DNA of 61,045 nt from Actinomyces denticolens (GTDB lineage: Bacteria; Actinomycetota; Actinomycetes; Actinomycetales; Actinomycetaceae), in the NCBI RefSeq assembly GCF_002072185.1, contig NZ_MVIW01000017.1:1-61045 (forward strand). The letters run 5' to 3'. This document shows, in pieces, positions 1 to 61,045 of this stretch. The notes beneath the pieces are model-generated. The model saw only the letters and a list, made by a program, of their open reading frames with translations. It ran no database searches and had not been told where the DNA came from. The position numbers and the translations under genes are program-made. Within the stretch, counting starts at the first letter, position 1. Each line of letters starts with the position of its first letter.

Positions 1-1417
1 CGGCGCTCGGGGCGGGGGCCGTGGGCTCAGCGCTCGGGGCGGGGGCCGTGGGCTCAGCGCTCGGCACTGGGGGCACGGGCTGCGTGGTCGGGGCCGTGCT
101 CGGCTCCGCCGTGGGGGCGGGCTCGGGGTCGGCGCTCGGCGCCGGGGCAGTGGGCCCGGCGCTCGGGGCGGGGGCGCTCGGCCGCGTCGTGGGCGTCGGC
201 GCATTGGTCGGCTGAGGAGCGGGCTTGACCCCCGGGACGAAGGAGAACAGCCTCGTCTCGACCCGGCCGCCATCGGGTGAGGAGACCCGCAGGCGGAACC
301 TCCCGTTGTCCACAAGATCCTTCGTGGTCAGATCGAAGAGGGACTCGGCGTCGATCATGGTGGAGAACACGCCGTTCTCCATCTTCACCGGGATCGTGGC
401 CGTGCGGTTGATCGCGCCCCCCGCCCCGTACAGGGTCACCGTCATGTTGACGGTGCCATTGAGGGCGTTGCCCTTGGCGTCGGCCCAGTTCGAGCCCTTG
501 AAGGCGAGCGCCGTCGTGCCGAGCGGGCCCTCGTCGCCGAGCTTGACCTCGGGTTTCCCGGTGATGGCCTTGGGGGACGCCGTGGCGCTCGGGCTGGCCG
601 TCGGGGAGGGGGCGGCACTCGCGCTGGGAGAGGCGGAAGGAGCGGCGGAGGGCGATGCCTCGGGGGCCCCGTTGGCCGTGGCGGATGGGGATGCCGTCGG
701 CGAGACGGAGGGCGTCGCGGTGGCGGACGCGCTCGGGGCGGCCGACGGGGAGGAAGTCGGCTCAACGGACGCCGACGGCGACGGCGAGGCGAAGGCGCTC
801 GGGGAGGGCGCCGCGCTCGGAGCCGCGGAGGGAGACGTGGGTGCGGGCGTCGGGGGCTCGCTCGGGGCCGACGTCGTGGCCTCGGGAGCGGGTGTCCGAT
901 CGGGGAGGATCTCGACTCGCGGCGCCTCCGTGGGGCTCGGGACCGGCTTCAGACTCGGCGCCGCCGTGCCGCGGGGGAGGATGTTGATCTGCGGCGCCCC
1001 CATGGGGGCCGGGGCCGGATCCGCCGGCTCGATGAGCACCTCCGGTGCGACGGGCTCCACCTCGGCATCGGGATCGGCCGCAGCCTCCGCAACCTCCACG
1101 GGCTCCGCAGCCTCTGCGACCCCCGCAGGCCCCGCCGGGCCATCGGCGAACTCCTCAGCGGCACCCCCGGGATGATCGACGATCTCGTCGACGGGGCGGG
1201 TGACCCGGGGGATGGAGGCCTCAGCGCCATCCGCGGCGGCAGGGACCGCCTCGGAGGTCTGAGCGGTCTTCGGACTGAGCTCATCGGCTCCGGCGGTCGG
1301 GCTCACGGCGATGGAGCCGAGGCCGAGGCCCGCGGTGAGGACGATGCCCAGCGCCGCGGGTAGAACCATCGCGGCGCGGGGGGGCTCGAGGCCCGGACGG
1401 CACAGGGATCGGGACAT
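1..1417 (-). CDS. Secreted Pro/Ala/Ser-rich surface protein, C-terminus outside the window
   Basis: An open frame runs on the minus strand from an ATG at 1417 through base 1 without a stop, so about 472 residues are visible and the C-terminus is missing. The N-terminus looks like a signal peptide: Arg-rich start, hydrophobic stretch (MVLPAALGIVLTAGLGLG) and an Ala-x-Ala type site near TAGADE. Residues about 130-285 are a low-complexity Pro/Ala/Ser/Thr stalk. Residues about 286-395 form a more ordered segment (KGSNWADAKGNALNGTV, later LFDLTTKDLVDNGRFRLRV) that resembles a small beta-rich surface domain, family not recognised. From about residue 400 the protein becomes Ala-Pro-Ser-Ala repeats, with a near-exact 30-bp tandem repeat at the window edge. 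Architecture suggests a cell-wall stalk protein; an LPXTG anchor would lie outside. An internal Met 16 codons downstream is an alternative start. Confidence 0.75.
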   Translation of the reverse strand, partial: MSRSLCRPGLEPPRAAMVLPAALGIVLTAGLGLGSIAVSPTAGADELSPKTAQTSEAVPAAADGAEASIPRVTRPVDEIVDHPGGAAEEFADGPAGPAGVAEAAEPVEVAEAAADPDAEVEPVAPEVLIEPADPAPAPMGAPQINILPRGTAAPSLKPVPSPTEAPRVEILPDRTPAPEATTSAPSEPPTPAPTSPSAAPSAAPSPSAFASPSPSASVEPTSSPSAAPSASATATPSVSPTASPSATANGAPEASPSAAPSASPSASAAPSPTASPSATASPKAITGKPEVKLGDEGPLGTTALAFKGSNWADAKGNALNGTVNMTVTLYGAGGAINRTATIPVKMENGVFSTMIDAESLFDLTTKDLVDNGRFRLRVSSPDGGRVETRLFSFVPGVKPAPQPTNAPTPTTRPSAPAPSAGPTAPAPSADPEPAPTAEPSTAPTTQPVPPVPSAEPTAPAPSAEPTAPAPSA

Positions 1418-2056
1418 CTCGGCGGGTGCGCTTCCTGTCTCAGGCGGGACCGCCGTCTCCGACGGGCCCGGGAACGTCAAGACCGCTCGGGGCTGCGGTC
1501 ATGTGGATACAACCACATACTATCGTCCGCACCGCACCAGTCGCATGATCCTGCGGCATATCGAGTCCCAAACGAGGGCCAATCGTCAGCGAATCGTCAT
1601 CGACCAGCCATTTCGCCCGCCGAGTGGTCCGCACATACTCGCAGGTGAGGCTCGGCGCAACCGGACTTAAGGCCCACTCTTGAGACCTATATCACTTGTG
1701 ACCTGCTGCGGCGCGTCTCAGAGCGCCTCCCCGCCTCATCTAGGCTGTGTCCAGGAGCGATCCGCGTCCTGAGAACCCCGTTCGGGGCTCCCGCACTCCT
1801 CCCCAAGCATTCCCGGGTGTTCCCGGGCTCGGCCGCGTCGCGGCGATCGACCCCACCGGGGGCCGGCAGCGCTATGGGGAGCGGCGCGAGTGAGTGTTCC
1901 CGTGAGTCTGTGCGTCAAGCCCTCAGCGCATCCGTGCCTTCGGGCGGCGGGCGCCGGCGGGCGAGTGTGGTGGGCCAGGTGCGGCAAGAGCGGAGGCCGA
2001 TCGGCACTCCCCCACACTCCGCGAGGGCCGCATGGCCAGAACCCGGGAAGAACTCA
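1418..2056. other. Intergenic region between divergent surface-protein and helicase genes
   Basis: This 639-base stretch separates the two divergent genes. No convincing coding frame is seen; the helicase frame stays open upstream of its start but lacks conserved sequence there. It contains one candidate promoter/operator (1501-1523, listed separately). If the helicase is transcribed from there, its leader would exceed 500 bases. Long leaders are known for some cold-responsive DEAD-box helicase genes, but nothing here proves it. Confidence 0.4.
1501..1523 (+). promoter_or_regulatory. Inverted repeat ATGTGG-N6-CCACAT adjoining a -10-like TACTAT
   Basis: ATGTGG (1501-1506) and CCACAT (1513-1518) are perfect inverted 6-base arms with a 6-base spacer. 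A plus-strand TACTAT at 1518-1523 follows, so the repeat fills the usual -35/-10 spacer. The matching -35 (GCGGTC, 1495-1500) is poor, so an activator- or repressor-controlled promoter is an inference. Local base composition is clearly less GC-rich than the surroundings. Confidence 0.35.
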
Positions 2057-4567
2057 ATGACTACTCAGAACCCGTCCGCCTCCGATGAGCGCGAGCCGCT
2101 CGGCCTCGACGCACTCTTCAGCGCCACCGGGGAGGGGATCGCCTCGCCGGCCGCGGCGATGACCAGCGCCACCGGCACGGCCGTCTCAGCCGACTCCTCC
2201 GCCTCCGCGCCCTCCTTCGACACCCCCGCCTCCTCCGACACCCCCGAGGACCCCGAGGATGTCGAGCACGAGGACGAGGAGGACGACGTCGACCGCGCCC
2301 GGCCCGAGTCCGACCCCGAGGACGACGCGCCCGACGAGGCCGAGCACGCGGATGACGGTGCCGACATCGATGAGGAGGAGGTCGACGGTCACGCGCCATT
2401 CGAGCCCTCCGGCGATGACGATGACGAGCCCGAGGACGCCGCCCGCGCCGGTGGCGACGCGCGGGCCGAGGTGACCTTCGCCGACCTCGGGCTGCCCGCC
2501 GACCTGCTCAAAGCGGTCACCGACATGGGTTACAAGACCCCCACCCCCATCCAGCGCGAGGCCATCCCGGTCCTCCTGGACGGGCGCGACGTCGTCGGCG
2601 TGGCCCAGACCGGCACGGGCAAGACCGCAGCGTTCGGCCTGCCGCTCCTCGACGCCGTCGACGCCCGTGGCGGCCAGGTCCAGGCCCTCGTGCTGGCCCC
2701 CACCCGGGAGCTCGCCCTCCAGTCGGCCGACGCGATCACGGACATGGCGTCGCGCTCGCGCGGCCTCGACGTCGTCGCCGTCTACGGAGGCGCCCCCTAC
2801 GGCCCCCAGATCGGCGCCCTCAAGTCCGGCGCGCAGGTCGTCGTCGGCACGCCCGGCCGCATCATCGATCTCATCGACAAGGGCGCGCTCGTCCTGGACG
2901 CGGTGAAGTACTTCGTGCTCGACGAGGCCGATGAGATGCTGCGCATGGGCTTCGCCGAGGATGTGGAGACCATCGCCGCCTCCCTGCCCTCCGAGCGCCG
3001 TACCGCGCTGTTCTCCGCCACCATGCCGCCCGCCATCGAGCGGGTGGCGGCCGAGCACCTCGTCGACCCCGCGCGCATCGAGGTCTCCCGCCAGTCCTCC
3101 ACCGTCGACACCGTCCACCAGACCTACGCGGTGGTCCCCTTCCGCCACAAGATCGGCGCGGTCTCCCGCGTCCTGGCGGTCACCGAGGCGGAGGCCGCCA
3201 TCGTCTTCGTGCGCACCAAGTCCACCGCTGAGGACGTCGCCATCGAGCTGGCCGGGCGGGGCATCCAGGCCGCCGCGATCTCCGGCGACGTCCCCCAGCG
3301 CGAGCGCGAGCGGCTCGTCGAGCGACTGCGCGCCGGCACCCTCGACGTCCTCGTGGCCACCGATGTGGCGGCCCGCGGCCTGGACGTGGACCGCATCGGG
3401 CTCGTCGTCAACTTCGACGTTCCCCGCGAGGCAGAGGCCTACGTCCACCGCATCGGACGCACCGGCCGCGCCGGCCGCCACGGCGAGGCCGTCACCTTCC
3501 TCACCCCCAAGGAGAAGAGCAAGCTCCGGCAGATCGAGCGCCTGACCGGCACGCGTCTGGAGGAGATCACCCTGCCCTCCCCCGCCGACGTCTCCGCGCA
3601 CCGCGCCCGCAAGCTCCTGGCCAGGGCCGCCGCCCGCCACGAGCGCGGACGCCTGGGCATGTACACCCCGCTCATCGCCGACACCACCGCCGAGCTCGAT
3701 ATCGACGCCGAGGAGCTCGCGGCCACGCTGCTCGCCCTCGCGGTGGGGGATGAGGGACCGCAGCGCCGTCACGACGACGAGCGTCCCCGCCGCGGCCGTG
3801 AGCGCCGCGAGGTGAGTGTCGACGACGAGGGGGCGTTCGTCTCGGCCAGCTTCGAGGGCGGCCGCGAGGGCCGCCGTCGCGAGCGCCCCGAGGGCAAGCC
3901 CGGCGCCGCGCGCGGCGGGCGCCGGGAGCACGAGGGCCCCGGCACCGTCTACCGGGTCGAGGTCGGCCACCGCGACCGGGTCATGCCCGGGGCGATCGTG
4001 GGGGCCCTGGCCAACGAGGGAGGCATCTCCGGCTCTGACATCGGCAAGATCGACATCCTGCAGTCCTTCTCCCTCGTTACCATCCACGCGCCGTTGAGCG
4101 AGGACCAGCTCGAGGCCATGCGGCACGCGACCTTCTCCGGGCGCGAGCTGCGCATCCGCCCCGACGAGGGCCCGGGCCACGGCTGGTCCGGCCCCAATGA
4201 CCGCGGCCGACGCGGGGAGCGGGACGACCGCGGCTTCCGCGGCGGCCGGGGGGAGCACGGCGATCGTGGCGGGCGCCGCTGGGAGGACCGCGGTGATCGC
4301 GGCTACCGCGGCCGCGATGAGCGCGGGGACCGCGACGGCGGCTACCGCGGTCGCTACGATGACCGCCGCGGCGGGTACCGGGACGATCGCGGTGGCCGTC
4401 GATGGGAGGACCGCAGCGGTCGTGACTCGGGCTTCCGGGACGACCGCGGCTACCGCTCCGGGCGCGACGACCGCGGGGGCAACCGCTTCGGGGGCAACCG
4501 CGGCGGCGGCTACCGCGGGAACCGGGACAACCGCGGTTCCTGGGGCTCGCGGCGCGATGACTCCTGA
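2057..4567 (+). CDS. deaD: DEAD-box ATP-dependent RNA helicase (DeaD/CsdA type)
   Basis: An ATP-dependent RNA helicase of 836 residues, expected to remodel RNA in ribosome assembly or mRNA decay. The ATG at 2057 has GGGAAG six bases upstream; the open frame before it looks non-coding. Domains: acidic Asp/Glu-rich N-terminus (about 60-130); Q motif GYKTPTPIQ (about 158-166); Walker A AQTGTGKT (183-190); PTRELA; TPGR; DEAD (289-292); SAT (320-322); HRIGRTGRAGRHG in the second RecA lobe; a DbpA-type RNA-binding fold (GTVYRVEVGHRD through ELRIRPDEG, about 631-708); and an Arg/Gly/Asp-rich tail with many RGG/DRG units (about 712-836). Such tails bind RNA non-specifically and may drive condensate formation. 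The gene is monocistronic and ends before a strong hairpin. Confidence 0.93.
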   Translation: MTTQNPSASDEREPLGLDALFSATGEGIASPAAAMTSATGTAVSADSSASAPSFDTPASSDTPEDPEDVEHEDEEDDVDRARPESDPEDDAPDEAEHADDGADIDEEEVDGHAPFEPSGDDDDEPEDAARAGGDARAEVTFADLGLPADLLKAVTDMGYKTPTPIQREAIPVLLDGRDVVGVAQTGTGKTAAFGLPLLDAVDARGGQVQALVLAPTRELALQSADAITDMASRSRGLDVVAVYGGAPYGPQIGALKSGAQVVVGTPGRIIDLIDKGALVLDAVKYFVLDEADEMLRMGFAEDVETIAASLPSERRTALFSATMPPAIERVAAEHLVDPARIEVSRQSSTVDTVHQTYAVVPFRHKIGAVSRVLAVTEAEAAIVFVRTKSTAEDVAIELAGRGIQAAAISGDVPQRERERLVERLRAGTLDVLVATDVAARGLDVDRIGLVVNFDVPREAEAYVHRIGRTGRAGRHGEAVTFLTPKEKSKLRQIERLTGTRLEEITLPSPADVSAHRARKLLARAAARHERGRLGMYTPLIADTTAELDIDAEELAATLLALAVGDEGPQRRHDDERPRRGRERREVSVDDEGAFVSASFEGGREGRRRERPEGKPGAARGGRREHEGPGTVYRVEVGHRDRVMPGAIVGALANEGGISGSDIGKIDILQSFSLVTIHAPLSEDQLEAMRHATFSGRELRIRPDEGPGHGWSGPNDRGRRGERDDRGFRGGRGEHGDRGGRRWEDRGDRGYRGRDERGDRDGGYRGRYDDRRGGYRDDRGGRRWEDRSGRDSGFRDDRGYRSGRDDRGGNRFGGNRGGGYRGNRDNRGSWGSRRDDS

Positions 4568-4594
4568 GCGCCCGCGCTCAGAGTGATAAGGCGT

Positions 4595-4630
4595 GATCGC
4601 CCCCGGCCGGTGCTCCGGCCGGGGGCGATC
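4595..4630. terminator. Perfect 16-bp stem hairpin between convergent genes
   Basis: GATCGCCCCCGGCCGG (4595-4610), loop TGCT, then the exact reverse complement (4615-4630). It lies 27 bases after the helicase stop and 63 bases after the GTPase stop on the other strand, so it can serve both. There is no T-tract on either side, as is common in high-GC actinobacteria. Confidence 0.8.
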
Positions 4631-4693
4631 CGCGTCCCGGCCCCCGGGGTTGGAGAGCCCCGGCATGCGCGGGTCAGCGCTGGTCGAGACCGG

Positions 4694-6373
4694 TCAGCGC
4701 TCGCGCCGACTGAGGTCTGCGGCTATCGCGCCCAGTTCGTCCCAGCGCTCGCGCTCGGCGCGCAGGGGCTCGATGAGCCGTGAGGCGACGACGGCGTCCG
4801 TCGCCTCGCGCAGCCGCTTCCCGGCCCTCGCCGCGCGCCGCTTGGCGCCCGCCCGCACGACTGCCTCGCCGATGATCCCCAGCAGGGCGCCGAGCGCCAG
4901 GCCCGCCGCCAGTAGGACGACCGGCCAGGGGATGAGGCCCCAGCGCGGCGGGTCGACGGTGATGAGCAGCAGGTCCCGCATGCCCCGCAGGGCGACCAGC
5001 CAGGCGCCCCCGGCGACCGCCGCGGCCAGGGCGAGCCACTGGAGGACGGAGGCGGCCGACCACCAGCGAGGGGCGCGCATCCCCAGGTCAGCACGGGCGA
5101 TGGCTGCGTCGAGCTCACGGCCGATCACCTCGGCGCGCTCATCCATGCGCTGGAGCATGGCGTCCCGGGCCGCCCCCGGCAGGTGGGCACTGGCGTCCGC
5201 GGCGAGGCGGTGCGCCTCGGTGCGCAGGAGCCCCGCGGCCACGGGGCTCGGCTCGGGCAGGGAGGTTCGCGCGACGGCGTCGACGACCATGGGGTCCTCC
5301 CCCGTCCCGGTCGAGCCGGAGGGGGAGGCGGCCCGCAGGTGGAGCGCGCGCAGTGGGTCCGTCCGGAAGCGGCGGATCCACCGCACAGGCGGCCACCCCA
5401 CCCGCAGCGCCCCTCGGTGGATCGTGGCCGCGCGAACGGCGCTGGCGACGACCTCGGCGCCAGCGGCGCGGGAGGCCGCCTCGGCGAGGCGCCGACCGTC
5501 GATCGGCACCCCGGCCCCACCGCCCCCGACGCGCTCGCGCAACCGGGCGGCCGCCCGGCGCGCATCGGCCCGCAGCCGGATGGCCGAGGCTGTACGCGCC
5601 CGGGCGATGCGCTCCAGGGCGCCTCCCAGTGCGTCGATCCCCTCACCGGTGCGGGCGGAGACCAGGAGCGGATCGAGGCCGGCCAGGCCCTCACGGGCCA
5701 GGAGGCGGCGCAGGTCGGCGCTCACCTGCTCGCGTGAGGCGGCATCGAGGCGGTCGGCCTGGTTGAGGACCACGAGGGTGACCTCCGCATGGGCGGCCAT
5801 GGGTGCGATGAAGTCCTTGTGGAGGACGGCGTCGGCGTACTTCTCGGGATCGAGCACCCACACGAGGGCGTCGACCTGGGCGGCCATGCGCTCGGCGATG
5901 AGCCTGTGCTCGGGTGCGTCGGAGTCGACGTCGGGCAGGTCGAGGATGATCGCATCGGCGGGGATCGCCCCTGCCCGCGGCGCGACTACGCGCTCATCGA
6001 CGCCGAGCCAGTCCAGCAGCGCGGAGGCCTCGTCATCGGCGCGCCCGCCCGGCAGGACGGCGAGGGGGCGGGTGGTGGTGGGCCTGGTGACGGCGGTCCG
6101 GGCGATGGGCTCCCCGGCGAGCGCGTTGAGGAGGGAGGACTTGCCCGAACCGGTCGCTCCGGCCAGGGCGATGACGGTGCTCCCCGGTGCCAGTGAGGCC
6201 CGCGCTCCCGCGCGCGCGACGATCTCGCGGGTCTCGTCGAGCTCCTCTCCGAGGCCGAGGCCGTCGCCGAGCTCGATGATCCTCCCGAGCACCCCGAGTG
6301 CCTCCGCGAGGCTCCGGGCCGCGGGGCTCTCACGCGCGGGGCGCCTGGCGGGCTCGGACACGGCCCCGCTCAT
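4694..6373 (-). CDS. Dynamin-like membrane-associated GTPase, second of a pair
   Basis: A 559-residue GTPase. G1 is GATGSGKSSLLNAL (about residue 70), G3-like DLPDVDS, and G4 NQAD. Two hydrophobic segments near the C-terminus (around VLQWLALAAAVAGGAWLVAL and IPWPVVLLAAGLALGALLGI) are followed by a basic coiled tail, as in bacterial dynamin-like proteins that sit on the membrane. ATG at 6373 overlaps the stop of the upstream GTPase (ATGA), indicating translational coupling. Paired dynamin-like GTPases occur in actinobacteria (DynA/DynB in Streptomyces sporulation septation, IniA/IniC in mycobacteria). By analogy this pair may act in membrane remodelling or envelope stress, but the assignment rests on motifs and arrangement only. 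It could equally be a YfjP/ribosome-binding-type GTPase with membrane anchors. Confidence 0.8.
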   Translation of the reverse strand: MSGAVSEPARRPARESPAARSLAEALGVLGRIIELGDGLGLGEELDETREIVARAGARASLAPGSTVIALAGATGSGKSSLLNALAGEPIARTAVTRPTTTRPLAVLPGGRADDEASALLDWLGVDERVVAPRAGAIPADAIILDLPDVDSDAPEHRLIAERMAAQVDALVWVLDPEKYADAVLHKDFIAPMAAHAEVTLVVLNQADRLDAASREQVSADLRRLLAREGLAGLDPLLVSARTGEGIDALGGALERIARARTASAIRLRADARRAAARLRERVGGGGAGVPIDGRRLAEAASRAAGAEVVASAVRAATIHRGALRVGWPPVRWIRRFRTDPLRALHLRAASPSGSTGTGEDPMVVDAVARTSLPEPSPVAAGLLRTEAHRLAADASAHLPGAARDAMLQRMDERAEVIGRELDAAIARADLGMRAPRWWSAASVLQWLALAAAVAGGAWLVALRGMRDLLLITVDPPRWGLIPWPVVLLAAGLALGALLGIIGEAVVRAGAKRRAARAGKRLREATDAVVASRLIEPLRAERERWDELGAIAADLSRRER

Positions 6374-8178
6374 GAGCGGTCCTCTCCGGTGACGCCGCCG
6401 GCGGTCTCGAGAGCGGAGGCGGCGGCGCGCGCGGCCCGCCTCAGCTCGGAACCCGTGGGTGAGGGCCGGCGCAGGGCGGAGGCCAGGAGCGAGGCCCGCT
6501 CGTCGAGGAGCGCCCGGACCCGGGCCGCCAGGTCGGTGCGCGCGCGCTCGGCCATGGCGCGCATGGCCTGGTCGCCGAAGACCGCCTCGAGGAGCCGCTG
6601 GGCGACGAGGGCGGTGCCCCCGGCGATGCCGACCTCTCCCCCGGTCAGGCCCCCGGTGTGGGCGAAGACGACGATCATGAGGGCCACCCCGACCCCGTTG
6701 ACGCCGAGCGAGATGAGCCGGGCGGTCAGGCGCTTGTCGGCGCCCTCGGCCCGCACGAGGCTGAGGAGCTCTCCCTGCCACTCGTGGACGAGGACGGTGG
6801 CCCGATCGGTAAGGGCCTCCTGGCCGGGGAGGAGCTCGCGAACGGTGTCCAGGGCGGGAGCCGCGGTGCCGGCGCGCTGCCAGGCCCGCTCGGTGGCGAT
6901 CGAGGCGCGCTGGGCCTCGGCGACGATGAGGGTGGCCAGGGAGGACTCGATGGCGTCCTCGACGCGCCGGGCGGGGCCGGGCCGGCCCCGCAGGGCGGCG
7001 CTGAGGCGATCGCGGAGGCGCCCGACCTGGCTCTCGAGTCCCTTGAGCATCCCGGAGGCGCCGACGTACTCCTGCCAGCGGGCCAGGACCTCGCCGCGCA
7101 GCATGGATCCGTCGGCGCAGGCGGCGTTGATCCGCTGGGCGGCCTCGGCGTGGGCGGTGATGGCCGCCTCGGCGAGCTCGTGGCGCTCCTGGGTCTGGGC
7201 GTCGAGCTCGCCGGCCAGCAGCTCGATCTGCGCCAGGACGCTGCCCAGGGCCCCGGCGAGCGTCCGTCGGGCGACGTCGCGGCGGGCCTCGGCGTCGGCG
7301 GCCAGGGTGGTGAGCCAGTCCCGCAGGGGGGCGATGAGCGGGACGGGCAGGAGGCCCTCGGCGTCCAGAGGAGTCTCGGGGATGGTGATGACGGGGGACG
7401 TGGAGAGTCCGGCGGAGGCGAGGCGGCGCCGCAGGTCGGCCTCGACGGCGGCAGCGGCGCCGTCGGGGACGCGGTCGAGGACGACGGCGACGACGATGTC
7501 CCGCTCGGCGGCGGCCCGCAGATGCTGCCAGGGGACGGCGTCGGCGTAGCGGGCCGCCGTGGTGACGAAGACCCACAGGTCGGCGGAGGCGAGGAGGGTG
7601 GCGGCGAGCTCGCGGTTCTCGTCGACGACGGAGTCGACGTCGGGGGCGTCCAGGAGCGCGAGTCCCGGGGGCAGCTCGCGGCAGGAGCGGACCTCCAGCT
7701 CCCTCCAGGAGGCGGGGGCGTCGCCGTCTGCGGGGGTGATCGGCACGCTGGCGGGGGCGTCCTCGGGCACGCGCAGGCGGGCCAGGGAGCCCAGGACGCG
7801 ATCATCGGCGAACCAGGCCTCGTCTGCGGGGGCGTGGAGGAGCATGGGGCGGCGCGTGGTCGGGCGGATGGCTGAGGCCGCGGCGACGCGCCTGCGGATG
7901 AGGGAGGACACGAGGGTGGATTTCCCGGCACCCGTCGAGCCGCCGACCACGGCGAGCAGTGGGGCGTCGATGCTGGCGAGGCGGGGAAGGATGTAATCGC
8001 CGAGTTGGTCGGCGACCCGGGCCGCGCGCTCGGCCGCCCGCTCGGCGCCGGGCAGCGCGTAGGGCAGGTCGATCGAGCCCAGCCTCGCCCTCAGCCCTCC
8101 CAGCGCGGCGGTGGCGGCGGGTGCTCCTGGATCGCTGGAGGGGGTGGATTCTCCGGGCGGCGTGCGGGCGGGGGCCAT
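6370..8178 (-). CDS. Dynamin-like GTPase, first of a pair
   Basis: A 602-residue P-loop GTPase. G1 is GGSTGAGKSTLVSSL, with a G2-like RPTTRRP and a G3-like LLDAPDVDS. The middle third is rich in heptads (LAQIELLAGELDAQTQERHELAEAA), consistent with a helical stalk. One or two membrane segments follow (ISLGVNGVGVALMIVVFAHTG) before an amphipathic C-terminal helix region. The ATG at 8178 lies eight bases after hisS, and the stop overlaps the start of the partner GTPase by four bases, so hisS and both GTPases are probably one transcript. The G4 motif is degenerate (LDRVPD), unlike the NQAD of its partner, so nucleotide specificity could differ. An earlier start would run through hisS and is rejected. 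Confidence 0.8.
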   Translation of the reverse strand: MAPARTPPGESTPSSDPGAPAATAALGGLRARLGSIDLPYALPGAERAAERAARVADQLGDYILPRLASIDAPLLAVVGGSTGAGKSTLVSSLIRRRVAAASAIRPTTRRPMLLHAPADEAWFADDRVLGSLARLRVPEDAPASVPITPADGDAPASWRELEVRSCRELPPGLALLDAPDVDSVVDENRELAATLLASADLWVFVTTAARYADAVPWQHLRAAAERDIVVAVVLDRVPDGAAAAVEADLRRRLASAGLSTSPVITIPETPLDAEGLLPVPLIAPLRDWLTTLAADAEARRDVARRTLAGALGSVLAQIELLAGELDAQTQERHELAEAAITAHAEAAQRINAACADGSMLRGEVLARWQEYVGASGMLKGLESQVGRLRDRLSAALRGRPGPARRVEDAIESSLATLIVAEAQRASIATERAWQRAGTAAPALDTVRELLPGQEALTDRATVLVHEWQGELLSLVRAEGADKRLTARLISLGVNGVGVALMIVVFAHTGGLTGGEVGIAGGTALVAQRLLEAVFGDQAMRAMAERARTDLAARVRALLDERASLLASALRRPSPTGSELRRAARAAASALETAGGVTGEDRS

Positions 8179-8186
8179 GACGTGCC

Positions 8187-9581
8187 TCAGGCCCGGCCGC
8201 CGGGGGCGATGAGGCGGGGGGCGAGGTCCGCCTCTGGGCACTGCCAGGTGGAGGCGTCGGCGGTGACCTGTTCCCCTGAGCGGATGTCCTTGACGGAGTC
8301 GCCCTCCCCGGGGGCGCCGGGGAACCAGACGTAGGGGATGCCGCGCTTGTCGGCGAAGCGGATCTGCTTGCCGAACTTGGCGGCGTTGGGGGCGACGTCG
8401 GCTGGGATCCCGCGCTTGCGCAGGAGGTCGGCGACGGCGTCGGAGTCGGCGCGGTGGGCCTCGTCGGTGACGGCCACGAGCACGGCGGTGGGCACGGCAC
8501 GGGTGACCTCGATGAGGCCCGCGCCGATGACGCGGGCGAGGAGGCGGGACACGCCGATCGAGATGCCCACCCCTGGGAAGGTGCGCTTGCCGTTGGAGGC
8601 CAGGGAGTCGTAGCGCCCGCCGGAGCACACCGAGCCGAGGTCCTCGTGACCGGTCATGAAGGACTCGTAGACGGTGCCGGTGTAGTAGTCGAGGCCGCGG
8701 GCGATCTTGAGGTCGGCGACGATCGCGCCGGGCCTGCGCAGGTTGGCGGTATCGAGGAGGCCGGCGAGCTCGGCCAGGCCCTCGAGGAGCATCTCGGAGG
8801 GGGCTGCCTCGCCCAGGGCGGTGCGCACGGCGGCGTCGATGGCCCTGGGGCTGGTCCCGGTGATGGTGGCGAGGTCGAGGGCGCGGTCGGCCTGGTCGGC
8901 GCTCAGCCCGACCGCCTCGGTGAGCTCGGCGGCGACGGCGTCGCGGCCGATCTTGTCGAGCTTGTCGACGATGCGCAGCACCTCGATGAGCTCATCGTCG
9001 CCCACGCCGATGGACTGGTAGAACCCCTGGGCGACCTTCCTGTTGGACACGTGGATCGTCACCGGCGGGATGGGCAGCGCGGCCAGGGCCTCGTGCATGA
9101 TGAGCGGGATCTCGACGTCGTTGTGCAGTGGGAGGGCGCCGTCGCCGACGATGTCGATGTCGGCCTGGATGAACTCCCGGAAACGGCCGTCCTGGGGGCG
9201 CTCGCCGCGCCACACCTTCTGGATCTGGTAGCGCTTGAAGGGGAAGGTGAGGGTGCCCGCGTTGTCGAGGACGTAGCGGGCGAAGGGGACGGTGAGGTCG
9301 AAGTGGAGGCCGAGGCGCTTGGCGGGGTCGGCCTCCTCGGAGTCGGCGGGGTCGGCCTGGAGGCGGCTGAGGAGGTAGACCTCCTTGGAGGTCTCGCCCT
9401 TGCGGGCGAGCTCGGCCAGGGGCTCGACGGCGCGGGTCTCGATGCCGGAGAAGCCGTGCAGCTCGAAGGTGGTGCGCAGGGCGTCCAGGAAGGACTGCTC
9501 GACGATGCGGCCCGCGGGGAGCCACTCGGGGAATCCGGACAGGGATGATTGCGCCTGACGCGCCTGGACGCTCGATGCCAT
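8187..9581 (-). CDS. hisS: Histidyl-tRNA synthetase
   Basis: Class II aminoacyl-tRNA synthetase that charges tRNA-His, about 464 residues from the ATG at 9581. It carries LSGFPEWLPAGRIVEQ near the start, as in actinobacterial HisRS, motif 2 FREFIQADIDIVG, the histidine-binding GLDYYTGTVYE, CSGGRYD, and a GVGISIGVSRL motif 3. The C-terminal anticodon-binding domain ends in KDIRSGEQV. Start choice is uncertain: ATGs at 9590 and 9581 and a GTG at 9647 are in frame; the 9581 start best matches the short N-terminus of relatives, and none has a strong ribosome binding site. It follows an MBL-fold hydrolase gene and precedes the GTPase pair. Confidence 0.95.
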   Translation of the reverse strand: MASSVQARQAQSSLSGFPEWLPAGRIVEQSFLDALRTTFELHGFSGIETRAVEPLAELARKGETSKEVYLLSRLQADPADSEEADPAKRLGLHFDLTVPFARYVLDNAGTLTFPFKRYQIQKVWRGERPQDGRFREFIQADIDIVGDGALPLHNDVEIPLIMHEALAALPIPPVTIHVSNRKVAQGFYQSIGVGDDELIEVLRIVDKLDKIGRDAVAAELTEAVGLSADQADRALDLATITGTSPRAIDAAVRTALGEAAPSEMLLEGLAELAGLLDTANLRRPGAIVADLKIARGLDYYTGTVYESFMTGHEDLGSVCSGGRYDSLASNGKRTFPGVGISIGVSRLLARVIGAGLIEVTRAVPTAVLVAVTDEAHRADSDAVADLLRKRGIPADVAPNAAKFGKQIRFADKRGIPYVWFPGAPGEGDSVKDIRSGEQVTADASTWQCPEADLAPRLIAPGGRA

Positions 9582-9624
9582 GGCGGGCATTGTGTCACGG
9601 CCCGCTCGCCGGGTGGGGGGCGTG

Positions 9625-10452
9625 TCAGGCGTTGCGATCGCCACCACGGATCCTGGCCTCGGCGAGATAGGGGTTGCCGTGGTGCTCGTGCTCCATGGTG
9701 GTCACCGCCCCGTGCCCGGGCAGGAGGATGGTCTGGGGGGAGACGGCGCTGGCCAGGAGGCGAAGGGTCGCCCAGGTCTGGACCTGGTCGCCGCCGGGCA
9801 GGTCGGCGCGGCCCACCGAGCCCTTGAAGATGACGTCGCCGGCCAGCGCCATGAGGTAGTCGTGCTCCTCATCGGCGTGGCTGGGGTCGTCGTCGATGAC
9901 CTCGGCCTCGGTGAGGAGGTAGTTGTCCGCCAGTCGGGAGTTGAAGAAGAAGAGCGTGGAGCCTTCGGTGTGGCCGGGGGCGGGGATGGCCTGGAGGGCG
10001 AGGCCGGGGATGACCTCGAAGGCGGCGCCGAAGCCCTCATCGGGGAAGGCGCGGATGTCGGCGGGCCGGACCCAGGGCGTTCCCGCCATGTCGGCGAAGG
10101 TCATGCCGTGAGCGGTGATGCCGGTCATGGCGTCGGGGTCGTCGAGGCGGTGGAGGTCGGGCTGCGGGACGTAGACGGGAACGGAGGCGGCCGGGGCGAG
10201 AGGGTCGGCGATGGAGAGGACCCCCTCGTCGCGGGCGGCCTCGATCAGGGCAGCGGCGTCCCACACGTGGTCGGCGTGCCCGTGAGTGAGGAGGATCGCG
10301 CCGAGGGTGAGGCGGTTGGAGCGGAGCAGGGCCATCGCACCCCGCACGGATCCCGCTCCCGGGTCGACGACGAGGGCCGGGGCCCCGGGGGCGGGGGCGA
10401 GCACGTAGCAGTTGGCGGCGAAGACGGGTGCGATCGTGCGCTCGAGGATCAT
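9625..10452 (-). CDS. MBL-fold metallohydrolase (glyoxalase II-like)
   Basis: A 275-residue metallo-beta-lactamase-fold protein with the metal-binding HGHADH motif (about residue 58), a downstream GHTEGS histidine, an aspartate region (LMALAGDVIFKGS) and a late GHG (LLPGHGAVTTMEHE). This set matches the glyoxalase II / hydroxyacylglutathione hydrolase-like branch, whose substrates are usually thioesters. In actinobacteria a gene of this type commonly sits next to hisS, and here its stop is 44 bases upstream of hisS. The true substrate is unknown; this lineage would use mycothiol rather than glutathione. Confidence 0.85.
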   Translation of the reverse strand: MILERTIAPVFAANCYVLAPAPGAPALVVDPGAGSVRGAMALLRSNRLTLGAILLTHGHADHVWDAAALIEAARDEGVLSIADPLAPAASVPVYVPQPDLHRLDDPDAMTGITAHGMTFADMAGTPWVRPADIRAFPDEGFGAAFEVIPGLALQAIPAPGHTEGSTLFFFNSRLADNYLLTEAEVIDDDPSHADEEHDYLMALAGDVIFKGSVGRADLPGGDQVQTWATLRLLASAVSPQTILLPGHGAVTTMEHEHHGNPYLAEARIRGGDRNA

Positions 10453-10566
10453 GCGCCCAGGCTAATGCCACTCCGTGGGGCCCGCGCGTCCGACCGCCCG
10501 GGCGGTGGGGCGATGGCTCGGCCGATCATCGCACCGGGACCGGTAACGCGGCCGATCACTCAGTGC

Positions 10567-11232
10567 CTACGCCGTCGGCCAGGCGAACTCCCAGCCGAGA
10601 GAGGCGCTGATGTCCGACAGCGCCGCCATCATGACGGGCGCTGCGAGAAGGGCGCTGGCCCGGGGCCCCTCGGGCAGGGCGGAGGCGGCCCGCTCGAAGA
10701 GCACCACCATGGGGCGACCCGTCATCGTGGATTCCGCCCACAGCCCATCCACCGGGCCCTGGCCGTCGGCGGGCTCGGCCCGCGCGATCTCCCGGGCCCA
10801 GGCCCGGCAGGTGTCCCGGGGAGCCGCCATGAGGGAATGACTGGCCCCGTTGCGCAGCAGCCAGGGCGAGTCCTCGGCGAGGAGCGCCAGGAGCCGCAGC
10901 GGACGGACGGGGGCGAAGGTGGTCGCGGCGATGCCCGCCCCCATGGGATCGACCCGGCGCTGGGTCTGGAAGACCTCGGCCACAGCCGTGCGCAGATCCG
11001 TGGCGGTGTAGAGCACGCCGTGCCCGGGGTGCTCCCCGACGCTCCCGGGATGGGGGTCCCAGCGCATGGTGGTCAGGGGGCCGTAGGAGCGGAAGTCGTT
11101 CCAGGCCGACGGGTGCTCGCCCGCCGTGCGGTGGATGCGCCACAGCAGCCCCTGATGGAGGCGGATGTCCTCCGGCGTGATCACCAGGGGGCGCGGCGGG
11201 CGACTGGGGTTCTTCGGGGCGTCGAGGGGCAT
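10567..11232 (-). CDS. RES-domain toxin (NAD+-degrading)
   Basis: A 221-residue RES-family protein. RES toxins deplete NAD+ (phosphorolysis or hydrolysis) and arrest growth. The diagnostic block is LYTATDLRTAVAEVFQTQRR, which matches the family's LY...ET..AE core with the conserved Glu at about residue 86; an early WRIHR (31-35) supplies the family Arg. The gene follows the antitoxin by 21 bases with no separate promoter apparent, so the pair is one operon. No ribosome binding site stands out at the ATG at 11232; translation may be coupled to the antitoxin or start at an internal GTG. Degradation of NAD+ is family knowledge, not demonstrated here. Confidence 0.82.
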   Translation of the reverse strand: MPLDAPKNPSRPPRPLVITPEDIRLHQGLLWRIHRTAGEHPSAWNDFRSYGPLTTMRWDPHPGSVGEHPGHGVLYTATDLRTAVAEVFQTQRRVDPMGAGIAATTFAPVRPLRLLALLAEDSPWLLRNGASHSLMAAPRDTCRAWAREIARAEPADGQGPVDGLWAESTMTGRPMVVLFERAASALPEGPRASALLAAPVMMAALSDISASLGWEFAWPTA

Positions 11233-11253
11233 GGGCGCGCGATGTCGAGGCGC

Positions 11254-11832
11254 TCAGGCGGCGCGGGCGGCGGCGTCGAGGAGCGCGACGACGGGCTCGG
11301 CGTCGCCTCCGAGCAGGAGGTGGTCCACGGGGCTGTGGCCGCCCAGGGACTCGTCCGACGAGGTCATGATGGTGGCGACGTCGATTCCCGCCAGGTCCCC
11401 CGGCAGCCTCGAGACGACCTCCCCCAGGTGGGGCAGCGCCCGCCCAGCGGCGAACTGCCAGCGCCAGTAGCGCTTGCGCCCGCCCACCACCGTGGAGGCC
11501 AGAGGGGTGGAGGCGGCGCGGTGGGACAGCCTGGAAGGGCTGATGCCCAGCTCCTGCGCGGCCTGCGCGGCCGAGAGCGTGAGCTCGAGGGTCCGGCTCA
11601 CGACCATCTCGGCATGGCCCGCGGCCAATCGCGCGGAGCGCCCCCCGGCCACGACCCGCAGGCGGGCGGGGTCGCTCAGGCCGCCGTGCTCCACGAGGTC
11701 GGCCAGCATCGTCTCTCCTACCGCCATGGCCCTGGGTGAGCGGCGGAGCATCTCCCGCAGTTGACGGGCGTAAGCCTCCTCATCGAAATCGAGGCCCTGC
11801 TCGGCGTAGACATCCGCGATGGTGAGAGTCAT
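11254..11832 (-). CDS. Xre/MbcA/ParS-like antitoxin partner of the RES toxin
   Basis: A 192-residue protein with a helix-turn-helix in the middle (LSAAQAAQELGISPSRLSHRA, about residues 86-106) and a C-terminal toxin-binding-type segment (GHSPVDHLLLGGDAEPVVALL) resembling the P-x-x-WL-x-GGD-P-x-x-V end of RES partners. The ATG at 11832 is preceded by GGAGGT, so the longer frame starting near 11898 is rejected. The gene lies just upstream of the toxin. A palindrome (11893-11918) overlapping a -10-like TAGAAT sits about 60 bases upstream, consistent with autorepression typical of such operons. Confidence 0.78.
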   Translation of the reverse strand: MTLTIADVYAEQGLDFDEEAYARQLREMLRRSPRAMAVGETMLADLVEHGGLSDPARLRVVAGGRSARLAAGHAEMVVSRTLELTLSAAQAAQELGISPSRLSHRAASTPLASTVVGGRKRYWRWQFAAGRALPHLGEVVSRLPGDLAGIDVATIMTSSDESLGGHSPVDHLLLGGDAEPVVALLDAAARAA

Positions 11833-12228
11833 CCGGCACCTCCATTCCCCACCGGTCCGCGACACCCGCGGTTCTCTGCGGTCCCTCGGATTGCGCAACT
11901 AATTCTACACAGTTGCGCCCAGATGCGCCATAGGTCCTCCCGCGCCCGACCCGCCTCCGGATCATGCCCGATGGCTTGCAGCAGATCAGGAGCATGCTAT
12001 CGATCGGGATCGAGGCCTGGAGCGGCGCGGCAGTCGCGCTCGGGGGATCCTGCCGCCCTCATCCGCGATCCAGGGCGGTCAGGGCTCGGACTTCGGGGAT
12101 GTTGCGGGTAGGCTCGGCTTGCTGGCGCCTCCCGGGCCAGCGCACCACCACCCGGCCGCTGAGGCCGGGCGCGAACGGAACAGGGATCAGGATCCTCCCT
12201 CGCCCCGTCAACCACGAAGGAGCACAAC
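11833..12228. other. Divergent promoter region between toxin-antitoxin and DUF349 genes
   Basis: About 396 bases without a gene. The antitoxin side holds the palindromic operator (11893-11918). On the DUF349 side a plus-strand TAGGCT at 12109-12114 is a plausible -10, with no convincing -35, giving a leader of about 110 bases. The rest shows no coding signal. Confidence 0.45.
11893..11918 (-). promoter_or_regulatory. Operator palindrome over the toxin-antitoxin promoter
   Basis: GCGCAACT (11893-11900) and AGTTGCGC (11911-11918) are perfect 8-base inverted arms around a 10-base A/T-rich centre. On the minus strand that centre reads TAGAAT (11902-11907), a good -10 for the antitoxin-toxin operon. 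A repressor bound here would block the promoter, as expected for autoregulation by the antitoxin. Confidence 0.6.
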
Positions 12229-13797
12229 GTGACTGAGCAGACGCAGCCCTCCCCCGAGCTGGAGCCCACCGCCACGTCCGAGTCGGAGCAGGCCTCCGCC
12301 ACCACCGAGACCACGAGCGCCGCGGCGCAGACCGGCCCCGCGGTCGCCGAGACCATCGAGCCCGCCGACAGCGCCGGCACTGAGAGCACTGAGGCGCCGT
12401 CAGAGTCGACGCCGTCCCAGGCCCCCGAGGAGCCCGCCCAGGCCCCTGAGCCACTCGCTGAGAAGACGGAGGAGCCCGAGGGCGCGGAAGAGCCCGCGAC
12501 GGCGGACCGGCCCTCGCCCGCAGTGGCGAATGAGGCGCCGATCGACCCCGAGGAGGCCATGGACGCCGCCAAGTGGGGCCGTGTCGACGGCGAGGGCAGG
12601 GTCTACGTCCAGGACGGCGGCGTCGAGCGCGAGGTCGGCCAGTTCCCGGATGCCCCGATCGCCGAGGCCATGGCCTTCTACGTGCGGCGCTACCTCGACC
12701 TCAAGGCGACGATCGACCTCTTCGCCACGCGCCTGCCGCAGCTCTCCATCCACGACATCGATACGACGATCGCCTCGATCGAGGCCTCGCTCGTCGAGCC
12801 TGCCGCCGTCGGGGATCTCGATGGGCTGCGCGCCCGTTTCTCCGCCCTGCGCGGGGTCGCCGCGGAGCGCCGCGAAGCCGTCGCCGCCGAGCGCGCCGCC
12901 GCCAAGGAGCAGGCCCTCAAGGACCGCACCGCCATCGTCGAGCGCGCCGAGGAGATCAGTGGGCAGGACCCGGCGCGCACCCAATGGAAGAACTCCGGCG
13001 CCGAGCTGCGCGCCCTCCTGGAGAAGTGGAAGGAGGCCCAGCGTCGCGGGCCGCGCCTGGACCGCCCCACCGAGGACGCCCTGTGGAAGCGCTTCAGCCA
13101 CGCCCGCACCGCCTTCGACCGCCACCGCCGCCAGTTCTTCTCCGAGCTCGACGCCAAGCAGTCGCAGGTCAAGGCCGCCAAGGAAGCCCTCATCAAGCGG
13201 GCCGAGGAGCTCTCGGGCTCCACGGACTGGGCGGGCACCTCCGCCAAGTACCGCGGGCTCATGGACGAGTGGAAGAAGGCCGGCCGCGCCTCGCGCAAGG
13301 AGGACGACGCCCTGTGGGCGCGCTTCCGCGCCGCCCAGCAGGTCTTCTTCGACGCCCGCAAGGCGAAGGACGAAGCCGTGGACGCCGAGTTCGCGGAGAA
13401 CCTCAAGACCAAGGAGGCCCTCGTGGCCAGGGCTGAGGCCCTCCTGCCGATCAAGGACATCAAGGCCGCCAAGAAGGCCCTGCGCCCCATCCAGGACGCC
13501 TGGGAGGAGGCGGGGCGCGTGCCGCGCTCGGCCGTGCGCCGGATCGAGGGGCGCATGCGCGCCGTCGAGGACGCGATCCGCGAGGCGGAGAACGCCGAAT
13601 GGCGCCGGACCGACCCGGAGACCAAGGCCCGCGCCGAGGGCCTGGCCGGCCAGCTGCAGGACTCGATCGCCGAGCTCGAGAAGGACCTCGCCGCCGCCCA
13701 GGCCGCGGGGGACGCCAAGAAGGTCGCGGAGGCCGAGGCGGCGCTCACCGCCCGCCGCGCCTGGCTCGACCAGGTCCTGCGCTCGGCCCAGGCCTGA
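12229..13797 (+). CDS. DUF349-family protein
   Basis: A 522-residue cytoplasmic protein starting at GTG 12229 with GAAGGAG six bases upstream. The first about 100 residues are Glu/Thr/Ala/Pro-rich and disordered. The rest is charged and helical with at least three DUF349 repeats of the type W-K-x-A-x-R-x-x-(R/K)-x-x-x-x-x-L-W-x-R-F (WKEAQRRGPRLD...DALWKRF; WKKAGRASRKEDDALWARF; WEEAGRVPRSAVRRIEGRM). DUF349 proteins have no settled function; they are widespread in actinobacteria, often close to rel, as here. A perfect hairpin follows the stop. Confidence 0.88.
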   Translation: MTEQTQPSPELEPTATSESEQASATTETTSAAAQTGPAVAETIEPADSAGTESTEAPSESTPSQAPEEPAQAPEPLAEKTEEPEGAEEPATADRPSPAVANEAPIDPEEAMDAAKWGRVDGEGRVYVQDGGVEREVGQFPDAPIAEAMAFYVRRYLDLKATIDLFATRLPQLSIHDIDTTIASIEASLVEPAAVGDLDGLRARFSALRGVAAERREAVAAERAAAKEQALKDRTAIVERAEEISGQDPARTQWKNSGAELRALLEKWKEAQRRGPRLDRPTEDALWKRFSHARTAFDRHRRQFFSELDAKQSQVKAAKEALIKRAEELSGSTDWAGTSAKYRGLMDEWKKAGRASRKEDDALWARFRAAQQVFFDARKAKDEAVDAEFAENLKTKEALVARAEALLPIKDIKAAKKALRPIQDAWEEAGRVPRSAVRRIEGRMRAVEDAIREAENAEWRRTDPETKARAEGLAGQLQDSIAELEKDLAAAQAAGDAKKVAEAEAALTARRAWLDQVLRSAQA

Positions 13798-13823
13798 TCC
13801 GGACGCGCGACGCCCCAGCAACC

Positions 13824-13863
13824 GGATGATGCCCGGCACCTCGATCGGTGCCGGGCATCATCC
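13824..13863. terminator. Perfect 17-bp stem hairpin after the DUF349 gene
   Basis: GGATGATGCCCGGCACC (13824-13840), loop TCGATC, and its exact reverse complement (13847-13863). It begins 26 bases after the stop. No T-tract follows. It would insulate the downstream AbiEi-like gene. Confidence 0.8.
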
Positions 13864-13964
13864 GTCCCGCCCGGCCGCCATCCGTGCGAGGCCCACGGCC
13901 CCGGTTATCCACAGATCCTCCGAGTCCTCTTCCGCGGCGCCCCGCGCGGGCCCAGCATGGTCCT

Positions 13965-14774
13965 ATGGCCAGGCATCCTCACGTCCCCGCCCGCGCGGCT
14001 CTCGCATGGCTGCGCCCCCGACCCATCGAACCGGCCCTCGGCGCCCTCCCGCCGCAGGACATGCGGGTGCTGCGCTGCCACGGGCTCGATGACGAGCTGC
14101 TCACCCCGCTCCTGGGCGGCCACTACCCCAGTGACCTGCTCGACTCTCCCCCACTGCGCGCCCGGGCTCTGGCTCCTCATGTCCCGCGGGGCAACCTGGT
14201 CTGCGGCCCCAGCGCGCTCTGGGTGCACACGGGGCTCGGGCCGCCCGAGATCCTGTCCGTAGCGGGCGCCGAGAGGCCCGGCGGGTGGCGGGGCCTCGAC
14301 TCCCACCGCATGTCGCTGCCCTCCGAGGACCGGGTGATCCTGGCGGGCGTGGAGTGCGCCACCCTGGAGCGCGCCGCCGTCGATGTGGCGAGGACCGCGC
14401 CGCCGACCCGGGCGGTCGAGGCGATCCTGGCGGCCTACGACGCCGGGGCGACCCGCCGCGGACTGCTCCTGGCCCTGGGGCACTGCCGCGGCGGGGCGGC
14501 GCGCGGCCGCCCCCGCGCCCAACGGCTCATCCTGAGCATCGAGGGCGCGTTCCCGGAGCGCGCCGGCCTACTGCGGCGCGGAGGCGTCCCGCCGACCGCC
14601 CGCCGCGGCTCGAGCGCCGTGGTTCCGAGTGCCCGAGGTGGTGCGGCGGGCCTCGTAGACGCCGTCGATCCGGCGCAGGGAGGCGAGTGTGTGGTCGAGG
14701 TGGCTCGCCGCGGCGAGCTCGACTACGAAGCGCCCTGTGACCACGCGGTCCCTGGATGTGGAGATCGTCGCTGA
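13965..14774 (+). CDS. AbiEi/DUF559-like protein lacking its nuclease domain
   Basis: A 269-residue frame from the ATG at 13965. The first about 200 residues resemble the N-terminal part of actinobacterial DUF559/AbiEi-type proteins: GPSALWVHTGLGPPEILSV, then HRMSLPSEDRVILAGVECATLERAAVDVAR, then RRGLLLALGHCRGGAARGRPRAQRLI. In relatives this part is followed by a Vsr-like nuclease domain. Here the frame runs straight into the antisense of the rel 3' end, overlapping it by 207 bases (14568-14774), and this tail has no family character. The gene therefore looks truncated by a junction near 14550, and may be a decaying accessory gene. Whether it still makes a functional protein is unknown. Confidence 0.55.
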   Translation: MARHPHVPARAALAWLRPRPIEPALGALPPQDMRVLRCHGLDDELLTPLLGGHYPSDLLDSPPLRARALAPHVPRGNLVCGPSALWVHTGLGPPEILSVAGAERPGGWRGLDSHRMSLPSEDRVILAGVECATLERAAVDVARTAPPTRAVEAILAAYDAGATRRGLLLALGHCRGGAARGRPRAQRLILSIEGAFPERAGLLRRGGVPPTARRGSSAVVPSARGGAAGLVDAVDPAQGGECVVEVARRGELDYEAPCDHAVPGCGDRR

Positions 14775-16937
14775 GATCATGTTGACGTGGTTGTCCGCCA
14801 GGACGCGGGTGACATCGGCCAGGAGGCCGCCGCGATCGAGGGCCTCGACCTCCAGCTGCACCAGGTAGACCGAGTGGGCGTGCTCGGCCCAGGAGACGGG
14901 CAGCATCCGCTCGGGCTCGCGCTGGAGCTGGGCGACGTTCTGACAGTCCGCCCGGTGCACGGAGAGCCCGGAGCCCCGGGTGATGAAGCCGACGATCGGG
15001 TCCCCCGGCATGGGCGTGCAGCAACGGGCGAGCTTGACGTAGACGTCGTCGGCGTCCATGCCCTCGACAACGACCCCCGAGTCCCCGCTGCGACGGTGGC
15101 CGGCGGAGGTGGAGGCCCGCGTGGGCAGGACGCCCTCGGCGAGGGTCTCCTCGGTGCCGGCCTCGCCGCCCATGGCGGTCACCAGGGTTTCCACGACGTG
15201 CTGGGCGGAGATGTGCCCCTCCCCGACCGCGGCGTAGAGCCCGTCGATATCGACCTTGTCGAGGCTCTTGGCGACATCCGTGAGGGAGTCGTGGCTCATG
15301 AGGCGCTGAATCGGGAGGTCCTTCTTGCGCATCGCCCGAGCGATCGCGGACTTGCCCTCCTCAATGGCCTCCTCGCGGCGCTCCTTGGAGAACCAGGCGC
15401 GGATCTTGTTGCGGGCCCGCGTGGAGCCCACGAAGCTGAGCCAGTCCCGCGACGGGCCGGCATTGGCCGCCTTGGAGGTGAACACCTCGACGGTGTCGCC
15501 GTTCTCCAGGCGGGTGTCCAGGGGCACGAGACGCCCGTTGACCCGGGCGCCGACGGTGCGGTGCCCGACCTCCGTGTGGACGGCGTAGGCGAAGTCGACG
15601 GCCGTGGAGCCGCTGGGCAGGGACAGGACGTCCCCCTTGGGCGTGAAGACGTAGACCTGTGAGCCGGCCATCTCGAAGCGCAGGGAATCGAGGAACTCGG
15701 CGGGGTCCTGGGTCTCCTTCTGCCAGTCGACGAGCTGGCGCAGCCAGCCCATCTCGCCGCCGTCCTCGACGCCCGCCCCGCCCGGGGCGGGCCCGCTGGC
15801 GTTGGGGTCCTCCTTGTACTTCCAGTGCGCGGCGACGCCGTACTCCGCCATGCGGTGCATCTCCGCGGTGCGGATCTGGATCTCGACGGGCTTGCCCCCG
15901 GGCCCGAGCACCGTGGTGTGCAGGGACTGGTAGAGGTTGAACTTGGGGACGGCGATGTAATCCTTGAAGCGCCCGCTCATCGGGGTCCAACGGGAGTGGA
16001 GGGCGCCGAGGACCGCGTAGCAGTCCCGCACCGAGTCCACGATGACGCGCAGGGCGACGAGGTCGTAGATGTCGTCGAAGTCCTTCCCCCGCACGATCAT
16101 CTTCTGGTAGATCGAGTAGAAGTGCTTCGGTCGGCCGGTGACGGTCCCCTTGATCTTGTTGACCCGCAGATCCTCCTCGATCCGCAGGCGGACCTGGCGC
16201 AGGTACTCCTCACGCGCAGGGGCCCTCTCCGCGACCATGCGCTCGATCTCGTCGTAGACGCCGGGGTAGAGGGCTTTGAAAGAGCGGTCCTCGAGCTCCC
16301 ATTTGATGGTGTTCATCCCGAGCCGGTGGGCCAGGGGCGCGTAGATCTCGAGCGTCTCCTTGGCCTTGCGGGCGGCGCTCTCGGCGGAGACGTACTTCCA
16401 GGTGCGGGCGTTGTGGAGGCGGTCGCCCAGCTTGATCAGCAGCACGCGGATATCGCGGGACATCGCGATGATCATCTTGCGCACCGTCTCGGCCTGCGCC
16501 GCCTCGCCGTACTGGAGCTTGTCGAGCTTGGTGACGCCGTCGACGAGCAGGGCGATCTCATCGCCGAAGTCCGCGCGCAGCTTGTCCAGGGTGTAGTCGG
16601 TGTCCTCCACCGTGTCGTGCAGGAGAGCGGCGGCGAGGGTCTGGGGCGTCATGCCGAGCTCGGCGAGGATGGTCGCCACGGCCACGGGATGGGTGATGTA
16701 GGGCTCCCCCGACTTGCGCATCTGGCCCTTATGGGCCTTCTCGGCGACCTCGTAGGCGCGCACGATGAGACCGGTGTCCGCCTTGGGGTGGTTGGCACGC
16801 AGTGCCCGCAGGAGCGGGTCGATGGCGGGCGGCGTCGAATGCCCCCGGGAGCCGAACCAGGCGAGGCGGCTGCGGACGCGGGAGCCGGGCACGATCGCGT
16901 CGTGCCCCGCGTCCGTGGCGCCCTTGGTCTCGGTCAT
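14568..16937 (-). CDS. rel: Bifunctional (p)ppGpp synthetase/hydrolase
   Basis: A 789-residue Rel/SpoT protein that makes and degrades the alarmone (p)ppGpp. In order: HD hydrolase domain with HD at residues 107-108 (ALLHDTVEDTDYT), synthetase domain with GRFKDYIAVPK and NLYQSLHTTVLG, TGS domain (VYVFTPKGDVLSLPSG), a helical and zinc-finger region (ARCCTPMPGDPIVGFITRG) and a C-terminal ACT domain (EALDRGGLLADVTRVLADNHVN). Length and order are typical of the single Rel of actinobacteria. The ATG at 16937 has no ribosome binding site but lies exactly six bases after TATGAT, suggesting a leaderless mRNA. Its 3' end overlaps a convergent AbiEi-like frame. Confidence 0.95.
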   Translation of the reverse strand: MTETKGATDAGHDAIVPGSRVRSRLAWFGSRGHSTPPAIDPLLRALRANHPKADTGLIVRAYEVAEKAHKGQMRKSGEPYITHPVAVATILAELGMTPQTLAAALLHDTVEDTDYTLDKLRADFGDEIALLVDGVTKLDKLQYGEAAQAETVRKMIIAMSRDIRVLLIKLGDRLHNARTWKYVSAESAARKAKETLEIYAPLAHRLGMNTIKWELEDRSFKALYPGVYDEIERMVAERAPAREEYLRQVRLRIEEDLRVNKIKGTVTGRPKHFYSIYQKMIVRGKDFDDIYDLVALRVIVDSVRDCYAVLGALHSRWTPMSGRFKDYIAVPKFNLYQSLHTTVLGPGGKPVEIQIRTAEMHRMAEYGVAAHWKYKEDPNASGPAPGGAGVEDGGEMGWLRQLVDWQKETQDPAEFLDSLRFEMAGSQVYVFTPKGDVLSLPSGSTAVDFAYAVHTEVGHRTVGARVNGRLVPLDTRLENGDTVEVFTSKAANAGPSRDWLSFVGSTRARNKIRAWFSKERREEAIEEGKSAIARAMRKKDLPIQRLMSHDSLTDVAKSLDKVDIDGLYAAVGEGHISAQHVVETLVTAMGGEAGTEETLAEGVLPTRASTSAGHRRSGDSGVVVEGMDADDVYVKLARCCTPMPGDPIVGFITRGSGLSVHRADCQNVAQLQREPERMLPVSWAEHAHSVYLVQLEVEALDRGGLLADVTRVLADNHVNMISATISTSRDRVVTGRFVVELAAASHLDHTLASLRRIDGVYEARRTTSGTRNHGARAAAGGRRDASAPQ

Positions 16938-16943
16938 TGCAGC

Positions 16944-16984
16944 ATCATAGCCGCGCGGGGAGCCACGCATCGGACATCCGATGC
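16944..16984 (-). promoter_or_regulatory. rel promoter (leaderless) with palindromic operator
   Basis: On the minus strand TATGAT (16949-16944) is followed by six bases and then the rel ATG, so transcription should begin at or next to the start codon. A palindrome, GCATCGGA (16967-16974), two bases, TCCGATGC (16977-16984), covers about -30 to -47, the -35 zone, where no good -35 hexamer exists. This arrangement suggests control by a dimeric regulator; which one is unknown. Confidence 0.5.
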
Positions 16985-17025
16985 CTTGAGGCCCGTTCGA
17001 GAGCCCGGGCCGGCCCCGCCCGGCC

Positions 17026-17056
17026 GCTCCCAGCACCGAGCAGTGGAGCTGGGAGC
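17026..17056 (-). terminator. Hairpin after apt
   Basis: GCTCCCAGC (17026-17034) pairs perfectly with GCTGGGAGC (17048-17056) around a 13-base loop. It begins seven bases after the apt stop and precedes the rel promoter, so it may end the yajC-secD-secF-apt transcript. No T-tract. Confidence 0.45.
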
Positions 17057-17062
17057 CGGGCG

Positions 17063-17608
17063 TCAGTAGACGACGACGGCGTCGACGTCCCGCCCGCCCA
17101 GGTGGGCCCTGCCGCCCAGGTCGGCGAGCTCCAGGAGCATGCAGATCGCCTCGACACCGCCCCCGGCGCGCTCGACGAGCTCGATGGAGGCGGCGGCGGT
17201 CCCGCCAGTGGCCAGGACGTCGTCGATGATGAGGATCCTGTCCCCCTCCCGCACGGTCTCGGGGCGCAGCTCCATGCGGGCCGTGCCGTACTCCAGGGCG
17301 TAGTCGACGCCGATGACGGGCCCGGGGAGCTTGCCCCCCTTGCGCACGGTGAGCATCCCGATGCCCAGCCTCACGGCCAGGGGCGCGGCGAGGATGAAGC
17401 CGCGCGACTCCAGGCCGGCGACGGCGTCGATCCGCCCCCGGTAGTGCTCGGCGAGGCCGTCGATGAGCTCGGCGAAGGCCGGGCCGTTGGCCAGCAGCGG
17501 AGTGATGTCCCGGAAGAGGACCCCGGGCTCGGGGAAGTCGGGGATCTCCCGGAGGTTGTCGGCCACGAGCCGGGTGAGCGCGGCGGGCAGGGATGGGGGA
17601 ACGCTCAT
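17063..17608 (-). CDS. apt: Adenine phosphoribosyltransferase
   Basis: A 181-residue purine-salvage enzyme that converts adenine and PRPP to AMP. The PRPP-binding motif ILIIDDVLATGGTAAASIEL (about residue 122) is intact, and the FPEPGVLFRDITPLL and GLESRGFI blocks of Apt are present. The ATG at 17608 overlaps the secF stop (ATGA). The order secD-secF-apt-rel is a well-known conserved actinobacterial arrangement. Confidence 0.95.
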   Translation of the reverse strand: MSVPPSLPAALTRLVADNLREIPDFPEPGVLFRDITPLLANGPAFAELIDGLAEHYRGRIDAVAGLESRGFILAAPLAVRLGIGMLTVRKGGKLPGPVIGVDYALEYGTARMELRPETVREGDRILIIDDVLATGGTAAASIELVERAGGGVEAICMLLELADLGGRAHLGGRDVDAVVVY

Positions 17609-18708
17609 GGGCGCTTCTTCCTCCTCTTGGGCTGGGCGGCCTGTCCGAGGTGGTGGCCGGGGGTGAGGGGCGAGGCCTTGGGGGCGGCCAGGATCGCCTC
17701 GACGGCGCCCTCGTCGTCGCCGGCGGCCTCGATGCGGCTCCTGCGGGCCCGCTCGACGCGCTCGGCCTGCTCGCGCACGCCCTTCTCCCGGCGCCGCAGG
17801 TCGACCAGGAGCGGCGTGGCCAGGAAGATCGAGGAGAGCGTGCCGCCGATCATGCCGATGAAGAGGGTGAGGGCGATGTCGCGCAGCGTGCCGGCGCCCA
17901 GGATGAAGGCGCCGACGAACAGCAGCGAGGCCACGGGCAGCACGCCGACGATCGAGGTGTTGACGGAGCGGACGAACGTCTGGTTGACCGCGAGGTTGGC
18001 CAGCTCGGCGTAGGTGGAGCGGGTCTGCGCGGTGAAGGAGGCGGTGTTCTCGCGGATCTTGTCGAAGACGACCACCGTGTCGTAGAGGGAGTATCCCAGG
18101 ATCGTGAGCACACCGATGATCGTGGCGGGAGTGACCTCGAATCCCGTCAGGGCGTAGATGCCGACGGTGATGATGATGTCGTGGGCCAGGGCGAGCAGGG
18201 CCGCGACCGCCATCTTCCACGTGCGGAAGTAGATCCAGATGAGGCCGCCGACGAGCAGGAAGAACAGCAGGAGGCCCCGGATGGCCTTGTTCGTGACGTC
18301 GGAGGACCAGGTCGGGCCGATGGTCGTCGAGGAGACGCTGCCCGCGTCGACCCCGTAGGCATCGGCCAGGCCGCTGGACAGGGCGTCGAGATCCGCCTTG
18401 TCCAGCGCGGTGGTCTGTACGCGCACCGAGGAGGAGCCGAGCTTGGTGACCGTCGAGCCCGCGGAGCGGCCCTGGTCGGACAGGACGGTGTTGGCCGGGC
18501 CCTCGGCAGGCGCGGTCAGACCGGTGATGGTCACTTCCGAGCCGCCCTTGAAGTCGATGCCGGGGTTGAGCCCCACGGTGCCGAGCAGCGCCGCGGAGGC
18601 GATGACGATGATCGCGGCGATCGTGTACCAGATGCGCCGCTTGGCGATGAAGGGGATCGAGGTCTTGCCGGAGTAGAGCTCGTTTCCGAGAGTGGCGAGG
18701 TTCTTCAC
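17605..18708 (-). CDS. secF: Protein translocase subunit SecF
   Basis: A 367-residue membrane protein that works with SecD to drive proton-coupled late steps of Sec export. It has an N-terminal transmembrane helix, the GLNPGIDFKGGSEVTI signature, and five further membrane helices with GYSLYDTVVVFDKIREN. The C-terminal about 60 residues are a basic Lys/Arg-rich cytoplasmic tail. Start and stop overlap secD and apt by four bases each (ATGA), so translation is coupled. Confidence 0.95.
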   Translation of the reverse strand: MKNLATLGNELYSGKTSIPFIAKRRIWYTIAAIIVIASAALLGTVGLNPGIDFKGGSEVTITGLTAPAEGPANTVLSDQGRSAGSTVTKLGSSSVRVQTTALDKADLDALSSGLADAYGVDAGSVSSTTIGPTWSSDVTNKAIRGLLLFFLLVGGLIWIYFRTWKMAVAALLALAHDIIITVGIYALTGFEVTPATIIGVLTILGYSLYDTVVVFDKIRENTASFTAQTRSTYAELANLAVNQTFVRSVNTSIVGVLPVASLLFVGAFILGAGTLRDIALTLFIGMIGGTLSSIFLATPLLVDLRRREKGVREQAERVERARRSRIEAAGDDEGAVEAILAAPKASPLTPGHHLGQAAQPKRRKKRP

Positions 18709-20675
18709 TTCGACTCACCGTCCTTCCCATCGTGGGCCTGGGAGTCGACGGCGTCGTCCCCCTCGATCGCGGCACGGCCGTCGGCGGCCCCGCCGGACCC
18801 ACCGCGCCGGGCGAGGGCCTTGCGCCGGGCCAGGGAGCCGGCGGCGCCCTCGATGAGCGCGTCGCGGCCCTTGCCGTAGGTGGCGAGCGAGCGGGCTCCG
18901 AGGTGCTCGGGGTCGAGGCCGGAGAGCCGGTGCCCCTCGCCGAAGAAGCGGAAGCGCAGGATCCACACCATGAGCGGGTGGGTGAAGCCGAAGATGACGG
19001 CGAGGTCGACGACGGTGGTCACGCCGAGGGTGAAGGCGAAGCCCTGCACGCCGCCGACCGCCAGGACGTAGAGGACCACCGAGGCGACGAGGTTGACGGC
19101 GTCGGAGACGACGATGGTCTGGCGCGCGTGCTTCCAGCCCTCGTCGACGGCGGCGATGAGGGTGCGGCCGTTGCGGACCTCATCGCGGACCCGCTCGAAG
19201 TAGATGATGAAGGAGTCCATCGTGATGCCGATGGAGATGATGAGCCCGGCCACGCCGGCCAGCGACAGGCGGTAGCCGATGAACCAGCTCAGCAGCGCGA
19301 TGACGAGGTAGGTGCCCACCGCCGCGATGATGAGGGAGGCCACGGCGACGAGGGAGAGGCCCCGGTACTGCCAGGCGAGGTAGACGATGATGAGGAGGAA
19401 TCCGATGAACCCGGCGATGAGGCCGTTGCGCAGCTGCTCGGTTCCCAGGGTCGCCGAGATCTGCTGCTCGGACTGGACGGTGAAGTTGATGGGCAGCGCA
19501 CCGAAGGAGAGCTGGTTGGCCAGCGTGTTGGACTGGGCCCGGGCCTCCCCTCCCTGGCCGATGTCGATGCGCACGCGGCCATCGGTGATCGGCGAGGTGA
19601 CGGAGTCGCGGAAGCCGGAGGACATGATCGTCAGGCCGTCCAGGACGATGGCGAACCGGGCCTTCTGGGAATCGGTGGTGCTGGTCGGCGCACCGTTGGC
19701 GCCTGCGGGGCGCTGCGCGGCCCTGGCGGCGTCGCGGTAGGCCAGGAGGCGCTCGGAGACCGCGGCGAACTGGTCCGTTCCCGTGGAGTTGAACTCGACG
19801 GATACGCCCCAGTTGTTGGTGGTCCCCCCGTGCTCGGTGGTCTCGGTGCCGGAGACGGCGGTGGCGATGTCGGTGCCGGCGATGTCGGCGGGGCCGAGGA
19901 TGTATGCGGTGCCGTTGCCCTGCTTGTCGCAGGAGATGACGGCCTTGGAGGGGTCCTGGGCCTCGCCGGTGAGGTTCTCCGGGGCGGTGCAGTCGAGCAT
20001 GGTGGCGTCGTAGATCATCTTCTCGGTGATCCACGCGTCCGAGGAGTTGTCATCGCTGGTGGCCGGCAGCGGATCCTCGCTGATGGTGCCGTCGCCGTTG
20101 ACGTCGGCGGCCTGGGTGGCCACCTGCTCGGGCGTGGTCGTCGGGATGGTGGGCGAGGCGGACGGGTCGGCGCTCGGGGCGGACGCGGCGTCGGTGGCGG
20201 CCGCGTCCGTCGGCGCCGCCGGGGCGGCCTGATTCTGCTGGGCGGCCAGCTGGTTCCGCTGCTCGGCGATCTGCGTGGCGTTGCCCTGGATGATGCGAAT
20301 GACGGGTCGGAAGTAGAGGACCGCCGCCTTGCGCACGAGGTCGAGGGTCGCCTCGCTCGGGGTCCCGGGCAGTGCCACGACGATGTTCTGCCCGCCCTGG
20401 CGGGAGATCTGCGCCTCGGCCACGCCGGAGGCGTCGACGCGCTGGCGGATGACCTCGATCGCCTGGTTGACGTCCTCGTCGGAGATCTCCGAGCCGTCGG
20501 TCGTCGTCGGGGTGAGGATGATCTGAGTGCCGCCCTCGAGATCGAGGGCGAGGCCCGGGGTCATGGTGGTGCGCTTGGTCGCCGAGCCGAAGGCGAGGGC
20601 GCCGAAGCCGACGGCGAGGATGAGCAGCAGGAGGAGGATCCTGGCTCCGGGGCGCTTGGTCTTCTTGGTGGGCAC
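18705..20675 (-). CDS. secD: Protein translocase subunit SecD
   Basis: A 656-residue membrane protein of the SecDF complex. It has an N-terminal membrane helix (ILLLLLILAVGFGALAFG), a large extracytoplasmic domain beginning with TPGLALDLEGGTQI, and five C-terminal helices including GLIAGFIGFLLIIVYLAWQYRG and the SIGITMDSFIIYFERVRDE motif. The extracytoplasmic domain carries an Ala/Pro/Ser/Thr-rich insertion (about 145-190), common in actinobacteria, followed by DVNGDGTISEDP (191-202), which looks like an EF-hand or dockerin-type calcium loop. The gene sits between yajC and secF in the usual order. Confidence 0.95.
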   Translation of the reverse strand: MPTKKTKRPGARILLLLLILAVGFGALAFGSATKRTTMTPGLALDLEGGTQIILTPTTTDGSEISDEDVNQAIEVIRQRVDASGVAEAQISRQGGQNIVVALPGTPSEATLDLVRKAAVLYFRPVIRIIQGNATQIAEQRNQLAAQQNQAAPAAPTDAAATDAASAPSADPSASPTIPTTTPEQVATQAADVNGDGTISEDPLPATSDDNSSDAWITEKMIYDATMLDCTAPENLTGEAQDPSKAVISCDKQGNGTAYILGPADIAGTDIATAVSGTETTEHGGTTNNWGVSVEFNSTGTDQFAAVSERLLAYRDAARAAQRPAGANGAPTSTTDSQKARFAIVLDGLTIMSSGFRDSVTSPITDGRVRIDIGQGGEARAQSNTLANQLSFGALPINFTVQSEQQISATLGTEQLRNGLIAGFIGFLLIIVYLAWQYRGLSLVAVASLIIAAVGTYLVIALLSWFIGYRLSLAGVAGLIISIGITMDSFIIYFERVRDEVRNGRTLIAAVDEGWKHARQTIVVSDAVNLVASVVLYVLAVGGVQGFAFTLGVTTVVDLAVIFGFTHPLMVWILRFRFFGEGHRLSGLDPEHLGARSLATYGKGRDALIEGAAGSLARRKALARRGGSGGAADGRAAIEGDDAVDSQAHDGKDGESK

Positions 20676-20777
20676 GGGGTCCCTTTCATCAGGTAGCCGC
20701 CTGGGCGGCAGGATGCGTGGGGTGAGGGAGGCGCCCGGTGGGCCCTGGGGAGTGGGCGGCGCCGGGCGTTGTCGGGC

Positions 20778-21137
20778 TCAGGACTCGGTGGCCTCCGAGT
20801 CGGCGGCGCCCTGCTCGGCGATGACCTCGGCCGCGTCGCCGGCGGTGGCATCGTCCTCGCCGGCGGAGGCGAACGGGGGCTCCTCGGCGCAGACGATGGC
20901 TTTCTTGTTCCACAGGGACTCGTCGCCCAGCTGGGTGGCGAGCACGACGACGTCGCCGTCGACATCGACCACCTGACCGTAGAAGCCGCCGGTGGTGCGC
21001 ACCCAGGTGCCCGCCACGAGGGCCTCCTCGCGGCGCCGGTCCTGCTCGGCGAGCATCTTCTGCTGCTGGCGGCGGGCGAAGCCGCTGAACAGCCACATGA
21101 TGATGAGGAACGCGGCGAGCATGATCATGATGGACAT
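20778..21137 (-). CDS. yajC: Preprotein translocase subunit YajC
   Basis: A 119-residue single-pass membrane protein associated with SecDF. The ATG at 21137 has GGAG five bases upstream; the longer frame is not supported. One N-terminal membrane helix (MIMLAAFLIIMWLFSGF) is followed by RRQQQKMLAEQDRRRE and a small beta domain (GTWVRTTGGFYGQVVDVDGD). The C-terminal about 30 residues are acidic and Ala-rich. It opens the yajC-secD-secF-apt operon; a -10-like TAGACT lies at 21210-21215 on the minus strand. Confidence 0.92.
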   Translation of the reverse strand: MSIMIMLAAFLIIMWLFSGFARRQQQKMLAEQDRRREEALVAGTWVRTTGGFYGQVVDVDGDVVVLATQLGDESLWNKKAIVCAEEPPFASAGEDDATAGDAAEVIAEQGAADSEATES

Positions 21138-21209
21138 AGGGACTCCAGTTCCGAGAGTGATCCGCAGCTCCTGCGGCGACGACGCCCCGACGTGGGGCAA
21201 ACCGCACCG

Positions 21210-21289
21210 AGTCTAGGTCACCGCCGGGGGCGACGGGGAGGCAGAAACCCCGACTGCGCTGTGACACGCGCCCCGTTCGGGCCGGGGCG
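21210..21289 (-). other. ruvB-yajC gap: hairpin and candidate sec-operon promoter
   Basis: The 252-base gap between ruvB and yajC contains a 7-base stem hairpin (CGCCCCG 21269-21275, CGGGGCG 21283-21289) that could end the ruvAB transcript, and nearer yajC a minus-strand TAGACT (21210-21215) that fits a -10 element. No good -35 is visible, and no coding frame is credible. Confidence 0.4.
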
Positions 21290-21389
21290 GCTCGGGCCGA
21301 GACCCGCGCGTGATCGCCCCGTGGCCCGACTGTGCTCTTCCTCCCGGGACGGACCGCCCGGCAGGGGGCCGGTGGAGACCGCGGGGCGC

Positions 21390-22430
21390 TCAGACGAACA
21401 GGGCGCCCTCGGCGGGGGGCTCTAGGCCGAGATGCGCGTAGGCGGCGGGAGTCGCGGCGCGGCCCCGGGGCGTGCGCACCACGAGGCCTTCGCGGACGAG
21501 GTAGGGCTCGGCCACGGTCTCGACCGTCTCCGGCTCCTCCCCCACGCTCACCGCGAGCGTCGTCAGGCCCACCGGGCCGCCGCCGAATCGGGAGCACAGG
21601 GCCTCCAGAACCTGCCGGTCGAGGCGATCCAGGCCCAGGGCGTCGACCTCGAAGACCTCCAGCGCGGCCCGGGCGGCCCGAAGGTCGAGACGCCCGGGCG
21701 TCCCGTGGACCTGGGCCCAGTCCTGGACGCGCCGCAGGAGCCGGTTGGCGATGCGGGGCGTGCCCCGGGAGCGGCCGGCCAGCTCGGAGGCGGCCTCGGG
21801 CTCCAGGCCCACGCCGAGCAAGCCGGCGGAGCGCTTGAGGATCCGCGCCAGATCCCCCGGCGCGTAGTAGTCGAGATGGCCGGTGAAGCCGAAGCGATCG
21901 CGCAGCGGCGCGGGGAGGAGTCCCGCCCGGGTGGTGGCGCCGACGACGGTGAACGGCGGCAGGGCCAGGGGAATGGAGGTGGCGCCCGGGCCCTTGCCGA
22001 CGACGACGTCGACCCGGTAGTCCTCCATCGCCAGGTAGAGCATCTCCTCGGCGGTGCGGGCCAGGCGGTGGATCTCGTCGATGAAGAGGACATCGCCCTC
22101 CTCCAGGGAGGACAGGATCGCCGCGAGGTCCCCCGCGTGCTGGATGGCGGGGCCGGAGGTCAGCCGCAGCGATCCTCCGACCTCGGCTGCGATGATCATG
22201 GCGAGCGTCGTCTTGCCCAGACCGGGCGGGCCCGACAGGAGCACGTGATCCGGGGCCGCGCCGCGGGCGAGGGCCGCGCGCAGCACCACGGAGAGCTGGC
22301 CGCGCACGACCTCCTGGCCGGTGAAGTCCTCCAGGCGCTTGGGGCGCAGGGCCGCCTCGGCGGCGCGCTCGGCCTCATCGGCCTCGCCGCTCACGAAGCG
22401 GCCGGGCATGCCCTCAGCCACGGCGGCCAC
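21390..22430 (-). CDS. ruvB: Holliday junction branch-migration helicase RuvB
   Basis: A AAA+ motor of up to 346 residues that, on RuvA, moves Holliday junctions during recombination and repair. Walker A is [11 protein letters not shown], Walker [10 protein letters not shown], sensor 1 [18 protein letters not shown], and the C-terminal winged-helix end is [17 protein letters not shown]. The GTG at 22430 overlaps the ruvA stop by 17 bases with AGGTGG seven bases upstream; an ATG at 22409, four bases after the ruvA stop, is an equally reasonable start. Transcribed with ruvA under the LexA box at 23064-23079. Confidence 0.95.
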
Positions 22431-23049
22431 CGCCCAGCCACCTCAGGGCCGCGCGCAGGATCTCGGGGACGGCCGGGGCCTGTCCCGCGCCCGCGAGGCC
22501 GGGCTCGACGGCGAGGACGGCCTCGCGGGCGCTCGTCTCGTTCCAGCCGAGCTGGATGAGCGCTGCGACGACATCCGGATGGGGCTCGCCGCCCTCGGCG
22601 GCGGTCCCGCCCCGCGCGGCGTCCTCCGCCGGGGGATCCTGACCGAGAGGGGGCCCGAGCTTGTCGCCGACGTCGATGATGACCCTCTGCGCGCCCTTGG
22701 GGCCCAGGCCGGGGACTCGTTTGAGGGCGGCGATGTCCTCGGCGGCGATGGCGCGGCGCAGGGCGTCGGGCGTGTGGACGGCGAGCATGGCCAGGGCGAG
22801 CTTGGCGCCCACGCCCTTGGCCCCGAGCAGGACGCGGAAGCAGTCGCGCTCGTCGGCGTCGGCGAATCCGTAGAGGGTCAGGGAGTCCTCGCGCACGATG
22901 AGCTCGGTGTGCAGGAGGGCCTCGGCGCCCACGCGCAATGAGGACAGGGTGGTGGGGGTGGCGAGGACGGCCATGCCCACCCCCCCGGTCTCGATCACCG
23001 CCGAGGTCAGCGAGACCGCGGCGACGGTGCCGCGCAGCGAGGCGATCAT
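22414..23049 (-). CDS. ruvA: Holliday junction DNA-binding protein RuvA
   Basis: A 211-residue protein that binds four-way junctions and loads RuvB. The N-terminal OB domain begins [10 protein letters not shown] and contains [13 protein letters not shown]; two helix-hairpin-helix motifs follow ([19 protein letters not shown] and [21 protein letters not shown]); a short flexible linker leads to the C-terminal RuvB-binding helices. GGGAG lies eight bases before the ATG. A LexA box and a -10 element lie immediately upstream. Confidence 0.95.
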
Positions 23050-23063
23050 AGGCGTGACTCCCT

Positions 23064-23085
23064 TCGAACAATTGTTCGGATAGTA
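23064..23085 (-). promoter_or_regulatory. LexA (SOS) box and promoter of ruvAB
   Basis: TCGAACAATTGTTCGG (23064-23079) matches the actinobacterial LexA operator pattern TCGAAC-N4-GTTCGA with one end mismatch. On the minus strand TACTAT (23085-23080) directly adjoins it as a -10, placing the transcription start inside the box, so LexA binding would block ruvAB. ruvC lies upstream of this promoter and is not covered by it. Confidence 0.8.
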
Positions 23086-23113
23086 GCAGGGCCGCGCGGC
23101 GCGGGCCCCGCGC

Positions 23114-23800
23114 TCATCTGGCGTGGCGGGGATCGACGGCGCCGGTGCGGCGGGCCGCGGCCTGGGCGGCCGCCCACTGGCGCTGGGCGGGTGTCCGGGC
23201 GCTGGCGCGCACCGCTCCCCCGGCGGAGACCATCTCGGTGGCGCCGTCCGCGCCCGTGCCCCCGCCGCGCCAGCCGTGGCAGATGGCCTGGGCGAGGGCG
23301 TCGGCGGCGTCGGCGGGCCTAGGGGGCTCGGACAGCCCGAGGATGCGCGCCACCATGGCCTGGACCTGCGCCTTGCCCGCCACCCCCGACCCGGTGACGG
23401 CCGCCTTGGCCTCGCTCGGCGTGTGCTGGGCGACCTCGATCCCGGCGCGGGCTCCGGCGAGCATGACCACGCCCATGACCTGGGCGACGCCGATGACGGA
23501 GCGCAGGTTGTCCTGGGCGAAGACCCTCTCGACGCTCAGCGCACTGGGCCCCAGCCGCGCGATCCAGTCATCGAGGGCCTCGGCGATGGCCAGGATCCGC
23601 AGCTCGGGGCTCTGAGCGGGCGGGGTGCGCACCACGCCGACCTCGACGAGCCGGACGCGGCGGCGCGCATCGATGTCCACGCAGCCGAGCCCGCAGCGCG
23701 TGAGCCCGGGGTCGATGCCCAGGACGCGCTGCTGGGCGACGACGGCGCGGCCGGAGGCGCGCCGTCGCGCGCCCGGGGAGGCGCCGGCCGTGGCGCTCAG
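23114..23800 (-). CDS. ruvC: Holliday junction resolvase RuvC (apparent CTG start)
   Basis: Endonuclease that cleaves junctions moved by RuvAB. The conserved first block [15 protein letters not shown] supplies the first catalytic Asp; ALSVERVF supplies the Glu, and [16 protein letters not shown] the C-terminal acidic residues. No in-frame ATG, GTG or TTG lies between the yebC stop and this first block. The only plausible initiator is a CTG at 23798-23800 overlapping the yebC stop (CTGA) with a GAGG upstream, giving 228 residues. The last about 45 residues form a basic, Ala-rich tail beyond the normal resolvase length. It is in an operon with yebC. Confidence 0.88.
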
Positions 23801-24561
23801 TCCTCGTCCGCCTCGAGCTCGGCGGCGACCTCGGCGGAGATGTCCACCGAGGTGTAGACGTTCTGGACGTCGTCGAGGTCCTCGAGGGCGTCGACGAGGC
23901 GCAGGACCTTGCGGGCGCCGTCGGCATCGACCTCGATCCTCGTGCCCGCGACGAACTGCGACTCGGCGGAGTCGTAGTCCATCCCGGCCCCGGTGACGGC
24001 CGTGCGCACGGCGATGAGGTCCTGGGGCTCGGAGATGACCTCGAAGGAGTCGGTGCCCTCGATGACCTCCTCGGCCCCGGCGTCGAGCACGGCCATGAGG
24101 ATCGTGTCCTCGTCGATGCCGTCGGCCTTGGCGATCTCGACGACGCCCTTGCGGGTGAAGTTGTAGGCCACCGAGCCGGGGTCCGCCAGCGAACCGCCGG
24201 TGCGGGTGAAGGCGACGCGCACATCGGAGGCGGCCCGGTTGCGGTTGTCGGTGAGGCACTCGACGAGGAAAGCGACACCGGCGGGGCCGTAGCCCTCGTA
24301 CATGATGGTCTGCCAGTCGGCGCCGCCGGCCTCCTCGCCGCTGCCGCGCTTGACGGCGCGGGTGATGTTGTCGGCGGGGACGGAGTTCTTCTTGGCCTTC
24401 TGGATGGCGTCGAAGAGGGTTGGGTTGCCGGCGGGATCACCGCCACCGGTGCGGGCGGCGACCTCGATGTTCTTGATGAGGCGTGCGAACAGCTTGCCGC
24501 GCTTGGCGTCGATGGCGGCCTTCTTGTGCTTCGTGGTGGCCCACTTGGAGTGACCCGACAT
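23797..24561 (-). CDS. YebC/PmpR family protein
   Basis: A 254-residue YebC-family protein with the hallmark N-terminus [32 protein letters not shown] and [22 protein letters not shown]. The family was long called a transcriptional regulator; recent work on relatives describes it as a ribosome-associated factor easing translation of proline-rich stretches. AGGAG lies six bases before the ATG at 24561, so the longer frame is rejected. A minus-strand TAGGAT at 24648-24653 is a likely -10. Gene order yebC-ruvC-ruvA-ruvB is typical of actinobacteria. Confidence 0.95.
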
Positions 24562-24757
24562 GTGTTCTCCTCGGCAGTAGCGGACGGGCTCGGCGTCCGG
24601 GCTCGATGTCTCTGACGTGCCGCGAGCGGGCGCGGCGAACCGGGCACATCCTAGCGCGGGCGCGGGACCGGATCCGGATGCGCCCGCCGTGGGCGGGCGG
24701 GCCGACAGGTGACGGGCCCGGGACGGCCGTCGTCCCCCACCGCCCATCACCGTCGGA

Positions 24758-25438
24758 TCACCGCTCCTCGTCGCCCGCCGCCGACTCGCCGATGGATCGG
24801 ACGACGCCGTCCCATCCCTCCATGAGCCGCCGGGCCAGTCCGGGCAGGGCCTCGGGGTAGACGGTCATGCCGTTGCCGGCGGCGGCGTCGAGCTCGTCCA
24901 GGCCCCACCAGCGCAGGGAGTCGAGGACTTCGCGCTCCTGGTCGGTCCACCCGGCGCGGTCGAGCTCGCCGCGGGGCCCCTCGAGGGCGGCGGTGTCGTC
25001 GCGCTCCAGGCGGGCGAGGTACATCACCTCGTCCTGGCGGCAGGTGACGAGGTTGAAGTGGAAGAGGCTGGTGCGCTCGACGACGGGCCCGATGAGCCGA
25101 TCGGCCGCCAGGCGGATGCCGGTCTCCTCCCGGAGCTCGCGGATGGCGGCCTCGCGGGGCCCCTCGCCGTCGGCGATGCCGCCGCCGGGCGTGAAGGCCC
25201 AGGCGTGGGCGGGGTCGGCGAAGTCATGGCCCAGTACGAGGAGGATCCCCGGCTCGGGGTCGTCGCGCAGGGCGATGACGCGGGCGGCGCGCCGGAAGGG
25301 CAGGCCCTCGGGTCCCAGGCGCCACTCGTCGGCGTCGAGCAGATCCCGCCAGTCGGCGGGCACCCGGGCGGGGTCTCGCCCATCGGGGGCGAGGCCCGCC
25401 GCTCGACGCCGCGGCGCCCGCGGGGCCGACGGGATCAT
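24758..25438 (-). CDS. Nudix hydrolase
   Basis: A 226-residue Nudix protein. The Nudix box is complete: [20 protein letters not shown] followed by ETGI, giving the G-x5-E-x7-REUxEExGU pattern that binds the metal and cleaves nucleoside diphosphate-linked compounds. Residues about 30-60 precede the fold, and [18 protein letters not shown] is a common C-terminal Nudix element. GGAGGGG precedes the ATG at 25438. It lies 24 bases after the PrsW-like gene. Substrate cannot be told from sequence. Confidence 0.85.
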
Positions 25439-25462
25439 GCGGGCCCCTCCGCGACGGCCATC

Positions 25463-26662
25463 TCAGCGCTGCCCCATGTAGACGGCGCGCGAGTCCACGA
25501 CGCGGCCGAGGAGGGCCTTCTCGGAAGCGGCGAAGTCGCCCGCGGAGTGCCCCTCCATGGCGCCCTGACGCAGATTGGCCAGTTGGACGGAGGCGGCCTG
25601 GAAGTCGCGCATGGCCCGCTTGGCGTTCGGGCCGCGCCTCCTGGCCCACCTGCGCGCGGCCCGGCGCCCGGCGGATGTGGTGAGCATGGTGACCTCGGCC
25701 TCGTGGTACCAGCCGGCCTGCCCGTACTCGCGCAGCCTCGCGCGCATCCGGAGCCTCTCGCGCCAGCGCAGGGCCAGGACGACGGCGATGGAGGCGATGA
25801 ACAGGGGGACCTCGACGATGAAGTAGAGCGTGAGGTTGCTCGACAGCGCGCCGTTCCAGAAGGCGTGCAGGCAGATCGCCCCGGCCAGGCCCATCGGGGT
25901 GGTCCACAGCCAGGCCAGGCGCGAGCGCATCCTGGCCGAGGCGCCGATCGCCACGCCGGTGCAGGAGGTGAACATGATGTGCGCGAACGGCGACATGATG
26001 CCCCGCAGCACGAAGGTGCGGGCGAGATTGTCCTGGTTCTGCAGGAAGTAGAGGATGTTCTCGGAGAAGGCGAAGCCGGCGGCCACGACGGCCGCGTAGA
26101 CGATGCCGTCGACGGCGCCGTTGAAGGAGCGCCGCGAGAGCAGGAAGATGAGGAGCACGCCCAGCCCCTTGGTGCTCTCCTCGACGACGGGCGCGGTGAT
26201 GACGGCGCTGACGTACTGGAAGTCGTTGGTGGCGCCGGCCAGGAGGATGGTGGCACTGGTGTTGGCCACCATGGAGATCACCGTGGACACGCCGACTCCC
26301 CACAGGAAGGCCAGCAGGAGCATCCCGAGCGGCTCCGGCTCCCAGCGGTCGATCCACCACACGGTGGTCAGGACGATGGCCAGCGGCACGAGGGCGAGGA
26401 GGGTCATCTGGACGAGGCTGGAGCCGCTGGTTGCGATGGAGGCCAGCACGTAGAGCATGATGCCGGCGCCGATAACGCCGGCCGCCACGATCAGGCCGAC
26501 GACGACGCGGCGCCGGCGCGCGCGGCGCATGGCGACGGGATCGGCCCAGTCGGGGGCGGAGGGGGAGGCGAAAACGTCCTCGTGACGTGTGGGGCGGGGG
26601 GCCCAGGCCGAGCGCCGGTAGCCTGCGCGCGGCGCCCATCCAGAGCTTCCGGGTGCGGTCAT
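25463..26662 (-). CDS. PrsW-family membrane protease
   Basis: A 399-residue membrane protein of the PrsW glutamic-type intramembrane protease family. After a cytoplasmic N-terminus of about 50 residues come some eight membrane helices. Family motifs are visible: DRWEPEP, the paired glutamates in APVVEESTKG, FSENILYF, and later histidines in the MFTSCTG and CLHAFWNG helices. PrsW in Bacillus cleaves an anti-sigma factor, but no anti-sigma gene lies here and the substrate is unknown. The ATG overlaps the stop of the LemA-like gene by four bases. A charged C-terminal cytoplasmic domain of about 100 residues follows. Confidence 0.82.
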   Translation of the reverse strand: MTAPGSSGWAPRAGYRRSAWAPRPTRHEDVFASPSAPDWADPVAMRRARRRRVVVGLIVAAGVIGAGIMLYVLASIATSGSSLVQMTLLALVPLAIVLTTVWWIDRWEPEPLGMLLLAFLWGVGVSTVISMVANTSATILLAGATNDFQYVSAVITAPVVEESTKGLGVLLIFLLSRRSFNGAVDGIVYAAVVAAGFAFSENILYFLQNQDNLARTFVLRGIMSPFAHIMFTSCTGVAIGASARMRSRLAWLWTTPMGLAGAICLHAFWNGALSSNLTLYFIVEVPLFIASIAVVLALRWRERLRMRARLREYGQAGWYHEAEVTMLTTSAGRRAARRWARRRGPNAKRAMRDFQAASVQLANLRQGAMEGHSAGDFAASEKALLGRVVDSRAVYMGQR

Positions 26663-27291
26663 GATGCCTCCTGATCAGGGGATGGCTCGATGTCGTCATC
26701 GATGTCGAAGGCGCTGGGCATCGGGGCGCACCCGGCCAGCCGCAGCAGGCGCACCGCGGGGGTGGAGCGCAGCCTGCGGGCCTCGGCGACGTGCGTGTTG
26801 TGGAAGCGGCGGGCCAGGACGACGCGCGCACCGGCCCGCTCGAGGCGGTCGACGGCCTCGGTGCCCAGCTCGGTGCCGCGCAGTTCGGCCCTGGCCTCGG
26901 CATCGACGGCGGCGCGGATCACCCGGGAGAGGTCTGATTCGACGGCGGCCCGGGAGCGCCCCGGGGCGCCGGCGGCGGGCGCCGCCCTGCGCCCGGAGGT
27001 GTCGAGGGGGTCGAGTCCGTCGGGGACGATCGGGTGCTCGCAGTCGAGCGCCTCATGGGCGGCGCGCTGGAGGAGCATCGCCGAGGCGGCGTCGAGCAGT
27101 CCCGTTGAGCCGAGGTCGACGGCGGCCTGCGCCCTGTAGGCCAGGTGCTTCTCGAGCGTGGCGCGGGCGCCGAGGACCTGCCGGTGGAGGCGGTCGACCC
27201 TCACGGCGATCGCGTAGAGCCTCCAGCCGAGCACCAGCATGAGGAGCAGGATGGCGATGACCGGCAGGAGGATGGACTCGAGTCCGTTCAT
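26659..27291 (-). CDS. LemA-like single-pass membrane protein
   Basis: A 210-residue protein with one N-terminal membrane helix (ILLPVIAILLLMLVLGWRLY) followed by a helical cytoplasmic or extracytoplasmic domain. The segments GARATLEKHLAYRAQAAVDL and ARRFHNTHVAEARRLRSTPAVRL resemble the helical LemA fold (VD-x-L-x-x-R and F-Y-N-x-x-V), so a distant LemA relationship is proposed; this is weaker than for the neighbours. AAGGA lies five bases before the ATG at 27291, 12 bases after pimA. It is translationally coupled to the PrsW-like protease. Confidence 0.6.
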   Translation of the reverse strand: MNGLESILLPVIAILLLMLVLGWRLYAIAVRVDRLHRQVLGARATLEKHLAYRAQAAVDLGSTGLLDAASAMLLQRAAHEALDCEHPIVPDGLDPLDTSGRRAAPAAGAPGRSRAAVESDLSRVIRAAVDAEARAELRGTELGTEAVDRLERAGARVVLARRFHNTHVAEARRLRSTPAVRLLRLAGCAPMPSAFDIDDDIEPSPDQEAS

Positions 27292-27302
27292 GGGGATCCT
27301 TC

Positions 27303-28484
27303 TCAATCGTCGAGGGCGTCTCTCAGGCGCCCGAGCGCGGTGCGCTGGCCCGGGGCGACGGTGATTCGGGTGTGGGCGGTGGACAGCGCCATGTCGTAGA
27401 CGTCGAGGACGGCGTCGGTGACCCGGGCCCAGTCGTAGCGGCCGACGGCCTCAGCGGCGGCGCGTCGGCGGGCATCGGCGGCCTCGTCCTGGGTGAGGGT
27501 GTCGATGATGGCCCGGGCGAGGGCGGCGCTGTCGCCATTGGTGAACAGCGCGCCGAGCCGGCCGCCCTGGAGGACGTCGGAGAAGGCGGTCAGGTCGGAG
27601 GCGACGACCCGGGTGCCGGCGGCCATGGCCTCGACGAGGACGATGCCGAAGGACTCCCCGCCGGTCTGCGGGGCGACGTAGCAGGTGGCCGAGGCGAGCA
27701 TGGCGGCCTTGTCCTCGTCGCTCACCCCGCCGAGGAAGGTGATGGCGCCCCCGAATCGGGCGAGTTCGCGCCGCTGCTCCTCGGCCTGGCCGCGCCCGGC
27801 GATGAGGAAGCGCGCGCCCGGGACGGCATCGAGGACGGCGGGGATGGCGCCGGCGAGCACGGCCAGCCCCTTGCGGGGCTCGTCGAGCCGTCCGAGGAAG
27901 GAGATCGTGGGGGCCCCGTGGGCGCCCGCGAAGCGCGGGTCGTCCTTGGGTGCGGAGGCGAAGGGGGCGACGTTGACGCCGTTGGGGATGACGACGGCGT
28001 CGCCGCCGTGGTACTGGATGAGGGTGCGCCGGGCCTCCTCGGACACGGCGATGCGAGCGGTGATGCGCTCCATGAGGGGGGTGGCCATCGGGGAGAGCAG
28101 GCCCCGGGCCAGCGAGCGGTCCATGGCGGCGTGGAAGGTGCCCACGACCGGGCACGTGGCCGACTGGAGAGCGAGCATCCCGATGCTCGGCGTGATCGGC
28201 TCGTGGATGTGGAGCAGGTCGTACTGGCCGTCGGCCAGCCAGCGCCGCACCCGGCGGGCCACGCGCGCCCCGAAGCTGAGGCGGGCCACGGACCCGTTGT
28301 AGGGGATGGCGACGGAGTCCCCGGCGGAGGTCATCCAGTCGGGCAGCTCGACGTCCTCCGAGGCGGGCGCCAGCGCGCCGACGTCGTAGCCGCGGCTGAT
28401 GAGCTCGGTGGCCAGGTCCATGACATGGGCCTGGACCCCTCCGTGGGCGTCCATGGAATAGGGGCAGACGAGTCCGATCCTCAT
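27303..28484 (-). CDS. pimA: Phosphatidyl-myo-inositol mannosyltransferase PimA
   Basis: A 393-residue GT4 glycosyltransferase, the first step of phosphatidylinositol mannoside synthesis, transferring mannose from GDP-mannose to phosphatidylinositol at the inner membrane face. GGVQAHVMDLATEL near the N-terminus, HIHEPITPS, GTFHAAMDRS, and the nucleotide-sugar site GGESFGIVLVEAMAAGTRVV are all typical of PimA. The ATG overlaps the patA stop (ATGA). The order pgsA1-patA-pimA is the conserved PIM operon of actinobacteria. Confidence 0.93.
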   Translation of the reverse strand: MRIGLVCPYSMDAHGGVQAHVMDLATELISRGYDVGALAPASEDVELPDWMTSAGDSVAIPYNGSVARLSFGARVARRVRRWLADGQYDLLHIHEPITPSIGMLALQSATCPVVGTFHAAMDRSLARGLLSPMATPLMERITARIAVSEEARRTLIQYHGGDAVVIPNGVNVAPFASAPKDDPRFAGAHGAPTISFLGRLDEPRKGLAVLAGAIPAVLDAVPGARFLIAGRGQAEEQRRELARFGGAITFLGGVSDEDKAAMLASATCYVAPQTGGESFGIVLVEAMAAGTRVVASDLTAFSDVLQGGRLGALFTNGDSAALARAIIDTLTQDEAADARRRAAAEAVGRYDWARVTDAVLDVYDMALSTAHTRITVAPGQRTALGRLRDALDD

Positions 28485-29485
28485 GCGGGTCCCTCCTGCT
28501 CCCGGGCGTGGCGCCTGGCCAGGCGCTCGTGGTCGAGGTCAGCGTCGTAGACGGGTTGGAGCATATGCCAGTCCTCGGGATGAGCGGCAAGGCTGGGGGC
28601 GAGGGCCGCCACCCACGCCCTCGTCCAGGCGGTGATGAGCTCGCGGGCATCGCCGTCGCCCCGAGCGTCCTCCCCGCCCCGGGGGGCGGGCACCTTGACG
28701 AGGGTGAGGACGATGCCCCATCGCCCCCCGGCGCGGCGACGGCGCTCGCCGCTGAGGCGCTCGTAGTGGATGGCGGTGGCATACAGCGGCAGACCGAGGC
28801 GGTGCGCCAGGGCGGCGGGCCCGGCGGCCACGCGGATCGTGTGGCCGAGGAGATCCGCCTCGATGCCCGCCGACGACAGGTCCCTGTCCGCCAGGAGGGC
28901 GACGAGGCGGCGCTGCTCTCCGGCCGCGGCGACGAGCGGCTCGAAGACCCTCTCGCCATGCCCCTGCCCGATGACGCGCATGCCGAGCGATGTGCGGAAG
29001 CTGACGAACTGGTCGAAGAGATCGGCGGGCTCCAGGCGCTCGGCGACGGTGAGCACGCCGACGAGCTCGGACGAGGCCCAGGCGCCGGCCAGGTCCCAGT
29101 TGCCCATGTGGGCGAGCGCCAGGACGACGCTGCCACCCTGGAGGTCCTCGCGCAGCGTGGGGGGCAGGTCGGCCCGGACACGGGCGCGGATGCGCTCCTG
29201 GCCGACGCCGGGCAGGGCGAAGGCCTCGTAGAAGTAGCGCATGTAGGAGCGCATTCCGGCGCGGGACAGCGCGCGGATCCGGCGCCGCGGGGTGCCGACG
29301 GGCATGATCCTGGCCAGGTTGCGCTCGAGCTGGCCCACCCCGCCGCCTCGGGAGGGCAGCACGCGCTGGCGGGCCCACAGCGCGTCGCCGGCGGCGTGGG
29401 CGAGGGCGTAGCCGAGGCCGGTGGGCAGGCGCCTGGCGCCCCGCCAGGCGAGGCGGTAGGCGTCCTCGACGCGGGGCCGCCTCAC
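28481..29485 (-). CDS. patA: Phosphatidylinositol mannoside acyltransferase PatA
   Basis: A 334-residue lysophospholipid-acyltransferase-like enzyme that acylates the mannose of PIM1/PIM2. The catalytic H-x4-D motif is HMGNWD (LALAHMGNWDLAGAW), followed by LLADRDLSSAGIEADLLG. The start is taken at GTG 29485, which overlaps the pgsA1 stop (GTGA); the longer frame has no support. Its stop overlaps pimA. Confidence 0.9.
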   Translation of the reverse strand: MRRPRVEDAYRLAWRGARRLPTGLGYALAHAAGDALWARQRVLPSRGGGVGQLERNLARIMPVGTPRRRIRALSRAGMRSYMRYFYEAFALPGVGQERIRARVRADLPPTLREDLQGGSVVLALAHMGNWDLAGAWASSELVGVLTVAERLEPADLFDQFVSFRTSLGMRVIGQGHGERVFEPLVAAAGEQRRLVALLADRDLSSAGIEADLLGHTIRVAAGPAALAHRLGLPLYATAIHYERLSGERRRRAGGRWGIVLTLVKVPAPRGGEDARGDGDARELITAWTRAWVAALAPSLAAHPEDWHMLQPVYDADLDHERLARRHAREQEGPA

Positions 29486-30132
29486 CCGGCGGCTCCCGCG
29501 CTGCCGCCCGCGGGCACGCCGGCGAGCTGGGCCCGAACGGTGAGGACCCTCTGGACGACCGTGATGAGGGAGGCCGTGGTGACGAGCGCGAGCCCCGCGG
29601 TGATGACCCACTGGGGGGCGCCCAGGCCCACGGCGAGCACGGCCAGGCCGATGGCGACGAGGCGGTCAGTGCGCTCGGCGATGCCCACGGAGGCCTTCGC
29701 GCCCACGGACTCGGCGCGGGCGCGGGCGTAGGGAACGGCCGCGCCGAGCACAACCGCCGCCAGGGCCAGGGCGATCGTCCAGGTCCTCAGGGGCCCGGGC
29801 TCCAGGTGCGTGGCGGCCCACATGGCGAGCGAGCCGAAGACGGCGCCGTCGGCGAGGCGGTCCATGGTGGAGTCGAGGAAGGCCCCGAAGGCTGAGGAGG
29901 CGCCCGTGGCGCGGGCGAGGATGCCATCGAAGGAGTCGGCCACGAGCAGGCAGGTCAGCAGGAGGGGGCCGAGGATGAAGCGGCCCTGGGGGATGGTGAG
30001 GACGGCCGCGGTGATGGAGGCGGCGGTCCCGGCAACGGTGAGCATGTTGGGGGTGATCCCGGCCTTGGCCAGGAGCAGGGCCGGCCTGGTGAACAGGGCC
30101 TTTGTCAGGCCTCTGCCGTGGTTTCCGAGCAT
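29482..30132 (-). CDS. pgsA1: Phosphatidylinositol phosphate synthase (CDP-alcohol phosphatidyltransferase)
   Basis: A 216-residue membrane enzyme joining CDP-diacylglycerol to inositol phosphate. The CDP-OH-P motif is intact: DSFDGILARATGASSAFGAF then LDSTMDRLAD, i.e. D-G-x2-A-R-x8-G-x3-D-x3-D. About six membrane helices are visible. In this operon context (patA, pimA) the inositol-phosphate specificity is the natural reading, rather than phosphatidylglycerophosphate synthesis. Confidence 0.9.
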   Translation of the reverse strand: MLGNHGRGLTKALFTRPALLLAKAGITPNMLTVAGTAASITAAVLTIPQGRFILGPLLLTCLLVADSFDGILARATGASSAFGAFLDSTMDRLADGAVFGSLAMWAATHLEPGPLRTWTIALALAAVVLGAAVPYARARAESVGAKASVGIAERTDRLVAIGLAVLAVGLGAPQWVITAGLALVTTASLITVVQRVLTVRAQLAGVPAGGSAGAAG

Positions 30133-30186
30133 GGGCTGCCTCGTGTCTCGTGTCAGTGGGGTGTGGGGCTGCCGGCGCCGCGCCGG

Positions 30187-30798
30187 TCAGGGCTCGCGGG
30201 GCGTCGCGGGCGCGGAGTCCCAGGCGCCGGCGATCATGTCGCGCTGGTCCCCCAGGAGCTGCGGGACGGGCTTGGTCCGCCCGATGATCGGCATGAAGTT
30301 GGCATCACCGGTCCAGCGGGGCACGACGTGCTGGTGCAGGTGCGCGGCGATGCCCGCTCCCCCGGTCTCGCCGGCGTTCATGCCGAGGTTGAACCCCTGC
30401 GGGTGGCACACCTCGCGCAGGACCTCCATGGAGCGGGCGGAGAGCTGGATGATCTCCACGCGCTCGGCGTCGGTGGCCTCGGTCAGCTCCGAGATGTGCC
30501 GATAGGGGCAGATGAGGAGGTGCCCCGTGTTGTAGGGGTAGAGGTTCATGATGACGTAGGCGCGCTCGCCGCGGTGGACGATGAGCGAGTCCTCGTCGCC
30601 CCGCCCGGGGGCGGCGCAGAAGGGGCACTGGCCCGGCGTGGAGTCCTTGGGCTTGTCGGCCCCGCCGATGTACACCATGCGATGGGGCGTCCACAGGCGC
30701 TGGAAGGCTCCGGGCGCCCCCTCGTGGTAGGGAGGGTCCTCGATCCCGGCCCGCTCGGAGAGCGCTGTCGCGACGGCGGGCGTGGCGTCGTCACTCAT
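30187..30798 (-). CDS. HIT-family hydrolase
   Basis: A 203-residue histidine-triad protein, probably an Ap4A phosphorylase/hydrolase-like enzyme. The catalytic triad [10 protein letters not shown] follows [15 protein letters not shown]. An early CPFC suggests a zinc site, and [17 protein letters not shown] is typical of the branch. The ATG at 30798 overlaps the thrS stop by eight bases. Actinobacteria usually carry this gene between thrS and pgsA1. Confidence 0.9.
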
Positions 30799-32848
30799 GG
30801 GCGACGAGCCTCTCGTCGGCCGGGTCGTTGAGGCGCTCGGCGATGACCCGGCGGATGTGGGCGACGGCGTCGTCCACGGGCACGCCGTTGACCTGGTCGC
30901 CGCCCCGGAAGCGGAAGGAGACGGCGCCGGCCTCGGCGTCGTCGCCGCCGGCGATGAGCGTGAAGGGGATCTTGTCCTTGGCGGCGTTGCGGATCTTCTT
31001 GCCGAAGCGGTCATCGGAGTGGTCGACCTCGACGCGCACCCCGGCGGCGCGCAGCGCGTCGGCGATACCGTCGACGTAGTCGTCGAAGGCCTCGGCCACG
31101 GGGATGAGCCGGGCCTGGACCGGGGCCAGCCAGGCGGGGAAGGCGCCGGCGTAGTGCTCGGTGAGCACGCCGATGAAGCGCTCGACACTGCCGAGCTTGG
31201 CCGAGTGCAGCATGATGGGGCGCTGGTGGGTGCCGTCGGCGGCGGTGTACTCCAGGTCGAAGCGCTCGGGCTGGTTGAAGTCGTACTGGACGGTGGACAT
31301 CTGCCAGGTGCGGCCGATGGCGTCCTTGACCTGCACGGAGACCTTGGGGCCGTAGAAGGCGGCGCCGCCGGGGTCGGGGACGATCTCGAGCCCGGAGGCC
31401 TCGCAGGCCTCGGCCAGTGCCCGAGTGGCCGTCTCCCAGTCCTCGTCGGAGCCGATGAACTTGTCCTTCTTGGCGCCGTCCTCGTCGCGGGTCGACAGCT
31501 CGAGGTGGAAGTCGGTGAGCCCGAAGTCCTTGAGGATGGAGATGAAGAAGGCGATCTGGGCCTTGATCTCCTCGGCCGCCTGCTCGGCGGTGCAGTAGGT
31601 GTGGGAGTCGTCCTGGGTGAAGCCGCGCATGCGGGTCAGGCCGTGGACGACGCCGGACTTCTCGTAGCGGTAGTCGTGCCCCATCTCGAAGAACCGCAGC
31701 GGGAGCTCGCGGTAGGAGCGGCCGCGGGAGCGGAAGATGAGGTTGTGCATGGGGCAGTTCATGGCCTTGAGGTAGTACTCCTGGCCGGCCTTGGTGATGC
31801 TGCCCTCCGCGTCGCGCTCCTCGTCGGCGAGCATGGGCGGGAACATGGTGTCCGCGTAGTAGGGCAGGTGGCCCGAGGTGTGGAAGAGCCCGCCCTTGGA
31901 GATCTCGGGGGTGTGGACGAATTCGAAGCCGTACTCGCGGTGGCGGTCGATGACGTGGCTCTCGATCTCGTGGCGCAGCATCGCCCCCTTGGGATGGAAG
32001 ACGACGAGGCCCGGGCCGATCTCCTCGGGGAAGGAGAAGAGGTCGAGCTCGGCGCCGAGCTTGCGGTGGTCGCGCCGCTCGGCCTCCTTGATGCGCTCCT
32101 GGTAGGCGGTCAGGTCCTCCTTGGAGGCCCAGGCGGTGCCGTAGATGCGCTGGAGGGAGTCGCCGGACTGGTCGCCCTTCCAGTAGGCGGAGGACGACTT
32201 GGTCAGGGCGAAGCCGTTGCCGATGAGCCTGGTGCTGGGCAGGTGGGGGCCCCGGCACAGGTCCTTCCAGGCCACCGTGCCGTCGCGGCGGACATTGTCG
32301 TACATGGTCAGGCCGCCCGAGCCGACCTCCACGGAGGCGGACTCTGCGCCGGCGCCCTTGGTGGTGATGAGCTCGAGCTTGTAGGGCTGGTCGGCGAGCT
32401 CGGCGCGGCCCTCGGCCTCGGAGATGTCGCGGCGGACGAAGCGCTGCCCCTCCTTGACGATGCGCTTCATGCGCTTCTCGATCTCGCGCATGAGCTCGGG
32501 GGTGACGGCGTCGATCCCCCCGAAGTCGTAGTAGAAGCCGTCGGTGATGAAGGGGCCGATGCCGAGGTTGACGTCTGGGAAGATCTCCTGGACGGCCTGG
32601 GCCATGACGTGGGTGGCGCTGTGGCGCAGGATGGCCAGGCCGTCCTCGGAGTCCAGCGCGATGGGCTCGACGGTGGCGCCGGCGGGGATCTCGCGAGCCA
32701 GGTCCCAGGGCTCGCCGTCGACCCGCATGGCGACCGCGCCGAGCCGAGCCTCCTCGGCGAAGAGCTCGGTGCCCGTCGTCCCCGCCGCGATGGCGCGGGC
32801 GGCGCCGTCGATGGTCACGTCGATGGTCTGCGGGATCTGGGAGGGCAC
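30791..32848 (-). CDS. thrS: Threonyl-tRNA synthetase
   Basis: A 685-residue class II synthetase charging tRNA-Thr. Domains: TGS-like N-terminus ([14 protein letters not shown]), editing domain ([19 protein letters not shown]), catalytic core with zinc ligands ([13 protein letters not shown]) and [14 protein letters not shown], and a C-terminal anticodon-binding domain. GTG start at 32848 with AAGGAG six bases upstream. A minus-strand TAGACT at 32903-32908 is a candidate -10 in the 79-base gap to the femX gene. The leader is too short for a T-box. Confidence 0.95.
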
Positions 32849-32927
32849 TGCGATCTCCTTGGCTTGGTGAGTGCGGGGCGCGCCGCGGACGGCACGCGGT
32901 GCAGTCTACGCAGAGTGCTCGAACTTC

Positions 32928-33992
32928 TCAGTGCCGGCCGAGACGCCCGCGAAGGGCCTTGTAGGCGCCCTTGCCGGTCTTGGCTGCGCGCAGCGCGGCG
33001 TACATGGCCCGGTTGACGGGCACGTCCCAGGCGCCGTCGACCTCGGTGGGGTGCTTGGCGTAGCGCTTCTTGTACATGCCGACCTGGTAGAGCTCGGGCA
33101 CGCGGGGCGAGTCGGCGCCCATGAGGTCCAGGCCGCGGTAGCCCTCCTCGGCGAGGGTCCGGGCGGCCCACCAGTCGAGGGCCTCGGCGCCGCGGAAGCG
33201 CCGGGATTCGGTGGAGGATGCTCCGTAGTAGGCGGTCGCGTCCTTGCCGGATGTGGTGATGAGGTCCCAGCAGTGCGGGACGCCGTCGCGGCGCAGCACG
33301 AAGAGCCGGGCGTGCTCGGGGCCGAGCGAGGTGAGCATGGACCAGTAGACGTCGGCGGGGTGGGGGCGGAAGCCGTCGCGCCGGGCGGTCTCGGCGAGGA
33401 CCTCGTAGACGGCGGCGAACTCGCCGCGCTCCAGGCCCGTCTCGTCGCTGATGGTGCAGCCGGCCTCGTCGGCCACGCGCTGGGCGCGCTTGACGGCGCG
33501 GCGCCCGTCCTTGGGCATGGCGGCGGCGATGGCGTCGGGCGTGCGCGGGGTGAGGTCGATGATGAAGGTGCGGTCGTAGGTGATGGTGTTGAGCAGCTCG
33601 TGGAGGTCCGGGGCGCTGTAGCGGGCGTGCATGCGCAGGAAGGGGATCGCGCGGTCGCGCCGGCGGATCTCGGCGCGCAGGAGCTCGCGCAGGTGGGCCT
33701 CGCGCTCGGGGGACTGCTCCTTGAGCCAGGTGGGACCGTGCTTGGCCCACAGGAAGGGGCGCCCGCCGATGGTGTCGGCGTAGATGGCGATGGCGGCCAC
33801 GGGCTTGCCGTCCTCACCGACGTAGAGGTACCGGCCCCACAGGGCGTGGCCCTGGGAGGCCTCGTAGCGCTCCCAGGCCTCGGTCTGCTCGATGCTCACC
33901 GGCGTGTTGCCGATGGCCAGGCGCATCTCGCGCCCATCGACTCGCCTGAGAGTCTCGGGGCGCCCGATGGCGGGGTGATCGTTGCTGGTCAT
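32928..33992 (-). CDS. FemX-type peptidoglycan bridge aminoacyltransferase (copy 1)
   Basis: A 354-residue FemABX-family protein; the family uses aminoacyl-tRNA to add amino acids to the peptidoglycan stem peptide. Typical blocks: SIEQTEAWERYEASQGHALWGRY, GTTWLKEQSP-like loop, FLRMHARYSAPDLHELL, TYDRTFIIDL, MPKDGRRAVKRAQRVADEAG, DGFRPHPADVYWSML, and DLMGADSPRVPELYQVGMYKKRYAKHP. AGGAG precedes the ATG at 33992. It follows the ATP-grasp ligase by 76 bases. A paralogue lies at 45429-46619. Confidence 0.88.
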   Translation of the reverse strand: MTSNDHPAIGRPETLRRVDGREMRLAIGNTPVSIEQTEAWERYEASQGHALWGRYLYVGEDGKPVAAIAIYADTIGGRPFLWAKHGPTWLKEQSPEREAHLRELLRAEIRRRDRAIPFLRMHARYSAPDLHELLNTITYDRTFIIDLTPRTPDAIAAAMPKDGRRAVKRAQRVADEAGCTISDETGLERGEFAAVYEVLAETARRDGFRPHPADVYWSMLTSLGPEHARLFVLRRDGVPHCWDLITTSGKDATAYYGASSTESRRFRGAEALDWWAARTLAEEGYRGLDLMGADSPRVPELYQVGMYKKRYAKHPTEVDGAWDVPVNRAMYAALRAAKTGKGAYKALRGRLGRH

Positions 33993-34068
33993 CGTCGTGC
34001 TCCTCGCGCGGGTTGGTCAGGGAACGGGGTGGGGCCGCGCGGTCGGCGCCGGGACGCCGGGCCGCGCG

Positions 34069-35307
34069 TCAGTAGGACAGGTCTGTGGGCTCAGGGTAGT
34101 AGCGCTTGAACTTCCGGTAGTGGTTGAGGCGCTGGGCCTCGACGAGGGCGGCGCGCACCAGGGAGCGGTCGGCGCGATCGCGCAGGGGGTCCGCGCCGGG
34201 GGCGAGCGAGCGGACCCGGGCGGCCAGGGCGTCGTCGCGGACGTAGCGCAGCAGCAGGCGCGTAGGCACCAGGGAGTAGAGGATCTCCTCGGTGACCTCC
34301 TTGCGGGGCAGGGGCGCGCCGTCGATGAGGTCGGCGAGCATGGGGACCATGGGATTGGCACCGGCCGCCGTCATGTAGAAGGAGTTGCGGCCGATGCGCG
34401 GGTTGATCTCGAAGAAGACGGGCTCGCCGGTGGCGGGGTCGATCTTGACGTCGAAGTTGGCGAAGCCGCGGTAGTCGGCGGCGGTGAGGATGCGCTCGGC
34501 GCCGGCCCACAGCTCGGGGAAGGCCTCGGTGATCATGGCGACGGGGTTGCCGATCATCGTGGGGGCGTGGTCCTCCAGGAGGACGCGCGCCGAGCCGATG
34601 AGCCTGACGGTGCCGTCGGAGCCGACGTAGGCGGTGATGGAGCGCATGGCCGTGTTGTCGCCGGCGATGAGCTCCTGGACGACGAAGGTGGAGCGGAAGC
34701 CGGCCTCGCGCAGGTCGGCCCACAGGGAGTCGAGTTCGGCGGCACTGTCGATGAACCAGATCTTGCGCTTGCCGGGGAACTCGACGGCGTCGTAGGCGGC
34801 GCCCACGGCCGCTTTGGCCACGAGCGGGAAGGGGATGCCGATGGCGGGGGCGGCCCAATCGGGGGCGTCGGCGCCCGAGAAGTCGACGACGACCTGCCGG
34901 GGGCTGCGCACGCCGGCCTCGTCGCAGATGCGGCCGAAGGCGCCCTTGTCGGAGACGCGGTCGATGACGTCGACGTCCGGGAAGGGCACGGCGTAGACCG
35001 GCTCGAGGTCGCTCCGCAGGGAGGCCAGGATGGTCGCCATGGCGTCGGTGTTGGCCATGACGACGGCGCTGCGGGGCTCGCGCCCGGCCGCCAGGCCGGT
35101 CAGGGCGTCGCGGATCTCGTCCCGGGTGGCATGGGCTGGCAAGGGCGCGGTGTCGATGTAGGTGGAGCGCCGGATGGCGCCGATGGGCGCATTGGCCAGG
35201 ACGGTGACCCGCCGACCGGTGGCCTCGTGCAGCTGGCGGGCGATGGCGTAGACGCCGATGTCACCGCCGATGACGACGGGCAGGATCCGCTCGTGCCGTG
35301 CGGTCAT
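34069..35307 (-). CDS. ATP-grasp carboxylate-amine ligase, D-aspartate-ligase (Aslfm)-like
   Basis: A 412-residue ATP-grasp enzyme. The N-terminus ILPVVIGGDIGVYAIARQLHEATG resembles the opening of enterococcal/lactococcal D-aspartate ligases, which add D-Asp to the stem-peptide lysine. ATP-grasp features include FPLVAKAAVGAAYDAVEFPG, VVQELIAGDNTAMRSITAY and a metal site near FEINPRIGRNSFYMTAAGANP. AGGAGG lies seven bases before the ATG at 35307. It is directly upstream of a FemX-type gene, which supports a role in the interpeptide bridge; Actinomyces walls are known to contain D-Asp or D-Glu bridges. The amino acid used is not determinable here; a general carboxylate-amine ligase is the alternative. 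Confidence 0.75.
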   Translation of the reverse strand: MTARHERILPVVIGGDIGVYAIARQLHEATGRRVTVLANAPIGAIRRSTYIDTAPLPAHATRDEIRDALTGLAAGREPRSAVVMANTDAMATILASLRSDLEPVYAVPFPDVDVIDRVSDKGAFGRICDEAGVRSPRQVVVDFSGADAPDWAAPAIGIPFPLVAKAAVGAAYDAVEFPGKRKIWFIDSAAELDSLWADLREAGFRSTFVVQELIAGDNTAMRSITAYVGSDGTVRLIGSARVLLEDHAPTMIGNPVAMITEAFPELWAGAERILTAADYRGFANFDVKIDPATGEPVFFEINPRIGRNSFYMTAAGANPMVPMLADLIDGAPLPRKEVTEEILYSLVPTRLLLRYVRDDALAARVRSLAPGADPLRDRADRSLVRAALVEAQRLNHYRKFKRYYPEPTDLSY

Positions 35308-35516
35308 CCGTGGTCCTCCTGGGGATCGTGTGGGCGGGGCCGTTGGAGCGGGCTCCGCGCCCGTGGTTCAGGGCCGGCGGGACGGGCGCCGTGTCCCCAC
35401 CGGGGCCAGCCTAGCCGTACCCGAGCCGCATGAGCACGTGAGAGCGATGAGGGAGGCGGCGCTGCGGTGAGCGAAGGCCCGGGGCGCCGCCCGGGCCTGG
35501 GTGGAGTCGTGAGGAG

Positions 35517-35588
35517 TGGGCGATACTGGGTTCGAACCAGTGACCTCTTCCGTGTCAGGGAAGCGCGCTACCGCTGCGCCAATCGCCC
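35517..35588 (-). tRNA. tRNA-Val (anticodon GAC)
   Basis: Read on the minus strand, the acceptor pairs GGGCGAT with ATCGCCC, the anticodon stem is CTTCC/GGAAG with loop CTGACAC (anticodon GAC), and the T-arm contains GGTTCGAACC. The discriminator base is A and no CCA is encoded. Confidence 0.95.
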
Positions 35589-35589
35589 G

Positions 35590-35662
35590 AGCGGATGACG
35601 GGACTCGAACCCGCGACCCTCACCTTGGCAAGGTGATGCTCTACCAACTGAGCCACATCCGC
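35590..35662 (-). tRNA. tRNA-Gly (anticodon GCC)
   Basis: Minus strand. The acceptor pairs GCGGATG with CATCCGC, the anticodon stem is TCACC/GGTGA with loop TTGCCAA (anticodon GCC), and the T-arm contains GGGTTCGAGTCCC. One base separates it from the downstream tRNA-Val, so both are processed from one transcript. Confidence 0.95.
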
Positions 35663-35692
35663 ATGCTCGCACCGCATCACGGCGCGGGCAGA

Positions 35693-35722
35693 AACGTAGC
35701 AGGGGCCGCACGGCCTTGCCAA
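35693..35722 (-). promoter_or_regulatory. Promoter of the tRNA-Gly/tRNA-Val pair
   Basis: On the minus strand TTGGCA (35722-35717), an 18-base spacer, and TACGTT (35698-35693) form the best sigma-70-like promoter in the window. Transcription would start near 35686, about 24 bases before the tRNA-Gly. Confidence 0.65.
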
Positions 35723-35828
35723 ATCCGCCCCGTCCGCCCGGCGCATGACCTCCGTCACGCCGTCTCACGCGCGTCGTCAAGCCGCAAGGTCCCGCTCCTG
35801 GACGCCGCGCCATGGCAAGGTATCGCAT

Positions 35829-38183
<2,355 letters not shown>

Positions 38184-38248
38184 TACGGTCCGGGCAACCG
38201 CCCTGACCACCCCATGAGGCAGTCCTGACCCCCAGGAGGACCGAGAGC

Positions 38249-40960
38249 ATGACCGATCACCGCACCTCGACCACCTCCCCGGACCACGCCGACCCGCGCC
38301 GGCCCCCCGCGGGCCCCGCGCCGACCGGCGGCACCCCCTCCCCCGCGCAGGCGGCGCCGCAGACCGGCTACGCCCCCTGGTCCGGCCACCTGCCGGGCGA
38401 GGGACGGCGCGCCCCCGTGAGCACCTACCGCCTCCAGCTGGGCGCGGACCTGGACTTCGACACCGCCCGGGCCCTCCTGCCCTACCTGGTCGACCTCGGC
38501 ATCACCGACCTCTACCTCTCGCCCATCCTCCAGGCCGCGCCCGGCTCCACCCACGGCTACGACGTCGTCGACCACACCCGCATCTCCGAGCCCATGGGGG
38601 GCAGGGAGGGGCTGGAGCGCCTGGCCGGCGCCGCCCACGAGGCGGGTCTGGGCGTCGTCGTCGACATCGTCCCCAACCACATGGCCGTTCCCACTCCCGG
38701 CTGGTCCAATCTGCCCCTGTGGTCGGTTCTGCGCGATGGCCCCGAGTCCCCCTACGCGCACTGGTTCGACGTGTCGGTCGATGAGCCGATCCTCATGCCG
38801 ATCCTGGGAGCGCGCATCGGCCGCGTCCTGGCCGACGACGAGCTGCGCCTGGAGCGGATCGTCGTGCCCACCGAGCCCGAGCGGGGCGAGCAGTGGGTGC
38901 TGCGCTACTTCGACCACGTCTTCCCAGTCGCCGAGGGCACCGAGTCCCTGCCCATGGCCGTGCTCGTCGAGCAGCAGTTCTACCGCCTGGCCTACTGGAA
39001 GGTCGGCGATGAGGAGACGAACTACCGCCGCTTCTTCGACGTCGGCACGCTCGCCGCCATCCGCGTGGAGGACCCGGTCGTCTTCGAGGGCTCGCACGCG
39101 CTCATCACCGAGCTCATCGGGAACGGCACGATCGACGCGCTGCGTGTGGACCACCCCGATGGCCTGGCCGACCCCGGCGGCTACCTGGCGCGCCTGAGCG
39201 AGGCCACCGGCCAGGCGTGGATCGCCGCGGAGAAGATCCTGGCGCCCGATGAGTCCCTTCCCCCCTCATGGCCGGTCGCCGGCACGACGGGCTACGACGC
39301 CGCCTGGCGCATCGACCAGTTGCAGGTCGATCCCGCGGGCTCGGCGCGCCTGGGCATGCTCATGCACGAGCTCGCCGGTGAGGGGCCGATCGACTACCCG
39401 CGCGTCGTCGAGACCGCCAAGCGGGAGGTCATCGGCGGCTCCCTGGCCGCGGAGGTCTACCGGCTCGCGGACATCCTCGACCGCCTCACCTCCCTGGACG
39501 TGCGCCTGCGCGACCACACCCTGCGCGACCTGCACGCCTGCCTCGTCGAGCTGCTCGTGGCCGCGGACCGCTACCGGGCCTACATCGTTCCCGGGCACCC
39601 GGCCGACCCCGAGCAGGCCGCCGTCCTGCGCGCCTCCGCCGAGCGCGCCCGTGAGCGGCTGGAGGAGGACCAGGCCGAGACCCTCGATCTCGTCGTCGCA
39701 CTCCTGCTCGGCGAGCCCGTGGGAAGCGAGGGAATGTCCGACTCCCCACTGCGCGCCGAGGCCATCGTCCGCTTCCAGCAGGTCTGCGGGGCGGTGACCG
39801 CCAAGGGAGTCGAAGACACCGCCTTCTACCGCTGGATGCATCTGACCAGCCTGACCGAGGTCGGCGGGAACCCCTCCGGCTTCGCCCTGGACCCCGATGA
39901 GGCCCATGCCTGGGCCGAGCGCGCCCAGGCCACCTGGCCCGCCACCATGGTCACCTCCACCACCCACGACACCAAGCGCGGGGAGGACGTGCGCGCGCGC
40001 CTCGACGTCCTGGCCTCCTACGCCGACGAGTGGACCGACCTCGTCCGCCGGCTGCGCCTCCTGACCGCCGAGGCTCGGCCCATGGACCTCGACGGGCGCA
40101 GCGAACTCCTCCTGTGGCAGGTGCTGTGGGGCACCTGGGCCCCCGGCAGCGCTGACCCGATGACCCCCGAGCGGCTGACGGCCTACCTCATCAAGGCCTC
40201 CCGGGAGCAGAAGACCTGGACCACGTGGACCAGTCCGGACACCGCCCGCGAGGAGGCGCTCACCGGCTACGCCGCCCACCTGCTCACCGATCCCGCCGTC
40301 GCCGAGCAGATCGAGGCCTTCGCCTCGCTCACCGCCCGCGAGACCCGCGCGATCATCCTGGCGAACAAGGCCCTCGCCCTGACCTGGCTCGGCGTGGCCG
40401 ACGTCTACCAGGGCTCGGAGATCACCCGAACCAGTCTCGTCGACCCGGACAACCGCCGACCGGTGGACTACCGCGGCGAGGCCGGCCTGGAGCGGATGCT
40501 GTCCCACCTGGACTCCGGCACCCCCGCGCGCGGCCTGGATGAGGAGAAGCTCGCCCTGACCGCCGCGCTTCTGCGCCTGCGCAGGAGCCGCCCCGAGACC
40601 TTCGTCGGGTCGCGCTCCGGCTACCGGGCGATCCCCGTGACCACATCCCACGCCTTCGCCTTCGCCCGCACGCTCGACGGCGAGGAGGATGTCATCGTCG
40701 TCGTGCGGCGCCTGGGCAGGCGCCTGGCGACCCTCGGGGGCTGGCGCGAGCACTCCATCGTCCTGCCCGAGGGGCAGTGGTGCTCGGTGACCACCGATGC
40801 CCGGACCGGTGGGGGCACGCTCCCCCTGGCCGATCTCATGGGTGATGCGCCCGTCGTCGTCCTGGCCCGCCAGGCCTCCCCCGCGGCCGCGGATGAGGGG
40901 GGAGCCGGTGATTCGGCCGAGGGGGCGCGGGCCCACGGGCGGGGGGAGGCCCGGCCGTGA
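38249..40960 (+). CDS. treY: Maltooligosyltrehalose synthase TreY
   Basis: A 903-residue GH13 enzyme that isomerises the reducing end of a maltodextrin into a trehalosyl unit. An unconserved Pro/Thr-rich N-terminus (about 45 residues) precedes VSTYRLQLGADLDFDTARALLPYL, YLSPILQAAPGSTHGYDVVDHTRI, VVDIVPNHMA, ALRVDHPDGLADPGGYL, IAAEKIL, and TTSTHDTKRGEDVRARL-like motifs. The ATG at 38249 follows an AGGAGG. The stop overlaps treZ by four bases (GTGA). Confidence 0.93.
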   Translation: MTDHRTSTTSPDHADPRRPPAGPAPTGGTPSPAQAAPQTGYAPWSGHLPGEGRRAPVSTYRLQLGADLDFDTARALLPYLVDLGITDLYLSPILQAAPGSTHGYDVVDHTRISEPMGGREGLERLAGAAHEAGLGVVVDIVPNHMAVPTPGWSNLPLWSVLRDGPESPYAHWFDVSVDEPILMPILGARIGRVLADDELRLERIVVPTEPERGEQWVLRYFDHVFPVAEGTESLPMAVLVEQQFYRLAYWKVGDEETNYRRFFDVGTLAAIRVEDPVVFEGSHALITELIGNGTIDALRVDHPDGLADPGGYLARLSEATGQAWIAAEKILAPDESLPPSWPVAGTTGYDAAWRIDQLQVDPAGSARLGMLMHELAGEGPIDYPRVVETAKREVIGGSLAAEVYRLADILDRLTSLDVRLRDHTLRDLHACLVELLVAADRYRAYIVPGHPADPEQAAVLRASAERARERLEEDQAETLDLVVALLLGEPVGSEGMSDSPLRAEAIVRFQQVCGAVTAKGVEDTAFYRWMHLTSLTEVGGNPSGFALDPDEAHAWAERAQATWPATMVTSTTHDTKRGEDVRARLDVLASYADEWTDLVRRLRLLTAEARPMDLDGRSELLLWQVLWGTWAPGSADPMTPERLTAYLIKASREQKTWTTWTSPDTAREEALTGYAAHLLTDPAVAEQIEAFASLTARETRAIILANKALALTWLGVADVYQGSEITRTSLVDPDNRRPVDYRGEAGLERMLSHLDSGTPARGLDEEKLALTAALLRLRRSRPETFVGSRSGYRAIPVTTSHAFAFARTLDGEEDVIVVVRRLGRRLATLGGWREHSIVLPEGQWCSVTTDARTGGGTLPLADLMGDAPVVVLARQASPAAADEGGAGDSAEGARAHGRGEARP

Positions 40961-42771
40961 CCGGCGCGGGAAGGACCCCCGCCGCGGGCGCGCGCCGCCC
41001 CTGGAAGAGCCCCGCCCTGCCCATCGGCGAGCGGGTCCCGGTGTGGGCGCCCGGTGCCGCCGAAGTGGAGCTGAGCCTGCCGGCCACCGGGCGGGCGCTG
41101 CCCATGGAGCGCGTCGGCGACGGCTGGTGGGTGAGCCCCCGCGCGCTCGACCCCGGCACGGACTACGCCTTCCGGGTCGACGGCTCCCCCGACCTCCCCG
41201 ATCCGCGCAGTGCCCGCCAGCCCTATGGCGTCCACGGCCTCTCGCGTTACGTGGATCCCTCGGCGCGGGCGGGTCTGTGGACCGACGACGGGTGGCGCGG
41301 CCGGGACGCGCGCGGCGCGGTCATCTACGAGTTGCACGTGGGGACGTTCACGCCCGATGGGACGCTCGACGCCGCGGCGGCGCGGCTGGGGCACCTGGTC
41401 CGGCTCGGGGTGGACATGGTCGAGCTCATGCCGCTGGCGCCGTCGCCGGGTGCCTCGGGCTGGGGCTACGATGGCGTGAGCCTGTGGGCGGTCCACGAGC
41501 CCTACGGCGGGCCCGAGGCCCTGGCGCGCTTCGTCGACGCCGCGCACCGCGAGGGGATCGCCGTGTGCCTGGACGTCGTCTACAACCACCTCGGCCCCTC
41601 GGGGAACTACCTGGGCGCCTTCGGCCCCTACTTCACCGCCGCGCACCACACGCCCTGGGGCGAGGCCGTCAACTTCGACCAGGCCGGCGGTGAGCAGGTG
41701 CGCGCCTATGTCATCGACGCGGCCCTGCGCTGGCTGAGGGACTTCCACGTCGATGCCCTGCGCCTCGACGCGATCCACGCCATCGTCGACGACTCCCCCC
41801 GCCATGTGCTCGCCGAGCTGTCCGACGCCGTCGCGGCGCTGTCCGGGGAGCTCGGCCGACCGCTGAGCCTCATCGCCGAGTCCGATCTCAACGACGTCGG
41901 CGTCATCACCCCCACCGATGAGCCACCGCCCGCGCGCGTGCCCTCGCTGGGCATGACCGCCCAGTGGGCCGACGACGTCCACCACGCCCTGCACGCCCGT
42001 CTCACCGGCGAGTCCCAGGGCTACTACGCCGACTTCGCCGCCCCGGGAGCCTGGCTGAAGGCGTACTCCCGCGCCTTCCTCCACGACGGGTCGTGGTCGA
42101 GCTTCCGGGGGCGCCCGTGGGGCGCGCCGGTCCCGGAGGGCACGGACCCCCGGCGCTTCGTCGTCTTCTCCTCCAACCACGACCAGGTCGGCAATAGGGC
42201 CGTCGGGGACCGGCCGGCCGCCTCGCTGGGCGATGACGCGCTGGCGGGGCAGGCGGCACTCGTACTGCTCAGCCCCTACACGCCGATGCTGTTCATGGGC
42301 GAGGAGTGGGGCACGCGACGCCCCTTCCAGTTCTTCACCGACCACGACGACCCCGCTCTGGCAGCGGGCGTGAGCCAGGGGCGCAAGCGGGAGTTCGCTG
42401 ACTTCGGCTGGTCGTCCGAGGACATCCCGGACCCGCAGTCGCCATCGACGGTGGCCGCCTCGCGCCTGGACTGGGACGAGCCCGGCGCGCCGGAGCACAC
42501 GCGGATGCTGGACTGGTTCACCCGCCTGATCGCGCTGCGCCGCGCGCTGGAATGGTCGCAGCGCCGGCAATGGCCCGGGGTCGAGGACGCCGACGGCGTC
42601 ATCACGGTGGCCTACGACGACGTGATCGTCGCGGTCAACCTGTCCGGCCAGGAGCGCCCGGCGCCGGATCATGGTGAGGCCCTCGCCTCGTGGGAGCCCG
42701 GGGAGGCGGGCGTCGGCTCGCGCCGCCCGGGCGTCCTCGCGGCGGGCCAGACGCTCATCGCCCGGCGCTGA
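40957..42771 (+). CDS. treZ: Maltooligosyltrehalose trehalohydrolase TreZ
   Basis: A 604-residue GH13 enzyme that releases trehalose from the TreY product. It has an N-terminal beta domain (VPVWAPGAAEVELSLPATGRALPM), then VIYELHVGTFTPDGTLDAAAARL, CLDVVYNHLGPSGNYLGAFGPYFT, ALRLDAIHAIVDDSPRHVL, LIAESDLNDVGVI and SSNHDQVGNRAVGDR. GTG start overlapping treY (GTGA) indicates coupling. Together with glgX the three genes form a complete glycogen-to-trehalose route. Confidence 0.93.
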   Translation: MTGAGRTPAAGARRPWKSPALPIGERVPVWAPGAAEVELSLPATGRALPMERVGDGWWVSPRALDPGTDYAFRVDGSPDLPDPRSARQPYGVHGLSRYVDPSARAGLWTDDGWRGRDARGAVIYELHVGTFTPDGTLDAAAARLGHLVRLGVDMVELMPLAPSPGASGWGYDGVSLWAVHEPYGGPEALARFVDAAHREGIAVCLDVVYNHLGPSGNYLGAFGPYFTAAHHTPWGEAVNFDQAGGEQVRAYVIDAALRWLRDFHVDALRLDAIHAIVDDSPRHVLAELSDAVAALSGELGRPLSLIAESDLNDVGVITPTDEPPPARVPSLGMTAQWADDVHHALHARLTGESQGYYADFAAPGAWLKAYSRAFLHDGSWSSFRGRPWGAPVPEGTDPRRFVVFSSNHDQVGNRAVGDRPAASLGDDALAGQAALVLLSPYTPMLFMGEEWGTRRPFQFFTDHDDPALAAGVSQGRKREFADFGWSSEDIPDPQSPSTVAASRLDWDEPGAPEHTRMLDWFTRLIALRRALEWSQRRQWPGVEDADGVITVAYDDVIVAVNLSGQERPAPDHGEALASWEPGEAGVGSRRPGVLAAGQTLIARR

Positions 42772-42838
42772 TCGCCGCACGCCCTCCCCCATACCCGCAT
42801 CCATGGGAACAGCTCACAGGATCTCAGCCTCATACATC

Positions 42839-42960
42839 TCACGATAACGCGCATATCCGCATCAGTTCCGCATGGGCGCCGACGCTGACCACCGCACCAT
42901 CGTCTATCACGATGATCCTTTCGGCATGAGCGACCGTGACGAACCTGTGCGATGCGGGCG
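42839..42960 (-). pseudogene. Remnant of an ABC transporter ATP-binding domain
   Basis: On the minus strand about 36 codons read SHRFVTVAHAERIIVIDDGA and then VVSVGAHAELMRI, matching the end of ABC exporter ATPases (H-loop histidine in AHR-x-S-T, then A-D-R-I-x-V-L-D-x-G, then G-x-H-x-E-L). Walker A, signature and Walker B are absent, and upstream sequence in frame is unrelated. It is a degraded C-terminal fragment. Confidence 0.65.
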
Positions 42961-43033
42961 CAACCGTCGTGTCATCCTCAGGAGCCGCGGCCCACTCACT
43001 GCGCGCCCATGGCCCGCAGCGCGTCCACCTCGA

Positions 43034-43152
43034 CCCGCACATACCGTCTCAGCCCGCACATACCGTCTCAGCTCGGCGTTGCGCCCTCATTCTCGCAGTT
43101 TGAGGGCGCAGCGTCGGGCCGAGACGGTTTCCCCGGGCCGAGACGGTACCCC
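43034..43152. repeat. Symmetric element: 19-bp tandem repeats flanking a hairpin, inverted on the far side
   Basis: Two exact tandem copies of CCCGCACATACCGTCTCAG lie at 43034-43052 and 43053-43071. A perfect 9-base stem, GCGCCCTCA (43081-43089) and TGAGGGCGC (43101-43109), follows. Then two tandem 19-base units beginning CGGGCCGAGACGGT start at 43115 and 43134. The right-hand 14-mer is the reverse complement of ACCGTCTCAGCCCG on the left with one transition; in minus-strand RNA that position forms a G-U pair. Purpose unknown: it might fold as a large RNA structure, bind a protein, or be the end of a mobile element. Confidence 0.7.
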
Positions 43153-43175
43153 GGGGACGAGGGCGCAGCGGGGAA

Positions 43176-43260
43176 GGACCCGAGCCACCGAGGACCGCAG
43201 CAGAATCATCCCGTTCAGATAATTCACGGCTAGTAGGACCCGAGCCGCCGGGGACCGGAG
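43176..43260. repeat. Two diverged 25-base direct repeats, period 60
   Basis: Copies at 43176-43200 and 43236-43260 share GGACCCGAGCC-x-CCG-x-GGACCG-x-AG with three mismatches. They directly follow the symmetric element. The intervening 35 bases include a lower-GC patch (TTCAGATAATTCACGG). No coding role is evident. Confidence 0.5.
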
Positions 43261-43510
43261 GACTGGCGAGAGGGATCGCATGCTTATTCGCGCACGAACA
43301 AAGCGCCTATGCCGGCGGGACGCGCCACGGCGGTGAGGCCTGACAATCCCGCTAAGACCGACATGCGCCCACTGGTTCGCGCCGGGCCTCCCCGCATCCC
43401 CGAGCCGGATGCGCCGCGATCCGCCGTCATAGGAACCTGAGGCGCCCCCGGCTACGGCTTCTTGCGGCGTGGCAGCACGGGCTCGGCCTGAGCGCCGGTA
43501 CCCTGAGGCC

Positions 43511-44116
43511 GTGAACGACACGAACGGTCCTGCCTCGTCCCCGGAGGCGGCCGCGCAGATCCCTGAGCTATTCGAAGCGGTGCTCCTGTCGATGAGGGGG
43601 GCCGACCGGCCCCGCGGCCTCATCCTGGAGGAGGTTCCCGCGCCCCGTCGGCTCGCCCCCTATGCCGCAGCCCTGTCGGCGGAGACGGAGGAGACCGACT
43701 CCGGCACGCCGGTGGCCTCCGGCCGCTTCATCGTCCTGCACGATCCCGCGGGGCAGGCCGCCTGGGGCGGCGACCTGCGCGTCGTCGTCATGGTGCGCTC
43801 CCGGATCGACGACGAGGTCAGCTCCGACCCGCTCCTGGGCCATGCGGCCTGGACGTGGCTGTCCGATGCCCTCGACGAGGCCGGCGCCGGCCACCGCGCC
43901 CTCGTGGGAACCGTCACCAGAGTGGTCTCCGAGACCTTCGGCGGCCTGGAGCTCACCGACTCCTGCGCGCACGCGGAGATCCGAGCCTCCTGGTCGCCAT
44001 CCACCACCGACCTCGCCCCGCACCTGGCCGCCTGGTACCAGGCGCTCCACGCGGCCGCGGGGCATGAGCCCGAAATGGCCTTCCCCATGCTCGCCCTCGC
44101 GGGATGGGCCCGGTGA
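43511..44116 (+). CDS. DUF3000 family protein
   Basis: A 201-residue actinobacterial DUF3000 protein of unknown function. Family-like blocks are FEAVLLSMRGADRPRGLILEE, RLAPYAAALSAE, GRFIVLHDPAGQAAWGGDLRVV, PLLGHAAWTWLSDAL, and LTDSCAHAEIRASWSP. The GTG at 43511 is six bases after TACCCT (43499-43504), so the mRNA may be leaderless. It overlaps RNase D, with which DUF3000 genes are commonly paired in actinobacteria. Confidence 0.85.
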   Translation: MNDTNGPASSPEAAAQIPELFEAVLLSMRGADRPRGLILEEVPAPRRLAPYAAALSAETEETDSGTPVASGRFIVLHDPAGQAAWGGDLRVVVMVRSRIDDEVSSDPLLGHAAWTWLSDALDEAGAGHRALVGTVTRVVSETFGGLELTDSCAHAEIRASWSPSTTDLAPHLAAWYQALHAAAGHEPEMAFPMLALAGWAR

Positions 44117-45402
44117 GGCGGGCCGTACCGGTCAGCCGATTCGGAACGACCGAGGAGCCGGTGCCCGCCGATGAGGTCGTCCCCTACCGGCGACCCGCCG
44201 AAGGGCTTCCCCCACTGACGGACTCCCCCGGGGCGCTGGCGCTGGCCGCTTCCGCGATCGCGGGGGGCGCAGGACCCATCGCCGTCGACGCCGAGAGGGC
44301 ATCGGGCTTCCGCTACGGCCAGGACGCCTATCTCATCCAACTGCGGCGCGCCGGCGCCGGAACCGTCCTGGTCGACCCGGTCTCGGCCGGGCCCCTCGAC
44401 GCCCTCGCCGCGGCCCTGGACGGGCCCGAGTGGATCATGCACGCGGCCGACCAGGACCTGCCCTGCCTGGCCGATGTGGGACTGACCCCCCGGGAGGTCT
44501 TCGACACCGAGCTCGCGGCCAGGCTGCTCGGCCGCGAGCACGTGGGCCTCGGCGCGGTCATCGAGGAGACGCTCGGCCTGAGGCTGGCCAAGGACCACGC
44601 GGCCGCCGACTGGTCCACCCGCCCCCTGCCGGACTCCTGGCTCGTCTACGCCGCCCTCGACGTCGAGTTCCTCGCCGAGCTGAGGGAGGCCCTCGCCGCC
44701 GAGCTGGCCGACGCGGGGAAACTCGAGTGGGCCATGCAGGAGTTCGAGGCGGTGCGGACGCGCGGCCCCAGACCGCCGAAGACCGACCCCTGGCGCAGGA
44801 CGCCGCGCGCGGGAACCGCCGTCCGCTCCAGGCGCTCGCTGGCGGTGCTGCGGGAGGTCTGGACCGCCCGGGAGGACCTCGCCGCCGAGCTCGATCGGAC
44901 GCCGTCGAAGATCCTTTCCCACCGCGCCGTGGTCTCCGCGGCGATCGCCTGCCCGACCTCGCGGCGCAAGCTCTTCGCGCTCAAGGACTTCTCCTCCCGC
45001 CAGGCGCGCCAGCACTCCGAGGTGTGGTGGCGGGCGGTGGAGCGGGCACTCAGCCTTCCCGACGAGGAGCTCCCACCGCTGCGCTCCCCGCTCGCGCCCG
45101 GCGAGCTGCCCCAGCCGCGCTCATGGGCGCGCCGCCACCCCGAGGCCGCGCGGCTCCTCGACGTCGTCCGCTCCTGCGTACGGGCGCACGGCGAGCGGAT
45201 CCGCGTGCCCCAGGAGCTGCTCCTCGCTCCCGAATCGCAGCGCCGCCTCGCCTGGGACCTCGGCCATGAGATGGCCCGGGGAGGCCATCCGGCGATCGAC
45301 CCGGAGTCCGTGGCGGCGCGCCTGGAGGATCTCGACGCCCGGCCCTGGCAGGTCGAGCAGTGCGCCGATCCCCTGTCCCGAGCGCTGCGCCGAGCCGTCT
45401 AG
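44104..45402 (+). CDS. rnd: Ribonuclease D (HRDC domain)
   Basis: A 432-residue 3'-5' exoribonuclease of the DEDDy class, used in tRNA and other RNA maturation. Catalytic residues: VDAERASGF (D, E), MHAADQDLPCL (D) and YAALDVEFL (Y, D). A first HRDC domain (RSLAVLREVWTAREDLAAELDRTPSKIL) and a second C-terminal helical domain follow. The ATG at 44104 overlaps DUF3000 by 13 bases; a GTG at 44113 that overlaps the stop by four bases (GTGA) is the alternative. It converges with the second femX gene 26 bases downstream. Confidence 0.9.
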   Translation: MGPVRRAVPVSRFGTTEEPVPADEVVPYRRPAEGLPPLTDSPGALALAASAIAGGAGPIAVDAERASGFRYGQDAYLIQLRRAGAGTVLVDPVSAGPLDALAAALDGPEWIMHAADQDLPCLADVGLTPREVFDTELAARLLGREHVGLGAVIEETLGLRLAKDHAAADWSTRPLPDSWLVYAALDVEFLAELREALAAELADAGKLEWAMQEFEAVRTRGPRPPKTDPWRRTPRAGTAVRSRRSLAVLREVWTAREDLAAELDRTPSKILSHRAVVSAAIACPTSRRKLFALKDFSSRQARQHSEVWWRAVERALSLPDEELPPLRSPLAPGELPQPRSWARRHPEAARLLDVVRSCVRAHGERIRVPQELLLAPESQRRLAWDLGHEMARGGHPAIDPESVAARLEDLDARPWQVEQCADPLSRALRRAV

Positions 45403-45428
45403 GCCCCCGATCGGGCTCGGCCGCCTCA

Positions 45429-46619
45429 TCATCCCCGGGTGCGCGTGAGGGCCGGGGCGGGGCGCCCACCGGAGAGCGAGGATCGGGCCGGGCACTGCCC
45501 CGGCCGCGGTGATGGCGCTCGGAGGCCCCGCATGGACGTCGTCGAGATCCGGCGGCGCACGGGGCTCATGGCCGATCGCACGGCCCGCTTGGCGCCCAGC
45601 GCCATGGCGAGGGTCTTGTACACGGAGGGCTTGACCGGGATGTCCCAGGCGCCGGGCACGTCGACGGGGCCGCTCTGGGTGAATTTGCTCTTGAACTCCC
45701 GCACACCGGCGAGCTCGGGAACGCGCTCCGAGTCCACTCCCATGAGGTCGTAGCGGGTGACGCCCTCGGCGCGCAGCCAACAGGCCTCGCGGTAGAGCAG
45801 GGCGTCGGCGGCCCGCAGCCTCCGGCCCTGCGAGGAGGAGGCGGCGTAGTAGCGCATGGCGCCGTCGCCGTACACCGTGACGATCGACCATGCGAGCACC
45901 CGCCCCTCCCCGTCGCGGCCCACGTAGAGCCGGGCGTGCTCGGGGCCGAGAGCGGCCAGCATCGTCCGGTAGGTCTGCTCGGGAGCCGGCCGGAACCCAT
46001 CGCGCTCCCCGGTCTCGAGGAGCACCTCGTAGAGCTCGGTGAAGGCCTCCTGGGCGCGGCCGGTCTCATCGGCGAAGCGCATCGCCTCATTGCGCAGGGC
46101 CTTGCGCACATCCCTGCGGCCCCGGGCTTTGAAGCTCGCCAGGAGGTCCTCATCGGTGGGGCGGTCGAGGTCGAGGATGACGGTGCGGTCGTAGGTCATG
46201 GTCTGCAGGAGCTCGTGGCAGTCCTCGCCGACGAACGAGGCGTGCATGCGCACGAACACCGTCGAGGGATCGGCATGGCGGACATGGCGGACGAGCCGCC
46301 CTCGCAGGTCGGCCTCCTCGGCCGCCGTGGGCGCGGGCCCCAGCCAGACGGGAGCGTGCCGGGCCCACAGGTAGGGGAAGCCGCGAACCTGCATACGGGT
46401 CAGCGAGATGAGGGCCCGGTCCCGCCCGTCGACGTCGCGGTAGACGAGCCGACCCCAAGGCTGCCTTCCGTCCTGGGCGAGGTCGAAGCGGTCCCAGACC
46501 TCGGTCTGCTCGATGGGGAGCGTCTGCCCGGCCTCACTGGCCGCGAGCCGGAAGGCCTCCCAGTCGATCTGCTCCAGTGAGCCCGGGCGCGCAGGCGGAT
46601 TCACGGACGTGGAGAGCAT
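45429..46619 (-). CDS. FemX-type peptidoglycan bridge aminoacyltransferase (copy 2)
   Basis: A 396-residue paralogue of the FemX-type protein at 32928-33992. Shared blocks include LPIEQTEVWDRFDLAQDGRQPWGR, FVRMHASFVGEDCHELLQTMTYDRT, KARGRRDVRKALRNEAMRFADE, DGFRPAPEQTYRTMLAALGPEHARLYV, YDLMGVDSERVPEL and FKSKFTQSGPVDVPGAWDIPV. It is longer at both ends: an N-terminal segment before IEQTE and a basic, Ser/Arg-rich tail of about 50 residues. GAGG lies seven bases before the ATG at 46619. Two Fem copies suggest a bridge of more than one residue. Confidence 0.88.
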   Translation of the reverse strand: MLSTSVNPPARPGSLEQIDWEAFRLAASEAGQTLPIEQTEVWDRFDLAQDGRQPWGRLVYRDVDGRDRALISLTRMQVRGFPYLWARHAPVWLGPAPTAAEEADLRGRLVRHVRHADPSTVFVRMHASFVGEDCHELLQTMTYDRTVILDLDRPTDEDLLASFKARGRRDVRKALRNEAMRFADETGRAQEAFTELYEVLLETGERDGFRPAPEQTYRTMLAALGPEHARLYVGRDGEGRVLAWSIVTVYGDGAMRYYAASSSQGRRLRAADALLYREACWLRAEGVTRYDLMGVDSERVPELAGVREFKSKFTQSGPVDVPGAWDIPVKPSVYKTLAMALGAKRAVRSAMSPVRRRISTTSMRGLRAPSPRPGQCPARSSLSGGRPAPALTRTRG

Positions 46620-46801
46620 GGTGAGGCCTCTTCTCACCCCGGCGGGGGGGGCGGGTTCGGTACGAGTCGGAGCAACCGCCGATCCGCGCCTGGAGATGCT
46701 GCCCGGCGCGGTAGGGCGCCGGGCGGACCACCGGCTGCCGGGAGGAACGGTAAGAGCATCACATGATGGGGCCCTGTGCCGTACCTTGACCGATCCTGTG
46801 A

Positions 46802-46816
46802 GCCCCCTCCGGGGGC
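46802..46816 (-). terminator. Short hairpin after pflA
   Basis: GCCCCC (46802-46807), loop TCC, GGGGGC (46811-46816) lies 18 bases downstream of the pflA stop. The stem is short but entirely G-C. It may end the pfl transcript. Confidence 0.45.
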
Positions 46817-46833
46817 CGAGGGGCGCCCGATCC

Positions 46834-47712
46834 TCAGTGCACGGTGAATCCGTGGGAGCGGAAGATCGCGCGCGTGGACTCCACGAGCTCGGGCTCGGGG
46901 GGACGCGTGTCGCGCAGCTTGTACTCCAACCTCAGCGCATCCCATTTGTCGGTGCCCATCTGGTGGAAGGGCAGCACCTCGACGCGGCTGACCACGGAGC
47001 CCCAGCGCTCGATGATCCGCGCGACATTCTCCACATTCCCCGGATCATCCGTCAGACCGGGGACGAGGACGAACCGGGCCCAGATCTCAATGCCCTTGGC
47101 GGCCAGGCGGTCGCCGAAGTCGATCGTCGGGGCGAGCTCCCGGCCGGTGACCCTCTTGTAGGTCTCCTCATCCCCGCTCTTGACGTCGAGGAGCACGAGG
47201 TCGACATTGTCGAGCATCTCGTCGGTGGCGTTGCGTCCGAGATAGCCGGAGGTGTCGATGCAGGTGTGAATCCCCATCGCCTTGGCGCCGGCCAGGAGGC
47301 GCGCCGCGAAGGCGGGCTGCATGAGGACCTCGCCGCCGGAGAGGGTGATGCCGCCGCCCGAGGCCCTGAAGACGTTCCTGTAGCGCTTCATGCGCCGCAG
47401 GAGCTCATCGGCCTCGACCGGTTCGCCGTCCTTCATGAGGAAGGTGTCCGGGTTGTGGCAGTAGAGGCAGCGCAGCGGGCAGCCGTTGAGGAAGATGGTC
47501 ATCCTCGTGCCGGGACCATCCACCGCTGTGACGAGCTCCCAGGAGTGGATGGAGCCCAGAGTCCCCTCGCGCATGCGCGCGAGTCGCTCCGAGCGCTGAA
47601 TGTCGGTGAGCTCTTCGAGCCCGCCGATGCCCGCCCCGCGCAGACGGGCGGCCGGGGCCAGGAAATCCTGGTCCCGGCCGCCCGGCGTCGCGGGGGCCAT
47701 GGTCTCAGTCAT
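46834..47712 (-). CDS. pflA: Pyruvate formate-lyase activating enzyme
   Basis: A 292-residue radical SAM enzyme that installs the glycyl radical on pyruvate formate-lyase. The [4Fe-4S] motif C-x3-C-x2-C is NGCPLRCLYCHNPDT (Cys 78, 82, 85), followed by SGGGITLSGGEVLMQP, DTSGYLGRN, LLDVKSGDEETYK and VLPFHQMGTDKW, all standard for PflA. The N-terminus is about 45 residues longer than the E. coli enzyme. It follows the small glycyl-radical gene by 21 bases, and its substrate here is presumably that small protein. Confidence 0.93.
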   Translation of the reverse strand: MTETMAPATPGGRDQDFLAPAARLRGAGIGGLEELTDIQRSERLARMREGTLGSIHSWELVTAVDGPGTRMTIFLNGCPLRCLYCHNPDTFLMKDGEPVEADELLRRMKRYRNVFRASGGGITLSGGEVLMQPAFAARLLAGAKAMGIHTCIDTSGYLGRNATDEMLDNVDLVLLDVKSGDEETYKRVTGRELAPTIDFGDRLAAKGIEIWARFVLVPGLTDDPGNVENVARIIERWGSVVSRVEVLPFHQMGTDKWDALRLEYKLRDTRPPEPELVESTRAIFRSHGFTVH

Positions 47713-47733
47713 CTGAGCCCCGCCCCGGCCGGA

Positions 47734-47979
47734 TCAGGCGCCGGCGTGGAAGGTGCGGTTGAGGACGTCCAGCTGCTGCTCGCGCGTCAGCTTGACGAAG
47801 TTGACGGCGTAGCCGGAGACGCGGACCGTGAGGTTCGGGTAGTTCTCCGGGTGCTCCATCGCGTCCTCAAGGGTGTTGCGGTCCAGGACGTTGATGTTGG
47901 CGTGGTAGAGGCCCTTGACGCCGCCGTTGTCCTGGCGCTGCGCCTTCATGGACTCGAGGCGCTCTTCGTAGGTGGGCAT
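47734..47979 (-). CDS. grcA: Small glycyl-radical protein (GrcA-like), the missing C-terminus of PflB
   Basis: An 81-residue protein homologous to the last about 65 residues of pyruvate formate-lyase. It carries the radical site RVSGYAV (Gly56), preceded by [22 protein letters not shown] and followed by [18 protein letters not shown]. The first about 18 residues ([18 protein letters not shown]) have no counterpart in full-length PFL. AAGGGG lies five bases before the ATG at 47979, so it is independently translated. In E. coli the GrcA/YfiD protein repairs oxygen-cleaved PFL by supplying this domain; here PflB itself lacks the domain, so the small protein is likely essential for activity. Confidence 0.92.
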
Positions 47980-48046
47980 GTCTGCCCCTTTCTGTGTGGT
48001 GAGTTGTGTTCTGAGCCGTGATGGTCCAGGGGATCGCGCGGTGCGA

Positions 48047-50164
48047 TCAGACCTCGGCGCAGTCGTCCGGGACGAAGCCGGCGTCGAGGATGCCCACGAG
48101 GTTGGAGACGCGCTCGTCGAGCGTGCGGCCCAGGCCCTGCGGGGTGATGGTGTTGGTCAGTGAGATGCCGTCGAGGGCGTCGTTGTAGTCGAGCTTGCCG
48201 ACGGAGAGCATGGAGGCGACCATGCCGTGCGTGTCCATGCCGTTCTCCGGGTTCGCGCCCGGGGAGAAGGGGGTGCCCTTCTTGTGGCCGGACGGGAAGG
48301 AGCCGGTGGCCTTGCCGTAGACGACGTTCGAGGTGATCGTCAGCACGGACTGGGTCGGGATCGCGTCGCGGTACATGGGCTGCGCCTTGATCTTGGACAT
48401 GATCGTGTGGACCACGGTGGCGGCGATGTCGTCGGCGCGGTCGTCGTCGTTGCCGTAGATCGGGAAGTCGCCCTCGGTGACGTAGTCGACGACGAGGCCG
48501 GTCTCATCGCGCACCGGGGTGACCTTGGCGTACTTGATGGCGCTCAGGGAGTCGGCGACGATCGACAGGCCCGCGATGCCGCAGCCCATGGTGCGCACGA
48601 TGTCGGAGTCGTGCAGCGCCATCTCGATGGCCTCGTAGGCGTAGCGGTCGTGGCACATGTGGATGATGTTGAGGGCCTCCACGTAGGTGGCGACGACCCA
48701 GTCGAGCATCTTCTCGTACTTGTCCCAGACCTCGTCGAAGTCCAGGGGGCCATCGCCCTCGATGCCGGGCAGGCCGGTGACGACCTGCTTGCCGGTCATC
48801 TCGTCGCGACCGCCGTTGATGGCGTACAGGAGCGCCTTGGCGGAGTTGACGCGGGCGCCGAAGAACTGCATCTGCTTGCCCACGCGCATCGGGGAGACGC
48901 AGCAGGCGATGGCGGCGTCGTCGCCCCAGTGCTCGCGGATCTGCTCATCGGCCTCGTACTGGATGGAGGAGGTCGTGATGGAGATGTAGGCGCAGAAGTC
49001 CTTGTAGCCCTTGGGGAGCTTCTCATCCCAGAAGATGGTGATGTTGGGCTCCGGGGCGGGGCCGAGGTTCACCAGCGTCTGGAGGAGGCGGAAGGAGGTC
49101 TTGGTGACCATGTGGCGGTTGTCGTCGGAGAAGCCGGCGTCGGACCAGGTCGCCCAGTAGGGGTCGCCGGAGAAGATCTGGTCGTAGTCGGTGGTGCGCA
49201 GGAAGCGCGTGATGCGCAGCTTCATGACGATGTTGTCGATGAGCTCCTGGGCGCGGGCCTCGTCGATGACGCCGGCCTTGAGGTCGCGCTCGAAGAAGCA
49301 GTCGAGGAAGGCGGAGAGCCGGCCGATGGACATGGCGGCGCCGTCCTGGGACTTCACCGAGGCGAGGTAGGCGAAGTACGTCCACTGCACTGCCTCGTGG
49401 GCGTTCTTGGCCGGGCCGGAGATGTCGAAGCCGTAGTCGGCCGCCATCTTCTTGAGCTTCTTGAGGGCCTTGATCTGCTCGGAGTGCTCCTCGCGGTAGC
49501 GGGCCCAGTGCTCGGAGAAGGGCTGGTCGGCGACCTTGTCCTTGGCGATCTCCTTGAGCTCGATGAGGCGGTCGACGCCGTAGAGGGCCACGCGGCGGTA
49601 GTCGCCGATGATGCGACCGCGGCCGTAGGCGTCGGGCAGGCCGGTGATGATGTGGCTGGAGCGCGCGGCGCGGATGCGCGGGGTGTAGATGTCGAAGACC
49701 GCGTCGTTGTGGGTTTTGCGGTAGCGGGTGAAGATCTTGGCGACCTCCGGGTCGACCTCCTTGCCGGCCTCCTTGATGGCCTGGGCCACCATCCTCCAGC
49801 CGCCGTTGGGCATCATGGCGCGCTTGAGCGGGGAGTCGGTCTGGAGGCCGACGATGACGTCGTCGTCCTCGGAGATGTAACCGGGGGCGAAGGCGTCGAT
49901 GTCACTGGGGGTGTGGGTGTCGACGTCGAGGATGCGGACCTTGCGCTCCTCCTTGAGGTACTTCTCCTCCAGGGTGTTCCACAGGCGAAGGGTCTTGTCC
50001 GTGGCGCCGGCGAGGAATGAGGAGTCGCCGTCGTAGGGGGTGTAGTTGCGCTGGATGAAGTCGCGGACGTCGATGTCCTCGGTCCACGGGCCGGTGGCGA
50101 ATCCCTCCCACGCGTCGGTCCGGGTGCCCTCCGCGGTGGTGGATGAAGTGACCTCAGTTGTCAT
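48047..50164 (-). CDS. pflB: Pyruvate formate-lyase large chain lacking the glycyl-radical domain
   Basis: A 705-residue protein corresponding to the PFL barrel, which converts pyruvate and CoA to acetyl-CoA and formate under anaerobiosis. The active-site Cys-Cys pair is residues 421-422 ([21 protein letters not shown]). Other conserved blocks are [37 protein letters not shown], and [19 protein letters not shown]. The frame stops after [17 protein letters not shown], where E. coli PFL would continue through LAGLMDGYF into the radical domain. That domain is supplied by the next gene. The ATG at 50164 has AGGAGG six bases upstream. Full-length PFL is about 760 residues; 705 plus 81 is comparable. 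Confidence 0.93.
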
Positions 50165-50509
50165 CCGTGTCCTCCTGTATGTGGGCGGCGGTCCCGCCCG
50201 GCTATGTCGTCGCCCTCGTGAGGCGTGGCGGTACATCGTTGCGCCGTCACCCCAAGCGTAGGCCCTTCGGCCCCGGCGCGGCCAAGACGATCGGGGCCTC
50301 GTCGGTGCGATGACTCACACAGCGTTCTAGACCACTCTAATTTAGGCCTTTAGTCCCATGGGGACATTGTTCCGGTCCACACCGTCAGACATCGGATAGC
50401 CTGCGGTCTTCACCCGTCCCCGCAAGGGCGCATAGCGCGGGCGCATGAGCACAATAGGACACCCGTCCCATGATCCGAGCCCTCCTGGGCAGGGCGTCGG
50501 CGGCCCCGG
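50165..50509. other. Upstream region of the pfl operon
   Basis: A 345-base gap between dxs and pflB. A patch at about 50322-50372 is markedly lower in GC than its surroundings and includes small palindromes: CTAATTTAG (50336-50344) and GTCCC/GGGAC (50353-50357 and 50361-50365). It is the natural place for the pfl promoter and its control, but no clear -35/-10 pair and no FNR- or Rex-type consensus is visible. No coding frame is credible. Confidence 0.4.
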
Positions 50510-52564
50510 TCAGCGCCGCGCACGGACCGCCGCGGCGACGCCCTCGGCGGTCATGGAGAACTCCTCCAGGAGGGCGGCCCGGTCGCAGGTCCGCACGAAC
50601 CGCCTCGGCACCCCTATCCGCGTGGTCGGGGGCGGCGCCGGGGCCGCACCCCGGGAGTCGCCCCCGCCCCCGGCGGTCAGGACGTCGAGGGCGTCATCCA
50701 TCGCGTCGCGCAACTGCGAACCGATACCGCCGTCGACCAGCCCGTCCTCTGCCACCACGACGCGACCGGCCGTCAGGGCCAACTCGGTCAGGGCGCTCGG
50801 GACGGGGATCACCCACCGAGGAGAGGCGACGATCACGTCACGGCCCTCTGCGGCCAGCGCGCGGCCGGCGGCCAGCGCGGCCGGCGCCATGGCGCCCACG
50901 CCGACGATGAGGGCCGGGGCGCCGGGCGACCGGCCCGCCCCCTCACCGGCGGTCCGGCCGGCATCGCCGCCCGCCCGGTGCTCCAGGAGCAGATCGACCT
51001 GGCCGAAGGCGCCGTCATCCCCCTCGAGCGTCCGCACTGCGGGCAGCGGGGCGGGCAGCGCCCCCTTGGGATACCTCACGACCGTCGGGCCGTCGTCGAC
51101 GCCCACCGCCTCGCGCACGCACGTGCGCAGAGAGGCCTCGTCGCGGGGCGCGGCCAGGCGCAGCCCGGGCACGTGGCCCAGCAGCGCCATGTCCCACATG
51201 CCGTTGTGGCTCGCGCCGTCGTTGCCCGTCAGACCCGCCCGGTCGAGCATGATCGTCACCCCGGCCCGGTGCAGGCCGACGTCCATGAGCACCTGGTCGA
51301 AGGCCCGGTTGAGGAAGGTCGCGTACAGCGACACGACGGGGTGCAGCCCGGCGAAGGCCATGCCGGCGCTGGCGGTGAGCGCGTGCTGCTCGGCGATGCC
51401 CACGTCCATGACCCGCTCCGGCATGGCATCGGCCAGCGGCTGGAGGCCCACCGGCTGCTGCATGGCGGCGGTGATCCCCACGATCCGCTCGTCGCGGCGG
51501 GCCAGCGCGAGGATCTCCTCCGCGAAGACGGCGGTCCATCCGAAGGCGGAGGGCACGACGGGCAGGCCGGTCTCGGGGTGGATGCGCCCCACGGCGTGGA
51601 AGCGATCGGCCACGTCCTCCTCGGCGGGGGTGTAGCCGCGGCCCTTCTCGGTGATGACGTGGACGATGACGGGCTCGGAGTACTCCCTGGCCCGGGTCAG
51701 CGCGAACTCCAGTGCGGTGATGTCGTGGCCGTCCACCGGACCGGTGTACTTGATCCCCAGGTCCTCGAAGAACGCCGAGGGGACCAGGACGTCCTTGATG
51801 CCGGCCTTGAGGCCGTGGAGGGCGTCGAAGGCGGCGCGGCCCGGGGCCCCCTGCGCCAGCAGGCCGCGCTTGATCCCGGACAGCATGCGCTCGTAGCCGG
51901 GGTTGGTGCGCAGGGCGTCGAGGTGGTGGGCGAGCCCGCCGATGGTCGGGGCGTAGGAGCGGCCGTTGTCGTTGACGACGATGACGAGGTGCTTGTCCCC
52001 CGAGTCCGCGATGTTGTCGAGGGCCTCCCAGGCCATCCCTCCCGTCATCGCCCCGTCGCCGATGATGGCGACGACGTGCCGGTCCTCGTGGCCCCGAATC
52101 CTGTTGGCCCGGGCGATGCCGTCCGCCCATGACAGCGCGGTGGAGGCGTGGGAGTTCTCCACAACGTCATGGGCGGACTCCCCGCGGTCCGGGTATCCCG
52201 ACAGCCCCCCGCGCGAGCGCAGCGCCGAGAAGTCCTGGCGCCCCGTGAGCAGTTTGTGGACATAGGCCTGGTGCCCGGTGTCGAAGATGAGGGAGTCGGC
52301 CGGGGAGCGGAAGGTCCGGTGCAGGGCGATCGTCAGCTCGACAACGCCGAGGTTGGGCCCGAGGTGCCCGCCCGTCCGCGAGACGCTGGTGACGAGGTAG
52401 GCGCGGATCTGGGCGGCGAGCTGGACGAGTTGGTCGGAGGTCAGCCTGCGCAGGTCCTCGGGCCCGCGGATCGAGGCGAGCAGCGGGGCCGGCGCGGGGT
52501 CCTCGCCGGCGCCCGCCCGGCGCGCCCGATCGCGCTGGGACGACGGGGGTGTCGGAGGTGTCAT
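50510..52564 (-). CDS. dxs: 1-deoxy-D-xylulose-5-phosphate synthase
   Basis: A 684-residue thiamine-diphosphate enzyme, first step of the MEP isoprenoid pathway (pyruvate plus glyceraldehyde 3-phosphate). Motifs: GGHLGPNLGVVELTIALH, DTGHQAYVHKLLTGR, the TPP motif GDGAMTGGMAWEALDNIA...VNDN, and the transketolase-type GIAEQHALTASAGMAFAGLHPV and DRAGLTGNDGASHNGMWD. The ATG at 52564 has GGAGG upstream; the longer frame is non-coding. A minus-strand TATGCT at 52652-52657 is a candidate -10. The C-terminal domain has an Ala/Gly-rich insertion near AGGDAGRTAGEGAGRS. Confidence 0.95.
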   Translation of the reverse strand: MTPPTPPSSQRDRARRAGAGEDPAPAPLLASIRGPEDLRRLTSDQLVQLAAQIRAYLVTSVSRTGGHLGPNLGVVELTIALHRTFRSPADSLIFDTGHQAYVHKLLTGRQDFSALRSRGGLSGYPDRGESAHDVVENSHASTALSWADGIARANRIRGHEDRHVVAIIGDGAMTGGMAWEALDNIADSGDKHLVIVVNDNGRSYAPTIGGLAHHLDALRTNPGYERMLSGIKRGLLAQGAPGRAAFDALHGLKAGIKDVLVPSAFFEDLGIKYTGPVDGHDITALEFALTRAREYSEPVIVHVITEKGRGYTPAEEDVADRFHAVGRIHPETGLPVVPSAFGWTAVFAEEILALARRDERIVGITAAMQQPVGLQPLADAMPERVMDVGIAEQHALTASAGMAFAGLHPVVSLYATFLNRAFDQVLMDVGLHRAGVTIMLDRAGLTGNDGASHNGMWDMALLGHVPGLRLAAPRDEASLRTCVREAVGVDDGPTVVRYPKGALPAPLPAVRTLEGDDGAFGQVDLLLEHRAGGDAGRTAGEGAGRSPGAPALIVGVGAMAPAALAAGRALAAEGRDVIVASPRWVIPVPSALTELALTAGRVVVAEDGLVDGGIGSQLRDAMDDALDVLTAGGGGDSRGAAPAPPPTTRIGVPRRFVRTCDRAALLEEFSMTAEGVAAAVRARR

Positions 52565-52826
52565 TGCCACGGACCTCCAGGAACTCGACGGCGGATGGGT
52601 GGTGATGATCAGCCTGGCCGGTGGTGGGCGGGCCCCCGCGGCGGCGTGGCAAGCATAGGCGCCGTCGATGCGCCTGCGCGCCATCGCGCGCGGTGCCGAC
52701 GAGCACGTAGTCTTGGCCCGGGACCGGCGCAGGCCCCAGGGCCCCGCTCCCCAGGGCCCCGCACTGCGCCCGGAGCGCGCCGGCACGCGCCCGCACGCCG
52801 ACCATCGCCGCCCTCGAGGAGGAAGC
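52565..52826. promoter_or_regulatory. Divergent promoter region of dxs and the S9 peptidase
   Basis: 262 bases between divergent genes. Candidate -10 elements are TATGCT on the minus strand (52652-52657, for dxs) and TAGTCT on the plus strand (52708-52713, for the peptidase). No good -35 is seen for either. Downstream of the second, CCCAGGGCCCCG occurs twice in close tandem. Confidence 0.35.
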
Positions 52827-54839
52827 ATGACCACGATCGCGCCCTATGGCAGTTGGCCCTCGCCCATCTCGCCCGGAACGATCACCAGCCGCACGATCAA
52901 CCTCTCGCAGGTGCGCGTCGATGGCCCCGACACCTACTGGGTGGAGCGGCGCGCCACCGACTCCGGCCGCCAGGTGCTGCTGCGCCGCGACGGCGCGGGC
53001 CGCATCGGGGAGGTCCTGCCCCTGACCCCCGGCGACGAGCTGGTCGACGCGCGCACCCGGGTGCACGAGTACGGCGGGCGCGCCTACGCCGTCGACTCCG
53101 GGATCATCGTGGTCTCCCACGCGGGCGACGGGCGCCTCTACCGCTTCGACGTCGCGCACAGACTGCGCGGCCTGGTCCCCCTGACGATCTACGGCGACGT
53201 GCGCCACGGGGATCTGGAGATCGACACCGAGCGCGGCCTCGTCTACGCCGTGCGCGAGGACCACCGCGGCGAGGGCAGGGCCATCAACACGCTGGTCGCC
53301 ATCCCTCTGGACGGCTCGGCCGCGCGCGACGACGCCCCGGTGCGCACGATCGTGTCGGGGACCGACTTCGTCTCCTCCCCCACGCTCTCGCCCGACGGGC
53401 GCCACCTCGCCTGGCTGTCCTGGGACCACCCGTGGATGCCCTGGGACAACGCCGCCCTGCACGTGGGCGACCTGCTGCCCGACGGGACCCTGGGCGAGCA
53501 GGCGCTGGTCGGCGGCGGCGATGGGCACGGGGCCGCCGAGCCGCGCTGGACGGAGGAGTGCGAGCTCATCCACGTCTCGGACGCCTCCGGCTTCTGGAAC
53601 CTGTACCGCACGGAGGGGTTCCCCCGGCGCGGAACCGCGCGGACCGGCTGGAGCGAGCGGCTGCGGACCCGTCCCCTGCACCCCACGGACGCGACCTTCA
53701 CCCAGCCGGCCTGGCAGCTGGGGCCCCACTCCTTCGACGTCCTCGACGGCGAGCGCCTCATCGCCTCGTGGACGAGGGACTCCGTGTGGCACCTGGGCAC
53801 CATCAAATTGGCCAATGGCGAGCTCGAGGAGTGGGCGACCGGCTGGCAGCCCCTGGGCAATGTGGCCGCCACCGACGGCCGGGTCGTCATGCTGGCGGGC
53901 AACGAGCGCGAGCTGCCGGGGATCATCGAGATCTCCGGCGGCGAGGTGGCCGTGCTGCGCGGCTCGAGCGATTTCGGGCCCGCCGAGCGCGGCGTGTCCC
54001 TGCCGGAGACGATCTCGTGGCCCTCCTCCGACGGCGTGACCGCCCATGGCTTCTTCTACCCCCCGGCCTCGGTGGAGCACGCGGGCCCCGAGGACGAGCT
54101 GCCCCCGCTCATCGTCCAGGTGCACGGCGGCCCGTCCGCCATGTCCCGCTCGGTCTACGACCTCAAGGTGCAGTACTGGACGTCCCGCGGCTTCGCCTAC
54201 CTGGAGGTCAACTACCGCGGCTCGACCGGCTACGGGCGCGCCTTCCGCCGGGCCCTCAACGGCGCCTGGGGCGTGGGCGAGGTCGAGGACGTCGTCGCCG
54301 GCGCCCGCCACCTCATCGAGGCGGGCCGGGTCGACGGCTCCAGGGTCGCGGTGCGCGGCTCGTCGGCCGGAGGGTTCACCGTGCTCTCGGCGATCACCCG
54401 CTCCGATGTGTTCTCCGCGGCGACCTCGCTCTACGGCGTCGCCGACCTGCGGATGCTCATCCAGGAGACCCACAAGTTCGAGTCGCACTACGTCCAGGAG
54501 CTCATCGGGGCGGACGGCATCGATGATCCCCTGCTGGCCGAGCGCTCCCCCATCAACCACGTGGACTCCATCCACGCGCCCCTCCTGCTGCTGCAGGGCT
54601 CGAACGACTCCATCGTCCCGGCCGATCAGGCCACCTCCATGTTCGAAGCGGCGCGCGCCAAGGGCCTGCCGGTGGCCCTCGAGGTCTTCCAGGGCGAGGG
54701 CCACGGCTTCCGCCTGGGCGCGAACATCCGCAAGGCCCTGGCCGACGAGCTGTCCTTCTACAGCCAGGTGTGGGGCATCGCCCGGGACGACGAGGCCACG
54801 CCCATCGCGGTGGAGAACCTCGCGCCCCGCGGGGAATGA
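52827..54839 (+). CDS. S9-family prolyl oligopeptidase-like peptidase
   Basis: A 670-residue serine peptidase. An N-terminal beta-propeller-like half (repeated blades such as SPTLSPDGRHLAWLSWDHPWMPWD) is followed by an alpha/beta-hydrolase domain: PPLIVQVHGGPSAMSRSVYDLK, nucleophile GSSAGGF, Asp in LLLQGSNDSIVP, and His in GEGHGFRLG. No signal peptide, so it is probably cytoplasmic and degrades short peptides. GAGGAGGAAGC precedes the ATG at 52827. The stop overlaps the ClC gene (ATGA). Confidence 0.88.
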   Translation: MTTIAPYGSWPSPISPGTITSRTINLSQVRVDGPDTYWVERRATDSGRQVLLRRDGAGRIGEVLPLTPGDELVDARTRVHEYGGRAYAVDSGIIVVSHAGDGRLYRFDVAHRLRGLVPLTIYGDVRHGDLEIDTERGLVYAVREDHRGEGRAINTLVAIPLDGSAARDDAPVRTIVSGTDFVSSPTLSPDGRHLAWLSWDHPWMPWDNAALHVGDLLPDGTLGEQALVGGGDGHGAAEPRWTEECELIHVSDASGFWNLYRTEGFPRRGTARTGWSERLRTRPLHPTDATFTQPAWQLGPHSFDVLDGERLIASWTRDSVWHLGTIKLANGELEEWATGWQPLGNVAATDGRVVMLAGNERELPGIIEISGGEVAVLRGSSDFGPAERGVSLPETISWPSSDGVTAHGFFYPPASVEHAGPEDELPPLIVQVHGGPSAMSRSVYDLKVQYWTSRGFAYLEVNYRGSTGYGRAFRRALNGAWGVGEVEDVVAGARHLIEAGRVDGSRVAVRGSSAGGFTVLSAITRSDVFSAATSLYGVADLRMLIQETHKFESHYVQELIGADGIDDPLLAERSPINHVDSIHAPLLLLQGSNDSIVPADQATSMFEAARAKGLPVALEVFQGEGHGFRLGANIRKALADELSFYSQVWGIARDDEATPIAVENLAPRGE

Positions 54840-56827
54840 CGCCGCCCGCGCCAGGGGGCGCCGCCACTGCCGTGCGCGCCAGGGGGGCCGCCCTGCGCCT
54901 CCTGCGCTACCACCGCTCGGGGCTGCTCGCCCTGGCGGTCGTCGTCGGGCTCGTCTCGGGGGGCGGCGCGGTCCTGTTCCGCATCGGCATCGACTCCTGG
55001 ACCCGTCTCCTCACCGGGGCCGAGGACTACACCGAGGCCATGGGCCCCTCCCAGGGCCTCCTCTCCTTCGCCGGACGATGGTTCGTGCTCCTGGCCCCGG
55101 TCATCTCCGGCGCGCTCGTGGGCCCGCTCATGGCGGTCCTCGGGCGCACGACGACGGGCCACGGCGTCGGCGGGGTCATCTGGTCGGCGCGGCGCGGCGA
55201 TGGCACCGTGGCGCCCGTCCCGGCGCTCGCCTCGACAGGAGCGGCGATCCTGACCATCGGGGGCGGCGGGGCGGTCGGTCCCGAGGGGCCGATCGCCGAG
55301 CTCGGCGCCTCGGCCGGCAGCGTCGTCGGGCGCGCCCTGGGGCTGCCCGTGAGATCGGCCCGGATGCTCACCGCGGCGGGAACGGCCGCGGGCATCGCCT
55401 CGGCCTTCAACGCGCCCCTGGCCGGCGCCTTCTTCGCCATGGAGGTCATCCTCGTGGACTTCACGGTGGATGCCTTCGCGTTCGTTGTGCTGGCCTCGGT
55501 GTCCTCCTCCGTCCTGTCCCACCACCTCCTGGGCACGACCCTGTCCCTGTCGCTGCCCTCGCTGTCCCTCGACGGCGACGCCCAGCTCGGCTGGGTCGCG
55601 CTCCTGGGCGCACTGGGCGGCCTGGTGGGCATCGCCTTCTCCCGCTGCCGCTTCCTGGCCGCAGACGGGTGCCGCGATCTCCTCGACGCGATGCGCCTGC
55701 CGCAGTGGGCGCGCCCGGCCGTCGGCGGCCTCGCCCTCGGGGCGCTGCTCCTGGCCATCCCGGAGATGTACGGGGAATCATCCGCCGTCCTGGGCCGGGC
55801 CCTGGACAACGAGTACACGACGACGGCCCTCCTCGCCCTGACCGCGGCGAAGATCGCGGCCACCTCGCTCACGATGGGCGTGGGCTTCGTGGGGGGCGTG
55901 TTCGCGCCCTCGCTCCTCATCGGCGGGACCCTCGGCGCATGGCTCGGCTCCCTCGTGGCGCCCACCCCCACCGGCGTCGCCGTGTTCGGCGTGGTCGGCA
56001 TGGGGGCGGTGTTCACCGGATCGGCGAGGGCCCCGCTGACCGCCGTCATCCTCATCATCGAGATGACCGGTCAGTACGGCCTGCTCAGCCCACTCATGCT
56101 CGCCGTGGCGATCGCGACGGTCACCAGCAGGTTCCTCACCCGCACCACGATCTACACCGAGGAGCTGCGGCGCCGGGGCGAGGACATCGACGATCCGGTC
56201 GACGCGACGATCGTCGGCCGGGCGACCGCCCGCGACCTCATGCACGAGCCCCCCGCGGTTCTCACGGCCTCGACGTCCCTGGCCCGGGCGGCCAGGGTCG
56301 TACGGGCCTCGGGGAGCACGAGCCTGCCCGTCGTGGCCGACGCCGGGGCCCCTGACGATGCCGAGGGGCCGGGCGCCGCGGGCGGGGGCGCGGGAGGCGG
56401 CGATGGCGGTCCGGGCCCAGCAGCCGCCCACCGGCGCCTGCTCGGCTGCGTCAGCGCCGTGGCGCTGGCTCAGGCGGCCCTGGAGGAGCGTCGGGGCCAG
56501 GCGCCCCGGACGGTCGGCGAACTGCCACTCGATCAAGAGGTCATCGACGTCTCGAGCGGCACGACGGCGGTCCTGAAGGCGCTCGTCGACTCCAGGGCCT
56601 CCGGTCTGCCGGTGGTCGAGGCGGGCGCTCCGGGGGCGGGCCCCGGCCGGCTGCGAACGGGGGCCGCCCGGGACGACAGGGGCGATCGGGTGCTGCTGGG
56701 CTGGGTGGACCAGGACGAGATGGTGCGGCGCCTCTACCGCCACCAGCACGCCGCCCTCGAGGCCTCGCGGCTGCGGACCTCGCTGGGGTCGCGCGTCCAG
56801 GCGCGGTGGCGGGACCGCCACCGGTGA
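54836..56827 (+). CDS. ClC-family chloride channel/antiporter with CBS domains
   Basis: A 663-residue ClC protein. About ten membrane helices (residues 25-440) include the selectivity motifs GGGGAVGPEGPIAELGAS, with the gating/proton Glu at 150, and MGVGFVGGVFAPSLLIGG. The Glu suggests a Cl-/H+ exchanger rather than a passive channel. The C-terminal cytoplasmic part holds two CBS-like halves (ATARDLMHEPPAVLTASTSLARAARV and VGELPLDQEVIDVSSGTTAVLKALVDSRASGLPVV) separated by a long Gly/Ala-rich linker. CBS domains often bind adenine nucleotides. It is translationally coupled to the peptidase, whose relation to chloride is unclear. Just downstream, a 15-base sequence is repeated at 56839 and 56856. 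Confidence 0.88.
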   Translation: MTPPAPGGAATAVRARGAALRLLRYHRSGLLALAVVVGLVSGGGAVLFRIGIDSWTRLLTGAEDYTEAMGPSQGLLSFAGRWFVLLAPVISGALVGPLMAVLGRTTTGHGVGGVIWSARRGDGTVAPVPALASTGAAILTIGGGGAVGPEGPIAELGASAGSVVGRALGLPVRSARMLTAAGTAAGIASAFNAPLAGAFFAMEVILVDFTVDAFAFVVLASVSSSVLSHHLLGTTLSLSLPSLSLDGDAQLGWVALLGALGGLVGIAFSRCRFLAADGCRDLLDAMRLPQWARPAVGGLALGALLLAIPEMYGESSAVLGRALDNEYTTTALLALTAAKIAATSLTMGVGFVGGVFAPSLLIGGTLGAWLGSLVAPTPTGVAVFGVVGMGAVFTGSARAPLTAVILIIEMTGQYGLLSPLMLAVAIATVTSRFLTRTTIYTEELRRRGEDIDDPVDATIVGRATARDLMHEPPAVLTASTSLARAARVVRASGSTSLPVVADAGAPDDAEGPGAAGGGAGGGDGGPGPAAAHRRLLGCVSAVALAQAALEERRGQAPRTVGELPLDQEVIDVSSGTTAVLKALVDSRASGLPVVEAGAPGAGPGRLRTGAARDDRGDRVLLGWVDQDEMVRRLYRHQHAALEASRLRTSLGSRVQARWRDRHR

Positions 56828-56869
56828 ACCGGTCGGCCGTGGGCGGCCCCGTCCAGTGGGCGGCCCCGT

Positions 56870-57385
56870 CTACTCCGCCCCGCCGCTGGAGCGGCCCCTG
56901 CCGGCCTTGTCCGAGCGGGCGGAGGCCAGGTCGGTGATCATCTCCGCGTGGACGACGATGCGCCGGGGATCGCTCATCCACATCCAGATCGCCGCGATCA
57001 CGGGCAGCACGAGGGGGAGATAACCGTGCCCGCGCCCCCCGTGGGCCAGGAAGGAGGCCTCGAGCTCCGGCGCGGTCCCCGTGATCGTGAGCAGCCCCAG
57101 CAGCATCGCGCCGGTGAGCAGCCCGCCCAGGCAGACCCAGCCGATCATCCGCATCCGGCGGCCGTTGTGGGCCATGCACACCGCGAGCATGAGGTAGAGA
57201 CCACCGGCAACGGCATCGATCGAGTCCAGGACGGGCGCCTGATCGGGATGCCGGATGAGGGAGACGAGGGCGGGCCAGAGCACCGCCAGGCCGAAGACCG
57301 CCGTGACGCCCACGAGAATGCGGCTCAGGCCTCGCGCGGGTCGACGACGGTCCTCCGTCGATCGGACCTCGGGGCGATCGTCCAT
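56870..57385 (-). CDS. Membrane protein of unknown function
   Basis: A 171-residue protein with about four membrane helices (LVGVTAVFGLAVLWPALVSL; AVAGGLYLMLAVCMAHNG; IGWVCLGGLLTGAMLLGLLT; YLPLVLPVIAAIWMWMS) and charged ends. The basic and Ser/Gly-rich C-terminus after WMWMSDPRRIVVHAEMI is cytoplasmic by the positive-inside rule. No family is recognised. It converges with the ClC gene 42 bases away and diverges from the aminopeptidase gene. The start is the ATG at 57385. Confidence 0.6.
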   Translation of the reverse strand: MDDRPEVRSTEDRRRPARGLSRILVGVTAVFGLAVLWPALVSLIRHPDQAPVLDSIDAVAGGLYLMLAVCMAHNGRRMRMIGWVCLGGLLTGAMLLGLLTITGTAPELEASFLAHGGRGHGYLPLVLPVIAAIWMWMSDPRRIVVHAEMITDLASARSDKAGRGRSSGGAE

Positions 57386-57572
57386 CGTGCTCCTTCGTGC
57401 TCATCCGCGTCGGGCGCGGTGGGTCGCGGCTGGGGGCACGGGCACTGCCCGGCCCGATCGGCCCGACCCGCGCCGCCGGCCGTCCGGCGCTCGCCGGGCG
57501 GCTCAGGGGCTGCCGCGCCGCGAGAGCCCCTTCGGCACCATGACGGTACCACCGGGCATACCATCTCCATCC

Positions 57573-59117
57573 GTGAGCACTCTCCACATCGCACCAGCGC
57601 CCGCGGCGGGGATCGACGCCGACGTCCTCGTCCTCGCGGCCGAGTCTCCGACCGGCGGGGGCGCTCCCAGCATCCTGTCCCCAGGAGCCTCCCTCGAGGG
57701 GGTCGACGTCGAGGCCCTCGAGGCGCTCCTCGCCCCCCTCGGCTTCACCGGTGCCCTCGACGCGGTGGTGAGGGTCCCCTCCGGGGCCGTCGCCGCTCCG
57801 GGCGCGACGATCGGCGCGCCGACGATCCTCGTGGTCGGCACCGGGCGCGGCCTGGCCCTCGCCCGGAGCGCTGAGAGCGACGCCGCCGCCTTGGGCCAGG
57901 CGCGCGCCGGTGTGCTGTCCCGGGCCGCGGGCCGCGCCGCCCGCGAGTCGGCCGGCGTGGAGCGCGTCGTCCTCGCCCTGCCGTGCGCCGAGCCCGCCGA
58001 TCTGATCGCCGTCGCCGAGGGCGCCATGACCGGCGCGTACGCGTGGAGCGGCCGGAGGCCCGCGGCCACCGCCCCGCCGGCGTCGATCACCGTCCCCTCG
58101 CCGCTGGCGGGTGGGGCCGGGGCCGAGGAGGCCCTGAGTCGCGCGACAGCCCTGGGCGAGGCCGTGACCCTCGCGCGCGACCTGGTCAACGAGCCGCCGA
58201 ACAGCCTCACCCCGCAGGTCCTGGCCGAGCGCGCCGTCCAGGCCGCCGGCACCGCCGGGGTCGGTGCGGAGGTCCTCGACGAGAGCGCACTGGCCGAGGG
58301 GGGCTTCGGGGGGATCCTGGCCGTCGGTCAGGGGGCGGCCAACCCGCCCCGCCTCGTCCGGCTCGATTGGGCGCCCCCGGCGCCCGGGGCGCATGTGGCC
58401 CTCGTCGGCAAGGGCATCACCTTCGACTCCGGCGGGCTGTCCCTCAAGCCGCCCGCCTCGATGCCGGAGATGAAGTCCGACATGGCCGGCGCGGCCGCCG
58501 TGCTCGGTGCCGTCCTGGCCGCCGCTCGGCTCGAGCTGCCCGTGCGCGTGACCGCGTGGCTCGCCCTGGCGGAGAACATGCCCGGCCCCGGGGCGCAGCG
58601 CCCCAGCGACATCATCACCATGCGCGGCGGCACGACGGTGGAGGTGACCAACACCGACGCCGAGGGCCGGCTCGTCATGGCCGATGCCCTTGCCCGCGCC
58701 GTCGAGGAGGGGCCCGACGCGGTGCTCGACGTCGCCACCCTCACCGGCGCGCAGATCGTCGCCCTGGGCGACCATGTCTCCGGGGTCATGGGCACCCCGG
58801 CCGTCCGAGACGCCGTCGCGCGCGCGGCCGCGGGCGCCGGCGAGTCGTTCTGGGCCATGCCCCTGCCCGAGCAGCTGCGCTCCGGCCTGGACAGCCCTTA
58901 CGCGGCGCTGCGCAACGCGGTCGTCGGCAGCCGTGCTGGAGGGATGCTGACCGCCGGCCTGTTCCTGCGCGAGTTCGTCGGGACCACGCCCTGGGCACAT
59001 CTGGACATCGCCGGCCCCGCCTTCAATGAGCGCGCCCCGTGGGGAGGCACCCCCACAGGGGGGACGGGCCACGGAGTGGCAACGCTCCTGGAGTACCTCC
59101 GAGCAGTCACCAAGTGA
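57573..59117 (+). CDS. pepA: M17 leucyl aminopeptidase
   Basis: A 514-residue di-zinc aminopeptidase that removes N-terminal residues from peptides. The C-terminal catalytic domain has VNEPPNSLTPQVLAERA, VGKGITFDSGGLSLKP (metal-binding Lys and Asp), the signature NTDAEGRLVMADAL, and HLDIAGPAFNE. The N-terminal domain is Ala-rich. The GTG at 57573 lies eight bases after TACCAT with no ribosome binding site, so a leaderless message is possible; an in-frame ATG at 57540 would add 11 residues. An inverted repeat overlaps the stop. Confidence 0.92.
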   Translation: MSTLHIAPAPAAGIDADVLVLAAESPTGGGAPSILSPGASLEGVDVEALEALLAPLGFTGALDAVVRVPSGAVAAPGATIGAPTILVVGTGRGLALARSAESDAAALGQARAGVLSRAAGRAARESAGVERVVLALPCAEPADLIAVAEGAMTGAYAWSGRRPAATAPPASITVPSPLAGGAGAEEALSRATALGEAVTLARDLVNEPPNSLTPQVLAERAVQAAGTAGVGAEVLDESALAEGGFGGILAVGQGAANPPRLVRLDWAPPAPGAHVALVGKGITFDSGGLSLKPPASMPEMKSDMAGAAAVLGAVLAAARLELPVRVTAWLALAENMPGPGAQRPSDIITMRGGTTVEVTNTDAEGRLVMADALARAVEEGPDAVLDVATLTGAQIVALGDHVSGVMGTPAVRDAVARAAAGAGESFWAMPLPEQLRSGLDSPYAALRNAVVGSRAGGMLTAGLFLREFVGTTPWAHLDIAGPAFNERAPWGGTPTGGTGHGVATLLEYLRAVTK

Positions 59118-59138
59118 CTCGATTCACAGGTCACTTGG
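59110..59138 (+). terminator. Inverted repeat over the pepA stop
   Basis: CCAAGTGAC (59110-59118) and GTCACTTGG (59130-59138) are perfect 9-base arms around an 11-base loop; the stop codon is in the left arm. A second small hairpin, GGGAC/GTCCC (59137-59150), follows. It likely ends the pepA transcript. Confidence 0.5.
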
Positions 59139-59174
59139 GACTCATGTCCCCGATCGACAGGGCATTCCGATGTC

Positions 59175-59196
59175 TGTCACCCATGCATGGGTGACA
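59175..59196. promoter_or_regulatory. 22-bp perfect palindrome upstream of lpd
   Basis: TGTCACCCATG (59175-59185) is followed at once by its reverse complement CATGGGTGACA (59186-59196). It lies 73 bases before the lpd start. A CACAAT hexamer at 59194-59199 overlaps the right end and could be a -10, which would place the palindrome across the promoter. It has the form of an operator for a dimeric regulator; no known consensus is recognised. Confidence 0.55.
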
Positions 59197-59269
59197 CAAT
59201 GTCGTGCGGGACCAACCGCCCACCTGAGCGGTGGGCGACTCGGACAACTCACCATCGAGGAGAGATTCT

Positions 59270-60643
59270 GTGACAGACACCGTCTACGACATGGTCATCC
59301 TGGGCGCCGGTTCGGGCGGGTACGCGGCCGCGCTTCGCGGGGCCCAGCTCGGTTTGAGGGTCGCGCTCATCGAGGCCGACAAGGTGGGCGGCACATGTCT
59401 CCACCGCGGCTGCGTGCCCACCAAGGCCATCCTCCACGCCGCCGAGACCGCTGACACGGTCAGGGAGGCCTCCGTCCTCGGCATCCGCGCCGCCCTGGAG
59501 GGCATCGACATGCCCGCCGTCAAGACCTACAAGGACGGCATCATCTCGCGCATGTACAAGGGCCTGCAGGGCCTCGTCGCCTCCCGGGGAATCGACCTCA
59601 TCCAGGGCTGGGGCCGCCTCGTGGCCCCCGACGCCGTCGAGGTCGACGGCCGCCGCATCACCGGCAAGAACATCGTCCTCGCCTCGGGCTCCTACTCCAA
59701 GGACATCGGCCAGGAGATCTCCGGCCCGGTGATGACCAGCGAGCAGGCCCTCGAGCTCGACCACGTCCCCGCTTCGGCGGTCATCCTGGGCGGTGGCGTC
59801 ATCGGCGTCGAGTTCGCCTCCGCATGGGCCTCGCTCGGCTGCCAGGTAACGATCATCGAGGGCCTGCCCCGCCTGGTCCCCAACGAGGACGAGGCCATCT
59901 CCAAGCAGCTGGAGCGCGCCTTCCGCAAGCGCAAGATCGCCTTCCGCACCTCGACCATGTTCGAGTCCGTCGAGCGCCATGAGGACTCCGTCACCGTGCG
60001 CGCCGCCGACGGCACCACCTATTACGCGGAGGTCCTGCTCATCGCCGTGGGCCGGGGACCGGCCACCGCGAACCTCGGCTACGAGGAGGCCGGGGTCGCC
60101 ATGGACCGCGGCTTCGTGCTCGCCGACGAGTACGGCCGCACCAATGTCCCCGGCGTGTGGGCCGTGGGGGACATCGTCCCCGGCGTCCAGCTCGCCCACC
60201 GCGGATTCGCCCAGGGCATCGTCGTGGCCGAGAAGATCGCCGGCCTCGACCCCACTCCGGTCGACGACGTCCTCGTCCCCAAGGTGACCTTCTGCGAGCC
60301 GGAGATCGCCTCCGTGGGCCTGTCCGAGGCCGCGGCCAAGGAGCTCCACGGCGAGGACGCGATCACCACCGCCGAGTTCAACGTCGCGGGCAACGCCAAG
60401 AGCCAGATCCTGGGCACGCAGGGCTTCGTCAAGCTCGTCAGCCTCAAGGATGGCCCCATCCTGGGCTTCCACGCCATCGGAGCCCGCATGGGCGAGCAGG
60501 TCGGTGAGGGCCAGCTCATGGTCTCCTGGGAGGCCGACGCCCACGACGTCGCCTCGCTCGTCCACGCCCACCCCACCCAGAACGAGACCCTCGGCGAGGC
60601 CGCCATGGCCCTCGCCGGGAAGCCGCTGCACAATCACGGCTGA
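59270..60643 (+). CDS. lpdA: Dihydrolipoyl dehydrogenase (E3)
   Basis: A 457-residue flavoprotein reoxidising lipoamide in 2-oxo-acid dehydrogenase complexes with NAD+. FAD-binding [20 protein letters not shown] is followed by the redox disulphide [13 protein letters not shown] (Cys 43 and 48), the NAD-binding [38 protein letters not shown], and the C-terminal active-site [13 protein letters not shown]. The GTG at 59270 has GAGGAGA upstream. It is followed by the E2 gene 61 bases downstream. A palindrome lies in the promoter region. Confidence 0.95.
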
Positions 60644-60704
60644 TCCACCGGGGCCCGCGCCCCACGAAGGTCCTGCCGAGAACTCCCAAGGAAAGAGTCC
60701 ACTC

Positions 60705-61045
60705 ATGTCTGAATCCGTGAAGATGCCCGCTCTGGGCGAGTCCGTCACCGAGGGCACCGTCTCCTCCTGGCTCAAGGCCGTCGGGGACACCGTCACCGCC
60801 GACGAGCCCCTGGTCGAGGTCGCCACCGACAAGGTCGACACCGAGGTCCCCGCCCCCGCCTCGGGCGTCCTGCTCGAGATCCGTGTCCCCGAGGACGAGA
60901 CCGTCGAGGTCGGCACCGTCCTGGCCATCATCGGCGAGCCCGGTGAGGCGGGCTCCGCCCCCGCCCCCGAGGCGGCCCCGGCGCCCCAGGCGGCGCCCGA
61001 GACCCCCGCCGCCGCACCGGCGCCCCAGGCGGCCGCCCCCGCGCC
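60705..61045 (+). CDS. sucB: Lipoyl-domain dihydrolipoamide acyltransferase (E2), N-terminal part
   Basis: The frame opens at ATG 60705 and runs off the window, giving 113 residues. It begins [20 protein letters not shown] and carries the lipoylation motif [11 protein letters not shown] (Lys43), then an Ala/Pro-rich hinge ([19 protein letters not shown]). This is the N-terminus of an E2 component with the sequence character of 2-oxoglutarate dehydrogenase/actinobacterial multi-lipoyl E2; whether it serves pyruvate or 2-oxoglutarate dehydrogenase, or both, cannot be told from this part. GAG lies seven bases upstream of the start, downstream of an AAGGAAAG. Confidence 0.88.

Follow-up and report, generated by a model that had tools for sequence, protein, structure and literature searches.

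Pyruvate formate-lyase (PFL) of Escherichia coli (PflB; PDB 2pfl/1h16) is a single chain of 759 residues that holds a barrel with a Cys-Cys pair and the radical glycine of an RVSGYAV motif, and it is served by a dedicated activating enzyme, PflA. When this enzyme is cleaved by oxygen, a separate small radical domain, GrcA (YfiD), acts in trans on the barrel; GrcA has 127 amino acids, of which the N-terminal half (60 residues) is disordered, and its function is the repair of damaged full-length PFL (PMC8683613). In PMC12338860, E. coli cells carrying PflB G734A are reported to make formate when they have GrcA but not when they lack it. An engineered E. coli barrel cut at residue 695 (tPFL, residues 1-695) reaches wild-type activity with YfiD once activated, but YfiD binding is too weak for calorimetry and activation is 32-fold below that of the oxygen-cleaved form. 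Here we describe a locus of Actinomyces denticolens in which barrel and radical domain are encoded by separate genes.

The window is a stretch of 61,045 nucleotides (contig NZ_MVIW01000017.1), and all of the features given here lie on its minus strand. The barrel subunit gene, pflB (48047..50164), encodes 705 amino acids, including the active-site Cys421-Cys422 of an IACCVSPM motif (codons at 48899..48904), and ends at a TGA stop (48049-48047) just 5' of the glycyl-radical domain. An alternative in-frame ATG is found at 50236, with AGGAGG standing ahead of the ATG at 50164. Following an untranslated gap of 67 nt (47980..48046), and out of frame relative to pflB, is grcA2 (47734..47979), which encodes a separate glycyl-radical subunit of 81 amino acids. 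Its ATG has its own ribosome binding site, AAAGGGG (47985..47991), the codon for the radical glycine, Gly56 of RVSGYAV, is at 47812..47814, and residues 1-22 (47914..47979) form an N-terminal extension that is absent from the fused PFLs compared. After a further 21 nt comes pflA (46834..47712), encoding a radical-SAM activating enzyme of 292 amino acids (TIGR02493, 302.7 bits against a cut-off of 231.75). An earlier note, made from the DNA letters, had described a small gene with its own ribosome site, a 67-nt gap and pflA behind it, Gly56 placed in this separate 81-residue gene, and an extra N-terminus on the small protein. Each of these points stands, the last as roughly 20 residues without a counterpart in fused PFLs. 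No terminator-like site was found on the minus strand between 46700 and 50600, so it is plausible that pflB, grcA2 and pflA share one transcript; the search of the same interval for a sigma-70-like promoter also found none, which is weakly informative for a high-GC genome. The neighbour immediately upstream of pflB, likewise on the minus strand, is dxs, for 1-deoxy-xylulose-5-phosphate synthase (50510-52834), and a FemAB-like gene lies downstream of the pfl genes.

Profile searches divide a single PFL between the two chains. PflB matches the barrel domain PF02901 (E 2.5e-198) and positions 1-681 of the 744 of TIGR01255 (983.8 bits, E 6.1e-296), which leaves it, alone, below the single-chain curated cut-off of 994.2 bits; positions 681-741, missing from PflB, are matched by the small protein. 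Pfam PF01228 is likewise split, with profile positions 1-65 in PflB and 65-106 (of 106) in GrcA2. The enzyme is 54-55% identical to E. coli PFL, and a joined model of its two chains has the same fold over 730 residues. PflB can be aligned with the E. coli protein up to residue 693 and GrcA2 from residue 697, so that PflB and GrcA2 together make up one PFL. Profile and alignment thus bear out the earlier claim that the large chain carries Cys421-Cys422 and ends before the radical domain. Unlike the one-chain E. coli enzyme, the protein is cut at about E. coli residue 694-696, a point practically identical to that of the engineered tPFL. The adjacent cysteines expected of a PFL are found in all split barrels read (IACCVSPM in 85/85), whereas the glycyl-radical motif expected in the same chain sits in GrcA2. 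Chance as an explanation of these matches is excluded by the E-values and by their recurrence in 49/49 genomes of the genus.

Since a stand-alone glycyl-radical domain is also what defines GrcA/YfiD, the small protein could be taken for a mere spare part that, like E. coli GrcA, mends an oxygen-damaged full-length PFL. Its family name would suit such a role: GrcA2 passes the cut-off of NCBIfam NF008341, 'autonomous glycyl radical cofactor GrcA2' (167.1 bits, E 6.5e-50, cut-off 145). However, it fails the GrcA/YfiD equivalog TIGR04365 (84.4 bits, cut-off 170), it has 81 amino acids with an extension of about 20 residues in place of 127 with a 60-residue disordered half, and its gene lies between pflB and pflA. 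Moreover, a GrcA would accompany a full-length PFL, and the profile search of this genome (2.83 Mb in 90 contigs, 99.92% complete), a check the earlier note had called for, found neither a full-length PFL nor any other; the single match to PF02901 and the two to PF01228 are all at the pfl locus. No full-length PFL appears in the match tables of the 85 genomes with split loci either (in the order sample, up to three places were scored per genome). With no full-length enzyme to mend, the TIGR04365 score and the position of the gene, the spare-part role was rejected as very improbable. What the name implies is therefore at odds with the genomes, which point to an obligate subunit.

It could also be that GrcA2 is an obligate PFL subunit with a second role, for example as radical domain for other glycyl-radical enzymes, and extra, weaker PFL-type matches elsewhere in 8 of the 49 genus genomes (25.6-174.9 bits) might be seen as its partners. 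In all eight, however, these matches reach, at profile level, as far as position 739 and so into a radical domain of their own, and no other PFL-like enzyme was found in the present genome. Its anaerobic ribonucleotide reductase is one open frame, matched over positions 2-562 of the 562 of its Pfam profile, and includes in that same chain RVMGYF, which we take to be its radical glycine motif; splitting therefore does not extend to every radical enzyme of this cell. A second role is accordingly improbable, if somewhat less so than that of a spare part.

Split genes are often sequencing errors or decaying, recently broken genes, and the same origin might be supposed for this pflB. The earlier note had proposed comparing PflB ends across relatives, and in 49/49 genus genomes barrel and small gene are matched by PFL separately, with a stop between them at the level of open reading frames; the split is thus not peculiar to this strain. 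It is likewise present, at the same level, in 36 further genomes of the order, bringing the split loci read to 85. Together with the low dN/dS across the small gene given below, this conservation led us to reject an assembly error, and we regard the chance of either error or decay as negligible. RVSGYAV is found in 85/85 of the split small proteins and SGYAV in 0/85 of the split barrels.

The order also contains fused enzymes. An even sample of the order comprised 297 genomes, of which 134 had a PFL match; on reading of the tables 42 of these are split, 84 match PFL over its full length in one frame and 8 have fragments or other enzymes. The 42, all read as open frames, are 6 of the genus and the 36 others, which divide into 14 of the same family, 14 of family f11, four of f8, two of f5 and one each of f13 and f17 (f1, that same family, and f11 we infer to be Actinomycetaceae and Dermabacteraceae). 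A fused PFL from another lineage (64-66% identical) occurs in four genomes of this family, which belong to two genera. The class was also sampled evenly, with 394 genomes that include some of the order, and 47 of them had a PFL match; G000 and G081 are split, as is G678, from outside the order, on reading; most of the other matches are full length in one frame at profile level. Among the best 80 named loci of at least 588 relatives, 11 are split and 69 fused. The 11 belong to Actinomyces gaoshouyii, Trueperella, seven Corynebacterium, Dermabacter hominis and Brachybacterium squillarum, with the barrel frame incomplete in two of them (L173 and L176). The oral or mucosal habitat named in the earlier note is a guess; the nearest named genome among the matches listed is A. 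gaoshouyii strain 'pika_113'. Some loci have a different appearance. Those of G180 and G270 (L126 and L127) look broken or deleted, with pieces of the barrel, of the radical domain and, in L127, also of PflA in shortened frames. The single-contig genome G356 (L168) has an open frame of 700 amino acids whose PFL match is confined to profile positions 1-637; the stretch read around it contains no radical domain, and it looks like a truncated gene.

It is formally conceivable that the two genes are joined in translation, by read-through of the stop or a programmed frameshift, into one chain, and 18 of the 85 split loci do have both genes in the same frame with an intervening stop. However, with small-gene starts picked by rule (the ATG, GTG or TTG nearest the aligned start), frames 0, 1 and 2 relative to the barrel are all common (18, 32 and 35 of 85; 10, 21 and 18 of the 49 genus genomes), and the gap ranges from 4 to 219 nt. 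A frame joining the two genes, which would have told against the earlier note, is therefore found neither here nor consistently in relatives. A Shine-Dalgarno-like match of at least 4 bases precedes the small gene in 85/85 loci and one of 5 bases in 80/85, far above the 21% and 4% found among 6,967 control ATGs from those strands. Furthermore, the extension is conserved from near the start codon and it is the linker after it that is looser. The free variation of spacing and frame, and a ribosome site for each small gene, mean that two chains are very probably made by separate translation; fusion in translation was rejected on the same grounds as a most remote prospect.

The earlier note had held that the small protein seems to be an obligate subunit, and had named as telling against this a full-length PFL elsewhere, a frame joining the two genes, or a split in this strain alone. 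No full-length PFL and no joining frame were found and the split is present in 49/49 genus genomes, so that all three outcomes speak for an obligate two-subunit pyruvate formate-lyase, which is the best reading and one that we hold to be highly probable. Counted against it are fused relatives with 77-80% identity, which mean that the split is not essential to this type of enzyme. The weak binding and activation of the engineered E. coli pair also count against it, since a working split should then need a docking feature, and the joined model described below displays none.

By analogy with the E. coli enzyme, the two-piece PFL probably works like the one-piece form. According to this model, PflB would provide the barrel, the cysteine pair and the sites for pyruvate and CoA, and GrcA2 what this barrel lacks, namely its final strand, the loop with the glycyl radical and the C-terminal helix. 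GrcA2 would dock in trans on PflB at the place of the fused domain, PflA would make the radical on Gly56, and the radical would then pass between the chains from Gly56 to Cys421/422, with cleavage of pyruvate to acetyl-CoA and formate. A benefit might be the cheap replacement of a radical chain cleaved by oxygen, although this is speculative. If the model is correct, what is known as a 'spare part' rescue becomes a whole enzyme design, in which the oxygen-sensitive radical part of a central fermentation enzyme is permanently separate, small and possibly replaceable. With it the E. coli tPFL:YfiD pair, which performs poorly in the test tube, would have a natural equivalent that is presumably efficient. 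The labels 'autonomous cofactor' and 'truncated PFL' would then mislead in many Actinobacteria.

No description of a natural two-chain PFL was found in the open-access full texts searched. The two-subunit architecture is widespread and, within these papers, undescribed; its chemistry and fold are known. The earlier note had been aware of no characterised example, which is partly right; it has to be qualified insofar as NCBIfam already names GrcA2 and the PDB contains 38la and 38lb, PFL chains of 687 and 739 amino acids with no radical domain detected. These two entries are known here from their sequences alone and were absent from the best 50 rows of each of two comparisons (library to April 2026). 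Across 664 compared residues 38la is 100% identical to protein P0121; it is 99% identical to a protein named Amygdalobacter nucleatus, and it matches an Amygdalobacter-type protein of 666 amino acids. Among the best 120 of 7,986 scored relatives of 38la, 116 have 664-695 amino acids and none contains GYAV (0/120).

Bodies of the 38la type, from Amygdalobacter, Breznakia and Traorella and probably including 38lb, resemble the present barrel in being a PFL body without radical domain, of about 664-695 amino acids, but the 26 aligned are 56-59% identical to it. In the seven that were read, homology gives out immediately behind LGK, where the chain stops or a tail of unrelated sequence takes over, some 15 residues short of the present cut, whereas in the present chain homology does not stop there but continues through [10 protein letters not shown]. 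These bodies, from genera that we take to be Bacillota, are therefore probably a second, independent natural split, and to judge from the sequences barrel and radical domain seem to have become separate genes on more than one occasion. The search for a putative radical-domain partner of Amygdalobacter-type bodies listed at least 120 matches, mostly on short contigs, one of them a named stand-alone protein, P0348 of Mycoplasma sp. P36-A1. PMC12208373 reports that A. nucleatus secretes formate and is inhibited by hypophosphite. A further protein, P0144, is a metagenomic PFL-like sequence of 821 amino acids with an internal repeat and an extra PF11230 match, and is probably an assembly artefact.

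Since the natural cut is close to an engineered one that binds and activates poorly, and no PFL besides the natural pair, which presumably works well, was found in this genome, an extra docking feature should be needed, and the conserved extension of GrcA2 is the most evident candidate. Among 46 genus sequences of 81 amino acids, the radical domain has a dN/dS of 0.058; in the extension the value is 0.033 over codons 3-15 and 0.079 over codons 3-22, and it rises to 0.286 over codons 16-22, which lie between the extension core and the radical domain. The core is as constrained as the radical domain, and extension and radical domain are both under purifying selection. The core of the extension has the consensus T-[YF]-x-E-R-L-x-x-M-K-A-x-R, with R7 and M11 invariant in 85/85 split small proteins. 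Fused relatives pass from DAGN almost directly into the radical domain (GLFHANINVL or [14 protein letters not shown]), with no extension. Isolated GrcA2 is modelled poorly (mean pLDDT 67), with a low-confidence helix at residues 4-17. In the joined PflB-GrcA2 model, in which the chains are tethered and for which the program may know PFL folds, pLDDT is about 31-44 in the extension (model residues about 729-750), 42-76 in the radical-domain part and 39-67 in barrel stretch 611-680, and no docking feature of the extension is visible in this tethered model. We consider the chances about even that the extension is a docking element that holds the chains together. What makes a radical domain dock and become activated in trans would in that case be testable through swap or removal of one short extension.

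A partner surface for the small subunit may also be looked for on the barrel. An entropy comparison of 32 split with 41 fused thinned barrels, which are related sequences, gave positions fixed or nearly fixed in split and variable in fused proteins, namely W480, T583, H586, F697 and stretches 579-587 and 209-220. These sites were all chosen after looking. Residues 579-587 (DIAATVVHT; 48404..48430) form a candidate contact; the six nearest fused relatives mostly carry other residues at A582, T583 and H586, and W480 does not belong to the positions at which split and nearest fused rows diverge. It is possible, as a lead only, that this stretch and the other positions constrained in split barrels face the small subunit.

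The nearest fused PFLs, from five f13 genomes and one of f8, are 77-80% identical to the split barrel, and the PFL of Cellulomonas citrea resembles this group. In a careful tree of 57 rows two fused groups, this one and f3, branch from within the split rows (three changes), and the split rows form one clade in 0% of 200 bootstrap trees. In a quick tree of 110 rows the near-fused group is again inside the split rows and f3 (Bifidobacterium-like) outside (two changes). In an AU test none of the alternatives was rejected, whether one split clade (p 0.148), split with near-fused (p 0.356) or split with f3 (p 0.118). Such trees point to re-fusion of a split PFL, which stays a lead because a single split clade is not rejected. 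In seven fused loci with 77-80% identity (L138-L140, L151-L153 and L183) DAGM is followed almost at once by GLFHANINVL or [10 protein letters not shown], and these are possibly re-fusions that lost the extension.

A fuller scenario, in which the two-piece PFL would be an old and stable architecture, combines a single split in the ancestor of one actinobacterial PFL lineage, at least one re-fusion and perhaps two (Cellulomonas citrea-like and Bifidobacterium), an independent Bacillota split, an extension that would act as a docking clamp in place of the covalent link together with a matching barrel patch, and renewal of the oxygen-cleaved chain alone. Taken jointly these propositions are rather unlikely all to be right, and the low confidence of the extension in the joined model lowers their odds. 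Three stand-alone small proteins, P0012, P0014 and P0016, have an Actinomyces-like extension, and P0016 ends in QGAVTD, the same C-terminus as the fused L148 and L164 (f3). From these small proteins one may suspect a split relative near the bifidobacterial lineage.
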